This document shows positions 1 to 64,000 of a stretch of DNA of 64,000 bases, piece after piece. The stretch spans positions 62,001 through 126,000 of the forward strand of contig JALCDB010000001.1 of NCBI GenBank assembly GCA_022641095.1, read 5' to 3'. This DNA is from Bacilli bacterium (lineage in GTDB: Bacteria; Bacillota_I; Bacilli_A; RFN20; CAG-826). The position numbers and the translations under genes are program-made. The notes below the pieces were generated by a model, which searched no databases, was not told the origin of the DNA, and saw only the letters and a program-made list of their open reading frames with translations. Numbering within the stretch: position 1 is the stretch's first letter; each line of letters opens with the position of its first letter.

Positions 1-506
1 CTGCATATTGCCTTGTTTAAGTAAGAATCGTTTTTTGTCCATGTCGATGGAATTATTAAGACCAATTCTCCATCACTTTTCAAAAGTGAGAGAGATTTAA
101 TAACAAAGTATGAATATAAATTAGCTTTTCTAGGAAGCGAGGAATATATTTTCTTTGACCTTAACATTTCCTTTGTAATTCCGTATTGTTTGAGACCGTT
201 TATCTCTTCTTGCCTAACATATGGAGGATTCATTATTATTCCGTCAAACAATAAACCAGAATAATTTAAAAAATCACAATTTATCTTTTTGAAACCAAAT
301 GGAGCATCGAACGAATCAAATAATTTTTTATCTAGTTCAATAGCGGTTACATTTGAAAAGCCCTTATCTTTTAAAGAATTAACGAACACACCTTCTCCAA
401 AGCAAGGATCTAAAATATTGGCTTTTTTTCCCATATCAAAAAGACCAACCATGAAATCAGAAATTATTTTTGGTGTAAAAACTTGCCCTAAATTAATCCT
501 GCCCAT
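1..506 (-). CDS. N6-adenine DNA methyltransferase, N-terminal part (runs off the left edge)
   Basis: Own reverse-strand translation from ATG at 504-506: MGRINLGQVFTPKIISDFMVGLFDMGKKANILDPCFGEGVFVNSL...GIIMNPPYVRQEEI...ELVLIIPSTWTKND. Contains the SAM-binding DPCFGEG motif and the catalytic NPPY motif. Missing from the ORF track because it is open at the edge. Confidence 0.9.
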   Translation of the reverse strand, partial: MGRINLGQVFTPKIISDFMVGLFDMGKKANILDPCFGEGVFVNSLKDKGFSNVTAIELDKKLFDSFDAPFGFKKINCDFLNYSGLLFDGIIMNPPYVRQEEINGLKQYGITKEMLRSKKIYSSLPRKANLYSYFVIKSLSLLKSDGELVLIIPSTWTKNDSYLNKAIC

Positions 507-690
507 CGACAATCACTCCGTTTTCTTTGCATAAAGCAACAATTCTTCTTTTGACTTTAGTGGTCGGATTACAGTGTCCATTTTCCCAACGATTTATCGA
601 AATATAGGAGACTCCTAAAGTTTGAGCAAGTTCAGTTTGAGTGAGAATCAGTTTCTCTCTTAATTTTTTAATTAAAATCTGATAATTCAT
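493..690 (-). CDS. XRE-family HTH regulator, overlapping the methyltransferase start
   Basis: LREKLILTQTELAQTLGVSYISINRWENGHCNPT is a classic XRE HTH; 14-bp overlap with the downstream methyltransferase. Confidence 0.85.
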   Translation of the reverse strand: MNYQILIKKLREKLILTQTELAQTLGVSYISINRWENGHCNPTTKVKRRIVALCKENGVIVDGQD

Positions 691-770
691 AATTCTTTAT
701 CCTCTTGATGCCTGACAAATAAATCCAAATAAAGTATATCATTTTTGTTTCACTTTTTATTAGAAAAAGT

Positions 771-1997
771 TTATCTTTTTGGCAATTCCTCCAATATTTT
801 ATAAAGGCAATTAACAACTATAGAGTTTCCAGCCATTTTATAAAGTTGAGTTTCAGATAAATTGCTATCCATTATGCAGTTTATTCTTTCATCACTCCAG
901 CCCATAAGTCGCCAACACTCTCTTGGTGTTAGTCTTCTAACGGAAATGAGATCATTTGGATCATTAACCACTACTCCCACATCATAGGTTGAACATTTAA
1001 GAGTGGGAATCATCCCTTTTTGAACCACACCACGCTTAGACTTGCATCGGTTGGTGTAGATTCCATCTCCCACTTCAGCTGCGACATAGCCATCTCTTGT
1101 GGCTTGAGGAACGATGACAACATTGTCCTTCTGCACCGTGGTTATGGTGTTGCATAGCCCTTGCTTATTTATTTCGAGTTTTTGCTCGTACTTATTATCT
1201 TCGTTTTTCCTTCCTCTTAATGCTCCAATAGCAGGAACCATGATGAAATTATCGGTTGCCCTACTTCCTGGACAAGTCGAAATGGTATAAGCATAGGCAC
1301 TTTTCTCGGTCAATAAGCGAAATCTCACGCCACGGACAAAGCCGTTACGATCTTTCATTGAGGCAAAGCATTTGATGAGCCTATCGCTAAGGAAATACTT
1401 CTCGTCAACGTTAGGTTCAAGCAAATCGCTAAGGGTAACTTTCAGCTCTTCCTTTTTTGGGAAGACAAAGTCTTTATCACAATCGAGAATGGAAATCATG
1501 AAGGTTCTTTCCCTATTTTGTGGAACTCCATAGTCTTTAGCGTTTAGAACCTTCCAGAACGACTTATAGCCAAGGGATGATAAATAATCCACCCACACTT
1601 GAAAAAGGGGCATAAACTTCTTGGAAACGATGTTCTTGACGTTTTCAAGGAGCAGATACTTGGGTAGTTCGTTAACTGATGCACTTTGTTTGAGGAGTCG
1701 TTGAACTTCCCAAAGAAGAGAACTTCCAGTTCCACTATCCTTTTCAAAACCCTTCATAGAACCAGCAAGCGAGATATCAGTACACGGAAATGAATAAGTC
1801 CATAAGTCCGCTTTAGGAAGAAAATGAATGTTCCTAATGTCTCCGAGATTGTTTACTGGTCCATGAAGAAGTTCATACGCTTTGATAGCGTATTTATCGA
1901 TTTCACTTATGGCCACCACTTCATGCTCAATATTAGCTTCTTTCAAAGCCTCGGCTTGAGCTCCGATTCCTGCAAATAACTCAATGACTCTTATCAT
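771..1997 (-). CDS. DNA (cytosine-5) methyltransferase
   Basis: VIELFAGIGAQAEAL, SFPCTDISLAG (PC motif), LLENVKNIVSKK (ENV motif), NRERTFMI, C-terminal RRLTPRECWRLMGW and MAGNSIVVN. Confidence 0.95.
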   Translation of the reverse strand: MIRVIELFAGIGAQAEALKEANIEHEVVAISEIDKYAIKAYELLHGPVNNLGDIRNIHFLPKADLWTYSFPCTDISLAGSMKGFEKDSGTGSSLLWEVQRLLKQSASVNELPKYLLLENVKNIVSKKFMPLFQVWVDYLSSLGYKSFWKVLNAKDYGVPQNRERTFMISILDCDKDFVFPKKEELKVTLSDLLEPNVDEKYFLSDRLIKCFASMKDRNGFVRGVRFRLLTEKSAYAYTISTCPGSRATDNFIMVPAIGALRGRKNEDNKYEQKLEINKQGLCNTITTVQKDNVVIVPQATRDGYVAAEVGDGIYTNRCKSKRGVVQKGMIPTLKCSTYDVGVVVNDPNDLISVRRLTPRECWRLMGWSDERINCIMDSNLSETQLYKMAGNSIVVNCLYKILEELPKR

Positions 1998-2049
1998 ATC
2001 GTTGACTCCTCACTTTTCTTTCGTGGAGTACTCGCTTCAGGTCAACGAT

Positions 2050-2460
2050 TTATTGGTTCATCCATTTGCGAATTATGATGTTCTTTATCTCATAAACTCT
2101 CGTCCTTGATACTTTCATTTGCTTGGCTAGTTCCGTGCCACTACAGCTGTTCATCACCAGTTGATTCATCACGATTCTTTCTTGTTCAGACAAGGTGACG
2201 ACAAACTTATCCAAAGGCACTAGTTTTACTTCCAGTTCCTTGATTTTCTTTTCCGTTTCCATCATCTTGTCGAGCCATATGACATTGGGGTTGTGATAAG
2301 GGTCGCTTTGCGTATGTGGTCGTTCGCCATAGACAATTCCTGGAATCGACATAAAACGTTCGTAGTAACGAGCGTAGTCATCTTCAAGTCGAGCAATCTC
2401 GTGGAGCGTTTTCTTGGTCTCACGGATCATCTCGTTGAACTCACTATTGATGGTGACCAT
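2050..2460 (-). CDS. phage-type sigma70-like/RinA-ArpU-like regulator
   Basis: C-terminal SEQERIVMNQLVMNSCSGTELAKQMKVSRTRVYEIKNIIIRKW resembles a region-4 HTH; coiled N-terminus. Confidence 0.6.
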   Translation of the reverse strand: MVTINSEFNEMIRETKKTLHEIARLEDDYARYYERFMSIPGIVYGERPHTQSDPYHNPNVIWLDKMMETEKKIKELEVKLVPLDKFVVTLSEQERIVMNQLVMNSCSGTELAKQMKVSRTRVYEIKNIIIRKWMNQ

Positions 2461-3373
2461 CTTCGTACTCCTTTAGGAACTTGAGCCACTCCTCCGATTC
2501 CTTGGCTCGTTCATCTTCTCTTGAAAGCCAGTCGATGTTGTTGATAAGGGCTTGTTTGATAAAGCAGAACTTATCGTCAATCGGATTGCTTGGATGCTTG
2601 AGGTAGTTTGAAACATACCGAACCGCTCGGATGATGTCGTCAAATTCGTAATGTGGCGTAAAACTGGCAAAAAGGGCAGGATACTTACCTAAGTCCTCGT
2701 CATAGAGGGACACCGTGCCATTATGGATGAGCAGTTTTGTGAAATAGTCGACTTCAAAGGGCAATTCCTCAATTGCTTTATCAAATTTATCTTCTTCATC
2801 TTGTTTATCGACTTCCCTTTGACTTTTACTTTTACTTTCTCTTTTACTTTTACTTTGTGAATTATTGTCGGTATTAATGTCACTTGAACTGGGGTTATTG
2901 TCGACAATAATGGCATTTTTGCTGACACTTTCCACCTTTGCGGAGCAAGTTAAAAAGGTCGAGAGTTCGACTTTGTCTTTTTCCGAGAGAAGACAATACT
3001 CATCCACTTTAGCATTGCTTCTTCGCTTGGTTGAAAGGATGTATTGCTTTTGAATCGCCTTCGAAGTGATGATTCCTTTCTCAGCTAGACTTTTGTCAAT
3101 CAAATCAAGTTCACTAAAAAGGGTCAATATCGTAAGCACATCGTCTTTGCTCACCCATTTGTCGCTACGAAAATCATCGACAATATTATCTGCCAAATCT
3201 TCGAGCGAAATCTTCAAATAATAACCTTCCCTGTACACGTTAAAGAGCACTTCAAAATAAATCATCAAGCCAGTAGGACCGTATTTCCTACGGAGCTTTA
3301 CGATTTTCTTGTCGCTCATGAAATTCGTTTGTACAGGAAAATAAGGCAAGCCACTTTTATAAGGTCTAGCCAT
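2444..3373 (-). CDS. phage replication initiation-like protein (DUF4373 N-terminus, DnaD-like)
   Basis: N-terminus MARPYKSGLPYFPVQTNFMSDKKIVKLRRKYGPTGLMIYFEVL is typical of Lin1244/DUF4373 proteins; Ser/Lys linker. Confidence 0.65.
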   Translation of the reverse strand: MARPYKSGLPYFPVQTNFMSDKKIVKLRRKYGPTGLMIYFEVLFNVYREGYYLKISLEDLADNIVDDFRSDKWVSKDDVLTILTLFSELDLIDKSLAEKGIITSKAIQKQYILSTKRRSNAKVDEYCLLSEKDKVELSTFLTCSAKVESVSKNAIIVDNNPSSSDINTDNNSQSKSKRESKSKSQREVDKQDEEDKFDKAIEELPFEVDYFTKLLIHNGTVSLYDEDLGKYPALFASFTPHYEFDDIIRAVRYVSNYLKHPSNPIDDKFCFIKQALINNIDWLSREDERAKESEEWLKFLKEYEDGHHQ

Positions 3374-3490
3374 CTAAAATCCTCCTATCTTTTTGAATGT
3401 CTACCAAAGACCATAGAGTGCCATTTAAGGCATAGCCTAGGTAATTGAAAGCACCGCTCACGCCAACGCTCACTGGAATTAGCGTTGAGT

Positions 3491-3700
3491 TTATTTCTCT
3501 TTGGTTAAGCATTCTTGTTGCCTGATAAATTCATCGTAGGCAGCTTCTTTGATTCGCCACTCGTTGCCAATCTTAAAGCCACGTAGTTTTCCCTTTTTGA
3601 TAAGAGCCACTACGGTTCTTCGTTTGACTTGCAATAAGTCTGCTAAATCACTGATGGTATAAGTTCCATCACGACTTTTTGAGTCCTCCATTTTCATCAC
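3491..3700 (-). CDS. excisionase/HTH_17-type DNA-binding protein
   Basis: YTISDLADLLQVKRRTVVALIKKGKLRGFKIGNEWRIKEAAYDEFI. Confidence 0.8.
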   Translation of the reverse strand: MMKMEDSKSRDGTYTISDLADLLQVKRRTVVALIKKGKLRGFKIGNEWRIKEAAYDEFIRQQECLTKEK

Positions 3701-4427
3701 TTTCTCCTTTAAATTCGTTTAGGATTCTTTCGATGAATGAGATACCGCTCTTATAGACGAATGTATGTTTTGAAATGATGACTTTTCCTTTTTCGATAGC
3801 CTTGGCCTCCACCACTCTAAAGAAGTGCTTGTCGCAGTATTCTTGCTTGGCGATGTTGTCGTCCCCTAGCACACCTTTGAGTCGTAGGATCTTGAGCAGT
3901 CTGGTATTTTTAATACCATCGATTCGTAAAAGTTCGTGAACGATGTCGATGTCCACGCAGTTGCGAGAGCCAAACAAAATGTCCATTGAAGAAATCTTCG
4001 GTTCGTTGATTCTCTTTTCACTTTCCAAAACGGATACTCGAATTCCGATATTCTCGTATTCATCCAGAAGTTTGATTGCAATGTCAGGGTCTTTTAAGTC
4101 CTCGACACTATACTTCACATAAAGTTTTGCTTGTGGCAGAATCAAGCGAAAAATCCAATCGTTAACATCATCGGCTTCCTTCCTTGTTGACTGGAAGATA
4201 ACCGTTGAAACATTATCAGCTGTAATGAAGAGTTTTCTTTTTACTTTCCCTTCACTATCGGTCACGTCCGCTAACTTAACTCCGCCTTGATTCAACTTCT
4301 CACGGCATTTAGGAACGCTCCTAATTTTGAGAATCTTGCATAAGTCCTCCAGACAAAAGCAAGGTTCATCATCGATGAGCGACACTCGGATTGTTCCAAA
4401 GTCCGCTCTTGTAAATTCTTTAATCAT
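3669..4427 (-). CDS. BRO-N domain antirepressor-like protein
   Basis: FGTIRVSLIDDEPCFCLEDLCKILKIRSVPKCREKLNQGG...LFITADNVSTVIFQSTRKEADDVNDWIFRLILPQ; internal Met (MIKEFTRADFG) preferred as start. Confidence 0.75.
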   Translation of the reverse strand: MIKEFTRADFGTIRVSLIDDEPCFCLEDLCKILKIRSVPKCREKLNQGGVKLADVTDSEGKVKRKLFITADNVSTVIFQSTRKEADDVNDWIFRLILPQAKLYVKYSVEDLKDPDIAIKLLDEYENIGIRVSVLESEKRINEPKISSMDILFGSRNCVDIDIVHELLRIDGIKNTRLLKILRLKGVLGDDNIAKQEYCDKHFFRVVEAKAIEKGKVIISKHTFVYKSGISFIERILNEFKGESDENGGLKKS

Positions 4428-4431
4428 AAAC

Positions 4432-5376
4432 TCACGCCTTTCCTTTTTGATTTTTTGAATCGTTAAAAAGTAGGTCGCCAAGTTCGTTTTCTATTGTGGA
4501 GTTCTCTCTTTGGAGGGAATGCATATATCTTTCCGTAGTCTTTGGATCCTTGTGGCGGAGGAAATACTGGATGTCAGTTGTATCCTTATGAAGAATGTTC
4601 GTGGCAAAAGTAGCAGCTGTGTGCCTTAAACTATGTGCCGAGTAACGCTCATCATCGATTCCGATTTGCCTCAAGAGGTCTTTAACCACGGTGCGGATTG
4701 TATAAGTCGATATCCTTCTATTTTCGTCCGTGACGTTTCGCCCATGATGAATAAAAAGCGGTTCATAATCATCGCTTCTTTCCATAAGGTAATTCGTCAA
4801 GGCTTCATAGATATGATCTGAGAGTTTAACAAAGTCATCCTTCTCGGCGTGACCCTTGCCCTGGATATAAAGACGAATCATCTCATCGTTTTTGGAGATG
4901 TCTTTGACATCTGCTCTTTCAACTTCGATGGTTCTAAGTCCAGTTCCGAGTAGGAGCACCACTAACGCATAATTTCTTATGTCCTCAATGGTGTGTTTAG
5001 GTCGAGTCGCTAGCCTTTTGGCTCTTGAGATGAGTGCCCTGGCTTGTTTCAAAGTCAAAGGCTGACGCTTAAAAACTGGTTGAATGGTACTGCATTGTAT
5101 CTTTAAAACGATGTTTATACCTTTTCCAGTCGCTTGCAAATCCTCATAAAAGCCACGAAGACAAATGATGTACTTTTGCACTGAAGCTGGAGACATTCGC
5201 TTTTCAAGGGACTCTTTGTAATCAACTATCGTTTGACGTGTAGGTGAGTCAGTGATATTTGAAACATAGTGAAAATAGTCCATTAAGATTTTTTTATAAT
5301 CTTGTTTAGTTTTAGGCCTACGAGTGAGGCCATCGATATATTCCTCGATCAGTTTTAATAAATTATCTTGTTCCAC
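4432..5376 (-). CDS. tyrosine recombinase/integrase
   Basis: C-terminal catalytic signatures LLLGTGLRTIEVERADV, HSLRHTAATFATNIL, LRHKDPKTTERYMHS; N-terminal SAM-like core-binding domain. Confidence 0.92.
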   Translation of the reverse strand: MEQDNLLKLIEEYIDGLTRRPKTKQDYKKILMDYFHYVSNITDSPTRQTIVDYKESLEKRMSPASVQKYIICLRGFYEDLQATGKGINIVLKIQCSTIQPVFKRQPLTLKQARALISRAKRLATRPKHTIEDIRNYALVVLLLGTGLRTIEVERADVKDISKNDEMIRLYIQGKGHAEKDDFVKLSDHIYEALTNYLMERSDDYEPLFIHHGRNVTDENRRISTYTIRTVVKDLLRQIGIDDERYSAHSLRHTAATFATNILHKDTTDIQYFLRHKDPKTTERYMHSLQRENSTIENELGDLLFNDSKNQKGKA

Positions 5377-5494
5377 TCTTTTTTAAAGCGTTTGAAAAAA
5401 CAAGTTGATAATTCGACACTTTTATTGATTTAATCTAGTTGGTAGCGAGGTTGATTTGTTACCAGCTAGATGATGGACAAAAATGTTTCGTCAT

Positions 5495-5773
5495 CTAGTT
5501 TTTTTGAACACCTTTTAACTCCTTATACATTTCTACGTGCTTGGTTTCTGCTTCTAATAACTCCGTTGCATCAAAGCCGAGGTTGTTTACCATTTTCAGC
5601 AATAACGCAGCTCGCATTTGATTCCCACGAGTGCCATTTAAGATGAAATAGTAATATCGTTTTGTGATATCCAACCTTCGAGCCATTTCTTCAGCTGAAA
5701 AGCCAAGTTGCACTTGCTTATCAAAAAGATATTGTCGTTGCTCTGGGTTAGTAGACTTCTTACTATCGCCCAT
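5495..5773 (-). CDS. HTH protein, XRE-like
   Basis: QVQLGFSAEEMARRLDITKRYYYFILNGTRGNQMRAALLLKMVNNLGFDATELLE. Confidence 0.65.
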   Translation of the reverse strand: MGDSKKSTNPEQRQYLFDKQVQLGFSAEEMARRLDITKRYYYFILNGTRGNQMRAALLLKMVNNLGFDATELLEAETKHVEMYKELKGVQKN

Positions 5774-5827
5774 GATATAAATCCCCCTTTCTACCGTGGA
5801 AACTAATGGTAATCAAAGTATATAAAA

Positions 5828-5854
5828 CCCAACAATTACCAAAAATTAGTTGGG
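5828..5854. promoter_or_regulatory. inverted repeat, candidate operator between divergent HTH genes
   Basis: CCCAAC-aattaccaaaaatta-GTTGGG in the 5774-5997 intergenic region. Confidence 0.4.
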
Positions 5855-5997
5855 GAATTATTTATGAAAAAGCAACAAAGTGAGTTGTCGCTCATAAGGT
5901 ATTATCTTACTTTTTTATAATTTTGTAGAGCGATGCACTTTGCAAATACCACATTTGTTGTGCTATTATTTACTCTAAGAAACAAGGAGATAAATAT

Positions 5998-6594
5998 ATG
6001 TCAGATAACTTAGTTGATGCTCTCTCTTCTTTATACATAGGCGAGAACCTAAAGACCCTTAGAACGGAGAGAAACCTTTCCACCACTGATGTCGCCAAGA
6101 TTATCGATAAGTCACGCCAAGGATATGTCAATTATGAAAACGGATCACGTGAGATCTCCATCAAAGACCTTGTCACTTTATCCAAGTTCTATAACCTTTC
6201 CATCGATGAGATAGTTAGGAATCCATACAACCTCACAAGCAAGAACATCCTTTCTTATCGTGCCTATGAATATGACGATGAGAATAATCTCGTGGGTGCA
6301 CCTTTCATTAGAATCGATAACGCCAATGCCGACATCATTGCCGTGCGTTTGTCCGAGACCGAGATTAAGTTCTTCTGGAGAACTCAGGTGTTAAACGAAG
6401 GCAAAGAAATGCTCTTCACTTATAAAGACATGCCATTCATTTCAAAGGTTTATAAGGAACGTGATGGTTCATTGCTATTCTTCCTCCGTGATAACCCATT
6501 CCGTGTACCACCTAAACTAAAAGGTGAGGTTGTTTTCATCGGTGTCCACTTTGCAAATCTCGAAAAAGATTACAAAGTAAAAGGGTTCTTTTGA
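5998..6594 (+). CDS. XRE-family transcriptional repressor-like protein
   Basis: LKTLRTERNLSTTDVAKIIDKSRQGYVNYENGSREISIKDLVTLSKFYNLSIDEI. Confidence 0.85.
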   Translation: MSDNLVDALSSLYIGENLKTLRTERNLSTTDVAKIIDKSRQGYVNYENGSREISIKDLVTLSKFYNLSIDEIVRNPYNLTSKNILSYRAYEYDDENNLVGAPFIRIDNANADIIAVRLSETEIKFFWRTQVLNEGKEMLFTYKDMPFISKVYKERDGSLLFFLRDNPFRVPPKLKGEVVFIGVHFANLEKDYKVKGFF

Positions 6595-6696
6595 TACGAA
6601 ATGAACTATCAGTACATTTACAAATAAACAAAGAAAAAGATACAATACGATAAGGTGAGTTAGTGTCAGTACGAAACTACGTGAAGTAGTCCTAAA

Positions 6697-6727
6697 AGCA
6701 CAAGATCCAATTGGATCTTTTTTTGTG
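6697..6727 (+). terminator. Rho-independent terminator
   Basis: Perfect palindrome AAGATCCAATTGGATCTT (6702-6719) followed by a T run. Confidence 0.65.
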
Positions 6728-6741
6728 CATGAAAGGACAAA

Positions 6742-6882
6742 ATGGAAGATAAAGAAATAACAATTTATGAAATTGAAAAACATAAATTAGACCAACTAAA
6801 AAAGAAGGGTTTGATAACCCTAGAAGACTGGTATAAAGCATTACTTATTTTAAGGAAAAAGTATGGACTGCCAGTAGTTTAA
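6742..6882 (+). CDS. 46-aa small protein upstream of the serine recombinases
   Basis: Own translation: MEDKEITIYEIEKHKLDQLKKKGLITLEDWYKALLILRKKYGLPVV*. Below the ORF-track length cutoff; upstream AAAGGA. Confidence 0.55.
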   Translation: MEDKEITIYEIEKHKLDQLKKKGLITLEDWYKALLILRKKYGLPVV

Positions 6883-6916
6883 TGATGGGTATCATATGCG
6901 TTTAATTAACTTGATA

Positions 6917-6938
6917 ATATCACTTTGTTAAGTGATAT
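6917..6938. promoter_or_regulatory. perfect hairpin/operator upstream of the recombinase pair
   Basis: ATATCACTT-tgtt-AAGTGATAT, about 25 bp before the first recombinase ATG. Confidence 0.4.
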
Positions 6939-6962
6939 ATGTAAGCAAGAAAGGAGTAATTT

Positions 6963-8636
6963 ATGGAAACAAAAATTCAAGAAATTTTACAAGAACCAGT
7001 GATGCCAAAAGTCTTGAAGGTTGCTGCTTATGCTCGAGTGTCGACTAGCGAAGAAGACCAGCAACATTCATACCAATCACAAGTCACGGAATACACCGAG
7101 CGAATTAAAGCTAATCCCAATTGGTCATTCGCTGGTCTCTATGGCGATGAAGGAATTAGTGGCACTTCCTTAAAGCGAAGAGTCCAATTCAACAAGATGA
7201 TCCAAGAAGCTAGAAACGGCAACATCGACTTAATCATCACTAAGTCCATATCTCGTTTTGGAAGAAACACTATTGATGTTTTGAAAATTGTCCAAGAAAT
7301 GAGAGAAAGAAAAGTCGAGATTTATTTCGAGAAAGAGCAAATCTACGCTTCTGACACCAAAGTAGATGTTCTACTCACAATGCTCTCCTCATTTTCTCAA
7401 GAGGAATCAAGGAGCATAAGCGAAAACGTTAAATGGGGAATAAGAAAAAGAATGAAACGAGGTGAATACGCTAGTAATATTTCAAACATTCTCGGTTATT
7501 CAAGGAGTAAGGATGGAACGGTTGAAATTGACGAGGAAAATGCCAATACAGTACGAATCATCTTTAACCTTTTCTTGGCTGGATATTCCTACCGAGACAT
7601 TATCGATTATTTAAAAGAAAGGAACATCAAGACGGCCAGCGGAAAAGAAAAGTGGTCAGTTTCCACTATTTCAATGATGCTTTCAAACGAAAAATACTGT
7701 GGCGATTTATTGTTTCAAAAAACAATGATTGTAAACTTCTTATCGCATAAAAGCGTGAAAAATAATGGTGAATTGCCTAAATATTTGATAAAAGACCACC
7801 ATGAACCAATCATTAGTAGAGACAAATTCAATCTTGTTCAGTTGATGATGAAAAATATCAAAGGTGACAAGAGAATGGGCAATCGCCACTACCCTCTTAG
7901 TGGACTTTTAGTTTGTGCCGATTGCAGGAGGTCAATGCTTATGGTGACTTGTCATCCAGGAAAGCAATACTCATGGAAAGTCTTCTCTTGCAAAGCAAAA
8001 AGAAACACTAGTGAATCCACAACTTGCACTTGCCACAATAAGCCAATAAAGGCAGTTGAGTTTGAAAAGGAAATCACTAATATTCTTGTCAAGTACATCA
8101 ATCTTCAAGGCTATTCGGTTTCTGGGCTACTTGAAACCATCAACCAAGCTAAAGCAGATAGCGAGGACACCGTCCTTAAGATTGAGTCATTAAAAGCAAA
8201 AATACTGCATCTTCAAGAGGAAGTAAAAAGAATTGTACGATTAAAGATATCAACCAATGATTCCTTTAATTCATCGCTCTATGAAGAGCAATTCAACAAA
8301 ACGAAAATGGAACTTACCGAGAAACAAAAACAGCTGGAAGATTGTGAAACTAAATGCCTAGAAAATATGCAACGTTCTATCGATTCCACCGCTATTGAAT
8401 CTTTTCTAAACTCAGATGACAAGATTCTAAGCGACAAGGTTATCGATTCTTATGTCAGAAAGATTGTGAGGATATCAGAACAAGAATTCATCGTTGTTTT
8501 AGGAAAAGGATTCTTAACTAACGAGCAAGCAATAGATAACTTGCCAAGAATTCAAAGCAAGAAACCTTTATTCATAACCAAATGCGAAAACAATGGCTTG
8601 AACCTTATTATCAAAGCCATAGAACTGGAGGGCTAG
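6963..8636 (+). CDS. large serine recombinase 1
   Basis: AAYARVSTSEEDQQHSYQSQV, GDEGISGTSLKRR, KSISRFGRNT; recombinase and zinc-ribbon region LVCADCRRSM; C-terminal coiled coil. Confidence 0.95.
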   Translation: METKIQEILQEPVMPKVLKVAAYARVSTSEEDQQHSYQSQVTEYTERIKANPNWSFAGLYGDEGISGTSLKRRVQFNKMIQEARNGNIDLIITKSISRFGRNTIDVLKIVQEMRERKVEIYFEKEQIYASDTKVDVLLTMLSSFSQEESRSISENVKWGIRKRMKRGEYASNISNILGYSRSKDGTVEIDEENANTVRIIFNLFLAGYSYRDIIDYLKERNIKTASGKEKWSVSTISMMLSNEKYCGDLLFQKTMIVNFLSHKSVKNNGELPKYLIKDHHEPIISRDKFNLVQLMMKNIKGDKRMGNRHYPLSGLLVCADCRRSMLMVTCHPGKQYSWKVFSCKAKRNTSESTTCTCHNKPIKAVEFEKEITNILVKYINLQGYSVSGLLETINQAKADSEDTVLKIESLKAKILHLQEEVKRIVRLKISTNDSFNSSLYEEQFNKTKMELTEKQKQLEDCETKCLENMQRSIDSTAIESFLNSDDKILSDKVIDSYVRKIVRISEQEFIVVLGKGFLTNEQAIDNLPRIQSKKPLFITKCENNGLNLIIKAIELEG

Positions 8637-8637
8637 T

Positions 8638-10284
8638 ATGGAAGTACAAGTAATTGATAGCGAAATCAAGCAAAGACAACTGAATGTATGTGCCTATGCT
8701 CGTGTTTCCACTAACAAAGACGAACAAGAGGCGGCCATTGAAACCCAAATCGATTATTATAGCGAACTAATTCTTAGCAATCCTGAGTGGAACTATTGTG
8801 GTATTTATGCCGATGAAGGAATCACTGGAACGAGCATGGCAAAGAGAGTGCAATTCAATAAGATGATTGAACTGGCTTTGAGTGGGAAGATAGACATCAT
8901 CCTTTGCAAGTCCATATCAAGATTTGCTCGTAACACTATTGACTTCAAAGAAACAATCCAAAAACTAACCGAGGCAAATTGTGAGGTCATCTTTGAGAAA
9001 GAAAACATTTCATCAAAAGACCCAAAGATTGAAATCTTCTCTTCTACTTTGGCCAGTATAGCCCAAGAGGAATCCAGGAGCATAAGTGAGAATGTCAAAT
9101 GGGGATTAAAAAGGAAATATCAAAATAACGAGTTCTGGATAAACGAAAACCAACTCATCGGTTACAAATACGATGAGAATCACAAAGTGGTTATCGATAA
9201 GTCCCAAGAAGAAATCATTAGGATTATTTTTGAAGAATACGCAAAGAAGACAAGCGTTTTTAGAATATCCAAAATGCTCGAGAAGAAGGGATTCCTTACT
9301 CCAAACAAGAACCATAAATGGAGTGCAAGCACCATTCGATCGATTCTTCGCAACGAAAAGTACATCGGCACGGTAATTTTACAAAAGAAGTTCGTCAAAT
9401 CTTACAAAGAGAAAGAAGTTAGAATTAAGAACACTGGCCAAAAGCCAATGTATGTCCTCGAAGATGCCATTCCAGCTATTATCGACAAAGAACTATTTGA
9501 TAAGGTTCAATCGCTAATCAAAGAAAGGCGAGAGCAATTCCAAATCAAATCCAAAGCAAGCGGGGACAAGTTCGAAAAGAATAAAAACTACCCATTAACT
9601 GGTATGGTTCTTTGTGCCAAATGCCATAAGCATTACTATGTGAAAAGAAACAATCCAGGAAAGGCATGGGAGAGGTTCATGCTTTATTGTGGTTCAAATC
9701 GTAGCACCACCACTTGCCCTGGAGAGTCTTACTTTGAAGACATTGTGGAACAAGCGATGGTTAACGCATTCAATGATTTAATAAGAATGAAACCGATACT
9801 TAAAGAGAAACTGATTCAATCCTATTCCTATTCCCAAGACTATCTTATGGCCAAAGAAAGCATAGAAAAGAGTCAAGTTGAGATAAACGATTACAAAGCA
9901 AAGATGGAATCATACCAAGGCGATAGTGATTTCTCAATCGAACTTAAAAAAGAAGTTCAGCATAACATTGATGTAATCAATACCAAAGTAGCAATAGAGC
10001 GAAACAACTTATCCACCCTATTAAGCCCAGAAAACCGAGCAATCAAATTCCTAAAGGACATGGACGGAATTAAGGTCAATGTTAAGAAGATAAGCGATTT
10101 CAATTATCGAAAACTATTCAGTAAAATCATTGCAGTGAATAAAGACGAGATTCACATATTAATTGGAGAGAGAACCGATTATCCAAATTACGATATAAAG
10201 TCCACTGCTTTGTTAGAAGGTTCGATAGATTATATCGTTAGAATTACCGACCACAAGCTAAGATACAAAGTAATCATTTTCTAG
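8638..10284 (+). CDS. large serine recombinase 2
   Basis: CAYARVSTNKDEQEAAIETQI, ADEGITGTSMAKR, CKSISRFARNT, zinc-ribbon MVLCAKCHKHYY; starts 1 nt after the stop of recombinase 1. Confidence 0.95.
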   Translation: MEVQVIDSEIKQRQLNVCAYARVSTNKDEQEAAIETQIDYYSELILSNPEWNYCGIYADEGITGTSMAKRVQFNKMIELALSGKIDIILCKSISRFARNTIDFKETIQKLTEANCEVIFEKENISSKDPKIEIFSSTLASIAQEESRSISENVKWGLKRKYQNNEFWINENQLIGYKYDENHKVVIDKSQEEIIRIIFEEYAKKTSVFRISKMLEKKGFLTPNKNHKWSASTIRSILRNEKYIGTVILQKKFVKSYKEKEVRIKNTGQKPMYVLEDAIPAIIDKELFDKVQSLIKERREQFQIKSKASGDKFEKNKNYPLTGMVLCAKCHKHYYVKRNNPGKAWERFMLYCGSNRSTTTCPGESYFEDIVEQAMVNAFNDLIRMKPILKEKLIQSYSYSQDYLMAKESIEKSQVEINDYKAKMESYQGDSDFSIELKKEVQHNIDVINTKVAIERNNLSTLLSPENRAIKFLKDMDGIKVNVKKISDFNYRKLFSKIIAVNKDEIHILIGERTDYPNYDIKSTALLEGSIDYIVRITDHKLRYKVIIF

Positions 10285-10346
10285 ACTTGGTGTGGGTACG
10301 AGTATGGTATTCAATACCCTGCACCCCACCCTACAACAAAAAAACT

Positions 10347-10395
10347 AGAGTTCGAATAAAGACGCATATTTAGTGTCGGTTCGAACTCTTTTTTT
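10347..10395 (+). terminator. Rho-independent terminator after the recombinases
   Basis: AGAGTTCGAA ... TTCGAACTCT followed by TTTTTT. Confidence 0.6.
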
Positions 10396-10430
10396 AATAG
10401 TAATAATGTAAGAAAACAAATGAAAAGCAT

Positions 10431-10461
10431 AAAAAAAGCATATGATTTGCGTATCATATGC
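10431..10461 (-). terminator. Rho-independent terminator of tRNA-Trp
   Basis: Minus strand GCATATGAT-acgcaa-ATCATATGC-TTTTTTT just downstream of the tRNA. Confidence 0.65.
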
Positions 10462-10473
10462 GTTCGTTTTAAA

Positions 10474-10547
10474 TGGCAGGGGCGGAAGGAATCGAACCCT
10501 CATCAAAGGTTTTGGAGACCTCTGTTCTACCACTGAACCACGCCCCT
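10474..10547 (-). tRNA. tRNA-Trp (CCA)
   Basis: Minus strand AGGGGCGTGGTTCAGTGGTAGAACAGAGGTCTCCAAAACCTTTGATGAGGGTTCGATTCCTTCCGCCCCTGCCA; cloverleaf arms pair; anticodon loop CTCCAAA; encoded CCA. Confidence 0.92.
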
Positions 10548-10559
10548 AGGGCGCGGCTA

Positions 10560-10976
10560 TTATAAACCTCGGGCGAGACGACTTACAAGAGACATGTCGA
10601 CCTTTCCCTCGTAATTGGCCTTGAAGTGCTTCATGACCGCGGGCAGCGTCTTGTCAGGCAAACCCTCGATGATTTTCCTGATCTCCGCTTCGTTAAGCAT
10701 TTTCGGCATAAACGGGGCCAAGGCCGCTTTCTGCTTCTCGATGGAGGCGGCCTGCTCGGGGCGGCCTGCCGCCTTGAAGGCGTCCCGTTCCTCGTCGAGC
10801 TCCTTCAAAAGCTTCTGGGCGATTCTGACGATGTCGGCGTCGGTGACTTCCTTCCCACTGCCGTTGGTCTTCAGTTCCTGATAGCGGGAAATGACGATGC
10901 TGAGGCTCGACCGAGCTGCCTCGTCGTGGGCTTTCATCGCCTGAACGTTCGCTTTTCTTATGTCGTCGATGATCAT
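10560..10976 (-). CDS. yqeY: GatB/YqeY domain protein
   Basis: IRKANVQAMKAHDEAARSSLSIVISRYQE... PFMPKMLNEAEIRKIIEGLP. Confidence 0.85.
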   Translation of the reverse strand: MIIDDIRKANVQAMKAHDEAARSSLSIVISRYQELKTNGSGKEVTDADIVRIAQKLLKELDEERDAFKAAGRPEQAASIEKQKAALAPFMPKMLNEAEIRKIIEGLPDKTLPAVMKHFKANYEGKVDMSLVSRLARGL

Positions 10977-10980
10977 ATCT

Positions 10981-12606
10981 TTAGGCCTCCTTAGCCATTT
11001 GACGCTTCCTTCTCACGTTCGCGACCGAATCGACGCTCAGTCTCTCCAAGGCGAAATGAATCGGCAGAATCTCAAGACGCCCGAAGAGCATGGCAAGACA
11101 AAGCAAAGACAAGAGCCAAGGATAGGAGAAGGCGCTAGCCGCCTTGAAGCTAAGAAGCCCGATCGAGTCAAGGCCCGTGCCGCTGAGGGCGCTCATGAAT
11201 TCGAAAAGGGAATCGCTGAGCCCCATGCCCGGCAGGAAAGCGAGGGCGGTAGCCCCAAGAAGGAAAACGATAAGGTAAAGGATGGCGTAGTTATGGGCTT
11301 CGTCGGCCGTCGAAGGATCTTCCTCCTTCAGTTTTCCAAGACGGAAAACCGGATTGGGATTGATGGCGCGCCGGCTCGAAAAACGGTAGCGGATGCCATA
11401 AACGAAATCCTTGAGCAAGAGGCCAACGCGGAATTGCTTGATACCCCCGGCGGTCGAGCCGACCCCGCCGCCGATGGCCATAAGCAGAATGCTGGAGAAA
11501 AGAAAGACGTTCCCCATGGCGTGGATGGAGACGAAGTTGCTGTAGCCCGTGGTCGTCATCGAGCTGATGACGCCGAAGGAGCAGTAACGGACCGCCGTCC
11601 AAAAATCAAGCCCGCTTGAGGATCCGTTCGTGTATAGGTACACGGACGACCCGGCGGTCAAAAGGGTGAAAAAGACGATGCCCACGAGCCCGATCTTGAC
11701 CTCGATGTCTTTGAAAAAAGCTTTCCAACGGCCCCGCAAAAGGAAAGTGTGAAGGACGAAGTTCGTCGCGCCCAAAACCATCAAAACCATCGTGATGATC
11801 TCGATCGCGAGGGCATTCACGGGAGTGACCCCGTTGTAACAGGTCCCGTTGATGCTTTGGAAATAGAGGTAGCCAACGCTACGGGTGCTGAAGCCGCCTG
11901 TGGCGATGGCGGCGATGCTGTGGCAAAGGGCATCGAAAAGATCCATCCCGGCGAGCCAAAGGGAAAGGAAACCAAGCGCGATATAGCCGAAATAGATGCC
12001 GAAGATGAGTTTGGCCGAACGCCCAAGGTTCGGCAAAAGTTTGTCGCTGTGCCCTTCGGCGAAATAGAGTTTGAGATTGTAGCGGTCGCTGATGGCCCCG
12101 GCGACGATAAGGACCAAGCCGATGCCACCGACGAACTGCATCAGAGCCCGGTGAAACAGGAAAACGTGAGGGCAGAAACTATGCGCCGAATCCAAAAAGC
12201 CGGTGAAAACGGTCAACCCCGTGGCGGTATAGCCGCTCACGGCTTCGAAAAACGATTCGAGGAAACTCATGCGGTAGCCGACTTCGCCGCCGTTAAGGGC
12301 CGGGAACTGGGACAGGAAGAATGGGAATCCGCCGATCAAAAAGGCGAAAAGCCATAAGAGGACGAGAAGCAGCGAATCGTCGTTTTTGCCAAAATGGGCT
12401 TTCGGATGGCCGGCGATGAGGGAGAGCCATAAGACGAGGCCAAAGAAAAACGCGCTCATGCCCGGGAGGAAAAAATCGAGCCAGCAGGAACTCTCGCCTG
12501 GGTAGAAGCACATGAAAAGAGGAACGAGGGTCACGAGGCCCTCGAACATGATGAAAATGCCCAAATACCCGAAAACCAGACGGTATCCGCTGACTTCCTT
12601 CTTCAT
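10981..12606 (-). CDS. trkH: TrkH-family potassium transport protein
   Basis: Polytopic; ESFFEAVSGYTATGLTVF, FVGGIGLVLI, DALCHSIAAIATGGFSTR, IGGGVGSTAGGIKQFR, SALSGTGLDSIGL. Confidence 0.93.
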   Translation of the reverse strand: MKKEVSGYRLVFGYLGIFIMFEGLVTLVPLFMCFYPGESSCWLDFFLPGMSAFFFGLVLWLSLIAGHPKAHFGKNDDSLLLVLLWLFAFLIGGFPFFLSQFPALNGGEVGYRMSFLESFFEAVSGYTATGLTVFTGFLDSAHSFCPHVFLFHRALMQFVGGIGLVLIVAGAISDRYNLKLYFAEGHSDKLLPNLGRSAKLIFGIYFGYIALGFLSLWLAGMDLFDALCHSIAAIATGGFSTRSVGYLYFQSINGTCYNGVTPVNALAIEIITMVLMVLGATNFVLHTFLLRGRWKAFFKDIEVKIGLVGIVFFTLLTAGSSVYLYTNGSSSGLDFWTAVRYCSFGVISSMTTTGYSNFVSIHAMGNVFLFSSILLMAIGGGVGSTAGGIKQFRVGLLLKDFVYGIRYRFSSRRAINPNPVFRLGKLKEEDPSTADEAHNYAILYLIVFLLGATALAFLPGMGLSDSLFEFMSALSGTGLDSIGLLSFKAASAFSYPWLLSLLCLAMLFGRLEILPIHFALERLSVDSVANVRRKRQMAKEA

Positions 12607-12612
12607 AAAAGG

Positions 12613-13350
12613 CTACTTCGACTCCTTCTTTTCGTCCTTTTCGATCCCATCGGCATTCAAAATCGAGGCTTTGGCCGGAGGGGCGTTTTTCTCGATGCGC
12701 TTGACGTAATCCAGAATGCGGTTTTGGTCGACGGGGTCGCAAACGATGAGCAAAGTGTCTTTCGGATAGATGACGATTTGGCCGGAGGGGATGATGATCC
12801 GATAATTGCGGTAAATGGCGGCGATGGAGGCGTATTTTGGGAAATTGATGTCCATGATGCGTTTATTGGCGATCGCGTAATCGGTGAGGACCGGGGCCTC
12901 CATCACCATGATTTTGTTGTTTTCGAGGGAGAGGGTCTTGATGATGCTCTCGACCGAGGATTCGCTCTTGATGGTCTGCGCCAAAAGATAGGTGCTGCTG
13001 ACGACTGAGTCGATTCCCAGTTTCTTATAAAGCTCGACGTTGTTCGGGTTGCTCACCACGCAGATGCACTTCTTGACGTTGAACATGCGCTTGGCCAGGG
13101 TGCAGCAAGCGTAACTGTCGGTGTCCTTCTCGCACAAAGAGATGAAAACATCGGCGTCGTAGACGTCGGCCTCCTCGAGAATATAGCTTCGCCATGGGCG
13201 GCCGACGATGACGGAAACGTGTTCTTTGGCCGATATCTCCTTAGCCAATTGACGGGAGGAATTGATGACGATGATCCGGTTCTCGCGAGCTTTGAACATC
13301 TCGAGGATGAACTCGGCTTGCTTGGTGCCGTTGGCGATGACGATTTTCAT
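12613..13350 (-). CDS. TrkA-like protein (RCK_N plus RCK_C)
   Basis: Divergent Rossmann N-terminus; C-terminal RIMDINFPKYASIAAIYRNYRIIIPSGQIVIYPKDTLLIVCDP. Confidence 0.75.
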   Translation of the reverse strand: MKIVIANGTKQAEFILEMFKARENRIIVINSSRQLAKEISAKEHVSVIVGRPWRSYILEEADVYDADVFISLCEKDTDSYACCTLAKRMFNVKKCICVVSNPNNVELYKKLGIDSVVSSTYLLAQTIKSESSVESIIKTLSLENNKIMVMEAPVLTDYAIANKRIMDINFPKYASIAAIYRNYRIIIPSGQIVIYPKDTLLIVCDPVDQNRILDYVKRIEKNAPPAKASILNADGIEKDEKKESK

Positions 13351-13763
13351 TTGCCCTCGCCTCCGTTTTCCATCGCGGTGAACTTATTGAGCGAAAGCTC
13401 GAAAGGATAGATGGCGTGAACGTTCATGCCAAGGATGAGCAGACTTTTCTCGGGATCGTTGAAACGGACGTAGACCTGCGGAACCTGATAGATCTTCGAA
13501 CACAGATGGGCGAGGAAAAGGTTGATGTTGTCGTCCCCGGTCGTGATGATGACCTCGCTCGCGGTTTTGACGTAGGCGTTCTCGAGGACCGTTTGATCCG
13601 TCGCGTCGCCCGCGATCTTGTAGCCGCTATAGGAATCGTCGAGCCGATCGAAGGACCGCTCGTCCTCGTCGACGACGATGACGTTGCCCCCCAATTCGTT
13701 TTCATGGTTGGCGATGGAAGCCCCCAGCCTCCCGCAACCGATGATAAGGATCTTGTTTTTCAT
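13347..13763 (-). CDS. TrkA-N (RCK_N) protein
   Basis: ILIIGCGRLGASIANHENELGGNVIVVDEDERSFDRLD...AGDATDQTVLENAYVKTASEVIITTGDDNINLFLAHL. Confidence 0.85.
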   Translation of the reverse strand: MKNKILIIGCGRLGASIANHENELGGNVIVVDEDERSFDRLDDSYSGYKIAGDATDQTVLENAYVKTASEVIITTGDDNINLFLAHLCSKIYQVPQVYVRFNDPEKSLLILGMNVHAIYPFELSLNKFTAMENGGEGK

Positions 13764-13785
13764 AAAAATACTTCCAAATTATACT

Positions 13786-14388
13786 CTACCGCTCTAACGG
13801 GGGCAATTCGCCATCGAGACGAAGGTTCTGACATATCTCGACTTCGGGATATTTCTTAGCTGTTTCCTCGTATTTTGCCTTGGTGGCTTTTCTCTTTAAC
13901 CCCTTCCAGCCGACCGTCGCGTAGGTCAAAAGGCACCAATCCACGAACTCTTTGGTGGCCGTGTTGAGGTAGTAATGGGGGGTTTTGCTCCGAAAGTAGG
14001 CGAGGGTCGTCCTGGGGTCAAAATGCTTAGGGTCGTAGACTTTGCTCGCCGAAAGCATGTCGCAGACGTATTCGCACGCCCACTTGTAGGGCATGCGCTT
14101 CATGAGGATACGCCCATTGAAATAATCGGTCCAGTATTCCCAGTGGTGCGGGTTTCTTCGCGTGTGGTGCTGGCAGACGCTTGAGAAATAGCCGTTATGG
14201 AGACGCTCCTTGTAGACGGGCGAGAAAGTCCCGGCGTAGTATTTGGCGCTCGTGAGGAACTCGACGGGGCTGAGTTTGGACAGATCGTGAGGCAGGACAT
14301 GGAAAAAAATGCCCATGTGCCACGCGTTCCGCAGAACCTGATGCCGATGCTTGCTGATCGTGACGAAATGCCGGAAAGGATGGCTCAT
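13786..14388 (-). CDS. DUF5662-like protein
   Basis: HFVTISKHRHQVLRNAWHMGIFFHVLPHDLSKLSPVEFLTSAKYYAG...HHTRRNPHHWEYW. Confidence 0.7.
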   Translation of the reverse strand: MSHPFRHFVTISKHRHQVLRNAWHMGIFFHVLPHDLSKLSPVEFLTSAKYYAGTFSPVYKERLHNGYFSSVCQHHTRRNPHHWEYWTDYFNGRILMKRMPYKWACEYVCDMLSASKVYDPKHFDPRTTLAYFRSKTPHYYLNTATKEFVDWCLLTYATVGWKGLKRKATKAKYEETAKKYPEVEICQNLRLDGELPPLER

Positions 14389-15116
14389 TGGAGAATCTCC
14401 GTCAAAACCTTGCCGACGTCGTCGTGGATCACGTAATCGAAGAAAGAGTCGCGGGGGGTCGCTTCCCTGTTGACGATGATGGAGGTCGAACCCCCGAAAT
14501 AATTGATGAGTCCGGCGGCCGGATAGACGTTGAGGGACGTACCCCCGACGATGAGCACGTCGCTGTAGCGGAGCGCGTCCACCGCCTTCTCGAGCAGCCT
14601 CTCGTCGAGCGGCTCTTCGTAGAGGACGACGTCGGGCTTAAGGACTCCGCCGCAACGGCAGTAAGGAACCCCGTGCGGATCGATATCCTTAAGGTCGTAG
14701 AATTGGCCGCAATCCTCGCAATAGTATCGGCGGACGCTGCCGTGAAGCTCGTAAACGGCGCGGCTTCCCGCATCGAAGTGAAGGCCATCGATGTTCTGAG
14801 TCAGGATGGCGATCGGATGGTGCTGTCTCTCATAATTCGCCAAAGCGATATGGGCGGCGTTGGGCTTAGCGTCCTTCCGCACCATCGCTTTCCAATAGAA
14901 ATCGTAAAAAACGTCCGTGTGCTCTTTGAAATAGGTATGCGACAGCATGGTTTCGTAAGGGACTCCGTATTCGCTATGGATCTTGTAGAGACCTTCGGGA
15001 GAGCGGAAATCGGGAATGCCGGAGGCCGTCGAAACGCCCGCCCCGCCGAGGAAGACCACGCGCGGATGGCCGTTCATGATCCCTTTGATGCTTTTTATCG
15101 CCTCTTTCTCATCCAT
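14385..15116 (-). CDS. Sir2-family NAD-dependent deacylase
   Basis: VVFLGGAGVSTASGIPDFRSPEGLY, LTQNIDGLH, ELHGSVRRYYCEDCG...CRCGGVLKPDVVLYEE, VGGTSLNVYPAAGLI. Start set at MDEKEAIKSI. Confidence 0.95.
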   Translation of the reverse strand: MDEKEAIKSIKGIMNGHPRVVFLGGAGVSTASGIPDFRSPEGLYKIHSEYGVPYETMLSHTYFKEHTDVFYDFYWKAMVRKDAKPNAAHIALANYERQHHPIAILTQNIDGLHFDAGSRAVYELHGSVRRYYCEDCGQFYDLKDIDPHGVPYCRCGGVLKPDVVLYEEPLDERLLEKAVDALRYSDVLIVGGTSLNVYPAAGLINYFGGSTSIIVNREATPRDSFFDYVIHDDVGKVLTEILQ

Positions 15117-15270
15117 AGACCCCATTATAGATGGTTTATCCGCATGGCAAAGGGCGGAATCGAAAAAGGCAGGCATCGGCCCGCCTCTGTCCTCGGAATC
15201 GCTTTTCGATCGATGGGGCGACGGAGCCAGGGCCCCCCGAAGGCTCCTCGGACGCCGACCGGAGACTAAC

Positions 15271-17061
15271 CTATTTCGCGAAAAGCGTCCTCTCAAGTTC
15301 GTCCACGAGTTCCTTCATGCGGGCCGTGACCGCCAAAAACGGGTCCTTTTTCGTAAGGTCGACCCCGGCGGCCCTAACCTCCTCGATCGGGAAATCGGAT
15401 CCGCCCATTTTGAGGAGCCCAAGGTAACGCTCGAAGGCCCCCGGCTCGCCCCTCTTGACCAATTCGTAAAGAAGCATCGAGGCGGTGAAGCTCGTCGCGT
15501 ACTGATAGACGTAAAACGGCGTGTAGAAAAGATGGGGGATATAGGCCCAAACGAGGGGCTTCAGTTTCTCTTCCGTGATGTCGATGCCGTAATAGACTTT
15601 GTAGAGCTTCGTCATTTCGTCCGAAAGAACCTGGAAGTTGATGGGCTTCCCCGCCTCCGCCATCTTGCTCACGTCGTACTCGTAATGGGCGAAGAGGGTT
15701 TGCCGGTAGAAGGTCGAAACGATTTGGTCGATGGCCTTCTGAAGGAGGCAGATCTTCGTCTCGCGGTCCAGTTTTCCCGAGGAAAGCATGTAATCGAGCA
15801 GATTGTGCTCGTTGAAAGTCGAGGCGATCTCGGCCACGAAAATGGTGTACTCCTGCTTCATCACGGGCTGGCTCTCAAGGGAATAGAGGGTGTGGATGCT
15901 GTGACCGGATTCGTGGGCCACGGTGAAGCAATCGTCGAGCCGACCCTCGAAATTGAAGAGGATCACCGGATGCAAGGCCTCGCTTCCATCCTTGTAGCCG
16001 CCGTTGCTATAGGCGCCGGTCCGTTTTCCCAACCCCGGGTAAACGTCGACGTACCCATCTTTGAGAACCTCGTGGGCCTTTTCCTGAAAATCCGCGGGAA
16101 AGCGCGAGATCGAGGCGAAGAAGATATCCTTGGCTTCCGGGTAACTATAGCGTTTCTCGCTATGGGCCAACTCCAGGAAACGGTCGTACGAGCGGTGCTT
16201 GCTCAAGCCAAGGTACTTGGCCCTGATGTCCAGATACCGATGCAAAGGCTCGGCGTTTTGGCTGGCCGTCTCGATAAGGTTCATAAAGACGGAGGCGGGT
16301 ATTTTGTTCCCGGCGAGATGGCTCTCGAGGATCGAAGGGTAATGGCGGGCCTTCATCTCGCTGAGTTCGCCCTGAAGGACGGTGTTGTAAATCTCGCCAT
16401 AGGCGTTCTTCCGCTCATCGAAATAGGAATAGAGGGCCTCGAAGATCCTTTGGCGGTCTTCGGCCTTCCCCGCGTCGGCGATGAGGCTCGTCCAGTTGCT
16501 GAGGCTGACGGTCGTCTCCTTGCCGTCGCCAAGGGTGACCCTCTTTGGCGCGTAATCGCCGACGGAAAGGTTGCTGTAGAGTTGGGCGCCTTCGCTTAGA
16601 AGAGGCGAAAACGCGCTCGCGAGTTCCTCTTTTTCGGCGGAAAGGACGTGCTTGCTCGTGAGGAAAAGCTGCGCGAATCGATGGTCGAATTCCTTGAACT
16701 CGGGGTTTTCGGAAAGGAATCTCTTGATGCCCTCTTCCCCGATGGCGAGGATTTCGGGGCTCTCGAAGGCGGTCGCCTCCGACAAATCGCTCAAGGCCAA
16801 ACGCACTTTGGCGAGCCGGGCGGAATTCTTGACGAGGCGTTTGTCGACGTCGCTCGCGCACTCGGCGTAGAGGTATAGGCGCGAGGCCAACTTCTCGAGC
16901 GAGCGCTCGGTGGAGAGGTAGCTCCGTAAGTGCCCGAAATCGGACAACTTGCCCTTGTGGCTCGCCAAAGAGGGGATGATCTCCTCTTTCAGTTTCGCGA
17001 GATCCCTGTCGAAACTCCCCTCATCCGGATAGATTTTGCTTAAGTCCCACTTGTCAGCCAT
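15271..17061 (-). CDS. pepF: oligoendopeptidase F
   Basis: M3 zinc motif TVAHESGHSIHT and FVAEIASTFNEHNLLDYML; full-length PepF-like protein. Confidence 0.93.
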   Translation of the reverse strand: MADKWDLSKIYPDEGSFDRDLAKLKEEIIPSLASHKGKLSDFGHLRSYLSTERSLEKLASRLYLYAECASDVDKRLVKNSARLAKVRLALSDLSEATAFESPEILAIGEEGIKRFLSENPEFKEFDHRFAQLFLTSKHVLSAEKEELASAFSPLLSEGAQLYSNLSVGDYAPKRVTLGDGKETTVSLSNWTSLIADAGKAEDRQRIFEALYSYFDERKNAYGEIYNTVLQGELSEMKARHYPSILESHLAGNKIPASVFMNLIETASQNAEPLHRYLDIRAKYLGLSKHRSYDRFLELAHSEKRYSYPEAKDIFFASISRFPADFQEKAHEVLKDGYVDVYPGLGKRTGAYSNGGYKDGSEALHPVILFNFEGRLDDCFTVAHESGHSIHTLYSLESQPVMKQEYTIFVAEIASTFNEHNLLDYMLSSGKLDRETKICLLQKAIDQIVSTFYRQTLFAHYEYDVSKMAEAGKPINFQVLSDEMTKLYKVYYGIDITEEKLKPLVWAYIPHLFYTPFYVYQYATSFTASMLLYELVKRGEPGAFERYLGLLKMGGSDFPIEEVRAAGVDLTKKDPFLAVTARMKELVDELERTLFAK

Positions 17062-17203
17062 ATGCCACGCTCCTTATTTCAACGCCGATTATACAGGATT
17101 TCGGGCACGTCTAATATCCATCGATGGAAAATAATCGGTTTGGGCTTCCCCTCAAAGACGCGGAGAGCGAAAAAAGGGCGCAAAGCAAAAGGCAGGGGTT
17201 AAA

Positions 17204-17992
17204 ATGAGTCAGTCCACGGAGGCAACGGCCATGAGAATCGTATCGTTCAACGTCAACGGGATCCGCGCCATCTTAGGGAAAAACCTGCCCGAGGATTTCA
17301 AGAAGCTCGATCCCGACATTTTCGTGATCGAGGAAACCAAGTGGAGCGAAGGGCTCCATCTCGGGTTCCCGTTCGTCCCTCTCGGCTATGAGCCCTATTG
17401 GACCGTGAGCAAAGTCAAGAAAGGCTATTCGGGCGTCGCGATCCTCACCAGGGTCAAGCCCTTAAGCGTTTCCTATGGGCTGAAGGGGGGCAAGTACGAC
17501 GACGAAGGTCGGATCGTCACCCTCGAATTTCCCTCTTTCTATCTCGTCGGAGCCTATGTCCCCAATAGCGGCGAGGGCCTGAAGCGCCTCCCCTTCCGCC
17601 TGACCTTCGAGGACGACATGCTCGCTTACTTGAAGGAACTGGACGCGAAAAAGCCCCTCATCCTCACCGGCGACCTCAACGTGGCCCACGAGGAAATCGA
17701 TATCAAGAACCCCAAAGCCAACGTCCATAACGCTGGGTTCACGGCGGAGGAGCGAGGCCGGATGGACCGCCTTCTTTCGAGCGGGTTCGTCGACGCCTTC
17801 CGAAGGCTGCACCCCGCCAAAATCCAGTATTCCTGGTGGAGTTACCGCTTCCACGCGAGGGAGAACGGCGCCGGATGGCGCATCGATTACTTTATCGTGA
17901 GCGAGCGCCTTTTCCCGCAGGTGAAGGATTCCCTTATCCACAATGAAATCATGGGCAGTGACCACTGCCCCGTCGAACTCGACGTTTTTTAA
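17204..17992 (+). CDS. exodeoxyribonuclease III family protein
   Basis: MRIVSFNVNGIRAI, DIFVIEETKW, LTGDLNVAHEEIDI, SDHCPVEL. The internal ATG at 17231 has a better Shine-Dalgarno and may be the true start. Confidence 0.92.
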   Translation: MSQSTEATAMRIVSFNVNGIRAILGKNLPEDFKKLDPDIFVIEETKWSEGLHLGFPFVPLGYEPYWTVSKVKKGYSGVAILTRVKPLSVSYGLKGGKYDDEGRIVTLEFPSFYLVGAYVPNSGEGLKRLPFRLTFEDDMLAYLKELDAKKPLILTGDLNVAHEEIDIKNPKANVHNAGFTAEERGRMDRLLSSGFVDAFRRLHPAKIQYSWWSYRFHARENGAGWRIDYFIVSERLFPQVKDSLIHNEIMGSDHCPVELDVF

Positions 17993-18034
17993 GCCAAGGG
18001 ATCTCAAAAAAGGCAAATACAGCACCGCCGACTC

Positions 18035-18865
18035 TTATCGTTCCGTGGGGTCATTTTTGACGACCACCGCCTTCGAGGAAGGTTTCTTGTTCCTCTTCCT
18101 TTGCGGCTTCTTTTTGAAAATGCGCTTCAAGTGGGTGCGGCTTTCGGCCTTGGCGGCTTGAAGCAGTTCGGCCTTCCGTTCCTTGTTTTTCGCCACCACC
18201 TCATCCCCCATCGCGGCGATCTCGTCGCGCAACTCCTGATCCTCAAGCGGGGTCGAGGGGTCCTCCTCGGGCCCATTGACGAGATCGTCCAACCTCCGCA
18301 ACGGCTTGTTGAGGACGCGGAAGAAAGTCCGCTGCGGAGAGGAGATGCGGTCGACCGTCCTGACGACGGGGTTATCCATGAATTCGTCGAAATCCATCTC
18401 CAAAGCCACAAGGAGCATATGCGAGTACTTCGTGAAGGCGGCTTGGAAAGCCTGAAGCAGAATCTGGATGAAAAGGGCGACGATCGAGACGATGGTGAGG
18501 CACTTCTGAAGGAAACTGTCGTCAAAGACCACGATGGTGTAGATCGATAAGCCAACCGTGAACGCCCGCGAAACGATCTTGAAATAGGCGACGGCGCGAC
18601 GGACGCCGTTCCTCACCACCCGTTCATAAGAACCTTTTTTGAAAAAAGTGATCAGATAAAGGACGAAATAGACGAACGAGATTCCTAGAAGAGCGAGGTT
18701 GATGACGAAAAGCGGAAGGTTCTTGTTCTGGTAGACGTTAAAAACGTATAACCCCATCAGGATAAGTTGAACGACGATCTCGTAAACCCTTCTGAAAACG
18801 GCTAAATCAGACCAAATCTTATGAACGACCGCGGTCGTTTTGTCGGCGTCGAGCGATTTCATCAT
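18035..18865 (-). CDS. integral membrane protein of unknown function
   Basis: Several hydrophobic segments, Lys/Arg-rich C-terminus (RIFKKKPQRKRNKKPSSK); long ORF flanked by intergenic DNA. Confidence 0.6.
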   Translation of the reverse strand: MMKSLDADKTTAVVHKIWSDLAVFRRVYEIVVQLILMGLYVFNVYQNKNLPLFVINLALLGISFVYFVLYLITFFKKGSYERVVRNGVRRAVAYFKIVSRAFTVGLSIYTIVVFDDSFLQKCLTIVSIVALFIQILLQAFQAAFTKYSHMLLVALEMDFDEFMDNPVVRTVDRISSPQRTFFRVLNKPLRRLDDLVNGPEEDPSTPLEDQELRDEIAAMGDEVVAKNKERKAELLQAAKAESRTHLKRIFKKKPQRKRNKKPSSKAVVVKNDPTER

Positions 18866-19304
18866 ACCCCATGACCCTCTCGCGGTTCTATTCTACGGCA
18901 ACCGGCAGGGAAATGAAGGAAAAGGCGGTTTGACAAAGAAGCCGGGCATGATTCGATGCCCCGCACAACCGAGGCATCCTTTCGGCGAGGAAAATTTTAC
19001 GTTCGGCTCACCTCGCTTTTTTTCTTTGCGATGGGAAGCCGCTCGCAAAGCGAGCCGATTCGCCTTTTGGTTGACGAAGGGTCCGCTAGCGGCGCGGAAA
19101 GAGGTTCCCTTCGTGGCTCATGCCCTTGCCTGGATTCCGGAATAAAGAGCAGGCGAACCCGTTGCCTGCGCTTGACGAATCGGCGAGTCTCGTTTCCTTT
19201 CTTCCTTGCCCCGGGTCAGGAAAAAGGAAGGAAAACGAAAATGTTTCGCAACGAGGAAGGGTATGCGATTGCATTCGCGTGCACGCATGTATAGAATGCA
19301 AATA

Positions 19305-19385
19305 GTGAAAGGTAGAACCGGAGCAATTCGGCGACGCAAAACTAGAGGGTCTCGCCATCGTCGAGAGACAGCCAGTTGCCACGAA
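19305..19385 (+). promoter_or_regulatory. candidate c-di-GMP-I (GEMM) riboswitch aptamer
   Basis: GGTAGAACCGGAGCAATTCGGCGACGCAAAACTAGAGGGTCTCGCCATCGTCGAGAGACAGCCAGTTGCC. Has a short C/G helix before GACGCAAA, a GTCTC...GAGAC stem, and the AGCCAGTTGCC strand pairing back to 5' GGTA. Confidence 0.75.
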
Positions 19386-19397
19386 TAGGGCATTTTA

Positions 19398-21872
19398 ATG
19401 GCGGGACCAAAGAAGAAATCGTCAATTGGGAAATCGCGTCTCATCGTGAACGCGGTCCTTTTGATTCTCTCGATTCTCACGATGAGCGTGGCCAGTTACG
19501 CCTGGTTCGCCACCAGCCAGCAGGCGACCGACCAAATAACACTGAGAACCGACGGAAACGCCATTTCGATAGACGCCTATGCCTATCGCCAGAACTACGA
19601 GCTCGACGGCGAAGGGAACCCCATCCCGGTCGCCTACAGCAAAAACGGAGGGTCGGCTTTGCTGAACGCCACGAAAGGCGCGACCGACAGCGCGGGCAAT
19701 TACGCCGTCAACTTCTCGAGCGAGGCGCTGCAGACTTTCGCTTATGGCGACCTCTATAGCGGCGAACTCGCCGCCAACGAAGCGAACTTCCCCCATCTTT
19801 ATATCGAACTGCGCTACATCAAGCCCGCCCTTAACGGCTTCGTCCAGGCCGCCATATCGGATTTTTCCTACGCCCCCGACATCGCCGGGTTCACCAATAT
19901 AACGCAAGAGCTCGACTACCAGTACCGTTCCACCACCGTTCAGAACACCTCTTCGAGCAAGCACGTGAACGGCTTGAAGGCCGCCTACGCCGATTCCGCT
20001 TACGCGGCGAGCCCTTGGACTTCCCTCGGCTCTGCCCCGAGCGACATCGAGCTTTACAACAACACGACCGATATCTCCGGATACGCCTACGATCCGAGCT
20101 ACACCCCGCTCAACCAATGCTATGTCAGAGGTTTCTCCTCCAAGCACAATTCCGAATACTACTATTCGAAGGCGACCCTCATCGAGTTGCGGGTCGACCC
20201 CCTCGCCTGGATCAAGTATTTCAACGCGAACCCGGGGCTCGACGCGAGCCGGCTCAACTTCGGCATATCGTTCAGCATCTCCCTGAATTTCTCCTCGACC
20301 GCCTTCTTCTCCAACGACAAAGCGCCGAAGCTCGTCGTCTCGAAAACGAGGGCCAACTTAAGCGTCGACGGGGGCGCGACGGCCAGTTTCATCGCCTATA
20401 ATTTCTCCGCGACCCCAACGATAACGACGGCTTTTTCGGCCTCGGGGGTCGCCAGCGCGTCCGTTTCCGGAACGACGATCGCCCTTTCGGGCATAAGCGA
20501 AGGGAGCGCCATCCTCACCCTCACCGCATCCGCCCCTTCCGAAACCGCCTCCGCCACCATCGAGGTCAACGTCTATAGCGGCCCGACTCTAGCCCTGTCC
20601 AGTTCGGCGATGACGATGACCGAGGGCGAGGACGACCTCATATCCGTCGAGCCGATCCTCTTCCGCAATTCCCCGACCCTATCCGTCGCGAACTCCGATG
20701 AGAGCGTCGCTTCCGCCACGGTCGTCTCCTATTCCGTTCTCGTCGAGGCCCTTTCCGCCGGAACGACGACGGTGACGGTCAGCGGCCGCGCCGGCGACGG
20801 CCACGTCTACAGTTCCTCCTGCCTCATCACCGTCGAGGCCGGAACGAGGTCGCTGACTTCCATCGCTGTGACGAGCCTTCCGAGGAAAACCGCCTATATC
20901 GTCGGGCAATCCTTCAGCACCGAAGGGATGGTGGTGACGGGGAGCTACAGCGACGGGACCGTCGGCGCCGTTTCCGGCTACCGGGTCGCGCCGTCTTCGG
21001 GAACGATCTTCACCGAGGACGAGATCGGAAGCGTCGCGATCGAGGTTTCCTATTTCGACGAGACCGCCTCCTTCTCCGTCGAGGTCGCCGCCAACGACAA
21101 TTATCGGCTCGTCACCTCGTCCAGTTGCCTGATTCAGGGGGAACGGTATCTGATCGCCTCCGGTTCGTCTTTGTCCGAAAGCGTCGATATCTTGGGCATT
21201 GAAGAGGAAAACGAGCATCGGTCGGCCGTTTCGTCCATCGTGTCCTCCTCGACGCCGCCCAGCATCGCGTACTCCTCAGCCATGGATGCCCTCACCCTCA
21301 ACGGAAACGAGGACGGCTGGCTCCTGAAAGAGAAAATCGACGGGGTTTCGCAATACCTTAATTTCCCCGGAACCGGTTCCGGCCTCCTCGGCGCGACGGA
21401 TGGGAACGCGACCGGATGCGCGTGGTCCATCGCTTTCGACGAGGCGACCGGGCGGGCCCGGATCCAAAGCGCTTCCTCAAGCGGGACTTATCTCCAATAC
21501 GATTCCGCGAACGGGTGCTTCGACTGCGGGGCGTCCCCGGATACCGTTTTCCTGTTCACGAACTCCCTTTCGGTAGCGGACACCTCTTTGACGCTCGTCC
21601 CCTCTTCGCTTGAGCTGTTCGTCGGCGACAGCGACGGCGTGACCGCCAGCGAGGGCCAAGGGACCGTTCTCGTCTCGGCCGCCATCGCCGACCCAAGCGT
21701 CGCCAGCATCGCCGTTGACGGGAATTACATCGAAGTGACGGGCCTCGCCGCGGGAACCACCTCGCTCACCGTCGTCGGCAAGGGCAACACGGGCGAGGTG
21801 AGGTCGAGTTGCCCCGTGACCGTTACGGACCCACCGCCGGAGGAAACCCCGGATACGGGGACGAATCCATGA
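19398..21872 (+). CDS. secreted or anchored surface protein with Ig-like (Big) repeats and a SipW/TasA-like signal segment
   Basis: N-terminus KSRLIVNAVLLILSILTMSVASYAWFATSQQ; repeated Big-like units (e.g. VEALSAGTTTVTVSGRAGDGHVYSSSCLITV and VTGLAAGTTSLTVVGKGNTGEVRSSCPVTV); C-terminal TDPPPEETPDTG. Confidence 0.8.
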   Translation: MAGPKKKSSIGKSRLIVNAVLLILSILTMSVASYAWFATSQQATDQITLRTDGNAISIDAYAYRQNYELDGEGNPIPVAYSKNGGSALLNATKGATDSAGNYAVNFSSEALQTFAYGDLYSGELAANEANFPHLYIELRYIKPALNGFVQAAISDFSYAPDIAGFTNITQELDYQYRSTTVQNTSSSKHVNGLKAAYADSAYAASPWTSLGSAPSDIELYNNTTDISGYAYDPSYTPLNQCYVRGFSSKHNSEYYYSKATLIELRVDPLAWIKYFNANPGLDASRLNFGISFSISLNFSSTAFFSNDKAPKLVVSKTRANLSVDGGATASFIAYNFSATPTITTAFSASGVASASVSGTTIALSGISEGSAILTLTASAPSETASATIEVNVYSGPTLALSSSAMTMTEGEDDLISVEPILFRNSPTLSVANSDESVASATVVSYSVLVEALSAGTTTVTVSGRAGDGHVYSSSCLITVEAGTRSLTSIAVTSLPRKTAYIVGQSFSTEGMVVTGSYSDGTVGAVSGYRVAPSSGTIFTEDEIGSVAIEVSYFDETASFSVEVAANDNYRLVTSSSCLIQGERYLIASGSSLSESVDILGIEEENEHRSAVSSIVSSSTPPSIAYSSAMDALTLNGNEDGWLLKEKIDGVSQYLNFPGTGSGLLGATDGNATGCAWSIAFDEATGRARIQSASSSGTYLQYDSANGCFDCGASPDTVFLFTNSLSVADTSLTLVPSSLELFVGDSDGVTASEGQGTVLVSAAIADPSVASIAVDGNYIEVTGLAAGTTSLTVVGKGNTGEVRSSCPVTVTDPPPEETPDTGTNP

Positions 21873-24523
21873 AGGAAACGCCAAGGAAGAAACTGAAAGG
21901 CACCCTCGGGGGCATCCTCGCGATAGCGATGGCCGCTTTCGTTTCGCTCAACGCCGTGAGCGCCCTCGCCGCCTACCTTTCCATCAGCCGGGACTTTTTC
22001 TCCGCCGACTACCGAACCGACGAGATCGGGGACACCTATTTCAGCGGGGGCGGCGGGACGAGCGAGGACCCGTACCTGATCGATAACGCGCAGAATCTGC
22101 GGAACCTCCAAAAGCTCAACGCCCTGGGACTCTTTTCCTCGGCGACCTGCTTTTCGCTTGGCAGTTCCTTCGTCTGGGACGACGCGGCGAAGCCCCTCCT
22201 GCCGATAGGAAGCGACGACCAGCCCTTCGACGGGACCTTCAACGGGCAAGGCAACACGATAACCTCGCTCGTGGTCGACGGCGACAACACCTGGGACGTC
22301 GGGATGTTCGGCTACGTCGGGATCAACGGCACGATCGAGAATTTCTTCCTCGACGCCCCGACCATCTGCCTCGGCGCCAACGACGGGGGCGGCTCCTCGG
22401 CGACGACCAACCCCCTCGACGTTTACCTGAAAAGCGCGGCCCAAGCGCTCCCCGAACCCCAAGGGAAAGACGCCGGGACGGGCTTAACGTGGACGAACGC
22501 GTCCGCTTCCTCGACGATTTCCGGATTGCAGCAAAGCGTGAGCGCCTCCATAGGCGGGACGACGAGGACCTTCCCCATCGATTGGAAATCGAGCGACCCG
22601 AGCCTTCTGAGCGAAAACGCCGACGGGACGTGGTCGACGCACGCCAATGGCCTCAGCGAGAACCCGGACACGGACCTTTACCAGGTCATGCTCACCGGAC
22701 GGGTCTACGGCCGCGTCGACGGGCAGGTGATGCCCTACACCCTCGAACGCTACGAAGTCGTCATCTACGGAAACGGGCTCATAACCGATGACACGGTCAG
22801 CCTTGAGACCGGGACGAGCTCCGCCGCCACCACCGTGACGCGCGGGATGTTCAAAACCATCTGGCCCCTCGACGGCAACGGAGCGGACACCGAATACCAT
22901 TCGATATACGTCGGCTTCTTTTGCGGCCATCTCGACGGGATGGCCACTTATCTCGGGCTCGTCGGGGGCAACTCCGCCTCGGGTTCCGCCAACGGCAAAA
23001 TCGTCGTTTCGGGAAGGATCGCCGAATCGCGGACCTGCCTCATCGGGCGCTGCCGCGGCGACGATGTGCGCGATGGCACCGGATCCAACCAATTCGGCCA
23101 TACGTACGACTTCACCAAGAACACGGACAGCTGGACCGCGATCGAGGCGCCGACCCAGGGCGCCTACACGGACCCTTCCCAGTTCAGCGCCCAGAACACC
23201 GCGGCGCAGAGCCTTAACGCGAAGTACGGGGTCGAATCGGCCAGCGACACCTATAAGTACCTGCGCCTTTACCCAAGCGTCACCCATGGCGCGGTCTCCT
23301 ACGATTACGAAGGGGAGGACGGCTCTTCGCAAACGGCCAGCGACGTGAGAACGCTCACGTTTTCCCACGCTTTGCAAGCCAACACCTACACCGCCTACCA
23401 CCGGACCAACTTCGCCTGGCCGACCTCCGACCTCAACGGGGACGGCCAACTTGACCAAAACGACATCCCGGAAGACGAGGAGGAAACGCGCTCCGACGTC
23501 ACGAGGAAACTAAGGAACTCAAGCGTGGACAACAACATGAACCTCGCGGCGGACTTCGCGCTCAATAACGGCATTTGGATCAGCACCAAGGGGGCCAACG
23601 ACGACGTCATGAACACCCTCATGGGCAATAACGTCTTCACCCTCAATTTCCGGATAACCTACGTGGCGAGCACCTCCAACCCGAACAAAACCGCCAATTC
23701 CTGGCAAATCCTTTACAACAACTACAACCCCCACATCGCCCGCCTGCAGATCACGAATTTCTGGGGTTATCTGTTTTTGGGCAGTTACTACGCCTTTATC
23801 TACAAGGACAGCCCGCTTCAGAATCTCCTTTGGTTCGACCTCCATCACCCCATGACGACGACCGACGACAGCACTTTCGCCCCCGTCACGGAAAACGGCG
23901 CGGACGCCTCCTACTACACCCCGGTTCCAATCGTCGCCGACGGAAGCCTCCAAGAAGCCAACGTGAGCGTCACCGTCGACCGCAACTCCTCCTTCTGGAC
24001 GACCATGTTCACGAATTGGCTCAGCAACGACACCTGGTATCCGTGCTTCGCTATCGGAGCCGGGAAGACGGATTCCTTGTCCCATGGCAACACGGCGTTC
24101 GATTACTGGTCCACCACCTCATCGCAGCGAGGGCTCCCCAACACAAACGAGCAGTTCTTTCACGATTCGTTCGCCCTCAACGGCGACCTCGATCTGAACT
24201 TGCTTTCCTTTCAGTGCATCTTCACCAACGCCAACGGCAACATCACCGACCTCATGAACAACGTCGACTACATCTACGACAAAACCGACTGCGCTTACGA
24301 CGCCAGCGCCGGCGCGTTCTCGGACTGGAACCGTTCGAGCGGGGTCAAGGTGAATTTCGACGTCACGACCGCCCTCACCAGCGGGAACTCCACCTATTAT
24401 TTCTACCGGGAAGTCGGCAACGGCGGCATCAATTCGACCGTCCACGCCCTTTATTCCAACGCGAATTACAAGCCCGCCAACGACGACAATTACCAAAAAG
24501 CGGACATCGAGGCCGTCCCATGA
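21869..24523 (+). CDS. large secreted surface protein
   Basis: Start MKETPRKKLKGTLGGILAIAMAAFVSLNAVSALAAYLSIS (hydrophobic leader); GLUG-like DGTFNGQGNTITSLVVDG...VGMFGYVG; ATGA overlap with the upstream stop. Confidence 0.8.
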   Translation: MKETPRKKLKGTLGGILAIAMAAFVSLNAVSALAAYLSISRDFFSADYRTDEIGDTYFSGGGGTSEDPYLIDNAQNLRNLQKLNALGLFSSATCFSLGSSFVWDDAAKPLLPIGSDDQPFDGTFNGQGNTITSLVVDGDNTWDVGMFGYVGINGTIENFFLDAPTICLGANDGGGSSATTNPLDVYLKSAAQALPEPQGKDAGTGLTWTNASASSTISGLQQSVSASIGGTTRTFPIDWKSSDPSLLSENADGTWSTHANGLSENPDTDLYQVMLTGRVYGRVDGQVMPYTLERYEVVIYGNGLITDDTVSLETGTSSAATTVTRGMFKTIWPLDGNGADTEYHSIYVGFFCGHLDGMATYLGLVGGNSASGSANGKIVVSGRIAESRTCLIGRCRGDDVRDGTGSNQFGHTYDFTKNTDSWTAIEAPTQGAYTDPSQFSAQNTAAQSLNAKYGVESASDTYKYLRLYPSVTHGAVSYDYEGEDGSSQTASDVRTLTFSHALQANTYTAYHRTNFAWPTSDLNGDGQLDQNDIPEDEEETRSDVTRKLRNSSVDNNMNLAADFALNNGIWISTKGANDDVMNTLMGNNVFTLNFRITYVASTSNPNKTANSWQILYNNYNPHIARLQITNFWGYLFLGSYYAFIYKDSPLQNLLWFDLHHPMTTTDDSTFAPVTENGADASYYTPVPIVADGSLQEANVSVTVDRNSSFWTTMFTNWLSNDTWYPCFAIGAGKTDSLSHGNTAFDYWSTTSSQRGLPNTNEQFFHDSFALNGDLDLNLLSFQCIFTNANGNITDLMNNVDYIYDKTDCAYDASAGAFSDWNRSSGVKVNFDVTTALTSGNSTYYFYREVGNGGINSTVHALYSNANYKPANDDNYQKADIEAVP

Positions 24524-25377
24524 ACGGACGCTCCCGGCTTAAAATGGCCGCCGAAATAGCCTTGATCGCGCTCACGGTCGGTTCTTTGTCCGTCGGCACT
24601 TACGCTTGGTTCTCGATGCAAAACCGGGCGACGGCGACCCTTTGGAGCATGCACATCGTAAAAGGGCTGAGCAACAAACTGAAATACTATCGGGGCAACT
24701 ACGATCCCGCGAGCGCCTCCTACACCGGTTATCCCGACATCCGGATGAGCGGAGTCGGCCCCTCCAACGCCTCGACGGTGTCTTCCTACGCCTCGGATTT
24801 CATCACCGTCCCCGGCGGGAAGTTCTCGTCCGGAGGGCCGCTTGACATCTCCCATCTGACCCCCGGATACTGCCAAACTTTCTCTTTCGAGGTCGGAAAC
24901 GATTCGGGAGCGGACATCCCGGTGGAGATGGACCTGACCTCCTTTCTTTCCCCCGAAAGCCCAACCAACCGGATTTACGACGGCGGGAACACCGATTGTC
25001 CCATCACCCTCGGAAGCGCGATCGACATCTATGCCAAAGGCTATGAGCTGAGCGATGACGACGTGGCCAACACCGCCTTCGCCAACTCTTTCGTCAAGGA
25101 TTACATGGAAGCGGCCCCTGAGGACCGTTTCACGTACCATGATATCCGCGACGGAGCGGGCCAAAAATACGTTCTCTATGATGGCATGATCCCAGGGAAG
25201 AAGACCTATATCGTTTTTCTCACCCTCGAGTTCACCGACTTGGGGGATACGTTTTACGCCTACGAGGGCACGGACGGAACCTACCTCTATTACGTTCGCT
25301 CCCCAAACGGAAGCAGCGACTGCTACCAAGGCCTTACCTTCGCGCTAAAGGATATTTTCATCAAGAACCCGGAATGA
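24520..25377 (+). CDS. secreted protein with a SipW/TasA-like N-terminus
   Basis: MNGRSRLKMAAEIALIALTVGSLSVGTYAWFSMQNRATATLW; ATGA overlap with the upstream stop. The ORF track starts at 23830 only because the frame is open. Confidence 0.8.
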   Translation: MNGRSRLKMAAEIALIALTVGSLSVGTYAWFSMQNRATATLWSMHIVKGLSNKLKYYRGNYDPASASYTGYPDIRMSGVGPSNASTVSSYASDFITVPGGKFSSGGPLDISHLTPGYCQTFSFEVGNDSGADIPVEMDLTSFLSPESPTNRIYDGGNTDCPITLGSAIDIYAKGYELSDDDVANTAFANSFVKDYMEAAPEDRFTYHDIRDGAGQKYVLYDGMIPGKKTYIVFLTLEFTDLGDTFYAYEGTDGTYLYYVRSPNGSSDCYQGLTFALKDIFIKNPE

Positions 25378-25469
25378 GAAAAAGGATCTTGATTATCGCC
25401 TTTTTTAAGGCCTTATGAGTGCAAAAAGGCGGCTGTGGTGCTAAATTTTAGGTAAGAAGGCTACGCAAA

Positions 25470-26465
25470 ATGGATTCACGCTACTCGAAGATGAACTATC
25501 GCCGTTGCGGCGATTCGGGGCTGATGCTGCCCGAGGTTTCCCTAGGGCTATGGCACAATTTCGGGAAAAACTCCGACTATGGCAATATGAAAGAGATGAT
25601 CCTCACGGCTTTCGACAACGGGATAACCTACTTCGACTTGGCTAACAACTATGGGCCGGGGCCGGGCGAGGCGGAGCGGAATTTCGGGAAAATCCTTCGT
25701 GAGGAGCTTCTTTCCCACCGCCACGAACTTCTAATAGCCACGAAAGCCGGCTATACCATGTGGGATGGGCCTTACGGCGATTTCGGAAGCCGCAAATACC
25801 TTATGGCGTCAATCGACGAGAGCCTCGAAAGGATAGGGTTAAGTTACGTGGACATCTTCTACCACCACCGAATGGACAAGAACACCCCGCTCGAGGAAAC
25901 TATGGGGGCGCTCGAGGACATCGTCCGAAGCGGCAAGGCCCTTTACGTCGGGCTATCGAATTACGATGGGCCGACGTTAAAGAAAGCCGCGGGCATTCTC
26001 TCTTCCCGCCACGTGCCTTTCATCGTGAATCAAAACCGCTATTCGATTTTCGATCGGAGCATAGAGAAGAACGGACTTCTCAACGCGACCGCTTCTTTGA
26101 GAAAGGGGCTCGTCTGCTTTTCGCCTCTGGCCCAAGGGCTTCTTACCAACCGCTACCTCAAAGGCATACCCGCCGACTCGCGGGTGCGGACCGACGGCCG
26201 TTTCTTAAAGGAAAAAGACATCACGGAAGGGAAGCTCACCCGCATTAGGTCGCTGAACGAGATGGCTCTTTCCAAAGGCATGAGTCTCGCCGAGATGGCT
26301 TTGGCGTGGGTTCTATCCCATAGCGAGGTCACGAGCGTCATCGTCGGAGCCAGCAAGGCGAGCCAGATAATCGATGACGTCAAGGCCATATCGTTTAAGC
26401 GCCTCGGCGACGACGAGATAAAGGCGATCGACGATATCGTCTTTCCAGAAAAAAATGACGATTGA
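25470..26465 (+). CDS. aldo/keto reductase
   Basis: YRRCGDSGLMLPEVSLGLW, GITYFDLANNYGPGPGEAERNFG, YVDIFYHHRMD, GKALYVGLSNYDG, TSVIVGASKASQI. Confidence 0.93.
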   Translation: MDSRYSKMNYRRCGDSGLMLPEVSLGLWHNFGKNSDYGNMKEMILTAFDNGITYFDLANNYGPGPGEAERNFGKILREELLSHRHELLIATKAGYTMWDGPYGDFGSRKYLMASIDESLERIGLSYVDIFYHHRMDKNTPLEETMGALEDIVRSGKALYVGLSNYDGPTLKKAAGILSSRHVPFIVNQNRYSIFDRSIEKNGLLNATASLRKGLVCFSPLAQGLLTNRYLKGIPADSRVRTDGRFLKEKDITEGKLTRIRSLNEMALSKGMSLAEMALAWVLSHSEVTSVIVGASKASQIIDDVKAISFKRLGDDEIKAIDDIVFPEKNDD

Positions 26466-27018
26466 AGAGTTGGCTTGCGAAGTTGAGGAATGTCGGCGCT
26501 GCCCCTTGTTTTCGACGCGCAAAACACCTCTGTTGGGGTCTGGGAACATCCGTTCCAAGATCATGTTCGTCGGCGAGGCCCCCGGGGAGAAAGAGGACGA
26601 AAGCGGAGTCGCCTTCGTGGGCCCGGCCGGGAAAGTCCTCGATGAGGAAATGGCGTTTTTGGGTCTTAGCAGAGACAGCGCCTATCTTTGCAACGTCATC
26701 AAATGCCGACCCCCATACAACCGAACCCCAAGCCGAAGCGAGCAAGAGGCCTGCCTCCCTTTCCTAAGATGGCAGTTCCTCTTCATGAGGCCGCGCATGA
26801 TGATTCTCCTTGGTTCGGTGGCCTCGAAGGCCATCATCGACCCCCATTTCAGCATCATGGCCGCCCACGGGAAGATAGTAGAGAGGAAGGGGGTTCTCAT
26901 GTGCCCGACTTTCCATCCGTCAGCCATCCTGCGCGACCCGATGAAAAAAGACGTCGCATGGAAGGACTTAGCAGCGTTCAAGGAAGCGATCGACAGGGAA
27001 AAGCTTCGAAACGTCTGA
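26455..27018 (+). CDS. family 4/5-type uracil-DNA glycosylase
   Basis: CRRCPLFSTRKTPLLGSGN, IMFVGEAPGEKEDESGVAFVGPAGKVLDEEM, YLCNVIKCRPPYNRTP, CPTFHPSAILRDP; Fe-S cysteines. Confidence 0.92.
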   Translation: MTIEELACEVEECRRCPLFSTRKTPLLGSGNIRSKIMFVGEAPGEKEDESGVAFVGPAGKVLDEEMAFLGLSRDSAYLCNVIKCRPPYNRTPSRSEQEACLPFLRWQFLFMRPRMMILLGSVASKAIIDPHFSIMAAHGKIVERKGVLMCPTFHPSAILRDPMKKDVAWKDLAAFKEAIDREKLRNV

Positions 27019-27109
27019 GGCCGGCATTTCCTTGCGGTTCGGCGTTTTTAGAGGTGGCAAAGATGTTTTCGTGCGCGAAGAAACCCTCGACTGGACTGCC
27101 ACGATAAAA

Positions 27110-27589
27110 TCAGTGTCTCTGCTGCGCTACGTTCTTGTCGATTTCCCTTAACAAATCGGACTCCGGAACGATGACCCATTGCCTTTTTTCTCCGAAAACA
27201 ATGGAAAAATCGCCAAACCTTTCGATCCTGCGAGGCTTCATGACTTTCCTTAACGCTACCGTTTGCCCGCTTCGTTTGGAATCCGATCGGGTGCATTGAA
27301 CCTCCAATGTTCCTTCGCGCTTCAAATTGGCCGTGCATTCCCCATAGATGTGAACTCCGCCATCGGTGAAAGTGAGATACCACGCAATCCCGGCCAGCGC
27401 TGCAAGCGGGACGACCGCAACGAGAAACGCGATTCTCGCAGACTGATTCTCAACGAGCCCGGCAAGGACTCCATCGATGATGAGAGCGAGATCGACCGCG
27501 ATAAACCCCAATATGCCCCATCTCTTCTTCTGCCGCATTATCCTTCCGAAATCCTGTTTGGATAAGGAATACCTATATAAAACATCCAT
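27110..27589 (-). CDS. membrane protein, YcxB-like
   Basis: Two N-terminal TM segments followed by a ~70-aa soluble region with VMKPRRIERFGDFSIVFGEKRQWVIVP. Confidence 0.5.
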   Translation of the reverse strand: MDVLYRYSLSKQDFGRIMRQKKRWGILGFIAVDLALIIDGVLAGLVENQSARIAFLVAVVPLAALAGIAWYLTFTDGGVHIYGECTANLKREGTLEVQCTRSDSKRSGQTVALRKVMKPRRIERFGDFSIVFGEKRQWVIVPESDLLREIDKNVAQQRH

Positions 27590-27593
27590 ATCA

Positions 27594-28202
27594 TCATTTC
27601 TCCAAAAGAGTCCTTGCTTGCCTATATGATTCGAAGCCTCTCACCGTGCCATCGATTCCAGAATGCTTAATTTGAAACGAAATATAATTACTATTATAGA
27701 AATTATAGTCATCGCACGAATAAAATGGTGACCAATCAAGATAATGGTTATTGCCGGAATTCTCAAAACGATATCTGTATCTTAGAATCTTCGTTTCGTT
27801 TTCGTTGCTGCCCTTTCCAACGGAAAAGGTCTGCTGAACGCCCACTAAATAGGCCAATAAATCTTTTTTCCTGGCTAAAGACTGAGCGTTTGTTTGGTTC
27901 ATTTTGTCAGGGTTAATTCTAGGGAATTTTTCGTTTTCCTTGAGAATTTTTTTATTTCCATTAGAGTCTAGTGACGAAATCTCGGATCTGCCCGCGCACT
28001 TTGAGTCAAGAATCTCGAACTCATCTCCGCCCGTTCGGTCAAATTCAGACGAACTATGAAACTGGTAATCATAGTCATCAACGGCTTTTTTTTCACATTC
28101 AAGATCGACTTCAATCCCAGAAATCGAACTGGCAACAAAGCTCACCAAAATTGCTAGATAGATTGTTTTCAACATTTCAACACCCCAATTTTTATGTTTC
28201 AA
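27594..28202 (-). CDS. hypothetical exported protein
   Basis: Hydrophobic leader MLKTIYLAILVSFVASSISG; AT-rich relative to neighbours. Confidence 0.45.
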   Translation of the reverse strand: MKHKNWGVEMLKTIYLAILVSFVASSISGIEVDLECEKKAVDDYDYQFHSSSEFDRTGGDEFEILDSKCAGRSEISSLDSNGNKKILKENEKFPRINPDKMNQTNAQSLARKKDLLAYLVGVQQTFSVGKGSNENETKILRYRYRFENSGNNHYLDWSPFYSCDDYNFYNSNYISFQIKHSGIDGTVRGFESYRQARTLLEK

Positions 28203-28230
28203 ATATTATTTTAATATTAAAAATACCAAG

Positions 28231-29319
28231 TTCTATGGCGGAATCGTCCCTCTAGGGTACAGGATAGCGGACAAGAAATACGAGATAGACGAGAAAGAAG
28301 CCGCGATCGTCCGAGAGGCCTTCTCGAGAAGGGCGAGGGGCGAGACCTTCCGATCGATCATGGGCGACTTCAACCGACGTGGGATCAAAACGAAGAGGGG
28401 GAAGCCCTTTTCCTATAATTCTTTCCAGAATCTGCTCAAAAACGAGAGATACGTCGGGACCTATCTATACGGCGACACGAGGATCCCCGACGCCATACCG
28501 GCCATCGTCGATTTCGAGACTTTCAGGGCCGTCAAGGAGGAATTCGACATGGACAGGCACCGTCTGGCGACGCCGCATGACGTCGCGAATGGCGCCGGGT
28601 ACGCGCTCACAGGGAAAATCTACTGCGGATCCTGCGGGGCGCCGATGGTTGGCGTTTCCGCGGGCGGAAAAAGCAGGAAGGCCTACCACTACTACGTCTG
28701 CCGGAACGCCTACGGCAAGTACCGCGACCCCGCCAACCCATGCAGGAACCCGAAGCTCCGGAAGGAGGAGATAGAAGGGCTCGTCGCGAACGAGGCGAGG
28801 CTAGTCTACAAGGACAAGAGGCTCCAAAAGCTCTTCGTCGACACGTTCACGGAGGCCTTCGGCAAGATAATGAGGGGGACGGTCGACCAAACGGCGCTCA
28901 TCCAGGCGGAGATCGCTAAGGCCGAAAAGAGGAAGGGCTCGGCGCTCGACGCCTTGATAGCCAATCCGGCGCTGGCCAAGGACCTGACCGCCAAAGTGGA
29001 GGGGATCGACAAGGAGATCTCCGACTTGGAGGCCCAACTGAAGGGCCACCGGGCCAACCTGTCGTCCGTGAGGATCAGGCGGGAGGACGTCGAGGCGTTC
29101 CTCGACCGAGTGTTCGCCGATCCGGGCTCCTGCGACGCCGAGATCATCGACGCGATGGTCCAAAAAGTTACCTGCTTCGAGGACGGGCGCATCGAGATAG
29201 TCATGAATATATCCGATTACGCCACAGAAAAAGCACCGCAAGCGAGCGGTGCTTATATCTGCAGAATGGTGACCCGGACGGGATTCGAACCCATGAATGT
29301 ATGCGTGAAAGGCATATGA
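28231..29319 (+). pseudogene. remnant of a large serine recombinase lacking the N-terminal catalytic domain
   Basis: Open frame FYGGIVPLGYRIADKKYEIDEKEAAIVREAFSRRARGETFRSIMGDFNRRGIKTKRGKPFSYNSFQNLLKNERYVGTYLYG... zinc-ribbon GKIYCGSCGAPMVG. No resolvase domain upstream; the 3' end reads through a terminator into tRNA-Glu. Confidence 0.8.
29225..29254 (-). terminator. Rho-independent terminator of the tRNA-Asn/tRNA-Glu unit
   Basis: Minus strand AAGCACCGC-tcgctt-GCGGTGCTT-TTTC. Confidence 0.7.
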
Positions 29320-29343
29320 GTTAAGCCGCTTCTCCACCGGGCC
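29267..29343 (-). tRNA. tRNA-Glu (TTC)
   Basis: Minus strand GGCCCGGTGGAGAAGCGGCTTAACTCATATGCCTTTCACGCATACATTCATGGGTTCGAATCCCGTCCGGGTCACCA; anticodon loop CTTTCAC. Confidence 0.9.
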
Positions 29344-29349
29344 AAAAAA

Positions 29350-29424
29350 TGGCGCTCACTATAGGGCTCGAACCTACAACCGATCGGTTAACAGCCGATT
29401 GCTCTACCATTGAGCTAAGTGAGC
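29350..29424 (-). tRNA. tRNA-Asn (GTT)
   Basis: Minus strand GCTCACTTAGCTCAATGGTAGAGCAATCGGCTGTTAACCGATCGGTTGTAGGTTCGAGCCCTATAGTGAGCGCCA; loop CTGTTAA. Confidence 0.92.
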
Positions 29425-29497
29425 GCATCGAACTTGCGCCGCAAAAGCGCAAGGACAATTTTACTGACCGAAAGGGCTCTTTGCAAGAAGGAACGAG

Positions 29498-29734
29498 TTA
29501 TTTCGCGACCAGTTTCGATTCGATGGCTTTGAAGAGGTCGCCCACGGTTTTGAAACCGGAGAGTTCGGCCGTCTCGAATTGGATGCCGTACTTGTCCTCA
29601 AGATCAAGGCAAAGCTCCACGACGTCGAGGCTGTCGAGGCCAAACTCTTTGAGCGATTTCGTTTCGTCGAGTTTATCCTGATGGACCTTGGCCGCAAATT
29701 GCTTTTTGATTTCTTCCATTTGTTCAGCTGACAT
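29498..29734 (-). CDS. acpP: acyl carrier protein
   Basis: FGLDSLDVVELCLDLEDKYGIQFETAEL: DSLD phosphopantetheine site. Confidence 0.93.
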   Translation of the reverse strand: MSAEQMEEIKKQFAAKVHQDKLDETKSLKEFGLDSLDVVELCLDLEDKYGIQFETAELSGFKTVGDLFKAIESKLVAK

Positions 29735-29801
29735 GATTATTACCTCACGCTGAAATTATATGTTCTTTCCTCTTACGGCGCAATGAGGGCGAAAACCCGT
29801 C

Positions 29802-29828
29802 AAAAAAAGGCCCAATCGCCGGGCCTTT
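29802..29828 (-). terminator. Rho-independent terminator of the pilus-like operon
   Basis: Minus strand AAAGGCCC-ggcgatt-GGGCCTTT-TTTT. Confidence 0.7.
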
Positions 29829-29849
29829 GCCTCTTCTCCCCCTCCTTCC

Positions 29850-29999
29850 TTAGGAAGCGAGGGAAGTCGTGACGTTATCGATTTGCGACGAAATGTTGTC
29901 GGCCGTTTTCGTGAAGGCGGCGTAAAGCACGCTTCCGATGGCGGCGAAGATCGAAAGCACCAGGAGCATCCCTAGGAGCTGACCCTTCAGTTCGGACAT
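29850..29999 (-). CDS. small Flp-pilin-like membrane protein
   Basis: MSELKGQLLGMLLVLSIFAAIGSVLYAAFTKTADNISSQIDNVTTSLAS (49 aa); single TM; last gene of the Tad-like operon. Confidence 0.5.
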   Translation of the reverse strand: MSELKGQLLGMLLVLSIFAAIGSVLYAAFTKTADNISSQIDNVTTSLAS

Positions 30000-30015
30000 T
30001 TTTCTTTTCCTCCTT

Positions 30016-30354
30016 TCATTGCTGATATCCAAGAATGGCTTCCCGAGTGACCGAGACGACCATCGTTTGGCTTTGGATGATGAGCGGCGCGTAATCCTTG
30101 TAGACCACGAATTTGTATTCCGCCCCGAAGTAGGCTTCGCTCGAGAGGGCTTTGATCGAAGCCCCGGAAGATTCCTTCACGTAATCCTCGATGGCGCTCG
30201 TGAGGCCGTTCGACCGCGAGATCTGGTATCCCGCTTGAAGAGCCACCGCATCAAGGTCGGCATGGATGAGCTGAAGCGAATACAGATCGCCCATATAGGC
30301 CAGAACCGGCACCAGAAAAAGAAGCGAGAGGAGAAAACCGAGTTTAGATGACAT
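30016..30354 (-). CDS. pseudopilin/TadE-like protein
   Basis: N-terminal hydrophobic helix SKLGFLLSLLFLVPVLAYMGDLYSLQLIHADLDAVALQAGYQIS; operon context. Confidence 0.45.
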   Translation of the reverse strand: MSSKLGFLLSLLFLVPVLAYMGDLYSLQLIHADLDAVALQAGYQISRSNGLTSAIEDYVKESSGASIKALSSEAYFGAEYKFVVYKDYAPLIIQSQTMVVSVTREAILGYQQ

Positions 30355-31030
30355 TCCCCGTCAGGCCCCCCATCGCCGCCATGATTCCGATCGTGATGAG
30401 AACCGATGTGAGCCCACTGGCCAGCAAAGGCAGGAACGACACGCCGGAGAGCTCTCGCAGATACCGTTCCTTGGCCGCGGACCGTTTCTCATCGGCCAGG
30501 GAGGAGAAAAGGGCCTGATACTGCCGCAAGGCGGTTGGGGAAGCCCCCTCATCGACCATCCGATAGACCGCCACCATGACCTCCTTCAGGAGGAGATTGC
30601 TGAATTTTGAGGCGAAAGCCACGAAAGGGGCGACCGTTTTGTCGTCGTCGATGTCGCGAAGAAGATCATTCAGCCGCCGTTCCATCTCCGGGCTCGCGAA
30701 GCGCGCGATTTCCCCTAACGCCCCATAGACCGTGCAGCCATTCTCGACGTAGATTCCAAAGAAGGCGAAAACGGAGACGAATTCCTCCTCCAAGCATTCG
30801 CCGCGTCTCTCCCTTTCCCGCTTCTTGCCTCCCACGAGGGCGATCGCCCCGCCGATAGAGACGGCCGCGATGGCGAGGGCGAGGAAAATCTGCCCAAGGA
30901 AACGATAAACGGCGAAAGCCCCGAGGAAGCCGAGAGAAAGAACCAAGAGAGCCAGCCAAACGGAGACGTTTTCCCCACGTTTGGCCAACGAGGCCTTTCC
31001 TTTGCCCTTGCTTTTCAGTCCCTTAAGCAT
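30344..31030 (-). CDS. TadC/GspF-like inner membrane protein
   Basis: MLKGLKSKGKGKASLAKRG start; TM pairs, cytoplasmic EMERRLNDLLRDIDDDKTVAPFVAFASKF, C-terminal TM; operon context. Confidence 0.65.
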   Translation of the reverse strand: MLKGLKSKGKGKASLAKRGENVSVWLALLVLSLGFLGAFAVYRFLGQIFLALAIAAVSIGGAIALVGGKKRERERRGECLEEEFVSVFAFFGIYVENGCTVYGALGEIARFASPEMERRLNDLLRDIDDDKTVAPFVAFASKFSNLLLKEVMVAVYRMVDEGASPTALRQYQALFSSLADEKRSAAKERYLRELSGVSFLPLLASGLTSVLITIGIMAAMGGLTGNVI

Positions 31031-31736
31031 GGCGCTTCCTCTTAGCGAAAAGGGGCTCGCCCGTGAAGATGGCCCCAAAGAGAAGGAAAGAAACAAGGGC
31101 GATCGCGAAATAGAGAACCGTCAGAGACAAGTACAGCGGGTTGGCCATCAAGACGTCGCGGTAGGAGCGAAGGCAGATGCGGACGAAGAGGATGATGAGC
31201 CCGCTCATGAGCCATAAAGAGAGGAACTCGGCTAAGCAACCCAAGCCTTCTTTCTTTTTGGCCTCGGCTTCTTTCTCGATCCGCGTGGCTTCCTCCAAGA
31301 GCCCTTTTCCGATCGTTAGGGGGTCGCCGCCTTGCTCCTCATAGATTTTGAAGAGGTTCGCGAAAGTCGCGAAATATGGTTCCCCGAAATAGGATTTGAG
31401 GCAATCGATCCGTTCCTCGATGGGGTCCTTCTCCACCGAGGAAGCCAAAGCGCTCAAAGAGGGGCTCGCCCCGCTTAGGCCCGCCTCAAAGGCCCGTTCG
31501 GGGGCCTTGCTCACCGAAAGGGTGATGAAGAAACCGTTCACGAACCGATAGCATTCCCGGCGTTTCCTTTCTTTAACGAAATGCCCTTCGATCATTGGCG
31601 CCAAAAGGAGCGAAAGAACCACAAGAAAGAGAACGCCGACCCCTATTCCGATCGGAAGGCTCCACGTCACGAGATAAGCCAAAACGCCGTTAAGAAGGCT
31701 CACGGAAAAAGACGCCGCCAGCAGTTTGATTTTCAT
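31023..31736 (-). CDS. TadB/GspF-like inner membrane protein
   Basis: TM-flanked helical domain ...LFKIYEEQGGDPLTIGKGLLEEATRIEKEAEAKKKEGLGCLAEFLSLWLMSGLIILFVRI. Confidence 0.65.
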   Translation of the reverse strand: MKIKLLAASFSVSLLNGVLAYLVTWSLPIGIGVGVLFLVVLSLLLAPMIEGHFVKERKRRECYRFVNGFFITLSVSKAPERAFEAGLSGASPSLSALASSVEKDPIEERIDCLKSYFGEPYFATFANLFKIYEEQGGDPLTIGKGLLEEATRIEKEAEAKKKEGLGCLAEFLSLWLMSGLIILFVRICLRSYRDVLMANPLYLSLTVLYFAIALVSFLLFGAIFTGEPLFAKRKRHA

Positions 31737-32689
31737 TTCCCTCTCCTTTGAAAAACGACTTCGATTTCACCCGTCCGCGGGTTGGTTCGGCCGATTTCCT
31801 CGACGCGGCGCTCAACCTTCCCGTCGTCCCGTTGTCGCTTGCCAAGGAAGGCGAAATAGCGGAAGAGGCGATGAACGTCATCGGAGAGTTCCGTTTCGCT
31901 TAAGCGCCTATCCCCCATCATCGCGAGCCGCGCCATCCGCTCAGGCATCTCGAGGAGGCTCTTCGCGTGAATCGTCGTTATGATCGCGTGGCCGCTGAGG
32001 GCGGAGAGGATCCCTTCAAGCATCTCCCCGCCCCGCGCCTCGGCGATCACGATGTAATCCGGATCGCTGCGTAACGCGTTTTTCACCAAAAAGGGAAACG
32101 TCGCCATGGGAAGCGAATCGTTGACGAGCCACGTCGTCAGATCGATATTGGGGTTGCTCACCATCCCCAACTCCTCCAAGTTGTCGATCACGATGACCCG
32201 TTTGTTTCCCTCCATCCGCCGCAAAAGCCACTTCTCGAGTTCCGTCTTCCCACTTGAAGTCGGGCCTCCGATGACGATGTTTTCGCCTTCCTTAAGGGCC
32301 GTAAGCAAAAAAGGCTTCGAACCGCCAAAAAAATCGCCGTCCCCTTCCAGAATGTCCCGATCGCTTCCGATCCGAAGGGAGAAAGAGCATGTCTTCGCGT
32401 CATGGCTGCGCGAAAGGGAAGGGAAGACCGCGTTGAGCCGGTAACGGGAAAAGGAGACGTCAAGGATCGGGGACCGATAGGAGAATTGGCGTTCGGTCAG
32501 ATTGGCGATCTGCCGCAGGAAAGCCGCCACGTCGCCCTCATCCTGTCGAAGGTCGGCCTTGCGCCGCCCCTCCTCGTTGGCCTCGTAAAAGAAGCTCTCC
32601 CCGTTATAGGAAACGTCGGTGACGCCCGGAATCAAGAGTATGTCCTTTAGAAACGAGGATTCCAGGAACCGAACCGCCCGCTCACTCAT
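31733..32689 (-). CDS. TadA/CpaF-family secretion ATPase
   Basis: Walker A GGPTSSGKTELEKWLL, VIVIDNLEELGM, Asp/His-box-like ALRSDPDYIVIAEARGGEMLEGILSALSGHAIITTIHAKS. Confidence 0.9.
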   Translation of the reverse strand: MSERAVRFLESSFLKDILLIPGVTDVSYNGESFFYEANEEGRRKADLRQDEGDVAAFLRQIANLTERQFSYRSPILDVSFSRYRLNAVFPSLSRSHDAKTCSFSLRIGSDRDILEGDGDFFGGSKPFLLTALKEGENIVIGGPTSSGKTELEKWLLRRMEGNKRVIVIDNLEELGMVSNPNIDLTTWLVNDSLPMATFPFLVKNALRSDPDYIVIAEARGGEMLEGILSALSGHAIITTIHAKSLLEMPERMARLAMMGDRRLSETELSDDVHRLFRYFAFLGKRQRDDGKVERRVEEIGRTNPRTGEIEVVFQRRGK

Positions 32690-33089
32690 AATCGGTCCCT
32701 TTCACGAGCCAAAAACTGACGTGATTCCGATACGTCTTGCCAAACCCCACCGAAGCGAGGAGAGAGACCCCCAAACCCGTGCAATATGCCGGAGTGCCCG
32801 CGCATTCCTTGCGCGTTGCCTCGTCATAGAAGGCATAATCGACCTCATAGTCCCCTTTCTTCACGTAATCGGACAAATTAAACGAGAAATATGAGGAAGC
32901 GTTCCTCACGAAAGCGGCGACGAGAAAGCGGGGCGCGTCCCCTTCCTTTTCCCCGGGGACCACCGCCGATTCGGCCGCCCCCTTGTTGAGGCCGCGGAAC
33001 GTCCGATCGATCCCGCCATACCGAAACCCGAACTGAAAGACGCTCGTGGAAAGGACGAAAAGAAGCGACCAAAGCAAGGTATAGGCCAT
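32682..33089 (-). CDS. pseudopilin-like protein of the Tad-like operon
   Basis: Start MAYTLLWSLLFVLSTSVFQFGFRYGGIDRTFRGLNKGAAESAV; overlaps neighbours in the operon. Confidence 0.5.
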   Translation of the reverse strand: MAYTLLWSLLFVLSTSVFQFGFRYGGIDRTFRGLNKGAAESAVVPGEKEGDAPRFLVAAFVRNASSYFSFNLSDYVKKGDYEVDYAFYDEATRKECAGTPAYCTGLGVSLLASVGFGKTYRNHVSFWLVKGTDYE

Positions 33090-34234
33090 CACTCGCCCAC
33101 CTCCACGCAATAGCCCCCATCGCCGCATCCGCCGAAAGGCTTGGCGCTTGAGGCGACCGAGAAAGGGAAACGAAGGCCGATCTCGCCGCTCACGCCCATG
33201 CCGATGACGGAGAGAAGGAAAGAGTATTGTTTGGTCCCCTCCTCGCCTTTGCGGCATGGTGGCAGATAGAACTGATTGGTCAAAGTCTCCCCGTCTCTTG
33301 GCTCATCACCCTCCCTCATCCTTCCGTCGCCGTAGGAATAGAGGCACTTCTCCGCCAGCGAGGGAACGAAGGAAAGCCCGTCCTTCTCGATCGACAAATC
33401 CCAAAAACGCTTTCCGTCCCTCATCGATCCGGTCGCGAATTCCTCAACGCGATTCGAGAGTCTGAGGCTCGCCGAACCCCATTTCACGAGGGAAAAGTCG
33501 CCAAGGGAACCCGAAAAGGCAATCCTCATCGCGGAAAGAGGAAGGCGGTTGTCGCTTAAAACCCCATAATCGGCCTTGAAACCCGAAAAGGAATAAACCG
33601 GGGAGGAAGAGGGGGAACCGTCATCGTAAACGGTCAGACGATTGGATTCCGCGATCGCCCCGCGATAAGGCAAGGCATACTCCCGATCCCCATCGTCCCG
33701 AAGCGGGACCGTCGTCACATAGGTTTTCGTGCCCTTCCGCGCCGTCGCGAAAACGTCGCAAACCTCATGGGAGGGAACGTAAAAGCCCGGAACGTGGAAA
33801 GAAGGCAAAGCAAAAGTTCCCGCGTGGGGGAACGAGTAGGCAGCCTCTTTCATTCCGAAATACTTGCCCACGCTCGTCTTGGCTTTCGTGAGGGTGGAGA
33901 CGAAATAGGAATTGAGGACGTAGTCGCCCGGTTCCTCGACGTAGGCCTTAAGGTCGTTCGAGAACGATTCCCCGGCGACCATGGGGCCGAAATGCCCATA
34001 GATCCTTAGCGGAATCGTGTGATGGCCGCTTGAAGGCTGGCCACTCGAAGAGGGCGCGGAAGAATGGATGCTATGGAAAGTGATGTCCGGATCGGAAGCA
34101 TCCGCGGAGGGAAGCGAGGAAAAGGGCAGAAAACTGTAACTTTTCTTGATACGGCCGGCGGGAGAGGACGCGAAACTCAAGAGCAAAGGCGTTCCTAAAA
34201 GAAGGGCTAACCCCATCAAAGTGGATCTATTCAT
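33089..34234 (-). CDS. secreted protein of the Tad-like operon
   Basis: Start MNRSTLMGLALLLGTPLLLSFASSPAG (signal peptide); ORF track over-extends to 34666. Confidence 0.55.
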   Translation of the reverse strand: MNRSTLMGLALLLGTPLLLSFASSPAGRIKKSYSFLPFSSLPSADASDPDITFHSIHSSAPSSSGQPSSGHHTIPLRIYGHFGPMVAGESFSNDLKAYVEEPGDYVLNSYFVSTLTKAKTSVGKYFGMKEAAYSFPHAGTFALPSFHVPGFYVPSHEVCDVFATARKGTKTYVTTVPLRDDGDREYALPYRGAIAESNRLTVYDDGSPSSSPVYSFSGFKADYGVLSDNRLPLSAMRIAFSGSLGDFSLVKWGSASLRLSNRVEEFATGSMRDGKRFWDLSIEKDGLSFVPSLAEKCLYSYGDGRMREGDEPRDGETLTNQFYLPPCRKGEEGTKQYSFLLSVIGMGVSGEIGLRFPFSVASSAKPFGGCGDGGYCVEVGE

Positions 34235-34238
34235 TTGT

Positions 34239-34580
34239 TCAAAAACTCGATGATGTCTTGCGGAACACTTCGCTGACCGTGCGACTGTATTTCTTCTGAT
34301 CGCACATTGGCAGCCACCAGTAGGCATAGTGGCGGCCGTACTCCAGACATTCGCAAAGGAACACCTTCCGCTCCAAGCCGTGCAAAGAATAGTAGAAATC
34401 GTAGACGCGCTTGACGAAGGCGCCGGCGGCATGGGTTTGCTTGCGGACCAAGAAAGCCTTCTCGAGGTCATACACGTGGTAATCCGGGCTGTGTCCGACC
34501 TCGATAAGGGATTGACGGTACACCGCGCCCACAAGCCAAGCTTTTTCTTTGGCGTTTTGGCGCGGAAAGCTGATTTCCAA
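34239..34580 (-). CDS. hypothetical protein upstream of the Tad-like genes (TTG start in the track)
   Basis: ORF with compositional support (KAFLVRKQTHAAGAFVKRVYDFYYSLHGLERKVFLCECLEYG); first gene of the minus-strand run. Confidence 0.45.
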   Translation of the reverse strand: MEISFPRQNAKEKAWLVGAVYRQSLIEVGHSPDYHVYDLEKAFLVRKQTHAAGAFVKRVYDFYYSLHGLERKVFLCECLEYGRHYAYWWLPMCDQKKYSRTVSEVFRKTSSSF

Positions 34581-34745
34581 TTCCTCTTCCGTAACCGAGC
34601 CCTCCTTTCACCCATTAATATAGAGCGGCCCCTTGGCTTCGTACCAACGAAATGAACGGAAATCATAAAAAGGCCAGTCGTTAAGCCAAGAAAAGTTTGC
34701 CTTTGCTATTTCTGCGGCCAGAGCCTTGGGGTATAATATCCGCAA

Positions 34746-35312
34746 ATGATCATCCTCACCGGCGCTTCCGCCAGCGGCAAAACCGAAATCGCCCGGCTTT
34801 TGGCGAAGAAGTACGGCATCGTCAAAGCCGTGACCCACACCTCCCGACCCCCGCGCAAAGGGGAACGGAACGGAGTGGACTACTTTTTCGTGACGAAAGA
34901 GGAATTCCGCGCCCTTAAGGAACGAGGCGACTTCGTCGAAACCACGGTGTACAACGACAATTATTACGGAACGAGCAAAACCCAGGTCACCGACCTCAAG
35001 TGCGTCGTCGTCGACCCTAACGGCCTCAAATCCTTCATCGCTTTGAAAGACCCCTCCGTCGTGACGTTCTATCTTCTCGCCACCGAGGAGACCCGCATCA
35101 GTCGGATGCGTTCCCGCGGCGACGAGCCGGAAGACATCGAGCGCCGCATCGAAGGGGATCGGGTGGACTTCCGACCCGCTTGCATCGCCCCGACCGACTT
35201 CACGATCGTGACCGATGAGGAAACGCTTGAGGAACTGACGGATAAGATCTTCATCAAATACCGCCGGAAGCTCCAAGAACGGGGCCTAGGGGCGAAAGGT
35301 CGAATCAAGTAA
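34746..35312 (+). CDS. gmk: guanylate kinase-like protein
   Basis: IILTGASASGKTEIARLLAKKYG, THTSRPPRKGERNGVDYFFVTKEEF, YGTSKTQV, RISRMRSRGDE. Confidence 0.85.
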   Translation: MIILTGASASGKTEIARLLAKKYGIVKAVTHTSRPPRKGERNGVDYFFVTKEEFRALKERGDFVETTVYNDNYYGTSKTQVTDLKCVVVDPNGLKSFIALKDPSVVTFYLLATEETRISRMRSRGDEPEDIERRIEGDRVDFRPACIAPTDFTIVTDEETLEELTDKIFIKYRRKLQERGLGAKGRIK

Positions 35313-36167
35313 GGCGATGAAATCCGCGGCGCCTTGGGCGCTTTTTTTGTGAGGCGGCTTGTAAAAACGCGGATACCCATCGAGCCGGAACCAGTCATCG
35401 GGAGCCACATACGCTCCGCGAGGCCCCTCTCCGCTCGCAAGCAGGGAAATCCCCAACGCCGCCTTCCAGGCCGGCTGGAAGAAGGTTTTCATGAATCCGT
35501 TGGCAAACGGCAGAAACCACCGCGGATAGCCGCGGATGATCGCCGTCTTCGCGATGCCAGGGCTCAGGAGAGCGACGTCATGGGCCGTTTTCTCATATGC
35601 CATTTCGTAGATTGCCATCACGGCTCGCTTGCTCACCCCGTATCGGTGAAAGCAACCACCGCGCGAAGCGCCCACATAGAGCGAATAATCGCGATGGCGC
35701 GGCGCTTGGCTAGCCACCGAGCCGACAAAAACGAAACGGCTGTCGCCGTGGGCTTTCGCCAACCCTTCATAGAGAAGATAGGTCCCGATGGCGTTCGTCA
35801 TGAAAACGAGCGAAGTCCCGTCTTTTAGAAAGGCCTTCTTTTTGGCGGGGTTAAAAACCCCGGCGTTCAAGACGATCGCGAAGAACTCTTCTTTCTCAAG
35901 GCGTTTCACCAGCGCGGCGACGGAAGAAGGCTCGCTTTGGTCATAATAGACGAAGGAAAGGCAAGCCTCCGGCACGTTCTCGCGGATTCTCTTTCGGGCT
36001 TCCTCCGCTTTGCTTTCATTCCGGCAGGCGACGGTGACCGCCGCCCCTTTGTAGCAAAGCTGCTGAACGGCTTCGAAGCCGATTCCGCTCGTGCCGCCCG
36101 TCAGCAAAACCCGCTTGCCTTTGAGGGAAGGGACTTTCGCGTCAAGCCACCTCTTGCCACTGATCAT
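35286..36167 (-). CDS. short-chain dehydrogenase/reductase
   Basis: VLLTGGTSGIGFEAVQQL, VLNAGVF, FVGSVAS, YGVSKRAVMAIYE. Confidence 0.92.
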   Translation of the reverse strand: MISGKRWLDAKVPSLKGKRVLLTGGTSGIGFEAVQQLCYKGAAVTVACRNESKAEEARKRIRENVPEACLSFVYYDQSEPSSVAALVKRLEKEEFFAIVLNAGVFNPAKKKAFLKDGTSLVFMTNAIGTYLLYEGLAKAHGDSRFVFVGSVASQAPRHRDYSLYVGASRGGCFHRYGVSKRAVMAIYEMAYEKTAHDVALLSPGIAKTAIIRGYPRWFLPFANGFMKTFFQPAWKAALGISLLASGEGPRGAYVAPDDWFRLDGYPRFYKPPHKKSAQGAADFIALLDSTFRP

Positions 36168-37459
36168 GGTATTTTCCTGCGAGGATGGTAAACCACCTCG
36201 ACTTCTTTGACCGTGTATTCGCTCACCGCGGTCACCTTGAGATCGATCCGGCCTTCTTTGAAGTGGTCACCGACCTTGGCGAAGCGCCTCAAGCGGTCGT
36301 TGACCCAACCGGAAACGGTCGTGTAATCCTCATCGATGCGGTCCTCGTTAAGCTTGAATTTGACGAAAAACTCGTCGATGCCCATGGATCCTTTGACCAA
36401 ATAGACGTTCCGTTTGTCCGTCTGAACGAAATCCGCTTTCACGACATCGGTCTCATCCCACATCTCGCCGACGAGTTCCTCGAGGATGTCCTCGAGCGTG
36501 AGGATGCCTTCGACCCCGCCGAACTCGTCGCGAACCACGGCGATATGGCGATGGCTTTCCTTAAGGAGGGCCATCGCGCTCGATATTTCCATCGTATGGG
36601 GGACGTTCACGATCGGCATGATGAGATCCTCAAGCGAGGGTTTCAACCCCTGCACCAAAACCCGAAGGAGACTCTTGACGGGAATGTAGCCCAAAACATG
36701 GTCGAACGAGCCCTTATAAACCGGGATGCGACTGTGGCGGAAGGCATCCGGCTCGGCCAAAAAAGCGTCGAATGAGGTCTCGATGTCATAGCCTTTGACC
36801 TTATTGCGGGGGGTCATGATCTCGTAGCACGTCGTCTCTTTGAAACGGATCGAGCGATGGAGAAGTTCGCTCTGATCCTCATCGATGACGCCCTCGTTCT
36901 CGATGTCGTCCACCATCGCCTCAAGCTCGTCGTCGCTGGCGAGGGCGCTTTCCTTAGGGGCCTTCTCGATAAGAGGCGAGGCGATCCATTCGGCGAATTT
37001 GTTGGCGGGCTTAACGAACGGGAAGAAAACGATGGAGGAAAGCCTGACGAAGCCCGTTAGGAGACGGGATAGACCGAAAGAGTGGGCTTTGGCGAGGGCC
37101 TTGGGCACGATCTCCCCAAAAACAAGGAGAACGAAAAGCAGGATGAGGGAGGCCAAAGTCGCGGCTGCCTCCTCCCCGAGGGAAGCGCTCCAAATGTCGG
37201 CGCTCAGCAAAGCCATGAGAGAGGAGGCCAAAACGTTCGCGAAATCGTTGCCGAAAAGAACCGTCGAGATCGTGGCGTCGAAATTCTTGGCGTATTTGTA
37301 GGCCCGCTCGCTTCGCTTCTCGCCGCGGAGGGCTCGTTTCTCAAGACGCAGTTTGTTGACCGAACTGTAAGCCATGTCGGCGGCGCTATAAATGGCGCTG
37401 ATGGCAAGCAAAACGAGCAAAAGGCAAACGTAAAGCGTATCCTTCCAGCCCCACGTCAT
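36164..37459 (-). CDS. CNNM/CorC (hemolysin C-like) transporter, paralogue A
   Basis: DUF21 membrane domain; CBS region HSRIPVYKGSFDHVLGYIPVKSLL...FGGVEGILTLEDILEELVGEMWDE; CorC_HlyC C-terminal domain. Confidence 0.92.
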   Translation of the reverse strand: MTWGWKDTLYVCLLLVLLAISAIYSAADMAYSSVNKLRLEKRALRGEKRSERAYKYAKNFDATISTVLFGNDFANVLASSLMALLSADIWSASLGEEAAATLASLILLFVLLVFGEIVPKALAKAHSFGLSRLLTGFVRLSSIVFFPFVKPANKFAEWIASPLIEKAPKESALASDDELEAMVDDIENEGVIDEDQSELLHRSIRFKETTCYEIMTPRNKVKGYDIETSFDAFLAEPDAFRHSRIPVYKGSFDHVLGYIPVKSLLRVLVQGLKPSLEDLIMPIVNVPHTMEISSAMALLKESHRHIAVVRDEFGGVEGILTLEDILEELVGEMWDETDVVKADFVQTDKRNVYLVKGSMGIDEFFVKFKLNEDRIDEDYTTVSGWVNDRLRRFAKVGDHFKEGRIDLKVTAVSEYTVKEVEVVYHPRRKIP

Positions 37460-38481
37460 TTCGCGAGCTCCTTCTCGGGGGATATGCCTTCCCCGATCGG
37501 GCCGACGAGCTCCTCAAGAACGTCCTCCATCGTCACCATCCCCAACAAAGCCGAACCCTTCCTCACAAGGGCGATTTGGGTGTGATGGGCCCGGAAGCCG
37601 TCCACGATGTCGTCCATGTGGATGGAAGGGGTCACGAAATACGGCTTTTGGATGTAATCCTTAAGGGGAACGTTCGGATTGCGGAGGAAGGCGCTCAGAA
37701 AATTCTTGACGATGAGGATGCCGACGATCTTGCCCCGATCGCCATAATACACCGGAATCCGAGAATATTTGGTCTCGCATAGCTTTTGGGCCAATTGGTC
37801 GTTTGTGAGGCCCTTGAGATCGATTTCGTACATTCGGTTCGCCGGAGTGAAGACTTCCTTGACCGCGGTGTCGGCGAAATCGAAGGACGCTTGGATGAGA
37901 TTGCTCTCGGTCCCATCAAGAAGCCCGTGCTTTTCGTTGCTCTCCAAGACAAGGTTGAAATCCTCCTCGGTGAGTTCGGGCCCCCTTTCGCTATGGAAAG
38001 CCTTTTTGGCCACCCAGGCGAAGAAACGAAGGAGAGAGGCGAAAGGATAGAGGGCGATGATGAAAAAATACAGCGGATAGACCATCAAAGAGGCGGTGCG
38101 GTTCGGGATCTTGCGGGCGATCTGCTTTGGCATCGTCTCGCCGAAAAGGTAAAGGAAAAGGGTGATGACGATGGAGGAGATGAGGGAAGTGAGGGTGCTG
38201 TCAAAGCCGACGGGGAGCATGAGCAAAAAAGCCCGGGTCGACATCACGGAAAGGACAACCGAGGCGGCGTTGTTCATAATCAGGATCGCCGCGAGGGCGG
38301 TGTCGAACATACCGTAGACCTTAAGGACTAAGGCGGCGGTTCTGCTCCCGTCGTCCTTCGCGACCTGAAAACGGTATTTGTTAAGCGAGGAGAAGGCGGT
38401 TTCGGCGGCGCTGAAGAAGCCCGATAAAATTAAAAAAAGGATTGCGAGACCTAAGTAGAGCCATATCAGAGGATCCGTGAT
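37456..38481 (-). CDS. CNNM/CorC-like protein, paralogue B; start uncertain, N-terminus extends upstream of the ORF-track start
   Basis: Track ORF begins at 38310 inside the DUF21 domain. The same frame is open upstream and encodes (M)TDPLIWLYLGLAILFLILSGFFSAAETAFSSLNKYRFQ. SD-like AGAAGGAG lies 8 nt before an in-frame ATC at 38479-38481. Confidence 0.7.
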   Translation of the reverse strand: MTDPLIWLYLGLAILFLILSGFFSAAETAFSSLNKYRFQVAKDDGSRTAALVLKVYGMFDTALAAILIMNNAASVVLSVMSTRAFLLMLPVGFDSTLTSLISSIVITLFLYLFGETMPKQIARKIPNRTASLMVYPLYFFIIALYPFASLLRFFAWVAKKAFHSERGPELTEEDFNLVLESNEKHGLLDGTESNLIQASFDFADTAVKEVFTPANRMYEIDLKGLTNDQLAQKLCETKYSRIPVYYGDRGKIVGILIVKNFLSAFLRNPNVPLKDYIQKPYFVTPSIHMDDIVDGFRAHHTQIALVRKGSALLGMVTMEDVLEELVGPIGEGISPEKELAK

Positions 38482-38544
38482 CGCATCAACTCCTTCTATC
38501 AGGACTAACCGATGGTTTAAATTGTACCATAACCCGCCGAAAAC

Positions 38545-38579
38545 GCAAAAAGCGTTCTCCCTTGACGAGGGAAAACGCT
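38545..38579 (-). terminator. Rho-independent terminator
   Basis: AGCGTT-cTCCCT-tgacg-AGGGA-aAACGCT with a minus-strand T run. Confidence 0.65.
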
Positions 38580-38595
38580 CATTTGAGCGCTCCGA

Positions 38596-40506
38596 TCAGT
38601 CGTCGTCCTCGTCGGACCCCTGCGGCTTGTAATCCTTGAGTTCGGCGGCGTAATTGCGGTTTTCGACGTTTCCTTGGACGAGTTTGTCCTTGCCGCAGGC
38701 CTCGGCGATAAGCTGCTTGGCGCGCTTGAGGGACAGATCGCTCTTGACCTTGAAGCAGCCCGGGATCTCTTTGTAGATGTTCTTTCCCGAAGCGTCTTTG
38801 ACGGGAATCGGCCCGTTGGCGTAATCTTTTGGGTCTATCGCCAGGTAGAGTTTAAGCCCTTTGCCGGCGATGGCTATCTTAAGGTAAGTCTTGGTGTGGA
38901 GGCGGAACGTGTCGCCCGAATTGGAGACGCGGCTCTTGAGCCCATAGGAAAGGGCCTCGGCCTTCAGGGTGTTGTAGTTGGCCCGTAGATCCTTGTCGGC
39001 CTCCGTCAAACGGGTCGGGAAGGGGATGCGGATGATCTTCGGGGTTTCGGGGACGGGAACGAAAGAAGGGGCGGGGACCGGCGCGACCGGGGCCACCACG
39101 GGCGAGATCGCCGATGGAGGCGCCGCGGACGGGGCCGGCGAAGGGACGAATGCCAAGGGCGCCGCCTGAGCGATAAGGGCGCCGTTAGGGAATTTGCGAT
39201 CGAGCTCCTGGGCCACGATGGTGCGAACCTCCTCGGGGCGAAGCGAGGCGCTTTTCGTTTTGGCCAGTTCGTCGTTGGAGGCGCGAAGTTGAGCCGCCAG
39301 TTCTTCGACGCGGGCCTCACGGAGGTTTTCATCCCCCTCGCGAGCGGCCTTTTCAGCGGCTTCCCTTTCCTCGCGCCGAGTTTCGCGCTCTTGCTCGTTT
39401 CTGGCATCGGCGTCGCGCTCGGCGGCAAGGGCTTTGGCGATTTCCTCGGCGATAAGCTGACGGATCTCGCTGGCCTTCATGCCGTCCTGAGCCGGGGCCA
39501 TGTCCACCGGTTTCGCCTGACCGATCTCCTCGCGGATGATTTGGCGAAGGTCGTCGCTAGTCAGCGTCGCGCTATCCGCGGGCTCCTCCGCTTTCGCCTC
39601 CTTGGCCTCATAGTCGCCAAGTTCCTCGCGGATGATGCTGGTCAGATCGTCCTTGGTCACGTATTGCCCGTTGTTCATATTTTGTTTGCTTACCCCTTTC
39701 CCGCCGTAATTGATGTACTGGATAATCCCAGGCTGAGGGCCCTGATAGGACTGACCGGTGACGGTCGTCTGCTTGTCGGGGATCTCGCTCAACTCGTCAT
39801 TGAGCGTCTGGCGGTATTCGTCTTCCCCCTCGGCTTCCTCCGAAGCGATCGGGGCCGGATTCTCCTCCGCCGCTTCATCGGCGGCCGGAACGAGGGGCTT
39901 TTTCCTCTTCGCGCCCGGATTCTTGCCCATGTCGGCAAAAGAAAGGATGAGGGCCACGACGAGAAGGATCAGGGCGATGGCCCCGAGAACGTATGGCAGC
40001 AAGTCCATGATCCAAGTCATGGGCGTGGCGCCAGAGATCCCCCTCACGATGGCGACGATATTCGCGTACTGGGCGGGAACCGTCCCGCCCTCGAATTGGC
40101 TTATCCAAGCCTCATGGGTCAAGTTGGCCGAAGCCCACATGCCAGGCAGAAAACCGTAAATAACAACGTCGAGGGATAGAGCCCCGGCGAGCAGCCACGC
40201 GAAGCCGACGAAGAAGGAGTTCCCCCGATGGCGGAGCCCCATGACGACAAGGTGAACGACCCAAAGAATCACGATTAGGACCATTCCGATAAAAAAGGCC
40301 CACATGATCGGGTACTGGCCATAGGTTTTCGCGAAAGAGGAGAACTTAAAGAACTCAAGGCGCGAAGGGGCCCAGTATTCCAGGCCGCTTCCTTGGAAGC
40401 CATAGGCCATATAGCCCGTGGATTGCGGCACGAAGAAAAAAACGATAAACGCCACGCCCACGAGGACGGAAGCCACTATCGACAGGATGATTGACGCTTT
40501 TTTCAT
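38596..40506 (-). CDS. membrane protein with long coiled/charged region and a conserved C-terminal domain
   Basis: N-terminal TMs; Glu/Ala/Arg-rich helical middle; C-terminus LTEADKDLRANYNTLKAEALSYGLKSRVSNSGDTFRLHTKTYLKIAIAGKGLKLYLAIDPKDYANGPIPVKDASGKNIYKEIPGCFKVKSDLSLKRAKQLI. Confidence 0.7.
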   Translation of the reverse strand: MKKASIILSIVASVLVGVAFIVFFFVPQSTGYMAYGFQGSGLEYWAPSRLEFFKFSSFAKTYGQYPIMWAFFIGMVLIVILWVVHLVVMGLRHRGNSFFVGFAWLLAGALSLDVVIYGFLPGMWASANLTHEAWISQFEGGTVPAQYANIVAIVRGISGATPMTWIMDLLPYVLGAIALILLVVALILSFADMGKNPGAKRKKPLVPAADEAAEENPAPIASEEAEGEDEYRQTLNDELSEIPDKQTTVTGQSYQGPQPGIIQYINYGGKGVSKQNMNNGQYVTKDDLTSIIREELGDYEAKEAKAEEPADSATLTSDDLRQIIREEIGQAKPVDMAPAQDGMKASEIRQLIAEEIAKALAAERDADARNEQERETRREEREAAEKAAREGDENLREARVEELAAQLRASNDELAKTKSASLRPEEVRTIVAQELDRKFPNGALIAQAAPLAFVPSPAPSAAPPSAISPVVAPVAPVPAPSFVPVPETPKIIRIPFPTRLTEADKDLRANYNTLKAEALSYGLKSRVSNSGDTFRLHTKTYLKIAIAGKGLKLYLAIDPKDYANGPIPVKDASGKNIYKEIPGCFKVKSDLSLKRAKQLIAEACGKDKLVQGNVENRNYAAELKDYKPQGSDEDDD

Positions 40507-40638
40507 TCAAAAGCCTCCTTCTATTTCGCTATTCAATTTTATATTACGCACACCCACGCGCAAAAAGAAAGCAAAGAAAGCAACTTTTGCGAGGATTTCG
40601 ATGTGCTGACACACGATAGTTAACCATAGTTTACTTAT

Positions 40639-41484
40639 TCACTTCGCATAAACCTGAATCCACGAAGGAAGGACGGAAAAATGGGCGCGGCCCACCGGTC
40701 CCGGTTCGCCGTCGAGGCACCATCGGAGGGAATCCATCGGACGGATGTCGACCTCCGTCACCGGCACCACTTCGCTCGTCGGGCGAAAAAGGGTCTGAGC
40801 TAAGCCGTTGGACAAGGATCGCTTGGGCAAAAAGAGCTCCATCTCCCCATCGTGGACCGATGATTTCCTGTTAACCCCAAACCCGCCGATGTGGCTTCCG
40901 TTCATCACCATGAGGAAGGGGACGATCCTCGTCACCGTCTTCTTAGCAGTGACGTAACGGACCGCATAACCGGCCTTTTTGAGGGTCGATTTGGCGGCCA
41001 AACGGTAATAAATGGCCTTGCCCCATCGTTTTTTCGCGCTCCGCTTGACTGAGTAAGCGATATCGCTGTAACAACCGGCGGCCGCCACGTAAGCGAAATA
41101 CGAATCCCCGATTCTGCCGATGTCAAAAGGCTCCGTTTTCCCCGCTTTTATGATTCTAAGGGCGCGCGCGAAGGAATGGGTCACCCCGAAATTCCTTCCG
41201 ACGTCGCCAAGGGTCCCGAAATTGATGAAACCGATTTTGGGGCGGACCGGCAAGGGCGCGATGGCGTTGATCAAAGCGTTGAACGTGCCATCCCCGCCAG
41301 CGACGATGAGGGTGTCGTAGTGAGGGGCTTCCTGCGCGGAAATCCTGCTCAAATCCCCCGGCTTTTCGCATTTTGCGAACTCAAGCGGAGCGAAAACGGA
41401 CCCGAGGGCGGCGCGGACGCGGCCGATTCTCTTCGAAAAATCCCGGCGTCCGCTCGCGGACGTATAAAGGACGAGGGCTTTCAT
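40639..41484 (-). CDS. diacylglycerol kinase family lipid kinase
   Basis: LIVAGGDGTFNALINAIA, GFINFGTLGDVGRNFGV, DGEMELFLPKRS. Confidence 0.88.
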   Translation of the reverse strand: MKALVLYTSASGRRDFSKRIGRVRAALGSVFAPLEFAKCEKPGDLSRISAQEAPHYDTLIVAGGDGTFNALINAIAPLPVRPKIGFINFGTLGDVGRNFGVTHSFARALRIIKAGKTEPFDIGRIGDSYFAYVAAAGCYSDIAYSVKRSAKKRWGKAIYYRLAAKSTLKKAGYAVRYVTAKKTVTRIVPFLMVMNGSHIGGFGVNRKSSVHDGEMELFLPKRSLSNGLAQTLFRPTSEVVPVTEVDIRPMDSLRWCLDGEPGPVGRAHFSVLPSWIQVYAK

Positions 41485-41510
41485 GCCCCTTCAATATAGC
41501 ACAGCGGACC

Positions 41511-43196
<1,686 letters not shown>

Positions 43197-43916
43197 TCAA
43201 CGCTTATTTGCCGAAACCCCGACGAAGCGCTTTCTTTCTTCCCGCAAGGCCATCAGTTCCTCTTTGCGCCCTGCGGGAATCCGGAACGAATCGCGGCATT
43301 TGGATATCGTTTTGCGGAAAAGGGCCGGATAAGCCCGTTTCGATTTGAGGAAGGCGAGGACGTCCCCATAATGATCGATGGCGAGAGTGGCGAGAAGCCA
43401 GGCTTCCGCCATAGTGACGTAGTACTCGCTCTCTTTCTTTATCCCCCCGATGAAGGAGGCGGCTTTTTCGTCTCGGCGATAGGATAGCGCGTAGACGTAG
43501 GCGAAGCGGCGCACGAAAGGATAAGGCGAGGCGATGAACTCCCGATAATACGGAAGATAGGTTCCGAGGGGGGCCGGCTTTATGAATTGGGGGCAGACGT
43601 CGGTGACGGCCCACGAATCGGCGCAGGGCAGCCTCTCCCGCAAAAAGGCCATCTTTTCGTCAAAGGAGACGCATCGCCTAAGGCCGATGATGAAGAAGCA
43701 AATCGTGAGCTCGACCGAGTCGGTCAAGGAAAAGTCCGCGAGCGAAAGGCTTGGGTCGGCGGCATATCTGGCGGCCACTTCCTTGACGTAAGGGATTTTC
43801 ACTCCGATGGAACGGATTTCCGAGCCATAGAGGTTCGCGTTCCCAAGGCGATAGGAGGTTCGAGGGGCTTTTGGGTTTTCGAGTTCCCCCACGAGGCGAC
43901 GATAGGCGTCTTTCAT
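43197..43916 (-). CDS. DNA alkylation repair (AlkD-like) protein
   Basis: GSEIRSIGVKIPYVKEVAARY... DSWAVTDVCPQFIKPAP, FVRRFAYVYALSY: HEAT-like alkylpurine glycosylase pattern. Confidence 0.8.
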   Translation of the reverse strand: MKDAYRRLVGELENPKAPRTSYRLGNANLYGSEIRSIGVKIPYVKEVAARYAADPSLSLADFSLTDSVELTICFFIIGLRRCVSFDEKMAFLRERLPCADSWAVTDVCPQFIKPAPLGTYLPYYREFIASPYPFVRRFAYVYALSYRRDEKAASFIGGIKKESEYYVTMAEAWLLATLAIDHYGDVLAFLKSKRAYPALFRKTISKCRDSFRIPAGRKEELMALREERKRFVGVSANKR

Positions 43917-43985
43917 CTTTTGATTATCCCATAAAAAAGAAAAGGCCGCGGGAAAGGAGAATCGCGACCTTGGGGAAAAGACCGT

Positions 43986-45407
43986 CTAATCGAGGATGCC
44001 GTAATCTTTGCCGTAATGCTCGATCACGTAATCGATGTCTTTGTCGCCGCGGCCCGAGAGGTTGACCAAGATGGAGCCATGCTTCATTTGCTTGGCTCGG
44101 CGGATGGCATAGGCGACCGCATGGGCGCTCTCGAGGGCGGGGATGATGCCTTCGAGCCGGCTCAGCATGAAGAAAGCGTCAAGAGCCTCCTTGTCGGTCA
44201 CGACGTCATAGTTGACGCGCCCAAGCTCATGGAGGAAGGCGTGCTCCGGGCCAACCGAAGGATAGTCGAGGCCGCTGGCGACGGAATAGACCGGGCCGGG
44301 CCCCCCTTCCTTATCCTTGATCATCATGGAGTTGAAACCGTGCATGACCCCTTCGCTTCCGAAAGCCATGGAGGCGGCGTTGTCGCCGAGTTTGGGGCCG
44401 CGCCCGAGCGGCTCGACGCCGACGATCTCCACCGGCTCCGGCAGGAAAGCCTCGAACATGCCGATGGAATTGGAGCCGCCGCCGACGCAAGCGCAGACGA
44501 TGTCGGGAAGCTCGCCCGTCATTTGGACGAATTGCTCCTTGGCCTCCTGCCCCACGATCGATTGGAAATCGCGGACCATCATCGGGAAAGGATTCGGGCC
44601 AACCGCCGAGCCGATCGCGTAGAAAGTGTTCTTCCACGTTTTCATATACTCGACGAAGGCGGCGTCCACCGCCTCCTTGAGGCACCCCGCCCCCTCCTTC
44701 ACCGGGACGACCCGGGCCCCTAAGATTTTCATTCGGGCGACGTTGGGGGCTTGCTTCGCCATGTCGACGACGCCCATGTATATTTCGCACTTCAATCCGA
44801 AATAGGCCGCCGCGGTCGCCACCGCCACGCCGTGCTGGCCGGCGCCGGTCTCCGCGATCACGCGGGTTTTGCCAAGATATTTGGCGAGCATCACCTCACC
44901 CATCGTATGGTTTATCTTGTGGGCGCCGGTATGGTTAAGGTCTTCGCGTTTCAGGTAAATCTGAGCCTTGCCCAAGTAGTTGGAAAGGCGCTCGCAATGA
45001 TACACCGGGGTCGGGCGGCCTTGGTATTGGCTCCTGATCCGACGAAGCTCACCGATGAACTTGGCGGATTTGCAGATGGTCAGATACCCGTCGTAGATTT
45101 CCTTGAGGGCTTTCTCAAGGCCCTTCGGCACGTAAGCTCCGCCGAAGCGGCCGAAGAAGCCATCGTCGTCCGGGTATTTCTTCATGTAGGTGCGGAAGTC
45201 AACGTCGTAACGCTCTTTGACATTGACCTCTCCGCGCCCTGAAGGGTTCGTCCTCGCGTCAAGGGGCTTCGCGGCGTCTTCCGGGATCATCCAGCTGCGC
45301 CCGACCTTCATGGCGCCCGGGATCCTCCCTTGGTCAAGAAGAACGCGCACGCGCCGCTCATTCACCTTCCAATCCGCCGCGGTCTCGACGACGCTGCGAT
45401 AATTCAT
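43986..45407 (-). CDS. trpB: tryptophan synthase beta subunit with N-terminal HTH (HTH_17/MerR-like) domain
   Basis: N-terminus [47 protein letters not shown]; then full Trp[68 protein letters not shown]. Confidence 0.93.
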
Positions 45408-45436
45408 GTTTTTCCCCTCCTATTATGGATAAAATA

Positions 45437-45457
45437 CTTTATTCCGTATTCGGTATT
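45437..45457 (-). repeat. three contiguous heptamers (AATACCG/AATACGG/AATAAAG) upstream of HTH-trpB
   Basis: Minus strand AATACCGAATACGGAATAAAG, about 30 bp before the ATG; SD AGGAGGGG lies between. Confidence 0.4.
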
Positions 45458-45687
45458 TAGTCAATCAAAAGATATATAAGATTATTCATCCGATAAATTG
45501 AGTTGTTTTTCATAATGATGATTACTAACATATCATACCGATTGATAATATATGCATGGTTTTTAATATATTTAACCCTATATCGGAATATTGGTTTCTT
45601 GTCTCTTTCGTTCCCGCTTGGGCGCGGCCCCGCTTTCGCTTCGCCACGAAAAAAGGCATCCCGCTTCCGCGAGACGCCGCTTTTGTC

Positions 45688-45762
45688 TGGTGACCCTGCC
45701 CAGATTCGAACTGGGGAACCCGCCTTGAGAGGGCGGTGTCTTGACCGCTTGACGACAGGGCC
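45688..45762 (-). tRNA. tRNA-Glu (CTC)
   Basis: Minus strand GGCCCTGTCGTCAAGCGGTCAAGACACCGCCCTCTCAAGGCGGGTTCCCCAGTTCGAATCTGGGCAGGGTCACCA; loop CTCTCAA. Confidence 0.9.
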
Positions 45763-45814
45763 AGCGCGTATTATTAAACCATCGCGCACGCGGACTTGCA
45801 AGAAAGAGAAGGAA

Positions 45815-47482
45815 TCAGGCCGCTAAAGAGGCGGCCAGCGCGAGCAAACGCCGTTTCGTCTCCGCTTCGCCGAGGATTTCGATGACCTCGTGGAGATTGG
45901 GGGACTGCTTAACGCATGTTAGGGCCACGCGAAGGATTTCCGCCGCGTCGCTGAGTGAGCCCATATAGGCCCCTGGATTCGCTTTGTAGTCTTTGTTGCT
46001 GAGGGCGAAGCCGCTCTTCTCGGCGATCGCCTTGACGCCATTCCACCACGTTTCCTCGTCCGACCCGTAAGCCATCCCATTCGCGAACTCGGTGAGAAGC
46101 TTGGCTAAGAAGCCTTTGTCGAAAGCGGGATTGAACGGGAGCCCAGCAGCCACCATCTTCTCGTAATCGTCTCGGTAGAAGAAACGGACCAAAGGTTCGA
46201 TGTCACCGTATTTGGCATAGTCTTTGCGGGGGTTTTTCCGTTCCTTTTCGATGTTGAGGATCTTCCCGAAATAGGCTTCCCCGCCCGCGATTTTCTTTGA
46301 AAGCGCCCCGTCGTGAGACGCGGCCCACGCCTTGACTTTCAAAAGCAGGCTCGCCGCCGGCTCCTTGGCGATGATCTCCTTGGAGAAATAATTGAGTTTG
46401 GCAAGGTCGAAAAGCGCCCCGTCGAGCGACATTTTCTTAAGGGAGAAGGGGAACTTCGACAAATCGTAACTCTTATTGGCCGCGCTCCACTCCTCGAAAT
46501 TGCTGTTGGCGATCGACATGAGATAGACAAGCAAAGCCTCCGGAGGATAACCCTGATCGAGGAAATAGGAAACGGCGGCCTCGGGGTCCTTGCGCTTGCT
46601 GAGTTTGCGCTTATTGCCGTGGTCGAGTTTCATGATGACCGGCAGATGGGCGTATTTGGGGGCTTTCCACCCCAGGGCTCGGAACATATCGAGGTGAATC
46701 GGGGTCGAGGGGATCCACTCCTCGCCGCGGGTGATGAGGGTCGTGCGCATGAAGTGATCGTCGACGACGTGGGCGAAGTGATACGTCGGAAGGCCGTCGC
46801 TCTTGAGGATGACGACGTCGACGTCGTTGTCCTGAAGCTCGATCTCGCCGCGGATCGCGTCCGTGAACTTGGTCTTTTTGTCATGGTCGCCCTGGCTTCG
46901 GTAACGGATGACCCAGGGCGTTCCCGCCTTGATGCGGGCGATTTCCTCGTCGACCGAAAGGCTGCGGTCGCGGGCATAAGCCCCATAGTAGCCGGGCAGG
47001 ACTTTGTTGGCCTCTTGGGCGGCCCTTATCCTGTCGAGGTCCTCGGGGGTGCAGAAATCCGGATAGGCCCGCCCCCGGCGGATGAGCTCTTTGATGACGG
47101 CGCGATAAATGCCTTTGCGGAGCGACTGCCTGTAGGGGCCGTAGTCCCCGAGGTCGCCTTCAGGGCGGTACCCTTCGTCGCTATCGAGCCCGAAAACGGC
47201 CAGTTGATCGATCAGATCCTTGCCGCTTCCGGCGATGGTGCGCTTCGTGTCGGTGTCCTCGAGGCGAAAGAAGAAAACGCCGTTCGAGCGTTTGGCAAGG
47301 GTATAGCCGATAAGGGCGGTGAAAAGGCTGCCGGTATGGAGAAAGCCGGTCGGGGAGGGGGCGAAGCGGGTCACCTGGGCGCCTTCCTGCAGTCTCCGGG
47401 GTGGGTATTTCCTCTCAAGGTCGTCGATCGTCTCGTTTACGTCGGGGAACAACAGTTCCGCCAAATCATCCAAGTCAGCCAT
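45815..47482 (-). CDS. gltX: glutamyl-tRNA synthetase
   Basis: VTRFAPSPTGFLHTGSLFTALIGY (HIGH-like), FFRLEDTDTKR, KLSKRKDPEA (KMSKS-like). Start set at MADLDDLAELL. Confidence 0.95.
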   Translation of the reverse strand: MADLDDLAELLFPDVNETIDDLERKYPPRRLQEGAQVTRFAPSPTGFLHTGSLFTALIGYTLAKRSNGVFFFRLEDTDTKRTIAGSGKDLIDQLAVFGLDSDEGYRPEGDLGDYGPYRQSLRKGIYRAVIKELIRRGRAYPDFCTPEDLDRIRAAQEANKVLPGYYGAYARDRSLSVDEEIARIKAGTPWVIRYRSQGDHDKKTKFTDAIRGEIELQDNDVDVVILKSDGLPTYHFAHVVDDHFMRTTLITRGEEWIPSTPIHLDMFRALGWKAPKYAHLPVIMKLDHGNKRKLSKRKDPEAAVSYFLDQGYPPEALLVYLMSIANSNFEEWSAANKSYDLSKFPFSLKKMSLDGALFDLAKLNYFSKEIIAKEPAASLLLKVKAWAASHDGALSKKIAGGEAYFGKILNIEKERKNPRKDYAKYGDIEPLVRFFYRDDYEKMVAAGLPFNPAFDKGFLAKLLTEFANGMAYGSDEETWWNGVKAIAEKSGFALSNKDYKANPGAYMGSLSDAAEILRVALTCVKQSPNLHEVIEILGEAETKRRLLALAASLAA

Positions 47483-47591
47483 TTTTTTCTTCCTTTGTGG
47501 ACCTATGGAATTATAGGACAGCGAAGTTGCTTCTTCCACTTGATTAGAGTTTTGCCATTACCTATAATAATCAACGCGTCTCAAAAGATGC

Positions 47592-47665
47592 GCAGGTGTA
47601 GTTCAATGGTAGAACATTACCTTGCCAAGGTAAATACGCGGGTCCGATTCCCGTCACTTGCTCCA
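47592..47665 (+). tRNA. tRNA-Gly (GCC)
   Basis: GCAGGTGTAGTTCAATGGTAGAACATTACCTTGCCAAGGTAAATACGCGGGTCCGATTCCCGTCACTTGCTCCA; loop TTGCCAA. Confidence 0.93.
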
Positions 47666-47675
47666 AAGCACAATT

Positions 47676-47700
47676 AACCCCGATTATGTCGGGGTTTTTT
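47676..47700 (+). terminator. Rho-independent terminator after tRNA-Gly
   Basis: AACCCCGA-ttatg-TCGGGGTT-TTTT. Confidence 0.75.
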
Positions 47701-47740
47701 GTTTAATTGGTGTCAAAAAGGTGTCATTTTTGGTGTCAAA

Positions 47741-48316
47741 TCATTCCTCTATAGCCTTCTTGACGCGGAAGAACATGTCTTTGTATTCGGACGGTTCCTT
47801 TTTCTCGTCGTGCGCATCCTCTATCTCATCATCGGAAACCTTCTCTCCGAATGACCTAGCCAGCATCAGGAACGATGCAAGCCTTTTCTTCGGGAACGCC
47901 AGTTCATCGTCCTGCGGAAAGAAAAGACCGTTTTCGAAAAGCTCTATGGCCCTTATCGCTTCCTCGCTTTTGCGCTTGCACGCGTGAGCAGGCACTCGTG
48001 CGCATGTCCCGAACACCAATCTATGGCCCTCTTCCTCGCAAAACAGTATGTTCGGAGTATAGGACCACGGCTCTTTATACTCTTTCAAAGAGTATATAGA
48101 GCACTCAACCTTCAGTCCTTTCAAGAAAAAGAGCCTGTCTGACGTGAATCTGACAGGCGATTCCTTTTCTGTGATTACGGTAAAATCCAAGTCTCTTGGA
48201 TGAGACGACCAAACCGAGCTTCCTTTTTGGAAAATGGCGACTATCCCTGATTTATGGATGCCGAGATATTCCAAAAAAGAAAGCAGAGATGCCAAGTCGT
48301 CCCTTGATAAAACCAT
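47741..48316 (-). CDS. MNT-type nucleotidyltransferase-fold protein
   Basis: IFQKGSSVWSSHPRDLDFTVITEK matches the GS-x-D-x-D pattern of minimal nucleotidyltransferases. Confidence 0.6.
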   Translation of the reverse strand: MVLSRDDLASLLSFLEYLGIHKSGIVAIFQKGSSVWSSHPRDLDFTVITEKESPVRFTSDRLFFLKGLKVECSIYSLKEYKEPWSYTPNILFCEEEGHRLVFGTCARVPAHACKRKSEEAIRAIELFENGLFFPQDDELAFPKKRLASFLMLARSFGEKVSDDEIEDAHDEKKEPSEYKDMFFRVKKAIEE

Positions 48317-48367
48317 TCAGCAGCGTTTCTTCCCGGTTTTCTTTTTGCCTTTAGCTTTGCAAGCCAT
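48317..48367 (-). CDS. 16-aa highly basic peptide
   Basis: MACKAKGKKKTGKKRC*, preceded by SD AAAGGAGG at good spacing; stop abuts the next ATG. Confidence 0.5.
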   Translation of the reverse strand: MACKAKGKKKTGKKRC

Positions 48368-48368
48368 A

Positions 48369-48662
48369 TCAATTTCCTCCTTTCTTCGATTCGGCGACGA
48401 CTGAATCGCAGTAGGCATTGAAGGCGGTGAACTCATCATCGGTGATTCCGGCCTTGTCAAGCAGCTTCTTGATGGCGTGCCTGAACAGTGCGTTCTGCGA
48501 ATTGAGCGGATACTTTTCGGCAATCTTCATGTTGATGCCTACGTGGGTATCGTCTTCGTCCTTCAAAGTAGAGGCTAGGGAATTCGCTTCTTTAGCCTTT
48601 CTTTCGATGCCCCTCTCCTTTTCTCCTACGCTGACGATAGAGACCTTTCTTTCATCTTCCAT
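48369..48662 (-). CDS. hypothetical 97-aa protein overlapping the 3' end of the DGR RT
   Basis: MEDERKVSIVSVGEKERGIERKAKEANSLASTLKDEDDTHVGINMKIAEKYPLNSQNALFRHAIKKLLDKAG...; 11-bp overlap with the RT stop. Confidence 0.6.
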   Translation of the reverse strand: MEDERKVSIVSVGEKERGIERKAKEANSLASTLKDEDDTHVGINMKIAEKYPLNSQNALFRHAIKKLLDKAGITDDEFTAFNAYCDSVVAESKKGGN

Positions 48663-49794
48663 TTTCCAGTTCCTCCTTAAAGAACCTTTCTAATCTTTTT
48701 ATCTCTTTGGCGGCGTTCCCATATTCTAGGGAAGCCACCATTGATTCCTTGCTTTGTCTGATAGTCTCGATTGGGACTCCTGCTCTTTTCATCCTCCGCA
48801 ACTTTCTTATTGACTCCGGAATCTTCCCTTTCTTCGGCTTGAGTATCAGCCTGCCGTTGGATTTCAGGATGTATCTCCATCCAAGGAAATTGATTCCGTT
48901 CTTCAGCGGGAAGACGAGCGTTTTCTTCTCGGAAGCCTCCAGCCCCAATTTGGACAGCTCTTCTCGTGTGCCCTTCAGGTATCGCTGAGCTTCCTCTTTG
49001 GTTTTGAAGACGGCTACCGAATCGTCCATGTACCTGACGTAGCACTTCGCCTTCATCTTCTCTTTGGCCCAATGGTCAACTCCATCGAGGACGGACAGTG
49101 CCATCAACTGTGATAGTTCGCTTCCTAATCCTATTCCGGTCGAGCCTTCGTGATTCTCGATTGCCATTCGGCACATGTCGACTGCGAATGGGTCTGGAGC
49201 CCTCTTCTTCACGGCCTCCAGCGCAACTTCATGCGGTATGGAGTCGAAGAAATGATGTATGTCAACGTATGCCACGTATCCTGAAGGGCCGTTCCTCAAG
49301 TAGTGCCTATGGAGCAGGACCTTTAGCCTTCCTCTGGTGAAATCGGTTCCCTTGCCCTTCTGGTTCGCCCCATTGTCGTAGATGAAGTGCCGAGTCAGGC
49401 CGTCGTACAGATATGCGTTGCACAGCGCTCTCTGCACTACCCTGTCGCGATGGTACGTCGCCTCGATTTTCCTCTCCTTCGGCTCATAGACGACGAACCT
49501 CTTGTACGGCATGATTCTGTATCTTCCGCTGATTAGCTCCGCCTTCAGCCTAGAGAGATTGGAGATGAGGTTGGATTGGAACCCTATTACCGAATCCTTC
49601 CAGTTGACACCCCTGCGGCACTCCTGCGAGGCTTTGTAGAGGTTGTCCAAGTCTGATGTGGATATTAGGGCGGGTGATAGAGGCAATCGGTTCACCGAGC
49701 CCCGTCCGCCCTTTTCTTTCTTCGGCCTGCTTGCGCAAGCCATGGAAGGAGGCTCCTTGCCAGAGAGTTTTTCGGCACAACAATCGTCAGTCAT
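48652..49794 (-). CDS. DGR-type reverse transcriptase
   Basis: RT motifs: YVAYVDIHHFFDSIPHE, GIGLGSELSQLMALSVLDGVDHW, CYVRYMDDSVAVF (YMDD), GINFLGWRY. Start at MTDDCC with SD AAGGAGG; the ORF-track start at 49848 lies inside the TR. Confidence 0.93.
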   Translation of the reverse strand: MTDDCCAEKLSGKEPPSMACASRPKKEKGGRGSVNRLPLSPALISTSDLDNLYKASQECRRGVNWKDSVIGFQSNLISNLSRLKAELISGRYRIMPYKRFVVYEPKERKIEATYHRDRVVQRALCNAYLYDGLTRHFIYDNGANQKGKGTDFTRGRLKVLLHRHYLRNGPSGYVAYVDIHHFFDSIPHEVALEAVKKRAPDPFAVDMCRMAIENHEGSTGIGLGSELSQLMALSVLDGVDHWAKEKMKAKCYVRYMDDSVAVFKTKEEAQRYLKGTREELSKLGLEASEKKTLVFPLKNGINFLGWRYILKSNGRLILKPKKGKIPESIRKLRRMKRAGVPIETIRQSKESMVASLEYGNAAKEIKRLERFFKEELENGR

Positions 49795-49814
49795 GTTTAC
49801 TAAGTCCTCCTTGT

Positions 49815-49922
49815 CAATCGAGCGGCACCCCGTTGGCATTGTTGGCATTGTTGTTGTTCAACGCGCCAGCGGGCGTCACCATTGCGGCATTGCCGCAGTT
49901 CCACGGGTTGGTGGACCGGAGC
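49815..49922 (-). repeat. DGR template repeat (TR)
   Basis: 108-bp region aligning without gaps to 50455-50562 (offset 640). 15 substitutions, all at T on the + strand (A on the coding strand). Coding-strand TR reads RSTNPWNCGNAAMVTPAGALNNNNANNANGVPLD. Confidence 0.96.
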
Positions 49923-49966
49923 AATGCAGTTGGTTACAGCCTCCCGCCATTTATGGAAGCCAGTTT

Positions 49967-50383
49967 TTAATCTGGCAAACCACCGAACTTAACGCAATCG
50001 GATTGAATCCACTTCTGCATAATCGTCTTCGTATATGTGGCTGTGTCTATCCAGTATGATATGGCTTCGAGCTTTATACCGAAGCATGCCCTTGCCGTTG
50101 CAATCAACGCAAGGAACTTGCCCATTTCGGCCAAAGCCTCCATTTGGACTGACCTTCTGACCTCGTAATCGGATTTCGTCTTCGGATAAACGCTGTTGGC
50201 GCCATTCACCAGTTCGACTATTGATATAGCCTTTTTGACAAGTTCGTCATTGAGGCACCATCTATAGCGTTTTGGGAAGTGCTTTTCGTTAGAGACTATG
50301 TTCACAGTGTATCCGGCCAATTTCTCGGCTTGGAGAAGAACCTCTAGTTTTGTTTCGTTCCTCTCCCCTACAACTACGGACAT
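49967..50383 (-). CDS. Avd-like DGR accessory protein
   Basis: Helical ~138-aa basic protein between target gene and TR; position and four-helix-like pattern (KAISIVELVNGANSVYPKTKSDYEVRRSVQMEALAEMGKFLALIATARACFGI). Confidence 0.8.
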   Translation of the reverse strand: MSVVVGERNETKLEVLLQAEKLAGYTVNIVSNEKHFPKRYRWCLNDELVKKAISIVELVNGANSVYPKTKSDYEVRRSVQMEALAEMGKFLALIATARACFGIKLEAISYWIDTATYTKTIMQKWIQSDCVKFGGLPD

Positions 50384-50400
50384 GGTGTTTTCTCCTTATT

Positions 50401-50419
50401 CCGTCTCTAAATGAGACGG
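50401..50419. promoter_or_regulatory. hairpin/cruciform downstream of VR
   Basis: CCGTCTC-taaat-GAGACGG between the target-gene stop and the avd Shine-Dalgarno. Confidence 0.55.
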
Positions 50420-50438
50420 ATATTCGATTGTTCGATTA

Positions 50439-51977
50439 TTACTCTCCAAGAATGCAAGCGAGCGGCACCCCGTAGGCATAGCCGGCATCGCTGGCGCTCA
50501 ACGCGCCAGCGGGCGTCACCAAGGCGGCACGGCCGCAGTTCCACGGGTGGGTGGACCGGAGCCACTGATATTTGGCCGTTGTGCCATAGTATTTGATTCG
50601 GTCGACGTTAGTGGCTCCGTCGAAGGCTTGATAGACGACATTGCCGGCTAGATAGTCATTGTAATCAGTTCCAAATCCAAGTTCCGCGACCGAAGGCAAG
50701 CAGACTTTGTCATGGACGGTAATCTTCCTGAGATTTCCAGCCGTATCGTTGCTTACGGTAACGTCCGGGTCGTCTAGGAACTGCACCGGCTTGGTCAGGC
50801 TTAACGCCTTCATGAGGTTATAGTCGCTGTCATTCATGTAATAAGAGAAGTCATGCTTTCTGAGATACTTCATGAGTTCGCTGTCGAAGGTCTTCAGATT
50901 GGGGGTTCTTTGGTCGGTCCATCCGTTGGACGGCTTTATGTCGAAGATAGACTTCATCTTCCACCAAGTCCCTGCGGCTGTCTCCCCGATGTTCCATTGG
51001 CGGATAGTCGAGGTTGCATACTCTCCGCTTCCGTAATATACGCATCTGCTGAAATTTACAATTCCATAGGTATTCTTATATGTGACAGTAGAATCGTATT
51101 CTCTCGTATAAGTTCCCATATCGACTGCCGCGCTATCGGTGGAGGAGTTGTAAGCCATTAGGCTCAAAGTCTCCAAGACGGTGCTATGGTCGGCGGCATA
51201 GGTCTTGACGGTGGTAGGAACGTGGTCGGCTTTCGCGCCGCTTTCGTAATAACTTCCGATTACGTCGATATGGAAGCCACCGCCCAGAGGAATGGCAACG
51301 GTTGTGGTAAAGACATAAGTCCCGTCGGCAACGAGGTCATTGTCCCCTGCGGTCTTGGTTGTGATTTTGTATTTCCCGGCAGGGATGATGGCAAGGGTGT
51401 TAGCGAAAGCGAGCTCTGGATTGGTCTTAAATTGCTGGGCTTCCTTGATGCAGTCCTTGGAAAGGATGGTAACGTTCTTCCCATCGGAGGAGATGTTGAC
51501 GACCTCGTAGGTGTTCTGCGCCGGAGATTCCGATGCCAAGATATAGTCGTTAGACTTCAACGTTCCTGCCGGCGTAAGCCCGTAATCGCTCAGAGTGACT
51601 ACTGTGCCGTCGATTGTCTCAAGATGCCAATTGGAGCCATCGTAAACGTATTTCAGACTTGCCTCTTTGGTACCGACCTTGCTTATGAATGTCTCGCTGA
51701 CGACTGTTGCTCCGGTGATTCCGGCTGTCCCGTTTTCGGTCAGTGTCCCTTGGAATGTGGCAACCGTAGGGCTAGAAAGGACGACGAGTTCGTCATGCAG
51801 GGCGAAAACCTCGTTAGCAGAACCCAGTTTTAGAAGGTTGTCAATCTCTCCCCAAGTCAGTTCCCTGAGAGCCTTCGTGCCCCTCATGAGGATAACCGCT
51901 ACGAGCTTGGTAATTCCGTCTGCTATGTTCTTCCCTTCCAGTCTAGTCATCAACTCCGTCGATAAATCTTCGCTCAT
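50439..51977 (-). CDS. DGR target (variable) protein, probable phage receptor-binding/tail protein
   Basis: C-terminal VR: YQWLRSTHPWNCGRAALVTPAGALSASDAGYAYGVPLACILGE. DUF6273-like CVYYGSGEYATSTIRQWNIG segment; N-terminal part shared with phage structural proteins. Confidence 0.88.
   Translation of the reverse strand: MSEDLSTELMTRLEGKNIADGITKLVAVILMRGTKALRELTWGEIDNLLKLGSANEVFALHDELVVLSSPTVATFQGTLTENGTAGITGATVVSETFISKVGTKEASLKYVYDGSNWHLETIDGTVVTLSDYGLTPAGTLKSNDYILASESPAQNTYEVVNISSDGKNVTILSKDCIKEAQQFKTNPELAFANTLAIIPAGKYKITTKTAGDNDLVADGTYVFTTTVAIPLGGGFHIDVIGSYYESGAKADHVPTTVKTYAADHSTVLETLSLMAYNSSTDSAAVDMGTYTREYDSTVTYKNTYGIVNFSRCVYYGSGEYATSTIRQWNIGETAAGTWWKMKSIFDIKPSNGWTDQRTPNLKTFDSELMKYLRKHDFSYYMNDSDYNLMKALSLTKPVQFLDDPDVTVSNDTAGNLRKITVHDKVCLPSVAELGFGTDYNDYLAGNVVYQAFDGATNVDRIKYYGTTAKYQWLRSTHPWNCGRAALVTPAGALSASDAGYAYGVPLACILGE
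50455..50562 (-). repeat. DGR variable repeat (VR)
   Basis: Gapless alignment to TR 49815-49922 with adenine-specific substitutions only. Confidence 0.96.
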
Positions 51978-52009
51978 AATTCAATTCCTCCTTTTTGGAA
52001 TTTAATCAA

Positions 52010-53242
52010 CTAATGCGTCTTCAACGCAGAATAGTTCAGGCAAACCTTCCCGAACGAATTCCTGTAGAGGTTATAATTGGCAAGCCTCTCGGCTTCGCTT
52101 GCCTGCCTCGTCAGCTCGTTTTGCTGGCGAGTTGCCTCTTGCGATTGCCTAGTGGATTCGTTTGAAGCCCTAGTGGCCTCCGCCGAAGTCCAGCTGTCCC
52201 AAGTCGATTGGAATGTGGATGACATCTTGTCTAGTCCGATTGAGCCGTCCTTTATGGTGGCGGTTATCTTGTTGTTCAATACGCTCACGCTTATGCAAGC
52301 GTCCGTGGTATCTCCGGTGTAAACGTCGAACAGGTCGGTTACATCAATCTCGACATTCGCCCCTGCCGCGTTCCCCGTCGGGTGGAACCACAGCTTCTTG
52401 GTTGCCGAGTCATAGCCTTGGCTATCGAAGATGAGTTCGGTGGGAAGGTTATAGTCGGCTGTGCTTATCTCATCGTTGTTCTGGTTGAACAGATGAACCG
52501 TGATAACGCCTGTGGACTGAACGTACGTCAGGGTTACCTTTTTGCCGTAATTGGCGGCATTGATTTTATTGCCGCTTGAATCGTAAGTGGCTACGTCTGC
52601 GTTTTTGGCGTTTGCGACTTTCGATGTTCCGTCGAGAATGTCTGAGATTCTGCGTTTGTTGGAATCCGAAATGGAATAGTAGATGCCCAATGCGGCAACT
52701 ACTCTGTTAACGCTTGAAGCTATATTCTGGCCGTCTTCCCTAGTCATCAGATTATCGGTCGAGCTGATTCCGCTCGATGCCGGATACTCCGCATAAGGAA
52801 CCTTGGAATTGTCCAATTTAATATGGACGTGCTTAGCCTCTTCGTCGCTAATCTTCTTTATGTCGTCTGTATGGGTTGCGTCTGCCGCCTTAGAACGGGC
52901 TATCTCGCCTTGAAGGGCTACCAAAGTAGCATAAGTCGATGAAATCTTATTGCCTTCGGAATCGTTGGTCGCTTTACCTACGACCTCGGTTCCATCGAAC
53001 ACGGAATCTATGATTGAGGAAATCTCGACAATCTCGTCGTTGGTCGCCACGGCCAGCTTCTGAATCCAGACGAACAGGATGTCGGTGGCTTTGTACAGCT
53101 GGCGCTTGATTGCGTCCGCAGACCATCCCTGAGCCGTCGGAGAATTCGGAAGGGCATGCGGGCTATTGGCTTTCAGATAGTTAAAATTGCCGCTGTTCAG
53201 CTGGGCTTCCGAAATCGGGGTCACGTCTAGTTTCTTTGCCAT
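52010..53242 (-). CDS. phage tail/baseplate-like structural protein
   Basis: C-terminal coiled coil WTSAEATRASNESTRQSQEATRQQNELTRQASEAERLANYNLYRN typical of tail/upper-baseplate proteins; next to the DGR target. Confidence 0.6.
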   Translation of the reverse strand: MAKKLDVTPISEAQLNSGNFNYLKANSPHALPNSPTAQGWSADAIKRQLYKATDILFVWIQKLAVATNDEIVEISSIIDSVFDGTEVVGKATNDSEGNKISSTYATLVALQGEIARSKAADATHTDDIKKISDEEAKHVHIKLDNSKVPYAEYPASSGISSTDNLMTREDGQNIASSVNRVVAALGIYYSISDSNKRRISDILDGTSKVANAKNADVATYDSSGNKINAANYGKKVTLTYVQSTGVITVHLFNQNNDEISTADYNLPTELIFDSQGYDSATKKLWFHPTGNAAGANVEIDVTDLFDVYTGDTTDACISVSVLNNKITATIKDGSIGLDKMSSTFQSTWDSWTSAEATRASNESTRQSQEATRQQNELTRQASEAERLANYNLYRNSFGKVCLNYSALKTH

Positions 53243-53324
53243 TTGAATCTCCTTTTACATTTTCGATATTACGTCATAAACTCTGTTTTTATCAGTGGCT
53301 ATCGGGTGACATAAAAGTGCCATT

Positions 53325-56300
53325 TCACGACATGAAGTCAGCCGCCTCGGACTTTGTGAACCCCAGACTTATCAGATAGTTCCTCAACGCTGGTTCGTTC
53401 TCTTCGCTCGGCTTGTACCCCATCAGCGACAAAGCAAGAAGTTTTCCTCCCCTGCTCATTCCTGCGGAATTGACGAGTTTGAGAGTCTGCTGCTTTTTCG
53501 TCATGTATTTTGTATCGGACAGTTCGGAAGCCTGCTGTATGAGGAGGAGGTTCATCGCGATGTCGAAATCTCCTCCTGCGTACGCAAGCAGGCGACCAAG
53601 TTGCGAAGTGGGCTCGATTCCGACCGCTTTGTACTTAGCGGCCTCATAGAAGGCGTCGTATGCCTTTTTGATTATCTTTGCTTTCGCGTCGTCGCCCATC
53701 TTCTGATAGACGCTGGACGATATTACCTTGTCTACGGCGCTGGCTGATTTTGAGTAGAACGCCCTGAACGCCGCAGTCTCTTCGGACGTAAGGTAAACCG
53801 TGTTCCCGTCCTCGTCGGTGTAGTAAGTAGGGACGTTCTTGGCTACGGCGTTTGAATATCCTGCGATGGACAGCCTAGAAATCTCCATAAGCTGGTTCCT
53901 AGAGGCGTTTCCTATTTTGTACATAGAATAAAGCGTTCCCAAATCGGAGACGGCATCGGTCAGGTTCCCGTCGTCTACTGACGACTTGTACGAAGCCGTT
54001 ATGCTCTTGGCCGAAAGGTTTTCAAGCCATCCGTACATGCTCATGTACGTACCCTCGTCGATGCTCTTGATTATCCCCTTTATCAGCTTGTAGACGTTGT
54101 TAGCCGGTATTCCTAGGAATTCGGCCATGTCCCTAGCGAAAACGTTGATTGCGGCCCTCAGCTTGGCCTCGTCTCCTCCAGACGAGATTATCGACTTGAC
54201 CGAATCTACGAAATTGTTGATTCTGTCAAGCGTGAAAACCGAGACGTCGCTGTTGTTTTCCACAGAATTTGCTATGGTTCCGAGATACGGAATCCAGTTG
54301 ACGAACGCCTCAAGTGAAGCGTCCTTGGCGAATTCAGCGGCATCGACCGATTCGTCCCAGTCCTTCTTGCCGTAAACGCGGTCCATGAATTCTTTTATCC
54401 CGGCTGCTCCTAGACCGGAAAGTATAAGCCCGGCAATGGTCCCAGCCGTCTTCTTGGAGTAAGCCTTCTTCGAATACGATTTGTCCCATTTTGCTTTTTG
54501 GGACTTGGCAAAGTCCCTGTCTTCCTGAGAGGCGTTTTCGTCGTTCATTGTTTTTTCGTATTCCGAGGCGCGTTTGCCGGCGTTGGCCTCCTCGAACGTT
54601 GACTGGTTCACCTGCTGCGCCTTGTTTTGGTTGTCGGAGCCGAACAGACCCCACGCCATCCTCTTCAAGTCGCCAAGGTAGCGGCTTCTGAGAGGCGACG
54701 TGTACATGCTGTTGTTGTTCGACTGCGTCATAAGCAGAAGGTCGGTGAAAATCTCAGCCGACCTGCTGTCGCTGGCTTCTGAGCCTAAAGCGAATCCCTC
54801 TTCCTTCGCTATCGTCTCCGCCACCGCCCATACGGAAACGACGTTGTTCAGCTCATCGAGCTTCTCCATGCCAAGAAGACCTATCTTGTGGAACATGTTA
54901 AGCGTCTCCGTGGACAGTTTCCCCTTGGCGAGCCCGTGGTTCTCGACGCGCTCCTTGAAAATCGGGACCAGACGCTTAATCTTCTCGGCGACGCTCTTGG
55001 CGTGCAAAAGGTTGTATCCCATCCTCGGAATTGAGCGCATGTACGTAGAGACTCCGCTCTCACCCATTACCGTAAACGAGGAAAGCAACTGCCTTAGCTG
55101 TGAGCCGATGTTCAATGAAAGCACCGATGCCTGAAGATTGTTCGTAATACTGGTCAATTTACCGCCCTTTGAGAATGACATGTCGTCAAGCAAAACATGC
55201 GTCATGTAGTTTCTCCAGTTGACGCCGCTATTCCAATCAGGGCATGTCTCGGACATTATTTGGTCAAGGGACTCCCCGTCAATCTTGACGTTGAGCTGGA
55301 TTCTGACGTCATCCAAGAATGACGTGTAACCCTCGCGGAACGAAAGGTCGTCGATATATTGGTCAATCTGTTCCGTGAATCCGATTATCTTCATCGGCTT
55401 TCCGTGCTCGACGCGGGCCTTGGTCCTTCCCCAAGACGCTCCGCTGATGTAGTTCCTTCCGGAAATCGCGCCCTCGTTCATTTGAATCTGCGACCCGTCG
55501 GTTTGCGTTCCGAAATAATTGTCCTCAATCTCAGGCGTGACTCCGAACGTGTCTTTATACCATTTGATGTATCTTGATGTCCCGTTTCCGTTGAGGAACT
55601 CCTTGACTATGGCTTTCGTGCAGGCGAGTTCGTCTTCAGTCAGCAGCTTCTCCAAACGTTCCTTGTCTCCCTGCTGCAACGGGAACATGGTAGAGACCTT
55701 TTCCCTTCCAGAAACCAGAGAAATCTTGTTGTTTCCGACTATCTCCGGCCTAGTCTCCATCGTGAAGATGATGGCCGCCGCCTGCGACTTGGTCATCTTT
55801 ATTCCCTTGAAGTTGACTTGCTTGGAAAGCGCGGCTCCAAGCGATTTTCCAATCTTCCTGTCGCTGAATCCGTATCTTTCCGAAATGGAGTTCACGAAAG
55901 ACTCCATCTCGTGCTTGTTCCTCAGCTTCGAGTTCTCGGCTTTCTGCCATCCATGCGTAGAAGCCTCGTAAAGCGGATGCTCCTTTCCAAGGTAGGTTGC
56001 GATGAAAGTAGGGATGTTCATGGAGGAATCCTTATACGAGGTGATTACTCCTGCGTGCTTGCCTACGCGAGCGTTGCGAGTGTATCTGGCCGCCATCACG
56101 CCGTCTTTGGCTTTCGCGACCTGAGCGTCGTGCTTAGCTAGGCTCTGCTCATTCAAGTCATGGGCTATGCTGTCCATGATGCTTCGTACGTGGCTCATGT
56201 CCTCGACTGATAGCTCTTTGTTTACGTCTATCCCTGAGGCGTATTTCTGCGAAAAGTAATCCAAGTCGTTTTTGATTGACTGGTTGAACCCGATTACGCT

Positions 56301-59300
56301 TCCGACATAATTCTCAGACGTGTATCTTGACGCCATAGGGATAATCGTGTTCTTGATGTAGTTCGGAGACACCGTCAATCCAGAATGCGAAATCCTGAAT
56401 CCCTTTACGAACTCGTGGTAAAAGTCCGCGATGGAGGCATCGATGTCAGAATATCCCTGCAGATACTGTCTTGTTTTATCGAATTTGTTTTTCAAAGACA
56501 CCGCTTTGTCTCTGATGTGTGACACGACCTTCGTTCTGTCAAGCAATGTCGACATCATGTCTTTGAGCCTATTCATAGATTTCTCGAATTTGGCTTTCTC
56601 TGTTTCTTTGCCAGCGGACGATATGACGTCGTATGCCGCCTCTTTAAGAACTTTAATCTGAGGCTCGGCGACATGCTCAGAAGCATCGTCAACCATCTCC
56701 ATGGCAGTGCCTCCATCAAAAACAGCTGAGCGTGAAATGGCCTTGTCCACGATTCTATCTACTGCTAGTTTTACATCTCGCTCGTTGCCGAGGTTCAGCG
56801 CGGCGAAAAGCTCTTTTCCGTCGATTGCGGTTCCGTTTGTTTCATCTGCTCCTATAATCTTCTCCAGTTCAGCGATGACGTTCTTTCCTGCGTCAATGGA
56901 AGATTTGAGCGTATATGAAAGCTCTTTGTTTCCCTGAGCGCTGTCTTTGATTAGCTCGGCGTTTTGCCTAATGTTCCTCGCCACTTTGCCGGAGTATGGA
57001 GGATTGTCGGCCTGAGGTTCGCTTGTCTTAACTTCATTATTGGATGGAGCCGTTTCGGCTGGTGCACCGGTGCTATCAGTTTTATTGTCGGCAAGAGATT
57101 CCGCGTAATCCATAAACGCGGATTTGAAGTCATCTACAGCATTGCTTAGGTCCTCATGCCATGCGTCCATGCTGCCGCTGGTCGAATCGTAATATGCCGA
57201 CGCGTTTTCCAAGAAGTCGTCAAAAGGATAATTGTTTTCTTCGCCTTCCAGATACAAATATGCGCTTGTCGCCCTAGCTAAATCTGCATCGCTTATATTG
57301 CCTTCGTAAGAAAGCGTTTCAAGCTCACTCCTCATGCTGTCCAAATCATCTATCAGCGTTGGGATTAGGTTTCCGTTAGCGAGAGTCCTGTAAGCGTTGA
57401 AGGCCTCCGCCGAGCCGTCTTCAGGCTCAGTGGCCAAGTCGCTTGAGTATTTGGCCACGATGCCCGCTAGTATCGTTGAATCAACTGGCATGTCGCCGCT
57501 GTATTGGTCGGCATTCTCCTCGTATTTTGTATACGGAAATTTAGGCTTGGCACGCTTGGCTACGTACGCAGGCACGTAATCTGAAGAGAGCTGTTTATCG
57601 ACATCGTAGCCTGATTTTACCAATAAGGCTTTTATTGCGGATGTGTCCTGACCGACTTTCTCGAAATCAACCGATGAGATGGCTGATTGCAAAACGGTTT
57701 GCTTGGAGGCATTCGAATTATCCGCTTTCCACTTTTTATAGGTGTCAACCGTCCACTTGTCTCTTATCGCCGAAGATGCGTCCCAATCCCCAGATGGGCA
57801 AGCGGCGGAGTCGTGTATATATCTTTGAATCTCTTCGAGAGAATCAAACATTGCCTTGTATTCTCCCGAATATTTCATGAAAACAATAGGCTCTCCGTTG
57901 TTCTTTGCGGTGAAAGAATCCTTTATTCTCGAATCTATGAACGAAGGGTCAAATGGAGTACTTGATGTTGGAATAAAACCATATTTTGAATAAAGCATCG
58001 GAAGGTTGACGCCCTCTCCGACTATGTTATAGCAATCAAGTTTTATCCCGCCGTTGTCTATTGCCAAAGCCATGGCTTTGTCGACGAACCCTTTGGTCGT
58101 ACCTACGTTTATGACGTTTATGATGTCTCCATCTGAAAGAACCGAAATAGACGATTTGCCGTCAGGCGACACAAGCGTGAACTTCGCTTTTTGAAAATCT
58201 TCGAGAGAATGCTCCGAAAGTTTCTGCCTAACCTCAGGGTCGATTGTTTCCATGAGGTTTTTAATCGCTTTATAAGTTGCGTTTGGGGCGTTTACTAGAT
58301 ACTCGTTTCCATCGGAATCTACGATTAAATCCAGTCTTCCACCGCTTTCACCGGTGGCGTATTCTTCTCGTAGCAGCTTCTTAGATATTTCGCTAATTGG
58401 CCTTCTGGATTCATCTGCTCTTTTCCACTTGCCGCGAGATAAATTCCGTATGACACCGGATTCCCCTTCGCTGCCTTTGCTATTTCTTCCAAGTATTCTT
58501 TGAATGTCATTGTTTTCTCCTTCACCATTATTGCTTTGCTCGAAAGTATTTTCAAGCATATTTGATTTTTTACCATTTTGAGGTAGACTATTAGCGGAGG
58601 TATCACTTATGGGTTCCAAAACGCGATTCGTGCTCACTTGCACTGGGCGATTAGTCAAATTCGGAGATGGTTCAGACAAAGAGTTTTCTGATGGAGCTTG
58701 GGGGCCGGTTAAAGGCTCATTGCTCGGATTTGAGGTAGACCCAAGGGAAGACGGTACCGAAACTTTCGACTCAGAGGAAGATGCAGTCAAAGCTTTGAAT
58801 GATTTGGCTTCTTCGGATACCAAGGAACGCAAAGACATGAAAAGCTCGTCTTCTGATGCCTCTTTCCCCCAAGCTAAAGCGAAAGCCTGACCCTTTGCGT
58901 CGTATTCCTTTCTCTCGTCTTTTGATAATTTCTCAATATCAACACCGCGATACTTCTCGTAATAGGTATCGCTTTTCTTTTTGAGGTCCCAAGATTTCTG
59001 GTCGTGGAGCTGAATCTCAACGTTGATTCCCTTCTCGGTTTTCAAATTGAGATGTATGCCTTTATAATCTGGCTTGTCTTTTACATCTATTTTGATTAAC
59101 CCTTTTTTGATTTTCGCAATGATGCTGGGAACATTGTCTACCTGATTTTTGTCTTTGAATATGAAAGAGCCTCTTATAGGGTCCTTCAGGAGGTTTGGGT
59201 CCAATCCTCCTTTTTCTTTCGCGTTCCTGTAAATCCTATCCGCTATCGACGAGACGCTTTTCTGGCTAGGATTAAGTAGGATGTTTCCAGCGGCGTCCTC

Positions 59301-61565
59301 TCCCAAATCAAGACCGATTCCAAAATCCCTTGAAATGCTGTCGAACATCATTTCTTTCGTAACTCCGAATTCCTGCTTGGCTTTGGCGAAAAGGGTTTTA
59401 GCCATACCGAACAAAGGCTCTGTATTCCCATCCTCAACTATTTTTCCATTTGCCCCAATCTTCGCCTTTGATACGTCGAAAATCTTCCCACCATCTTTCC
59501 CGATTATCACATATTTGTTCTTGTCGGTGAGTTTTATATACGAATACGTATCGTCTATTTTGGTTATATCGGATTCCTTGGCAGATGACAAGGACTTAGC
59601 TTCTTCAGCAGTTATATCCTTACCGCTAAACGTTATTTTCTTTCCCGAATATTTTCCGCCTAGGGGCAATTCCATTTTTCCAAACACCGAAGGAAGCTTC
59701 CCAGAAGATATTAGGCTGAGAGACGTCTTCACTTCGCCTATGTTTTTAGGAGATAGAATCAGAGACTGACCTTGTTTTTTGACTGGGACTGATGGGCCGG
59801 TAGGGTCGCCTGAACTCTTTATGGAAATCTCGTTTGAACCCTTTTTTGCCTCAATCATTATTCTGCCGTTCATGCTTGTTTCATACTTTCCGGTTTCCGA
59901 GTTGAAAGACCAAGAGTTATTCTTGGCTGAATTATTCATTGAGGTGACCATATCAGTGGCATTGCTACCCTGAATTATCCTAGACATGAGGCTCTTCTGC
60001 GCATTTGTGAAAACCTTGTCGGCCACAACTTTCTCCCCATCGACTGAAACGAAGTCGCTTCCTTTAGCTGAGCTCTTGCTATGAACTGATTCGTAATCGA
60101 CCGAATCATACATCGCTTTGGCTTGGTTTATCGCTGATTCTTTGTACTGGTTCGCCATCTTCACGTTCTTATCAAGCCTAGCCAAAAGAGAAGATTGCTC
60201 TTTTTCCGACAAGCCTCCTTTAGCCATTTTTTTAATTATTTTTCCGCTTTCGCTTAGAACTGTATGCATCCTATCGTTCCAATAAGACGCCGTGTATCCT
60301 TCTTTGCCGCCAAGAGATACGTATTTTCCTGTCTCTTTTGCTGTCGTTATTATTCCGCTTGTGATAGCGCCCTGAGCGAAGGCAATACCTGCATTCTTGA
60401 ATGTTTCCATTGCTTTCTCATTTGAGCCATAGGCTTTGTTCAGAGCGTCGTCGTCATACGTAATCTGCTTTACCAACGGGTCTGAAAGCACCATGGCGGC
60501 CTGTCTTGTCCCATCTATTCCTGCCTTGGTCGCCATTGACGTTATAGTTCCAGTCAATGCGCCAGCTTGCTCAGCGGCTTTTTGACTTAGGCCAGAAGCT
60601 AATTTGTTTTTTACCGTTGCGTCTGCTACTTTCCCTCCGAGTTTATCGGCTACACCGCTTGTGCTGTTTGATGTGGCCGTTGCGCCTATCCCATATGTGA
60701 CTCCGGTTACAACAGCCGATATCCCTCCTTTCAAACCGCCATATGCCGAGGCGCTCTGGAATGATGCGCCTTCATTGGACGCCTGCGAGAACCCAGAGCC
60801 AGCTGCGCTAAGACCTGCATACCCAGCTTGGACAGCAACTCCAGCGATTTTCTTCCCTATGCTTGCACCGGCTGAAGAACCTCCTGTGGCTATCGCCAAA
60901 GCCAAGCTTGGAAGCAATTCTCCGATTGTAGTGCCAATCCCATACACGAAATTATTTACGTCTGAATTCCCAAAGACGTTTTTGTTCTCGTTTAGGTCAG
61001 CCCTTGCATCCTTTGCGCTCTGGCCCCAGTTGGTCCAGTATTCTGATTTCCATTTATCTGGGTTTAAGTAGCTAATCGGAGACGTGAGTTCGTTAATCTT
61101 CTGGGTTACCGTTGTGGCTTGGGCCACCCAATCGTATTTGGCGGCGTTTTGAGTCCATTCCGTTGTTCCGTTCGACTGCCCCCAGAATCCTCCTGAAAGC
61201 CCGCCAACGAGCATCATGCCGGCATCCCATACTGAATCGACGGCGTTGTAGATTCCTTCTGTTATCGACGTGCTTATATTGCCGAAGAAATCGCTGACAT
61301 TCTCCCACCAGCTTTTGCCCTCATCGTCATTGGCTCTTTTCTCCTTCTCGGCCTCGACCGACTTATACGCGTCTGTGCCTGCAACCGAAGAATTCTTATA
61401 TTGCGTGAGGAAGTTGCCAACCTGCTCATCGCTCAAAGAGGCGGCATCGAAAGATGTTCCGCCCACATCGTTGACCTGCTCGGGGTTCAAAGAGGAGATT
61501 CCCTCTTTCTTTCCCCCGAACATTATCTTCAGATATTCGCTTCTGCTTCTTGAATAGTCAGGCAT
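53325..61565 (-). CDS. giant (2746 aa) polyvalent phage/virion-associated protein
   Basis: Single ORF with Gly/Ala-rich membrane-like N-terminal region, RelA/SpoT-like segment, acetyltransferase-like segment and long helical C-terminus; phage-like neighbours. Confidence 0.75.
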   Translation of the reverse strand: MPDYSRSRSEYLKIMFGGKKEGISSLNPEQVNDVGGTSFDAASLSDEQVGNFLTQYKNSSVAGTDAYKSVEAEKEKRANDDEGKSWWENVSDFFGNISTSITEGIYNAVDSVWDAGMMLVGGLSGGFWGQSNGTTEWTQNAAKYDWVAQATTVTQKINELTSPISYLNPDKWKSEYWTNWGQSAKDARADLNENKNVFGNSDVNNFVYGIGTTIGELLPSLALAIATGGSSAGASIGKKIAGVAVQAGYAGLSAAGSGFSQASNEGASFQSASAYGGLKGGISAVVTGVTYGIGATATSNSTSGVADKLGGKVADATVKNKLASGLSQKAAEQAGALTGTITSMATKAGIDGTRQAAMVLSDPLVKQITYDDDALNKAYGSNEKAMETFKNAGIAFAQGAITSGIITTAKETGKYVSLGGKEGYTASYWNDRMHTVLSESGKIIKKMAKGGLSEKEQSSLLARLDKNVKMANQYKESAINQAKAMYDSVDYESVHSKSSAKGSDFVSVDGEKVVADKVFTNAQKSLMSRIIQGSNATDMVTSMNNSAKNNSWSFNSETGKYETSMNGRIMIEAKKGSNEISIKSSGDPTGPSVPVKKQGQSLILSPKNIGEVKTSLSLISSGKLPSVFGKMELPLGGKYSGKKITFSGKDITAEEAKSLSSAKESDITKIDDTYSYIKLTDKNKYVIIGKDGGKIFDVSKAKIGANGKIVEDGNTEPLFGMAKTLFAKAKQEFGVTKEMMFDSISRDFGIGLDLGEDAAGNILLNPSQKSVSSIADRIYRNAKEKGGLDPNLLKDPIRGSFIFKDKNQVDNVPSIIAKIKKGLIKIDVKDKPDYKGIHLNLKTEKGINVEIQLHDQKSWDLKKKSDTYYEKYRGVDIEKLSKDERKEYDAKGQAFALAWGKEASEDELFMSLRSLVSEEAKSFKALTASSSESKVSVPSSLGSTSNPSNEPLTGPQAPSENSLSEPSPNLTNRPVQVSTNRVLEPISDTSANSLPQNGKKSNMLENTFEQSNNGEGENNDIQRILGRNSKGSEGESGVIRNLSRGKWKRADESRRPISEISKKLLREEYATGESGGRLDLIVDSDGNEYLVNAPNATYKAIKNLMETIDPEVRQKLSEHSLEDFQKAKFTLVSPDGKSSISVLSDGDIINVINVGTTKGFVDKAMALAIDNGGIKLDCYNIVGEGVNLPMLYSKYGFIPTSSTPFDPSFIDSRIKDSFTAKNNGEPIVFMKYSGEYKAMFDSLEEIQRYIHDSAACPSGDWDASSAIRDKWTVDTYKKWKADNSNASKQTVLQSAISSVDFEKVGQDTSAIKALLVKSGYDVDKQLSSDYVPAYVAKRAKPKFPYTKYEENADQYSGDMPVDSTILAGIVAKYSSDLATEPEDGSAEAFNAYRTLANGNLIPTLIDDLDSMRSELETLSYEGNISDADLARATSAYLYLEGEENNYPFDDFLENASAYYDSTSGSMDAWHEDLSNAVDDFKSAFMDYAESLADNKTDSTGAPAETAPSNNEVKTSEPQADNPPYSGKVARNIRQNAELIKDSAQGNKELSYTLKSSIDAGKNVIAELEKIIGADETNGTAIDGKELFAALNLGNERDVKLAVDRIVDKAISRSAVFDGGTAMEMVDDASEHVAEPQIKVLKEAAYDVISSAGKETEKAKFEKSMNRLKDMMSTLLDRTKVVSHIRDKAVSLKNKFDKTRQYLQGYSDIDASIADFYHEFVKGFRISHSGLTVSPNYIKNTIIPMASRYTSENYVGSVIGFNQSIKNDLDYFSQKYASGIDVNKELSVEDMSHVRSIMDSIAHDLNEQSLAKHDAQVAKAKDGVMAARYTRNARVGKHAGVITSYKDSSMNIPTFIATYLGKEHPLYEASTHGWQKAENSKLRNKHEMESFVNSISERYGFSDRKIGKSLGAALSKQVNFKGIKMTKSQAAAIIFTMETRPEIVGNNKISLVSGREKVSTMFPLQQGDKERLEKLLTEDELACTKAIVKEFLNGNGTSRYIKWYKDTFGVTPEIEDNYFGTQTDGSQIQMNEGAISGRNYISGASWGRTKARVEHGKPMKIIGFTEQIDQYIDDLSFREGYTSFLDDVRIQLNVKIDGESLDQIMSETCPDWNSGVNWRNYMTHVLLDDMSFSKGGKLTSITNNLQASVLSLNIGSQLRQLLSSFTVMGESGVSTYMRSIPRMGYNLLHAKSVAEKIKRLVPIFKERVENHGLAKGKLSTETLNMFHKIGLLGMEKLDELNNVVSVWAVAETIAKEEGFALGSEASDSRSAEIFTDLLLMTQSNNNSMYTSPLRSRYLGDLKRMAWGLFGSDNQNKAQQVNQSTFEEANAGKRASEYEKTMNDENASQEDRDFAKSQKAKWDKSYSKKAYSKKTAGTIAGLILSGLGAAGIKEFMDRVYGKKDWDESVDAAEFAKDASLEAFVNWIPYLGTIANSVENNSDVSVFTLDRINNFVDSVKSIISSGGDEAKLRAAINVFARDMAEFLGIPANNVYKLIKGIIKSIDEGTYMSMYGWLENLSAKSITASYKSSVDDGNLTDAVSDLGTLYSMYKIGNASRNQLMEISRLSIAGYSNAVAKNVPTYYTDEDGNTVYLTSEETAAFRAFYSKSASAVDKVISSSVYQKMGDDAKAKIIKKAYDAFYEAAKYKAVGIEPTSQLGRLLAYAGGDFDIAMNLLLIQQASELSDTKYMTKKQQTLKLVNSAGMSRGGKLLALSLMGYKPSEENEPALRNYLISLGFTKSEAADFMS

Positions 61566-61586
61566 ACATAGACCTCCTAACGTTTT

Positions 61587-62633
61587 TTAGACTTGCTTCC
61601 CGCCTCTGAAATAGACTTTCGTTCCAGTATATTGGTTATACCGGTTGGATACTTGGGAACCGTCCTGCTCCCTGTCGTCGTCGGAGCAAAGATAGAATTT
61701 CCCGTTCACGTACATGACAAGATACGTCTCTCCTTTCCCGCTTCCCCTTTGAAGCCTGAACAGAGTCCCGTCGGTGGCCTTTCCATCCTTGACGTAATTG
61801 ACCATTGCCTGAACCTCGTCTCCAACGATGTTCTTCAACGTATCCGTTGAAGTGTTGTCCTTGTTTCCGACGGTCGCGCTGGCTATGTCGTTCGAGGAGT
61901 ACCCTGCCGTATTTATTCCGGAATAAGTGCTCTTGTTGGCGTTGACGAAGCTGACGCCGCCCTCCGCTCCTGTAAGCGTGCTGTCATAGGTTGACTTCTT
62001 AGTGGAATCAACCTCAATGTCGGTATTGGTCGTAGCCGTTCCGTTCTTCACGCTTTCTATGGTCGAGAGGATATAGTTCGACGGCTGGTTCCCGTCTTTG
62101 TCCTTCCAAGTCCCGTCGCTCTGAAGCGTATATCCGTAATTCTTCATATACGAGCTGATTTGGTCGTCAGAGCCGTCTGAGTAAGAAAGGAATGTGGCAA
62201 GCTGGTTGTCGCTTTCGGTTGCGGCTGTCTCGGCCTTTTCGGCATTTGTGTCTGCCCTTGTCTGCGCTTCCTCTGCGGCGGTGTTCTCTGCCTCGTTGTA
62301 GGCTTGCTGATTCTGCGAATAGAGGTTGGCGGTGTTGTTCTCGACGCCTACGTGCGCAGACGTGCCGTATCCTTGCGTCTGCATGCCTGAGCTTGCAAGC
62401 TCGTTGTTGAGGTTCTTCTGGGTTTGCTGCTTGAGGTTATAGGCGGCGATGTCTGAATTGAAAAGCGCCTTGTAGTTCTTCTCATGCTGGTATTTCTGGA
62501 TTTCGTCCATGAAAGCGCTGGAGTCCCCGGAAGTAGCTCCGTCTCCTGTAGTGGATGGCTCTTCCTCGTATTTCTTTACCGTTCCGGAGCCATCGTTCTC
62601 AAGCAACGAGTCTTTATCCTTCTTAATCGCCAT
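61587..62633 (-). CDS. hypothetical phage structural protein
   Basis: Start MAIKKDKDSLLENDGSGTVKKYEEEPSTTG; coiled NEAENTAAEEAQTRADTNAEKAETAATES; low-complexity structural-protein character. Confidence 0.55.
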   Translation of the reverse strand: MAIKKDKDSLLENDGSGTVKKYEEEPSTTGDGATSGDSSAFMDEIQKYQHEKNYKALFNSDIAAYNLKQQTQKNLNNELASSGMQTQGYGTSAHVGVENNTANLYSQNQQAYNEAENTAAEEAQTRADTNAEKAETAATESDNQLATFLSYSDGSDDQISSYMKNYGYTLQSDGTWKDKDGNQPSNYILSTIESVKNGTATTNTDIEVDSTKKSTYDSTLTGAEGGVSFVNANKSTYSGINTAGYSSNDIASATVGNKDNTSTDTLKNIVGDEVQAMVNYVKDGKATDGTLFRLQRGSGKGETYLVMYVNGKFYLCSDDDREQDGSQVSNRYNQYTGTKVYFRGGKQV

Positions 62634-63726
62634 TGTTCTGCCCTCCTTGGCTTTTTGCCAATATGTCGGAATCCGCAGGCACTTCGTTATTCTCTTCGCT
62701 GTGCCAAGCGGCAATCCTCTCGTTCATAGTATCCGTAAGCGCCTTGGGGGTGAATTCGCCGGCCTCCAAGAACTTGTTGTAATCCCTGACGACGGACATC
62801 TTCTCCTTCAGCTCCTTGCAAAGGAAACGAACGTACGCCGAAGCCGTGAACGCCCCTCCAAGGACACCTAATGTCAACGACGAGATTCTAGCGATTAGGT
62901 TCCAGACCGCCTCTGCCGTTCCGATTCCGGAAGAGATGTCGGCGGCAAGAAGCCCTATCAAAGTCGCGTATCCGGCGGTAATGATTATCTTTAGGACGAA
63001 GGACAGAGCCAAAGACTCAGTTCTTTCCTTACCTGTTCTTATAGGACGCTCGAGCGACGTCAGGTCTATATCCTTCATCCCGGTGTCTGATATGTAATAC
63101 GCCGGCTCTCCGACGTTTACGCAAATCTTCCCTGTAAGGACCTCCTCTACGTAGCAGGCCCAAGTACCCTTGATTGCCGGAATCAGGACTTCCTTGCCAT
63201 CGCGTGTCTTCCTTACGATGTCCTTGCCTTCCTTGGATGTCGGCTTCTCCTTCTGGTTTTCCCTCACGCCAGAGATTATCTCTATGTCGTCTTCCCTTGC
63301 GTAGTCCACTATCGCCTCGGCCTCCATTCGGCCCATTCCGTGCTTCGTGAGGTGATGGATTTTCTTTTCTCTCAGTTGGCGCTGAGTGAGCCAAGGTATG
63401 AATTGGTCGAAATAGACGATTCTCATGCTGTCGTAAAGCTCTTTAATCAGTTCGTCGAAAGATTCGATTAGCTTGTTGTAGTCTCCGACCATAGAGGCTT
63501 TAAGGGACTCGCATACGCCTATGTATCCGAGAACCATTCCGCCAAGCCCAATGGAACCGTTGAACACGGTCCTGTTTCCCCATTTGTTGACGTCGAAATG
63601 GTTTGGGTCGAAGATAAGGTTCCAGATATACGAGCCTATGATTATCGCGATAATGACGATGAATCCAACGACCACGAAAGACATCTTCATGATGAATTCC
63701 GGTGTTTTCCTGTTCTTGTCATTCAT
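62623..63726 (-). CDS. membrane protein, phage-like
   Basis: N-terminal TM pair, mid soluble domain, C-terminal TM pair; overlaps both neighbours. Confidence 0.55.
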   Translation of the reverse strand: MNDKNRKTPEFIMKMSFVVVGFIVIIAIIIGSYIWNLIFDPNHFDVNKWGNRTVFNGSIGLGGMVLGYIGVCESLKASMVGDYNKLIESFDELIKELYDSMRIVYFDQFIPWLTQRQLREKKIHHLTKHGMGRMEAEAIVDYAREDDIEIISGVRENQKEKPTSKEGKDIVRKTRDGKEVLIPAIKGTWACYVEEVLTGKICVNVGEPAYYISDTGMKDIDLTSLERPIRTGKERTESLALSFVLKIIITAGYATLIGLLAADISSGIGTAEAVWNLIARISSLTLGVLGGAFTASAYVRFLCKELKEKMSVVRDYNKFLEAGEFTPKALTDTMNERIAAWHSEENNEVPADSDILAKSQGGQNNGD

Positions 63727-63994
63727 TGTCGTCGTACCTCGTTTTCTTGAACGTCGAATAAGCCATGCAAATCATGCAGACAAGGAACGCGGCGATGATG
63801 AGTATTACGGCAATCATCGCGAACCATTTTCCTTGGAACCAAGCCAAAACGGCGTCCCATCCGGTAGTGGCTATGTAATATCCGGCTATTCCGCAGATTG
63901 CCACCGTGGCCGCCCCTGTCACAATCGCTATTGTCCCCAACGCGATTTTACCTTTGTTTTTTGGGGCCTTGAATTTTGCTTTCATCAGAACCAT
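63719..63994 (-). CDS. small membrane protein (two TM; holin-like size)
   Basis: LGTIAIVTGAATVAICGIAGYYIATTGWDAVLAWFQGKWFAMIAVILIIAAFLVCMICMAYSTFKKTRYDDNE. Confidence 0.5.
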   Translation of the reverse strand: MVLMKAKFKAPKNKGKIALGTIAIVTGAATVAICGIAGYYIATTGWDAVLAWFQGKWFAMIAVILIIAAFLVCMICMAYSTFKKTRYDDNE

Positions 63995-64000
63995 GTCCCC

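Follow-up and report, generated by a model that had tools for sequence, protein, structure and literature searches.

A candidate c-di-GMP-I riboswitch in front of a secreted-protein operon in a CAG-826 genome of the Bacilli

The Bc2 RNA in front of the cap gene of Bacillus thuringiensis is a class I c-di-GMP riboswitch for which ON control by antitermination has been demonstrated experimentally (PMC4933901). According to a review, c-di-GMP riboswitches rarely control the enzymes of c-di-GMP metabolism themselves (PMC6366702). In the literature that we searched, we found no publication joining 'c-di-GMP riboswitch', TasA and SipW. Here we describe an element of the same class in a 64,000-nucleotide stretch of DNA (the window, the numbering of which is used below) from a Bacilli genome of 1.59 Mb (15 contigs, 88.8% complete). 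This genome belongs to the same genus as the MAG UW_MP_BACIL6_1 (JALCSW01), which is classed as order RFN20, family CAG-826, genus UBA4951 (PMC9302107). We consider it probable, at roughly two chances in three, that the element is a working c-di-GMP-I riboswitch which acts as a translational ON switch and heads an operon for surface proteins that are secreted with SipW-type signals, within a genome-wide c-di-GMP regulon.

The aptamer and its leader

When the whole window was scanned with cmscan (64 kb, both strands, 4227 Rfam families), RF01051 (c-di-GMP-I) was the sole match besides five tRNAs. The match lies at 19301-19383 on the forward strand, covers the entire model (1-87 of 87) and, with 48.2 bits, clears the cut-off of 35 (E 2.3e-6 for this search), in agreement with the GEMM-I assignment made in an earlier, sequence-only reading of this DNA. 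The sequence strings quoted in that reading are all present in the window; however, the gap to the ATG at 19398, which it gave as ~18 nt, is 14 nt when counted from the end of the match. Moreover, the AGCCAG...TTGCC strand, which it had taken for a receptor-like partner of GGTA, makes up the 3' strand of P3, junction J1/3 and the beginning of P1, and includes the C92 equivalent at 19379. The model of the GGC subtype (RF03167) reaches 42.9 bits at the same element, under its own cut-off of 59. The leader has the following features.

19269..19297, + strand: sigma-A-like promoter, TTGCAT (19269-19274), 17-nt spacer, TAGAAT (19292-19297)
19301..19383, + strand: c-di-GMP-I riboswitch aptamer (RF01051, 48.2 bits; covariation among relatives; alignment mapping)
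19347..19358, + strand: 5' strand of P3 with its loop (GGGUCUCGCCAU), complementary to the start-codon region 19398-19408 in the MFE fold
19377..19392, + strand: hairpin UGCC (19377-19380)/GGCA (19389-19392), predicted by folding to cover the Shine-Dalgarno sequence
19387..19390, + strand: Shine-Dalgarno sequence AGGG, 7 nt before the ATG, predicted to be free in the aptamer form

The ligand-contacting bases, which we take to be G20, A47 and C92 in Vc2 numbering, are kept in the window as G19311, A19338 and C19379, as mapped in an alignment of 51 sequences. The junction layout used for this mapping was that of a published description (PMC6274999). P2 is topped by a GNRA (GCAA) tetraloop at 19323-19326, and for 8 of the 14 predicted pairs of P2 and P3 at least one of 51 relatives has both partners changed. 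The element thus resembles the RF01051 family in its full-length covariance match, the P2/P3 architecture, the tetraloop and the equivalents of G20, A47 and C92, and differs from it in that P2 opens with a G-C pair followed by a U-G wobble instead of C-G. Its score is below that of most RF01051 members of the clade and is the lowest of the three copies in its own genome (63.2, 52.4 and 48.2 bits), and the clade consensus is broken at U19313 (C expected) and G19315 (A expected). Judged from the covariance match and the alignment, the window element is a genuine c-di-GMP-I family member, and an ordinary one of a known riboswitch class.

The position of the promoter places the expected transcription start near 19304. 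In the other two copies of the host genome consensus-like promoters are found at the same place (TTGACA with TATTCT or TAAAAT), and similar ones also precede the aptamers of many relatives; with promoters on the 5' side of the aptamer, transcripts should start at the aptamer's edge. An element resembling CACGCGTG/GCACGCATG lies at 19275-19291, and its counterparts upstream of relatives' aptamers are often situated between the -35 and -10 boxes; it may be the site of a shared regulator.

The downstream operon and the host genome

Three genes follow on the same strand (19398-21872, 21869-24523 and 24520-25377), each sharing an ATGA overlap with its neighbour.

19398..21872, + strand: gene 1, 824 aa, with an N-terminal SYAWF signal segment and Big_3/Big_2-like Ig domains
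21869..24523, + strand: gene 2, 884 aa, GLUG-like secreted protein (YFSGGGGTSEDPYLI...LRNL), ATGA overlap with gene 1
24520..25377, + strand: gene 3, 285 aa, secreted, with a TYAWF signal segment, ATGA overlap with gene 2

The operon encodes secreted Ig-like and GLUG-like proteins, which supports the surface-protein operon proposed in the sequence-only reading. When a stricter signal motif was applied, no such gene was found elsewhere in the window outside these three. In Pfam, no family exceeded its cut-off in the operon proteins save the Ig-like domains of protein 1. The profile of the gene-2 family (A5) matches PDB 3n6z (E 3.6e-6); the profile of protein 3 matched no PDB entry, and an AlphaFold2 model of protein 3 made from a two-sequence alignment had a pLDDT of 30 and was unusable as a fold. 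The similarity of the window's protein 3 to camelysin/TasA (PF12389) is weak (E 0.24) and confined to residues 8-40, which belong to the signal segment, and the best E-values among the protein 3 homologues, 0.11 and 0.24, were found in 2 of 7. With no PF12389 match above the cut-off, membership of protein 3 in the TasA family was rejected as unsupported at domain level. The secretion signals, the domains and the link to SipW suggest that the operon proteins could serve in surface fibres, matrix or adhesion.

The host genome contains three RF01051 matches, one of which is the window copy. One of the others (C3) precedes a paralogous copy of the three-gene operon, including a paralogue of gene 1. 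The genes behind the remaining riboswitch (C2) code for two proteins that contain membrane or secretion segments, an ATPase with weak AAA resemblance, a DUF2357 protein and a SipW-like signal peptidase, as well as for EAL, nucleosidase-like and GGDEF-EAL proteins, one of each. The peptidase matches NF046067 (E 2.5e-13) with 50 bits against a cut-off of 190 and TIGR02228 with 44.7 bits against 51.85. The apparent C2 operon (L010 12217-18534 and L011 1531-7240) ends in the EAL and GGDEF-EAL genes, which suggests that c-di-GMP feeds back on its own level through the riboswitch; a GGDEF gene lies upstream. Riboswitches stand directly before GGDEF-EAL genes in several relatives as well (L063, L064, L069, L078). 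Also upstream of C2, on the opposite strand, is a gene whose secreted product carries an STFAWF signal segment (L010 10470-11354, minus strand), at which no riboswitch of its own was detected.

A search for GGDEF and EAL proteins elsewhere in the genome, which had been proposed as a check on the riboswitch, found three GGDEF genes over the cut-off and a degenerate fourth, together with two EAL genes. In at least two of the GGDEF proteins the motifs are intact and the position that sets base specificity is occupied by the canonical Asp. Neither a sortase nor a penicillin-binding transpeptidase was detected in the host genome (89% complete), in line with the prediction that CAG-826 is wall-less (PMC10868615).

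Window positions ~17000-23700, a block that takes in the riboswitch and the larger part of the operon, show almost 100% identity with a sister species (L013), and positions 24-27 kb about 88-96%. Conservation in the sister species was rejected as a sign of selection, because the whole ~17-23.7 kb block is nearly identical; the pattern suggests that the block was recently exchanged between the species. At 28360-29319 the window contains a recombinase-type ORF with partial recombinase and zinc-ribbon domains, which overlaps two oppositely oriented tRNA genes (29270-29424) at its end and is possibly the remnant of a tRNA-associated mobile element.

Relatives, direction of switching and alternative readings

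Among 61 genomes, RF01051 was found in 27 and GGDEF in 35. All 27 riboswitch genomes encode GGDEF proteins, and none of the 26 GGDEF-less genomes has a riboswitch (Fisher P 1.5e-10, a value that ignores shared ancestry). The downstream regions of 59 riboswitches (53 distinct aptamer sequences) were examined up to 7.5 kb each, the genes being labelled by phmmer and by a permissive signal-motif pattern. According to a tally made by hand, fibre-type, SipW/AAA or GGDEF/EAL operons follow in 57 of the 58 loci with at least 700 nt of downstream sequence, the exception being L071. In 15 genomes (16 pairs) a SipW-type peptidase is encoded 0.2 to 6.7 kb downstream of a riboswitch and in the same orientation. 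SipW-like peptidases as such are more widespread than the riboswitch (56/61 genomes), which implies that the secretion system is the more general part and that control by c-di-GMP is laid over it in a manner that varies between lineages. Strong members of the gene-2 family (E below 1e-35) occur in 22 genomes, 21 of which have the riboswitch, as judged with a profile that was derived from riboswitch loci and that divergent members elsewhere may escape. In the exception, G023, the gene begins near a contig end, and the riboswitch could be absent from the assembly only. Riboswitches likewise stand before the relatives of the window operon, namely the C3 operon of the same genome, both copies in G024 and the one in G005 (L088, proteins 42-48% identical).

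In many relatives, L058, L061, L088 and L093 among them, the conserved 3' strand of the aptamer (AGCCAGYTGC) is complementary to near-downstream sequence that precedes U-runs. Such complementarity was within the best 5% of shuffles in 17/52 loci with the short strand and in 21/52 with the longer one (~2.6 expected), and often took the form of a terminator. It was matched by 0/200 shuffles for the terminator of L088, which stands before the G005 relative of the window operon, and by 0/300 shuffles in the host's own C2 leader. Since the terminator takes bases that the ligand-bound aptamer needs, the ligand should block termination, and c-di-GMP-ON control is predicted for these relatives. The SipW operon of the host genome looks transcriptionally controlled, as do many relatives.

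In the window leader no terminator was seen, and the 3' strand complementarity alone is unremarkable (43/200 shuffles, for the identical copy L108); here translational control is plausible. In the predicted ligand-free fold the start-codon region is covered by the P3 5' strand, and the Shine-Dalgarno sequence by the aptamer 3' strand. The hairpin formed by the aptamer 3' strand uses the C92 equivalent and so excludes the ligand-bound form. The duplex between 19347-19358 and the start codon amounts to -21.3 kcal/mol over 11 bp; of the window's 942 ATG contexts, 11 do as well or better. The P3 5' strand is predicted to act as a lock on the start codon when the ligand is missing. Constraining the aptamer leaves the three Gs of the Shine-Dalgarno sequence 0.69-0.85 unpaired, compared to 0-0.5 in the unconstrained fold. 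The alternative fold is more stable by about 17 kcal/mol, so that switching would have to be kinetic and take place during transcription; kinetic, co-transcriptional decisions have been discussed for other GEMM switches (PMC9262584). At low c-di-GMP, the aptamer 3' strand would hide the Shine-Dalgarno sequence and the P3 5' strand the start codon, whereas at high c-di-GMP the aptamer would retain both strands, leaving the Shine-Dalgarno sequence open and the operon translated. The window operon would form part of a genome-wide c-di-GMP regulon of such operons, together with their likely signal peptidase and c-di-GMP-degrading enzymes.

The riboswitch could also be real but work in the opposite direction, with c-di-GMP binding masking the ribosome site or start codon and lowering the amount of surface protein. 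In C. difficile, the seven class I switches that function are all of the OFF type (PMC6366702), and in the aptamer-forced fold the start codon of the window operon pairs with coding sequence instead. The mean exposure from the Shine-Dalgarno sequence to the start codon is the same with and without the forced aptamer (0.52 vs 0.52), and over 31 start-proximal loci the mean change in start-site accessibility was near zero and did not discriminate between ON and OFF. An OFF mechanism via an extended P1 (AAUGC/GCAUU), which would bury the Shine-Dalgarno sequence, was rejected, as it requires bases 5' of the expected start site that overlap the -10 box and are probably untranscribed. Moreover, the Shine-Dalgarno sequence is freed in the aptamer form, and the relatives' terminators, including that of the related G005 operon, are built from the aptamer 3' strand and thus follow ON logic. 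We therefore regard OFF control as unlikely; ON is the better-supported direction predicted for the window copy, for which the direction rests on folding.

That the aptamer is degenerate and the operon expressed constitutively seems quite improbable to us. The window copy is indeed the weakest of the three and off-consensus at U19313 and G19315, its identity to the sister species is uninformative, and only 11/16 c-di-GMP riboswitches of C. difficile are functional (PMC6366702). However, its full-length match is over the cut-off, the ligand-contacting bases, tetraloop and promoter are all kept, and the operon's relatives also stand behind riboswitches. It is very improbable that the physiological ligand is 3',3'-cGAMP instead of c-di-GMP. 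The position-20 equivalent (column 11 of alignment A1) is A in 35, G in 14 and C in 2 of the 51 clade aptamers, and the G20A change lets GEMM-I bind cGAMP (PMC6274999), so that some relatives' aptamers could be less ligand-selective. However, A at this position, the mark of GEMM-Ib (3',3'-cGAMP), is not what the window has: G is found at 19311, as in both other copies of the genome. In addition, the canonical Asp was present in 12/12 GGDEF segments checked at the specificity position, which we presume to be the one generally known from Hypr enzymes.

Meaning and comparison with known systems

The interest of the ON riboswitch proposed here lies not in its class but in its regulon, which belongs to a lineage that by prediction has neither a wall nor sortase. 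A genome in which no sortase or penicillin-binding transpeptidase was detected spends three riboswitches on large secreted-protein operons. If c-di-GMP turns these operons on, this would offer a handle on how wall-less Bacilli build surfaces or aggregates, and would represent a rare case of a c-di-GMP riboswitch that also controls c-di-GMP enzymes. More tentatively, and at somewhat less than even odds, class I riboswitches could make c-di-GMP the dedicated ON signal of a multi-operon surface-fibre programme in the wall-less, sortase-less RFN20, consisting of secreted proteins, a SipW-like peptidase with the AAA/DUF2357 pair, and feedback phosphodiesterases; such a programme would be a sortase-independent counterpart of the SipW-TasA matrix.

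In comparison with Bc2/cap, the window likewise has a class I riboswitch before a surface protein gene, and the ON logic of Bc2 is what is predicted for many relatives. However, Cap is a collagen adhesion protein, whereas other proteins with SipW-type signals are encoded here, and the window copy looks translational. The C. difficile regulon is similar in that several riboswitches per genome control surface structures, but there the class II ON switches govern adhesins and pili, and the class I switches are OFF (PMC6366702); furthermore, one riboswitch operon of the host genome described here includes EAL and GGDEF-EAL genes. The SipW-TasA/TapA system of Bacillus subtilis differs in that the peptidase found here is under both curated cut-offs, no TasA/camelysin domain match is above the cut-off, and a riboswitch stands in front. 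What the two systems would have in common is a putative SipW-like peptidase and secreted proteins whose signal segments are of the hydrophobic-(T/S)YAWF type.
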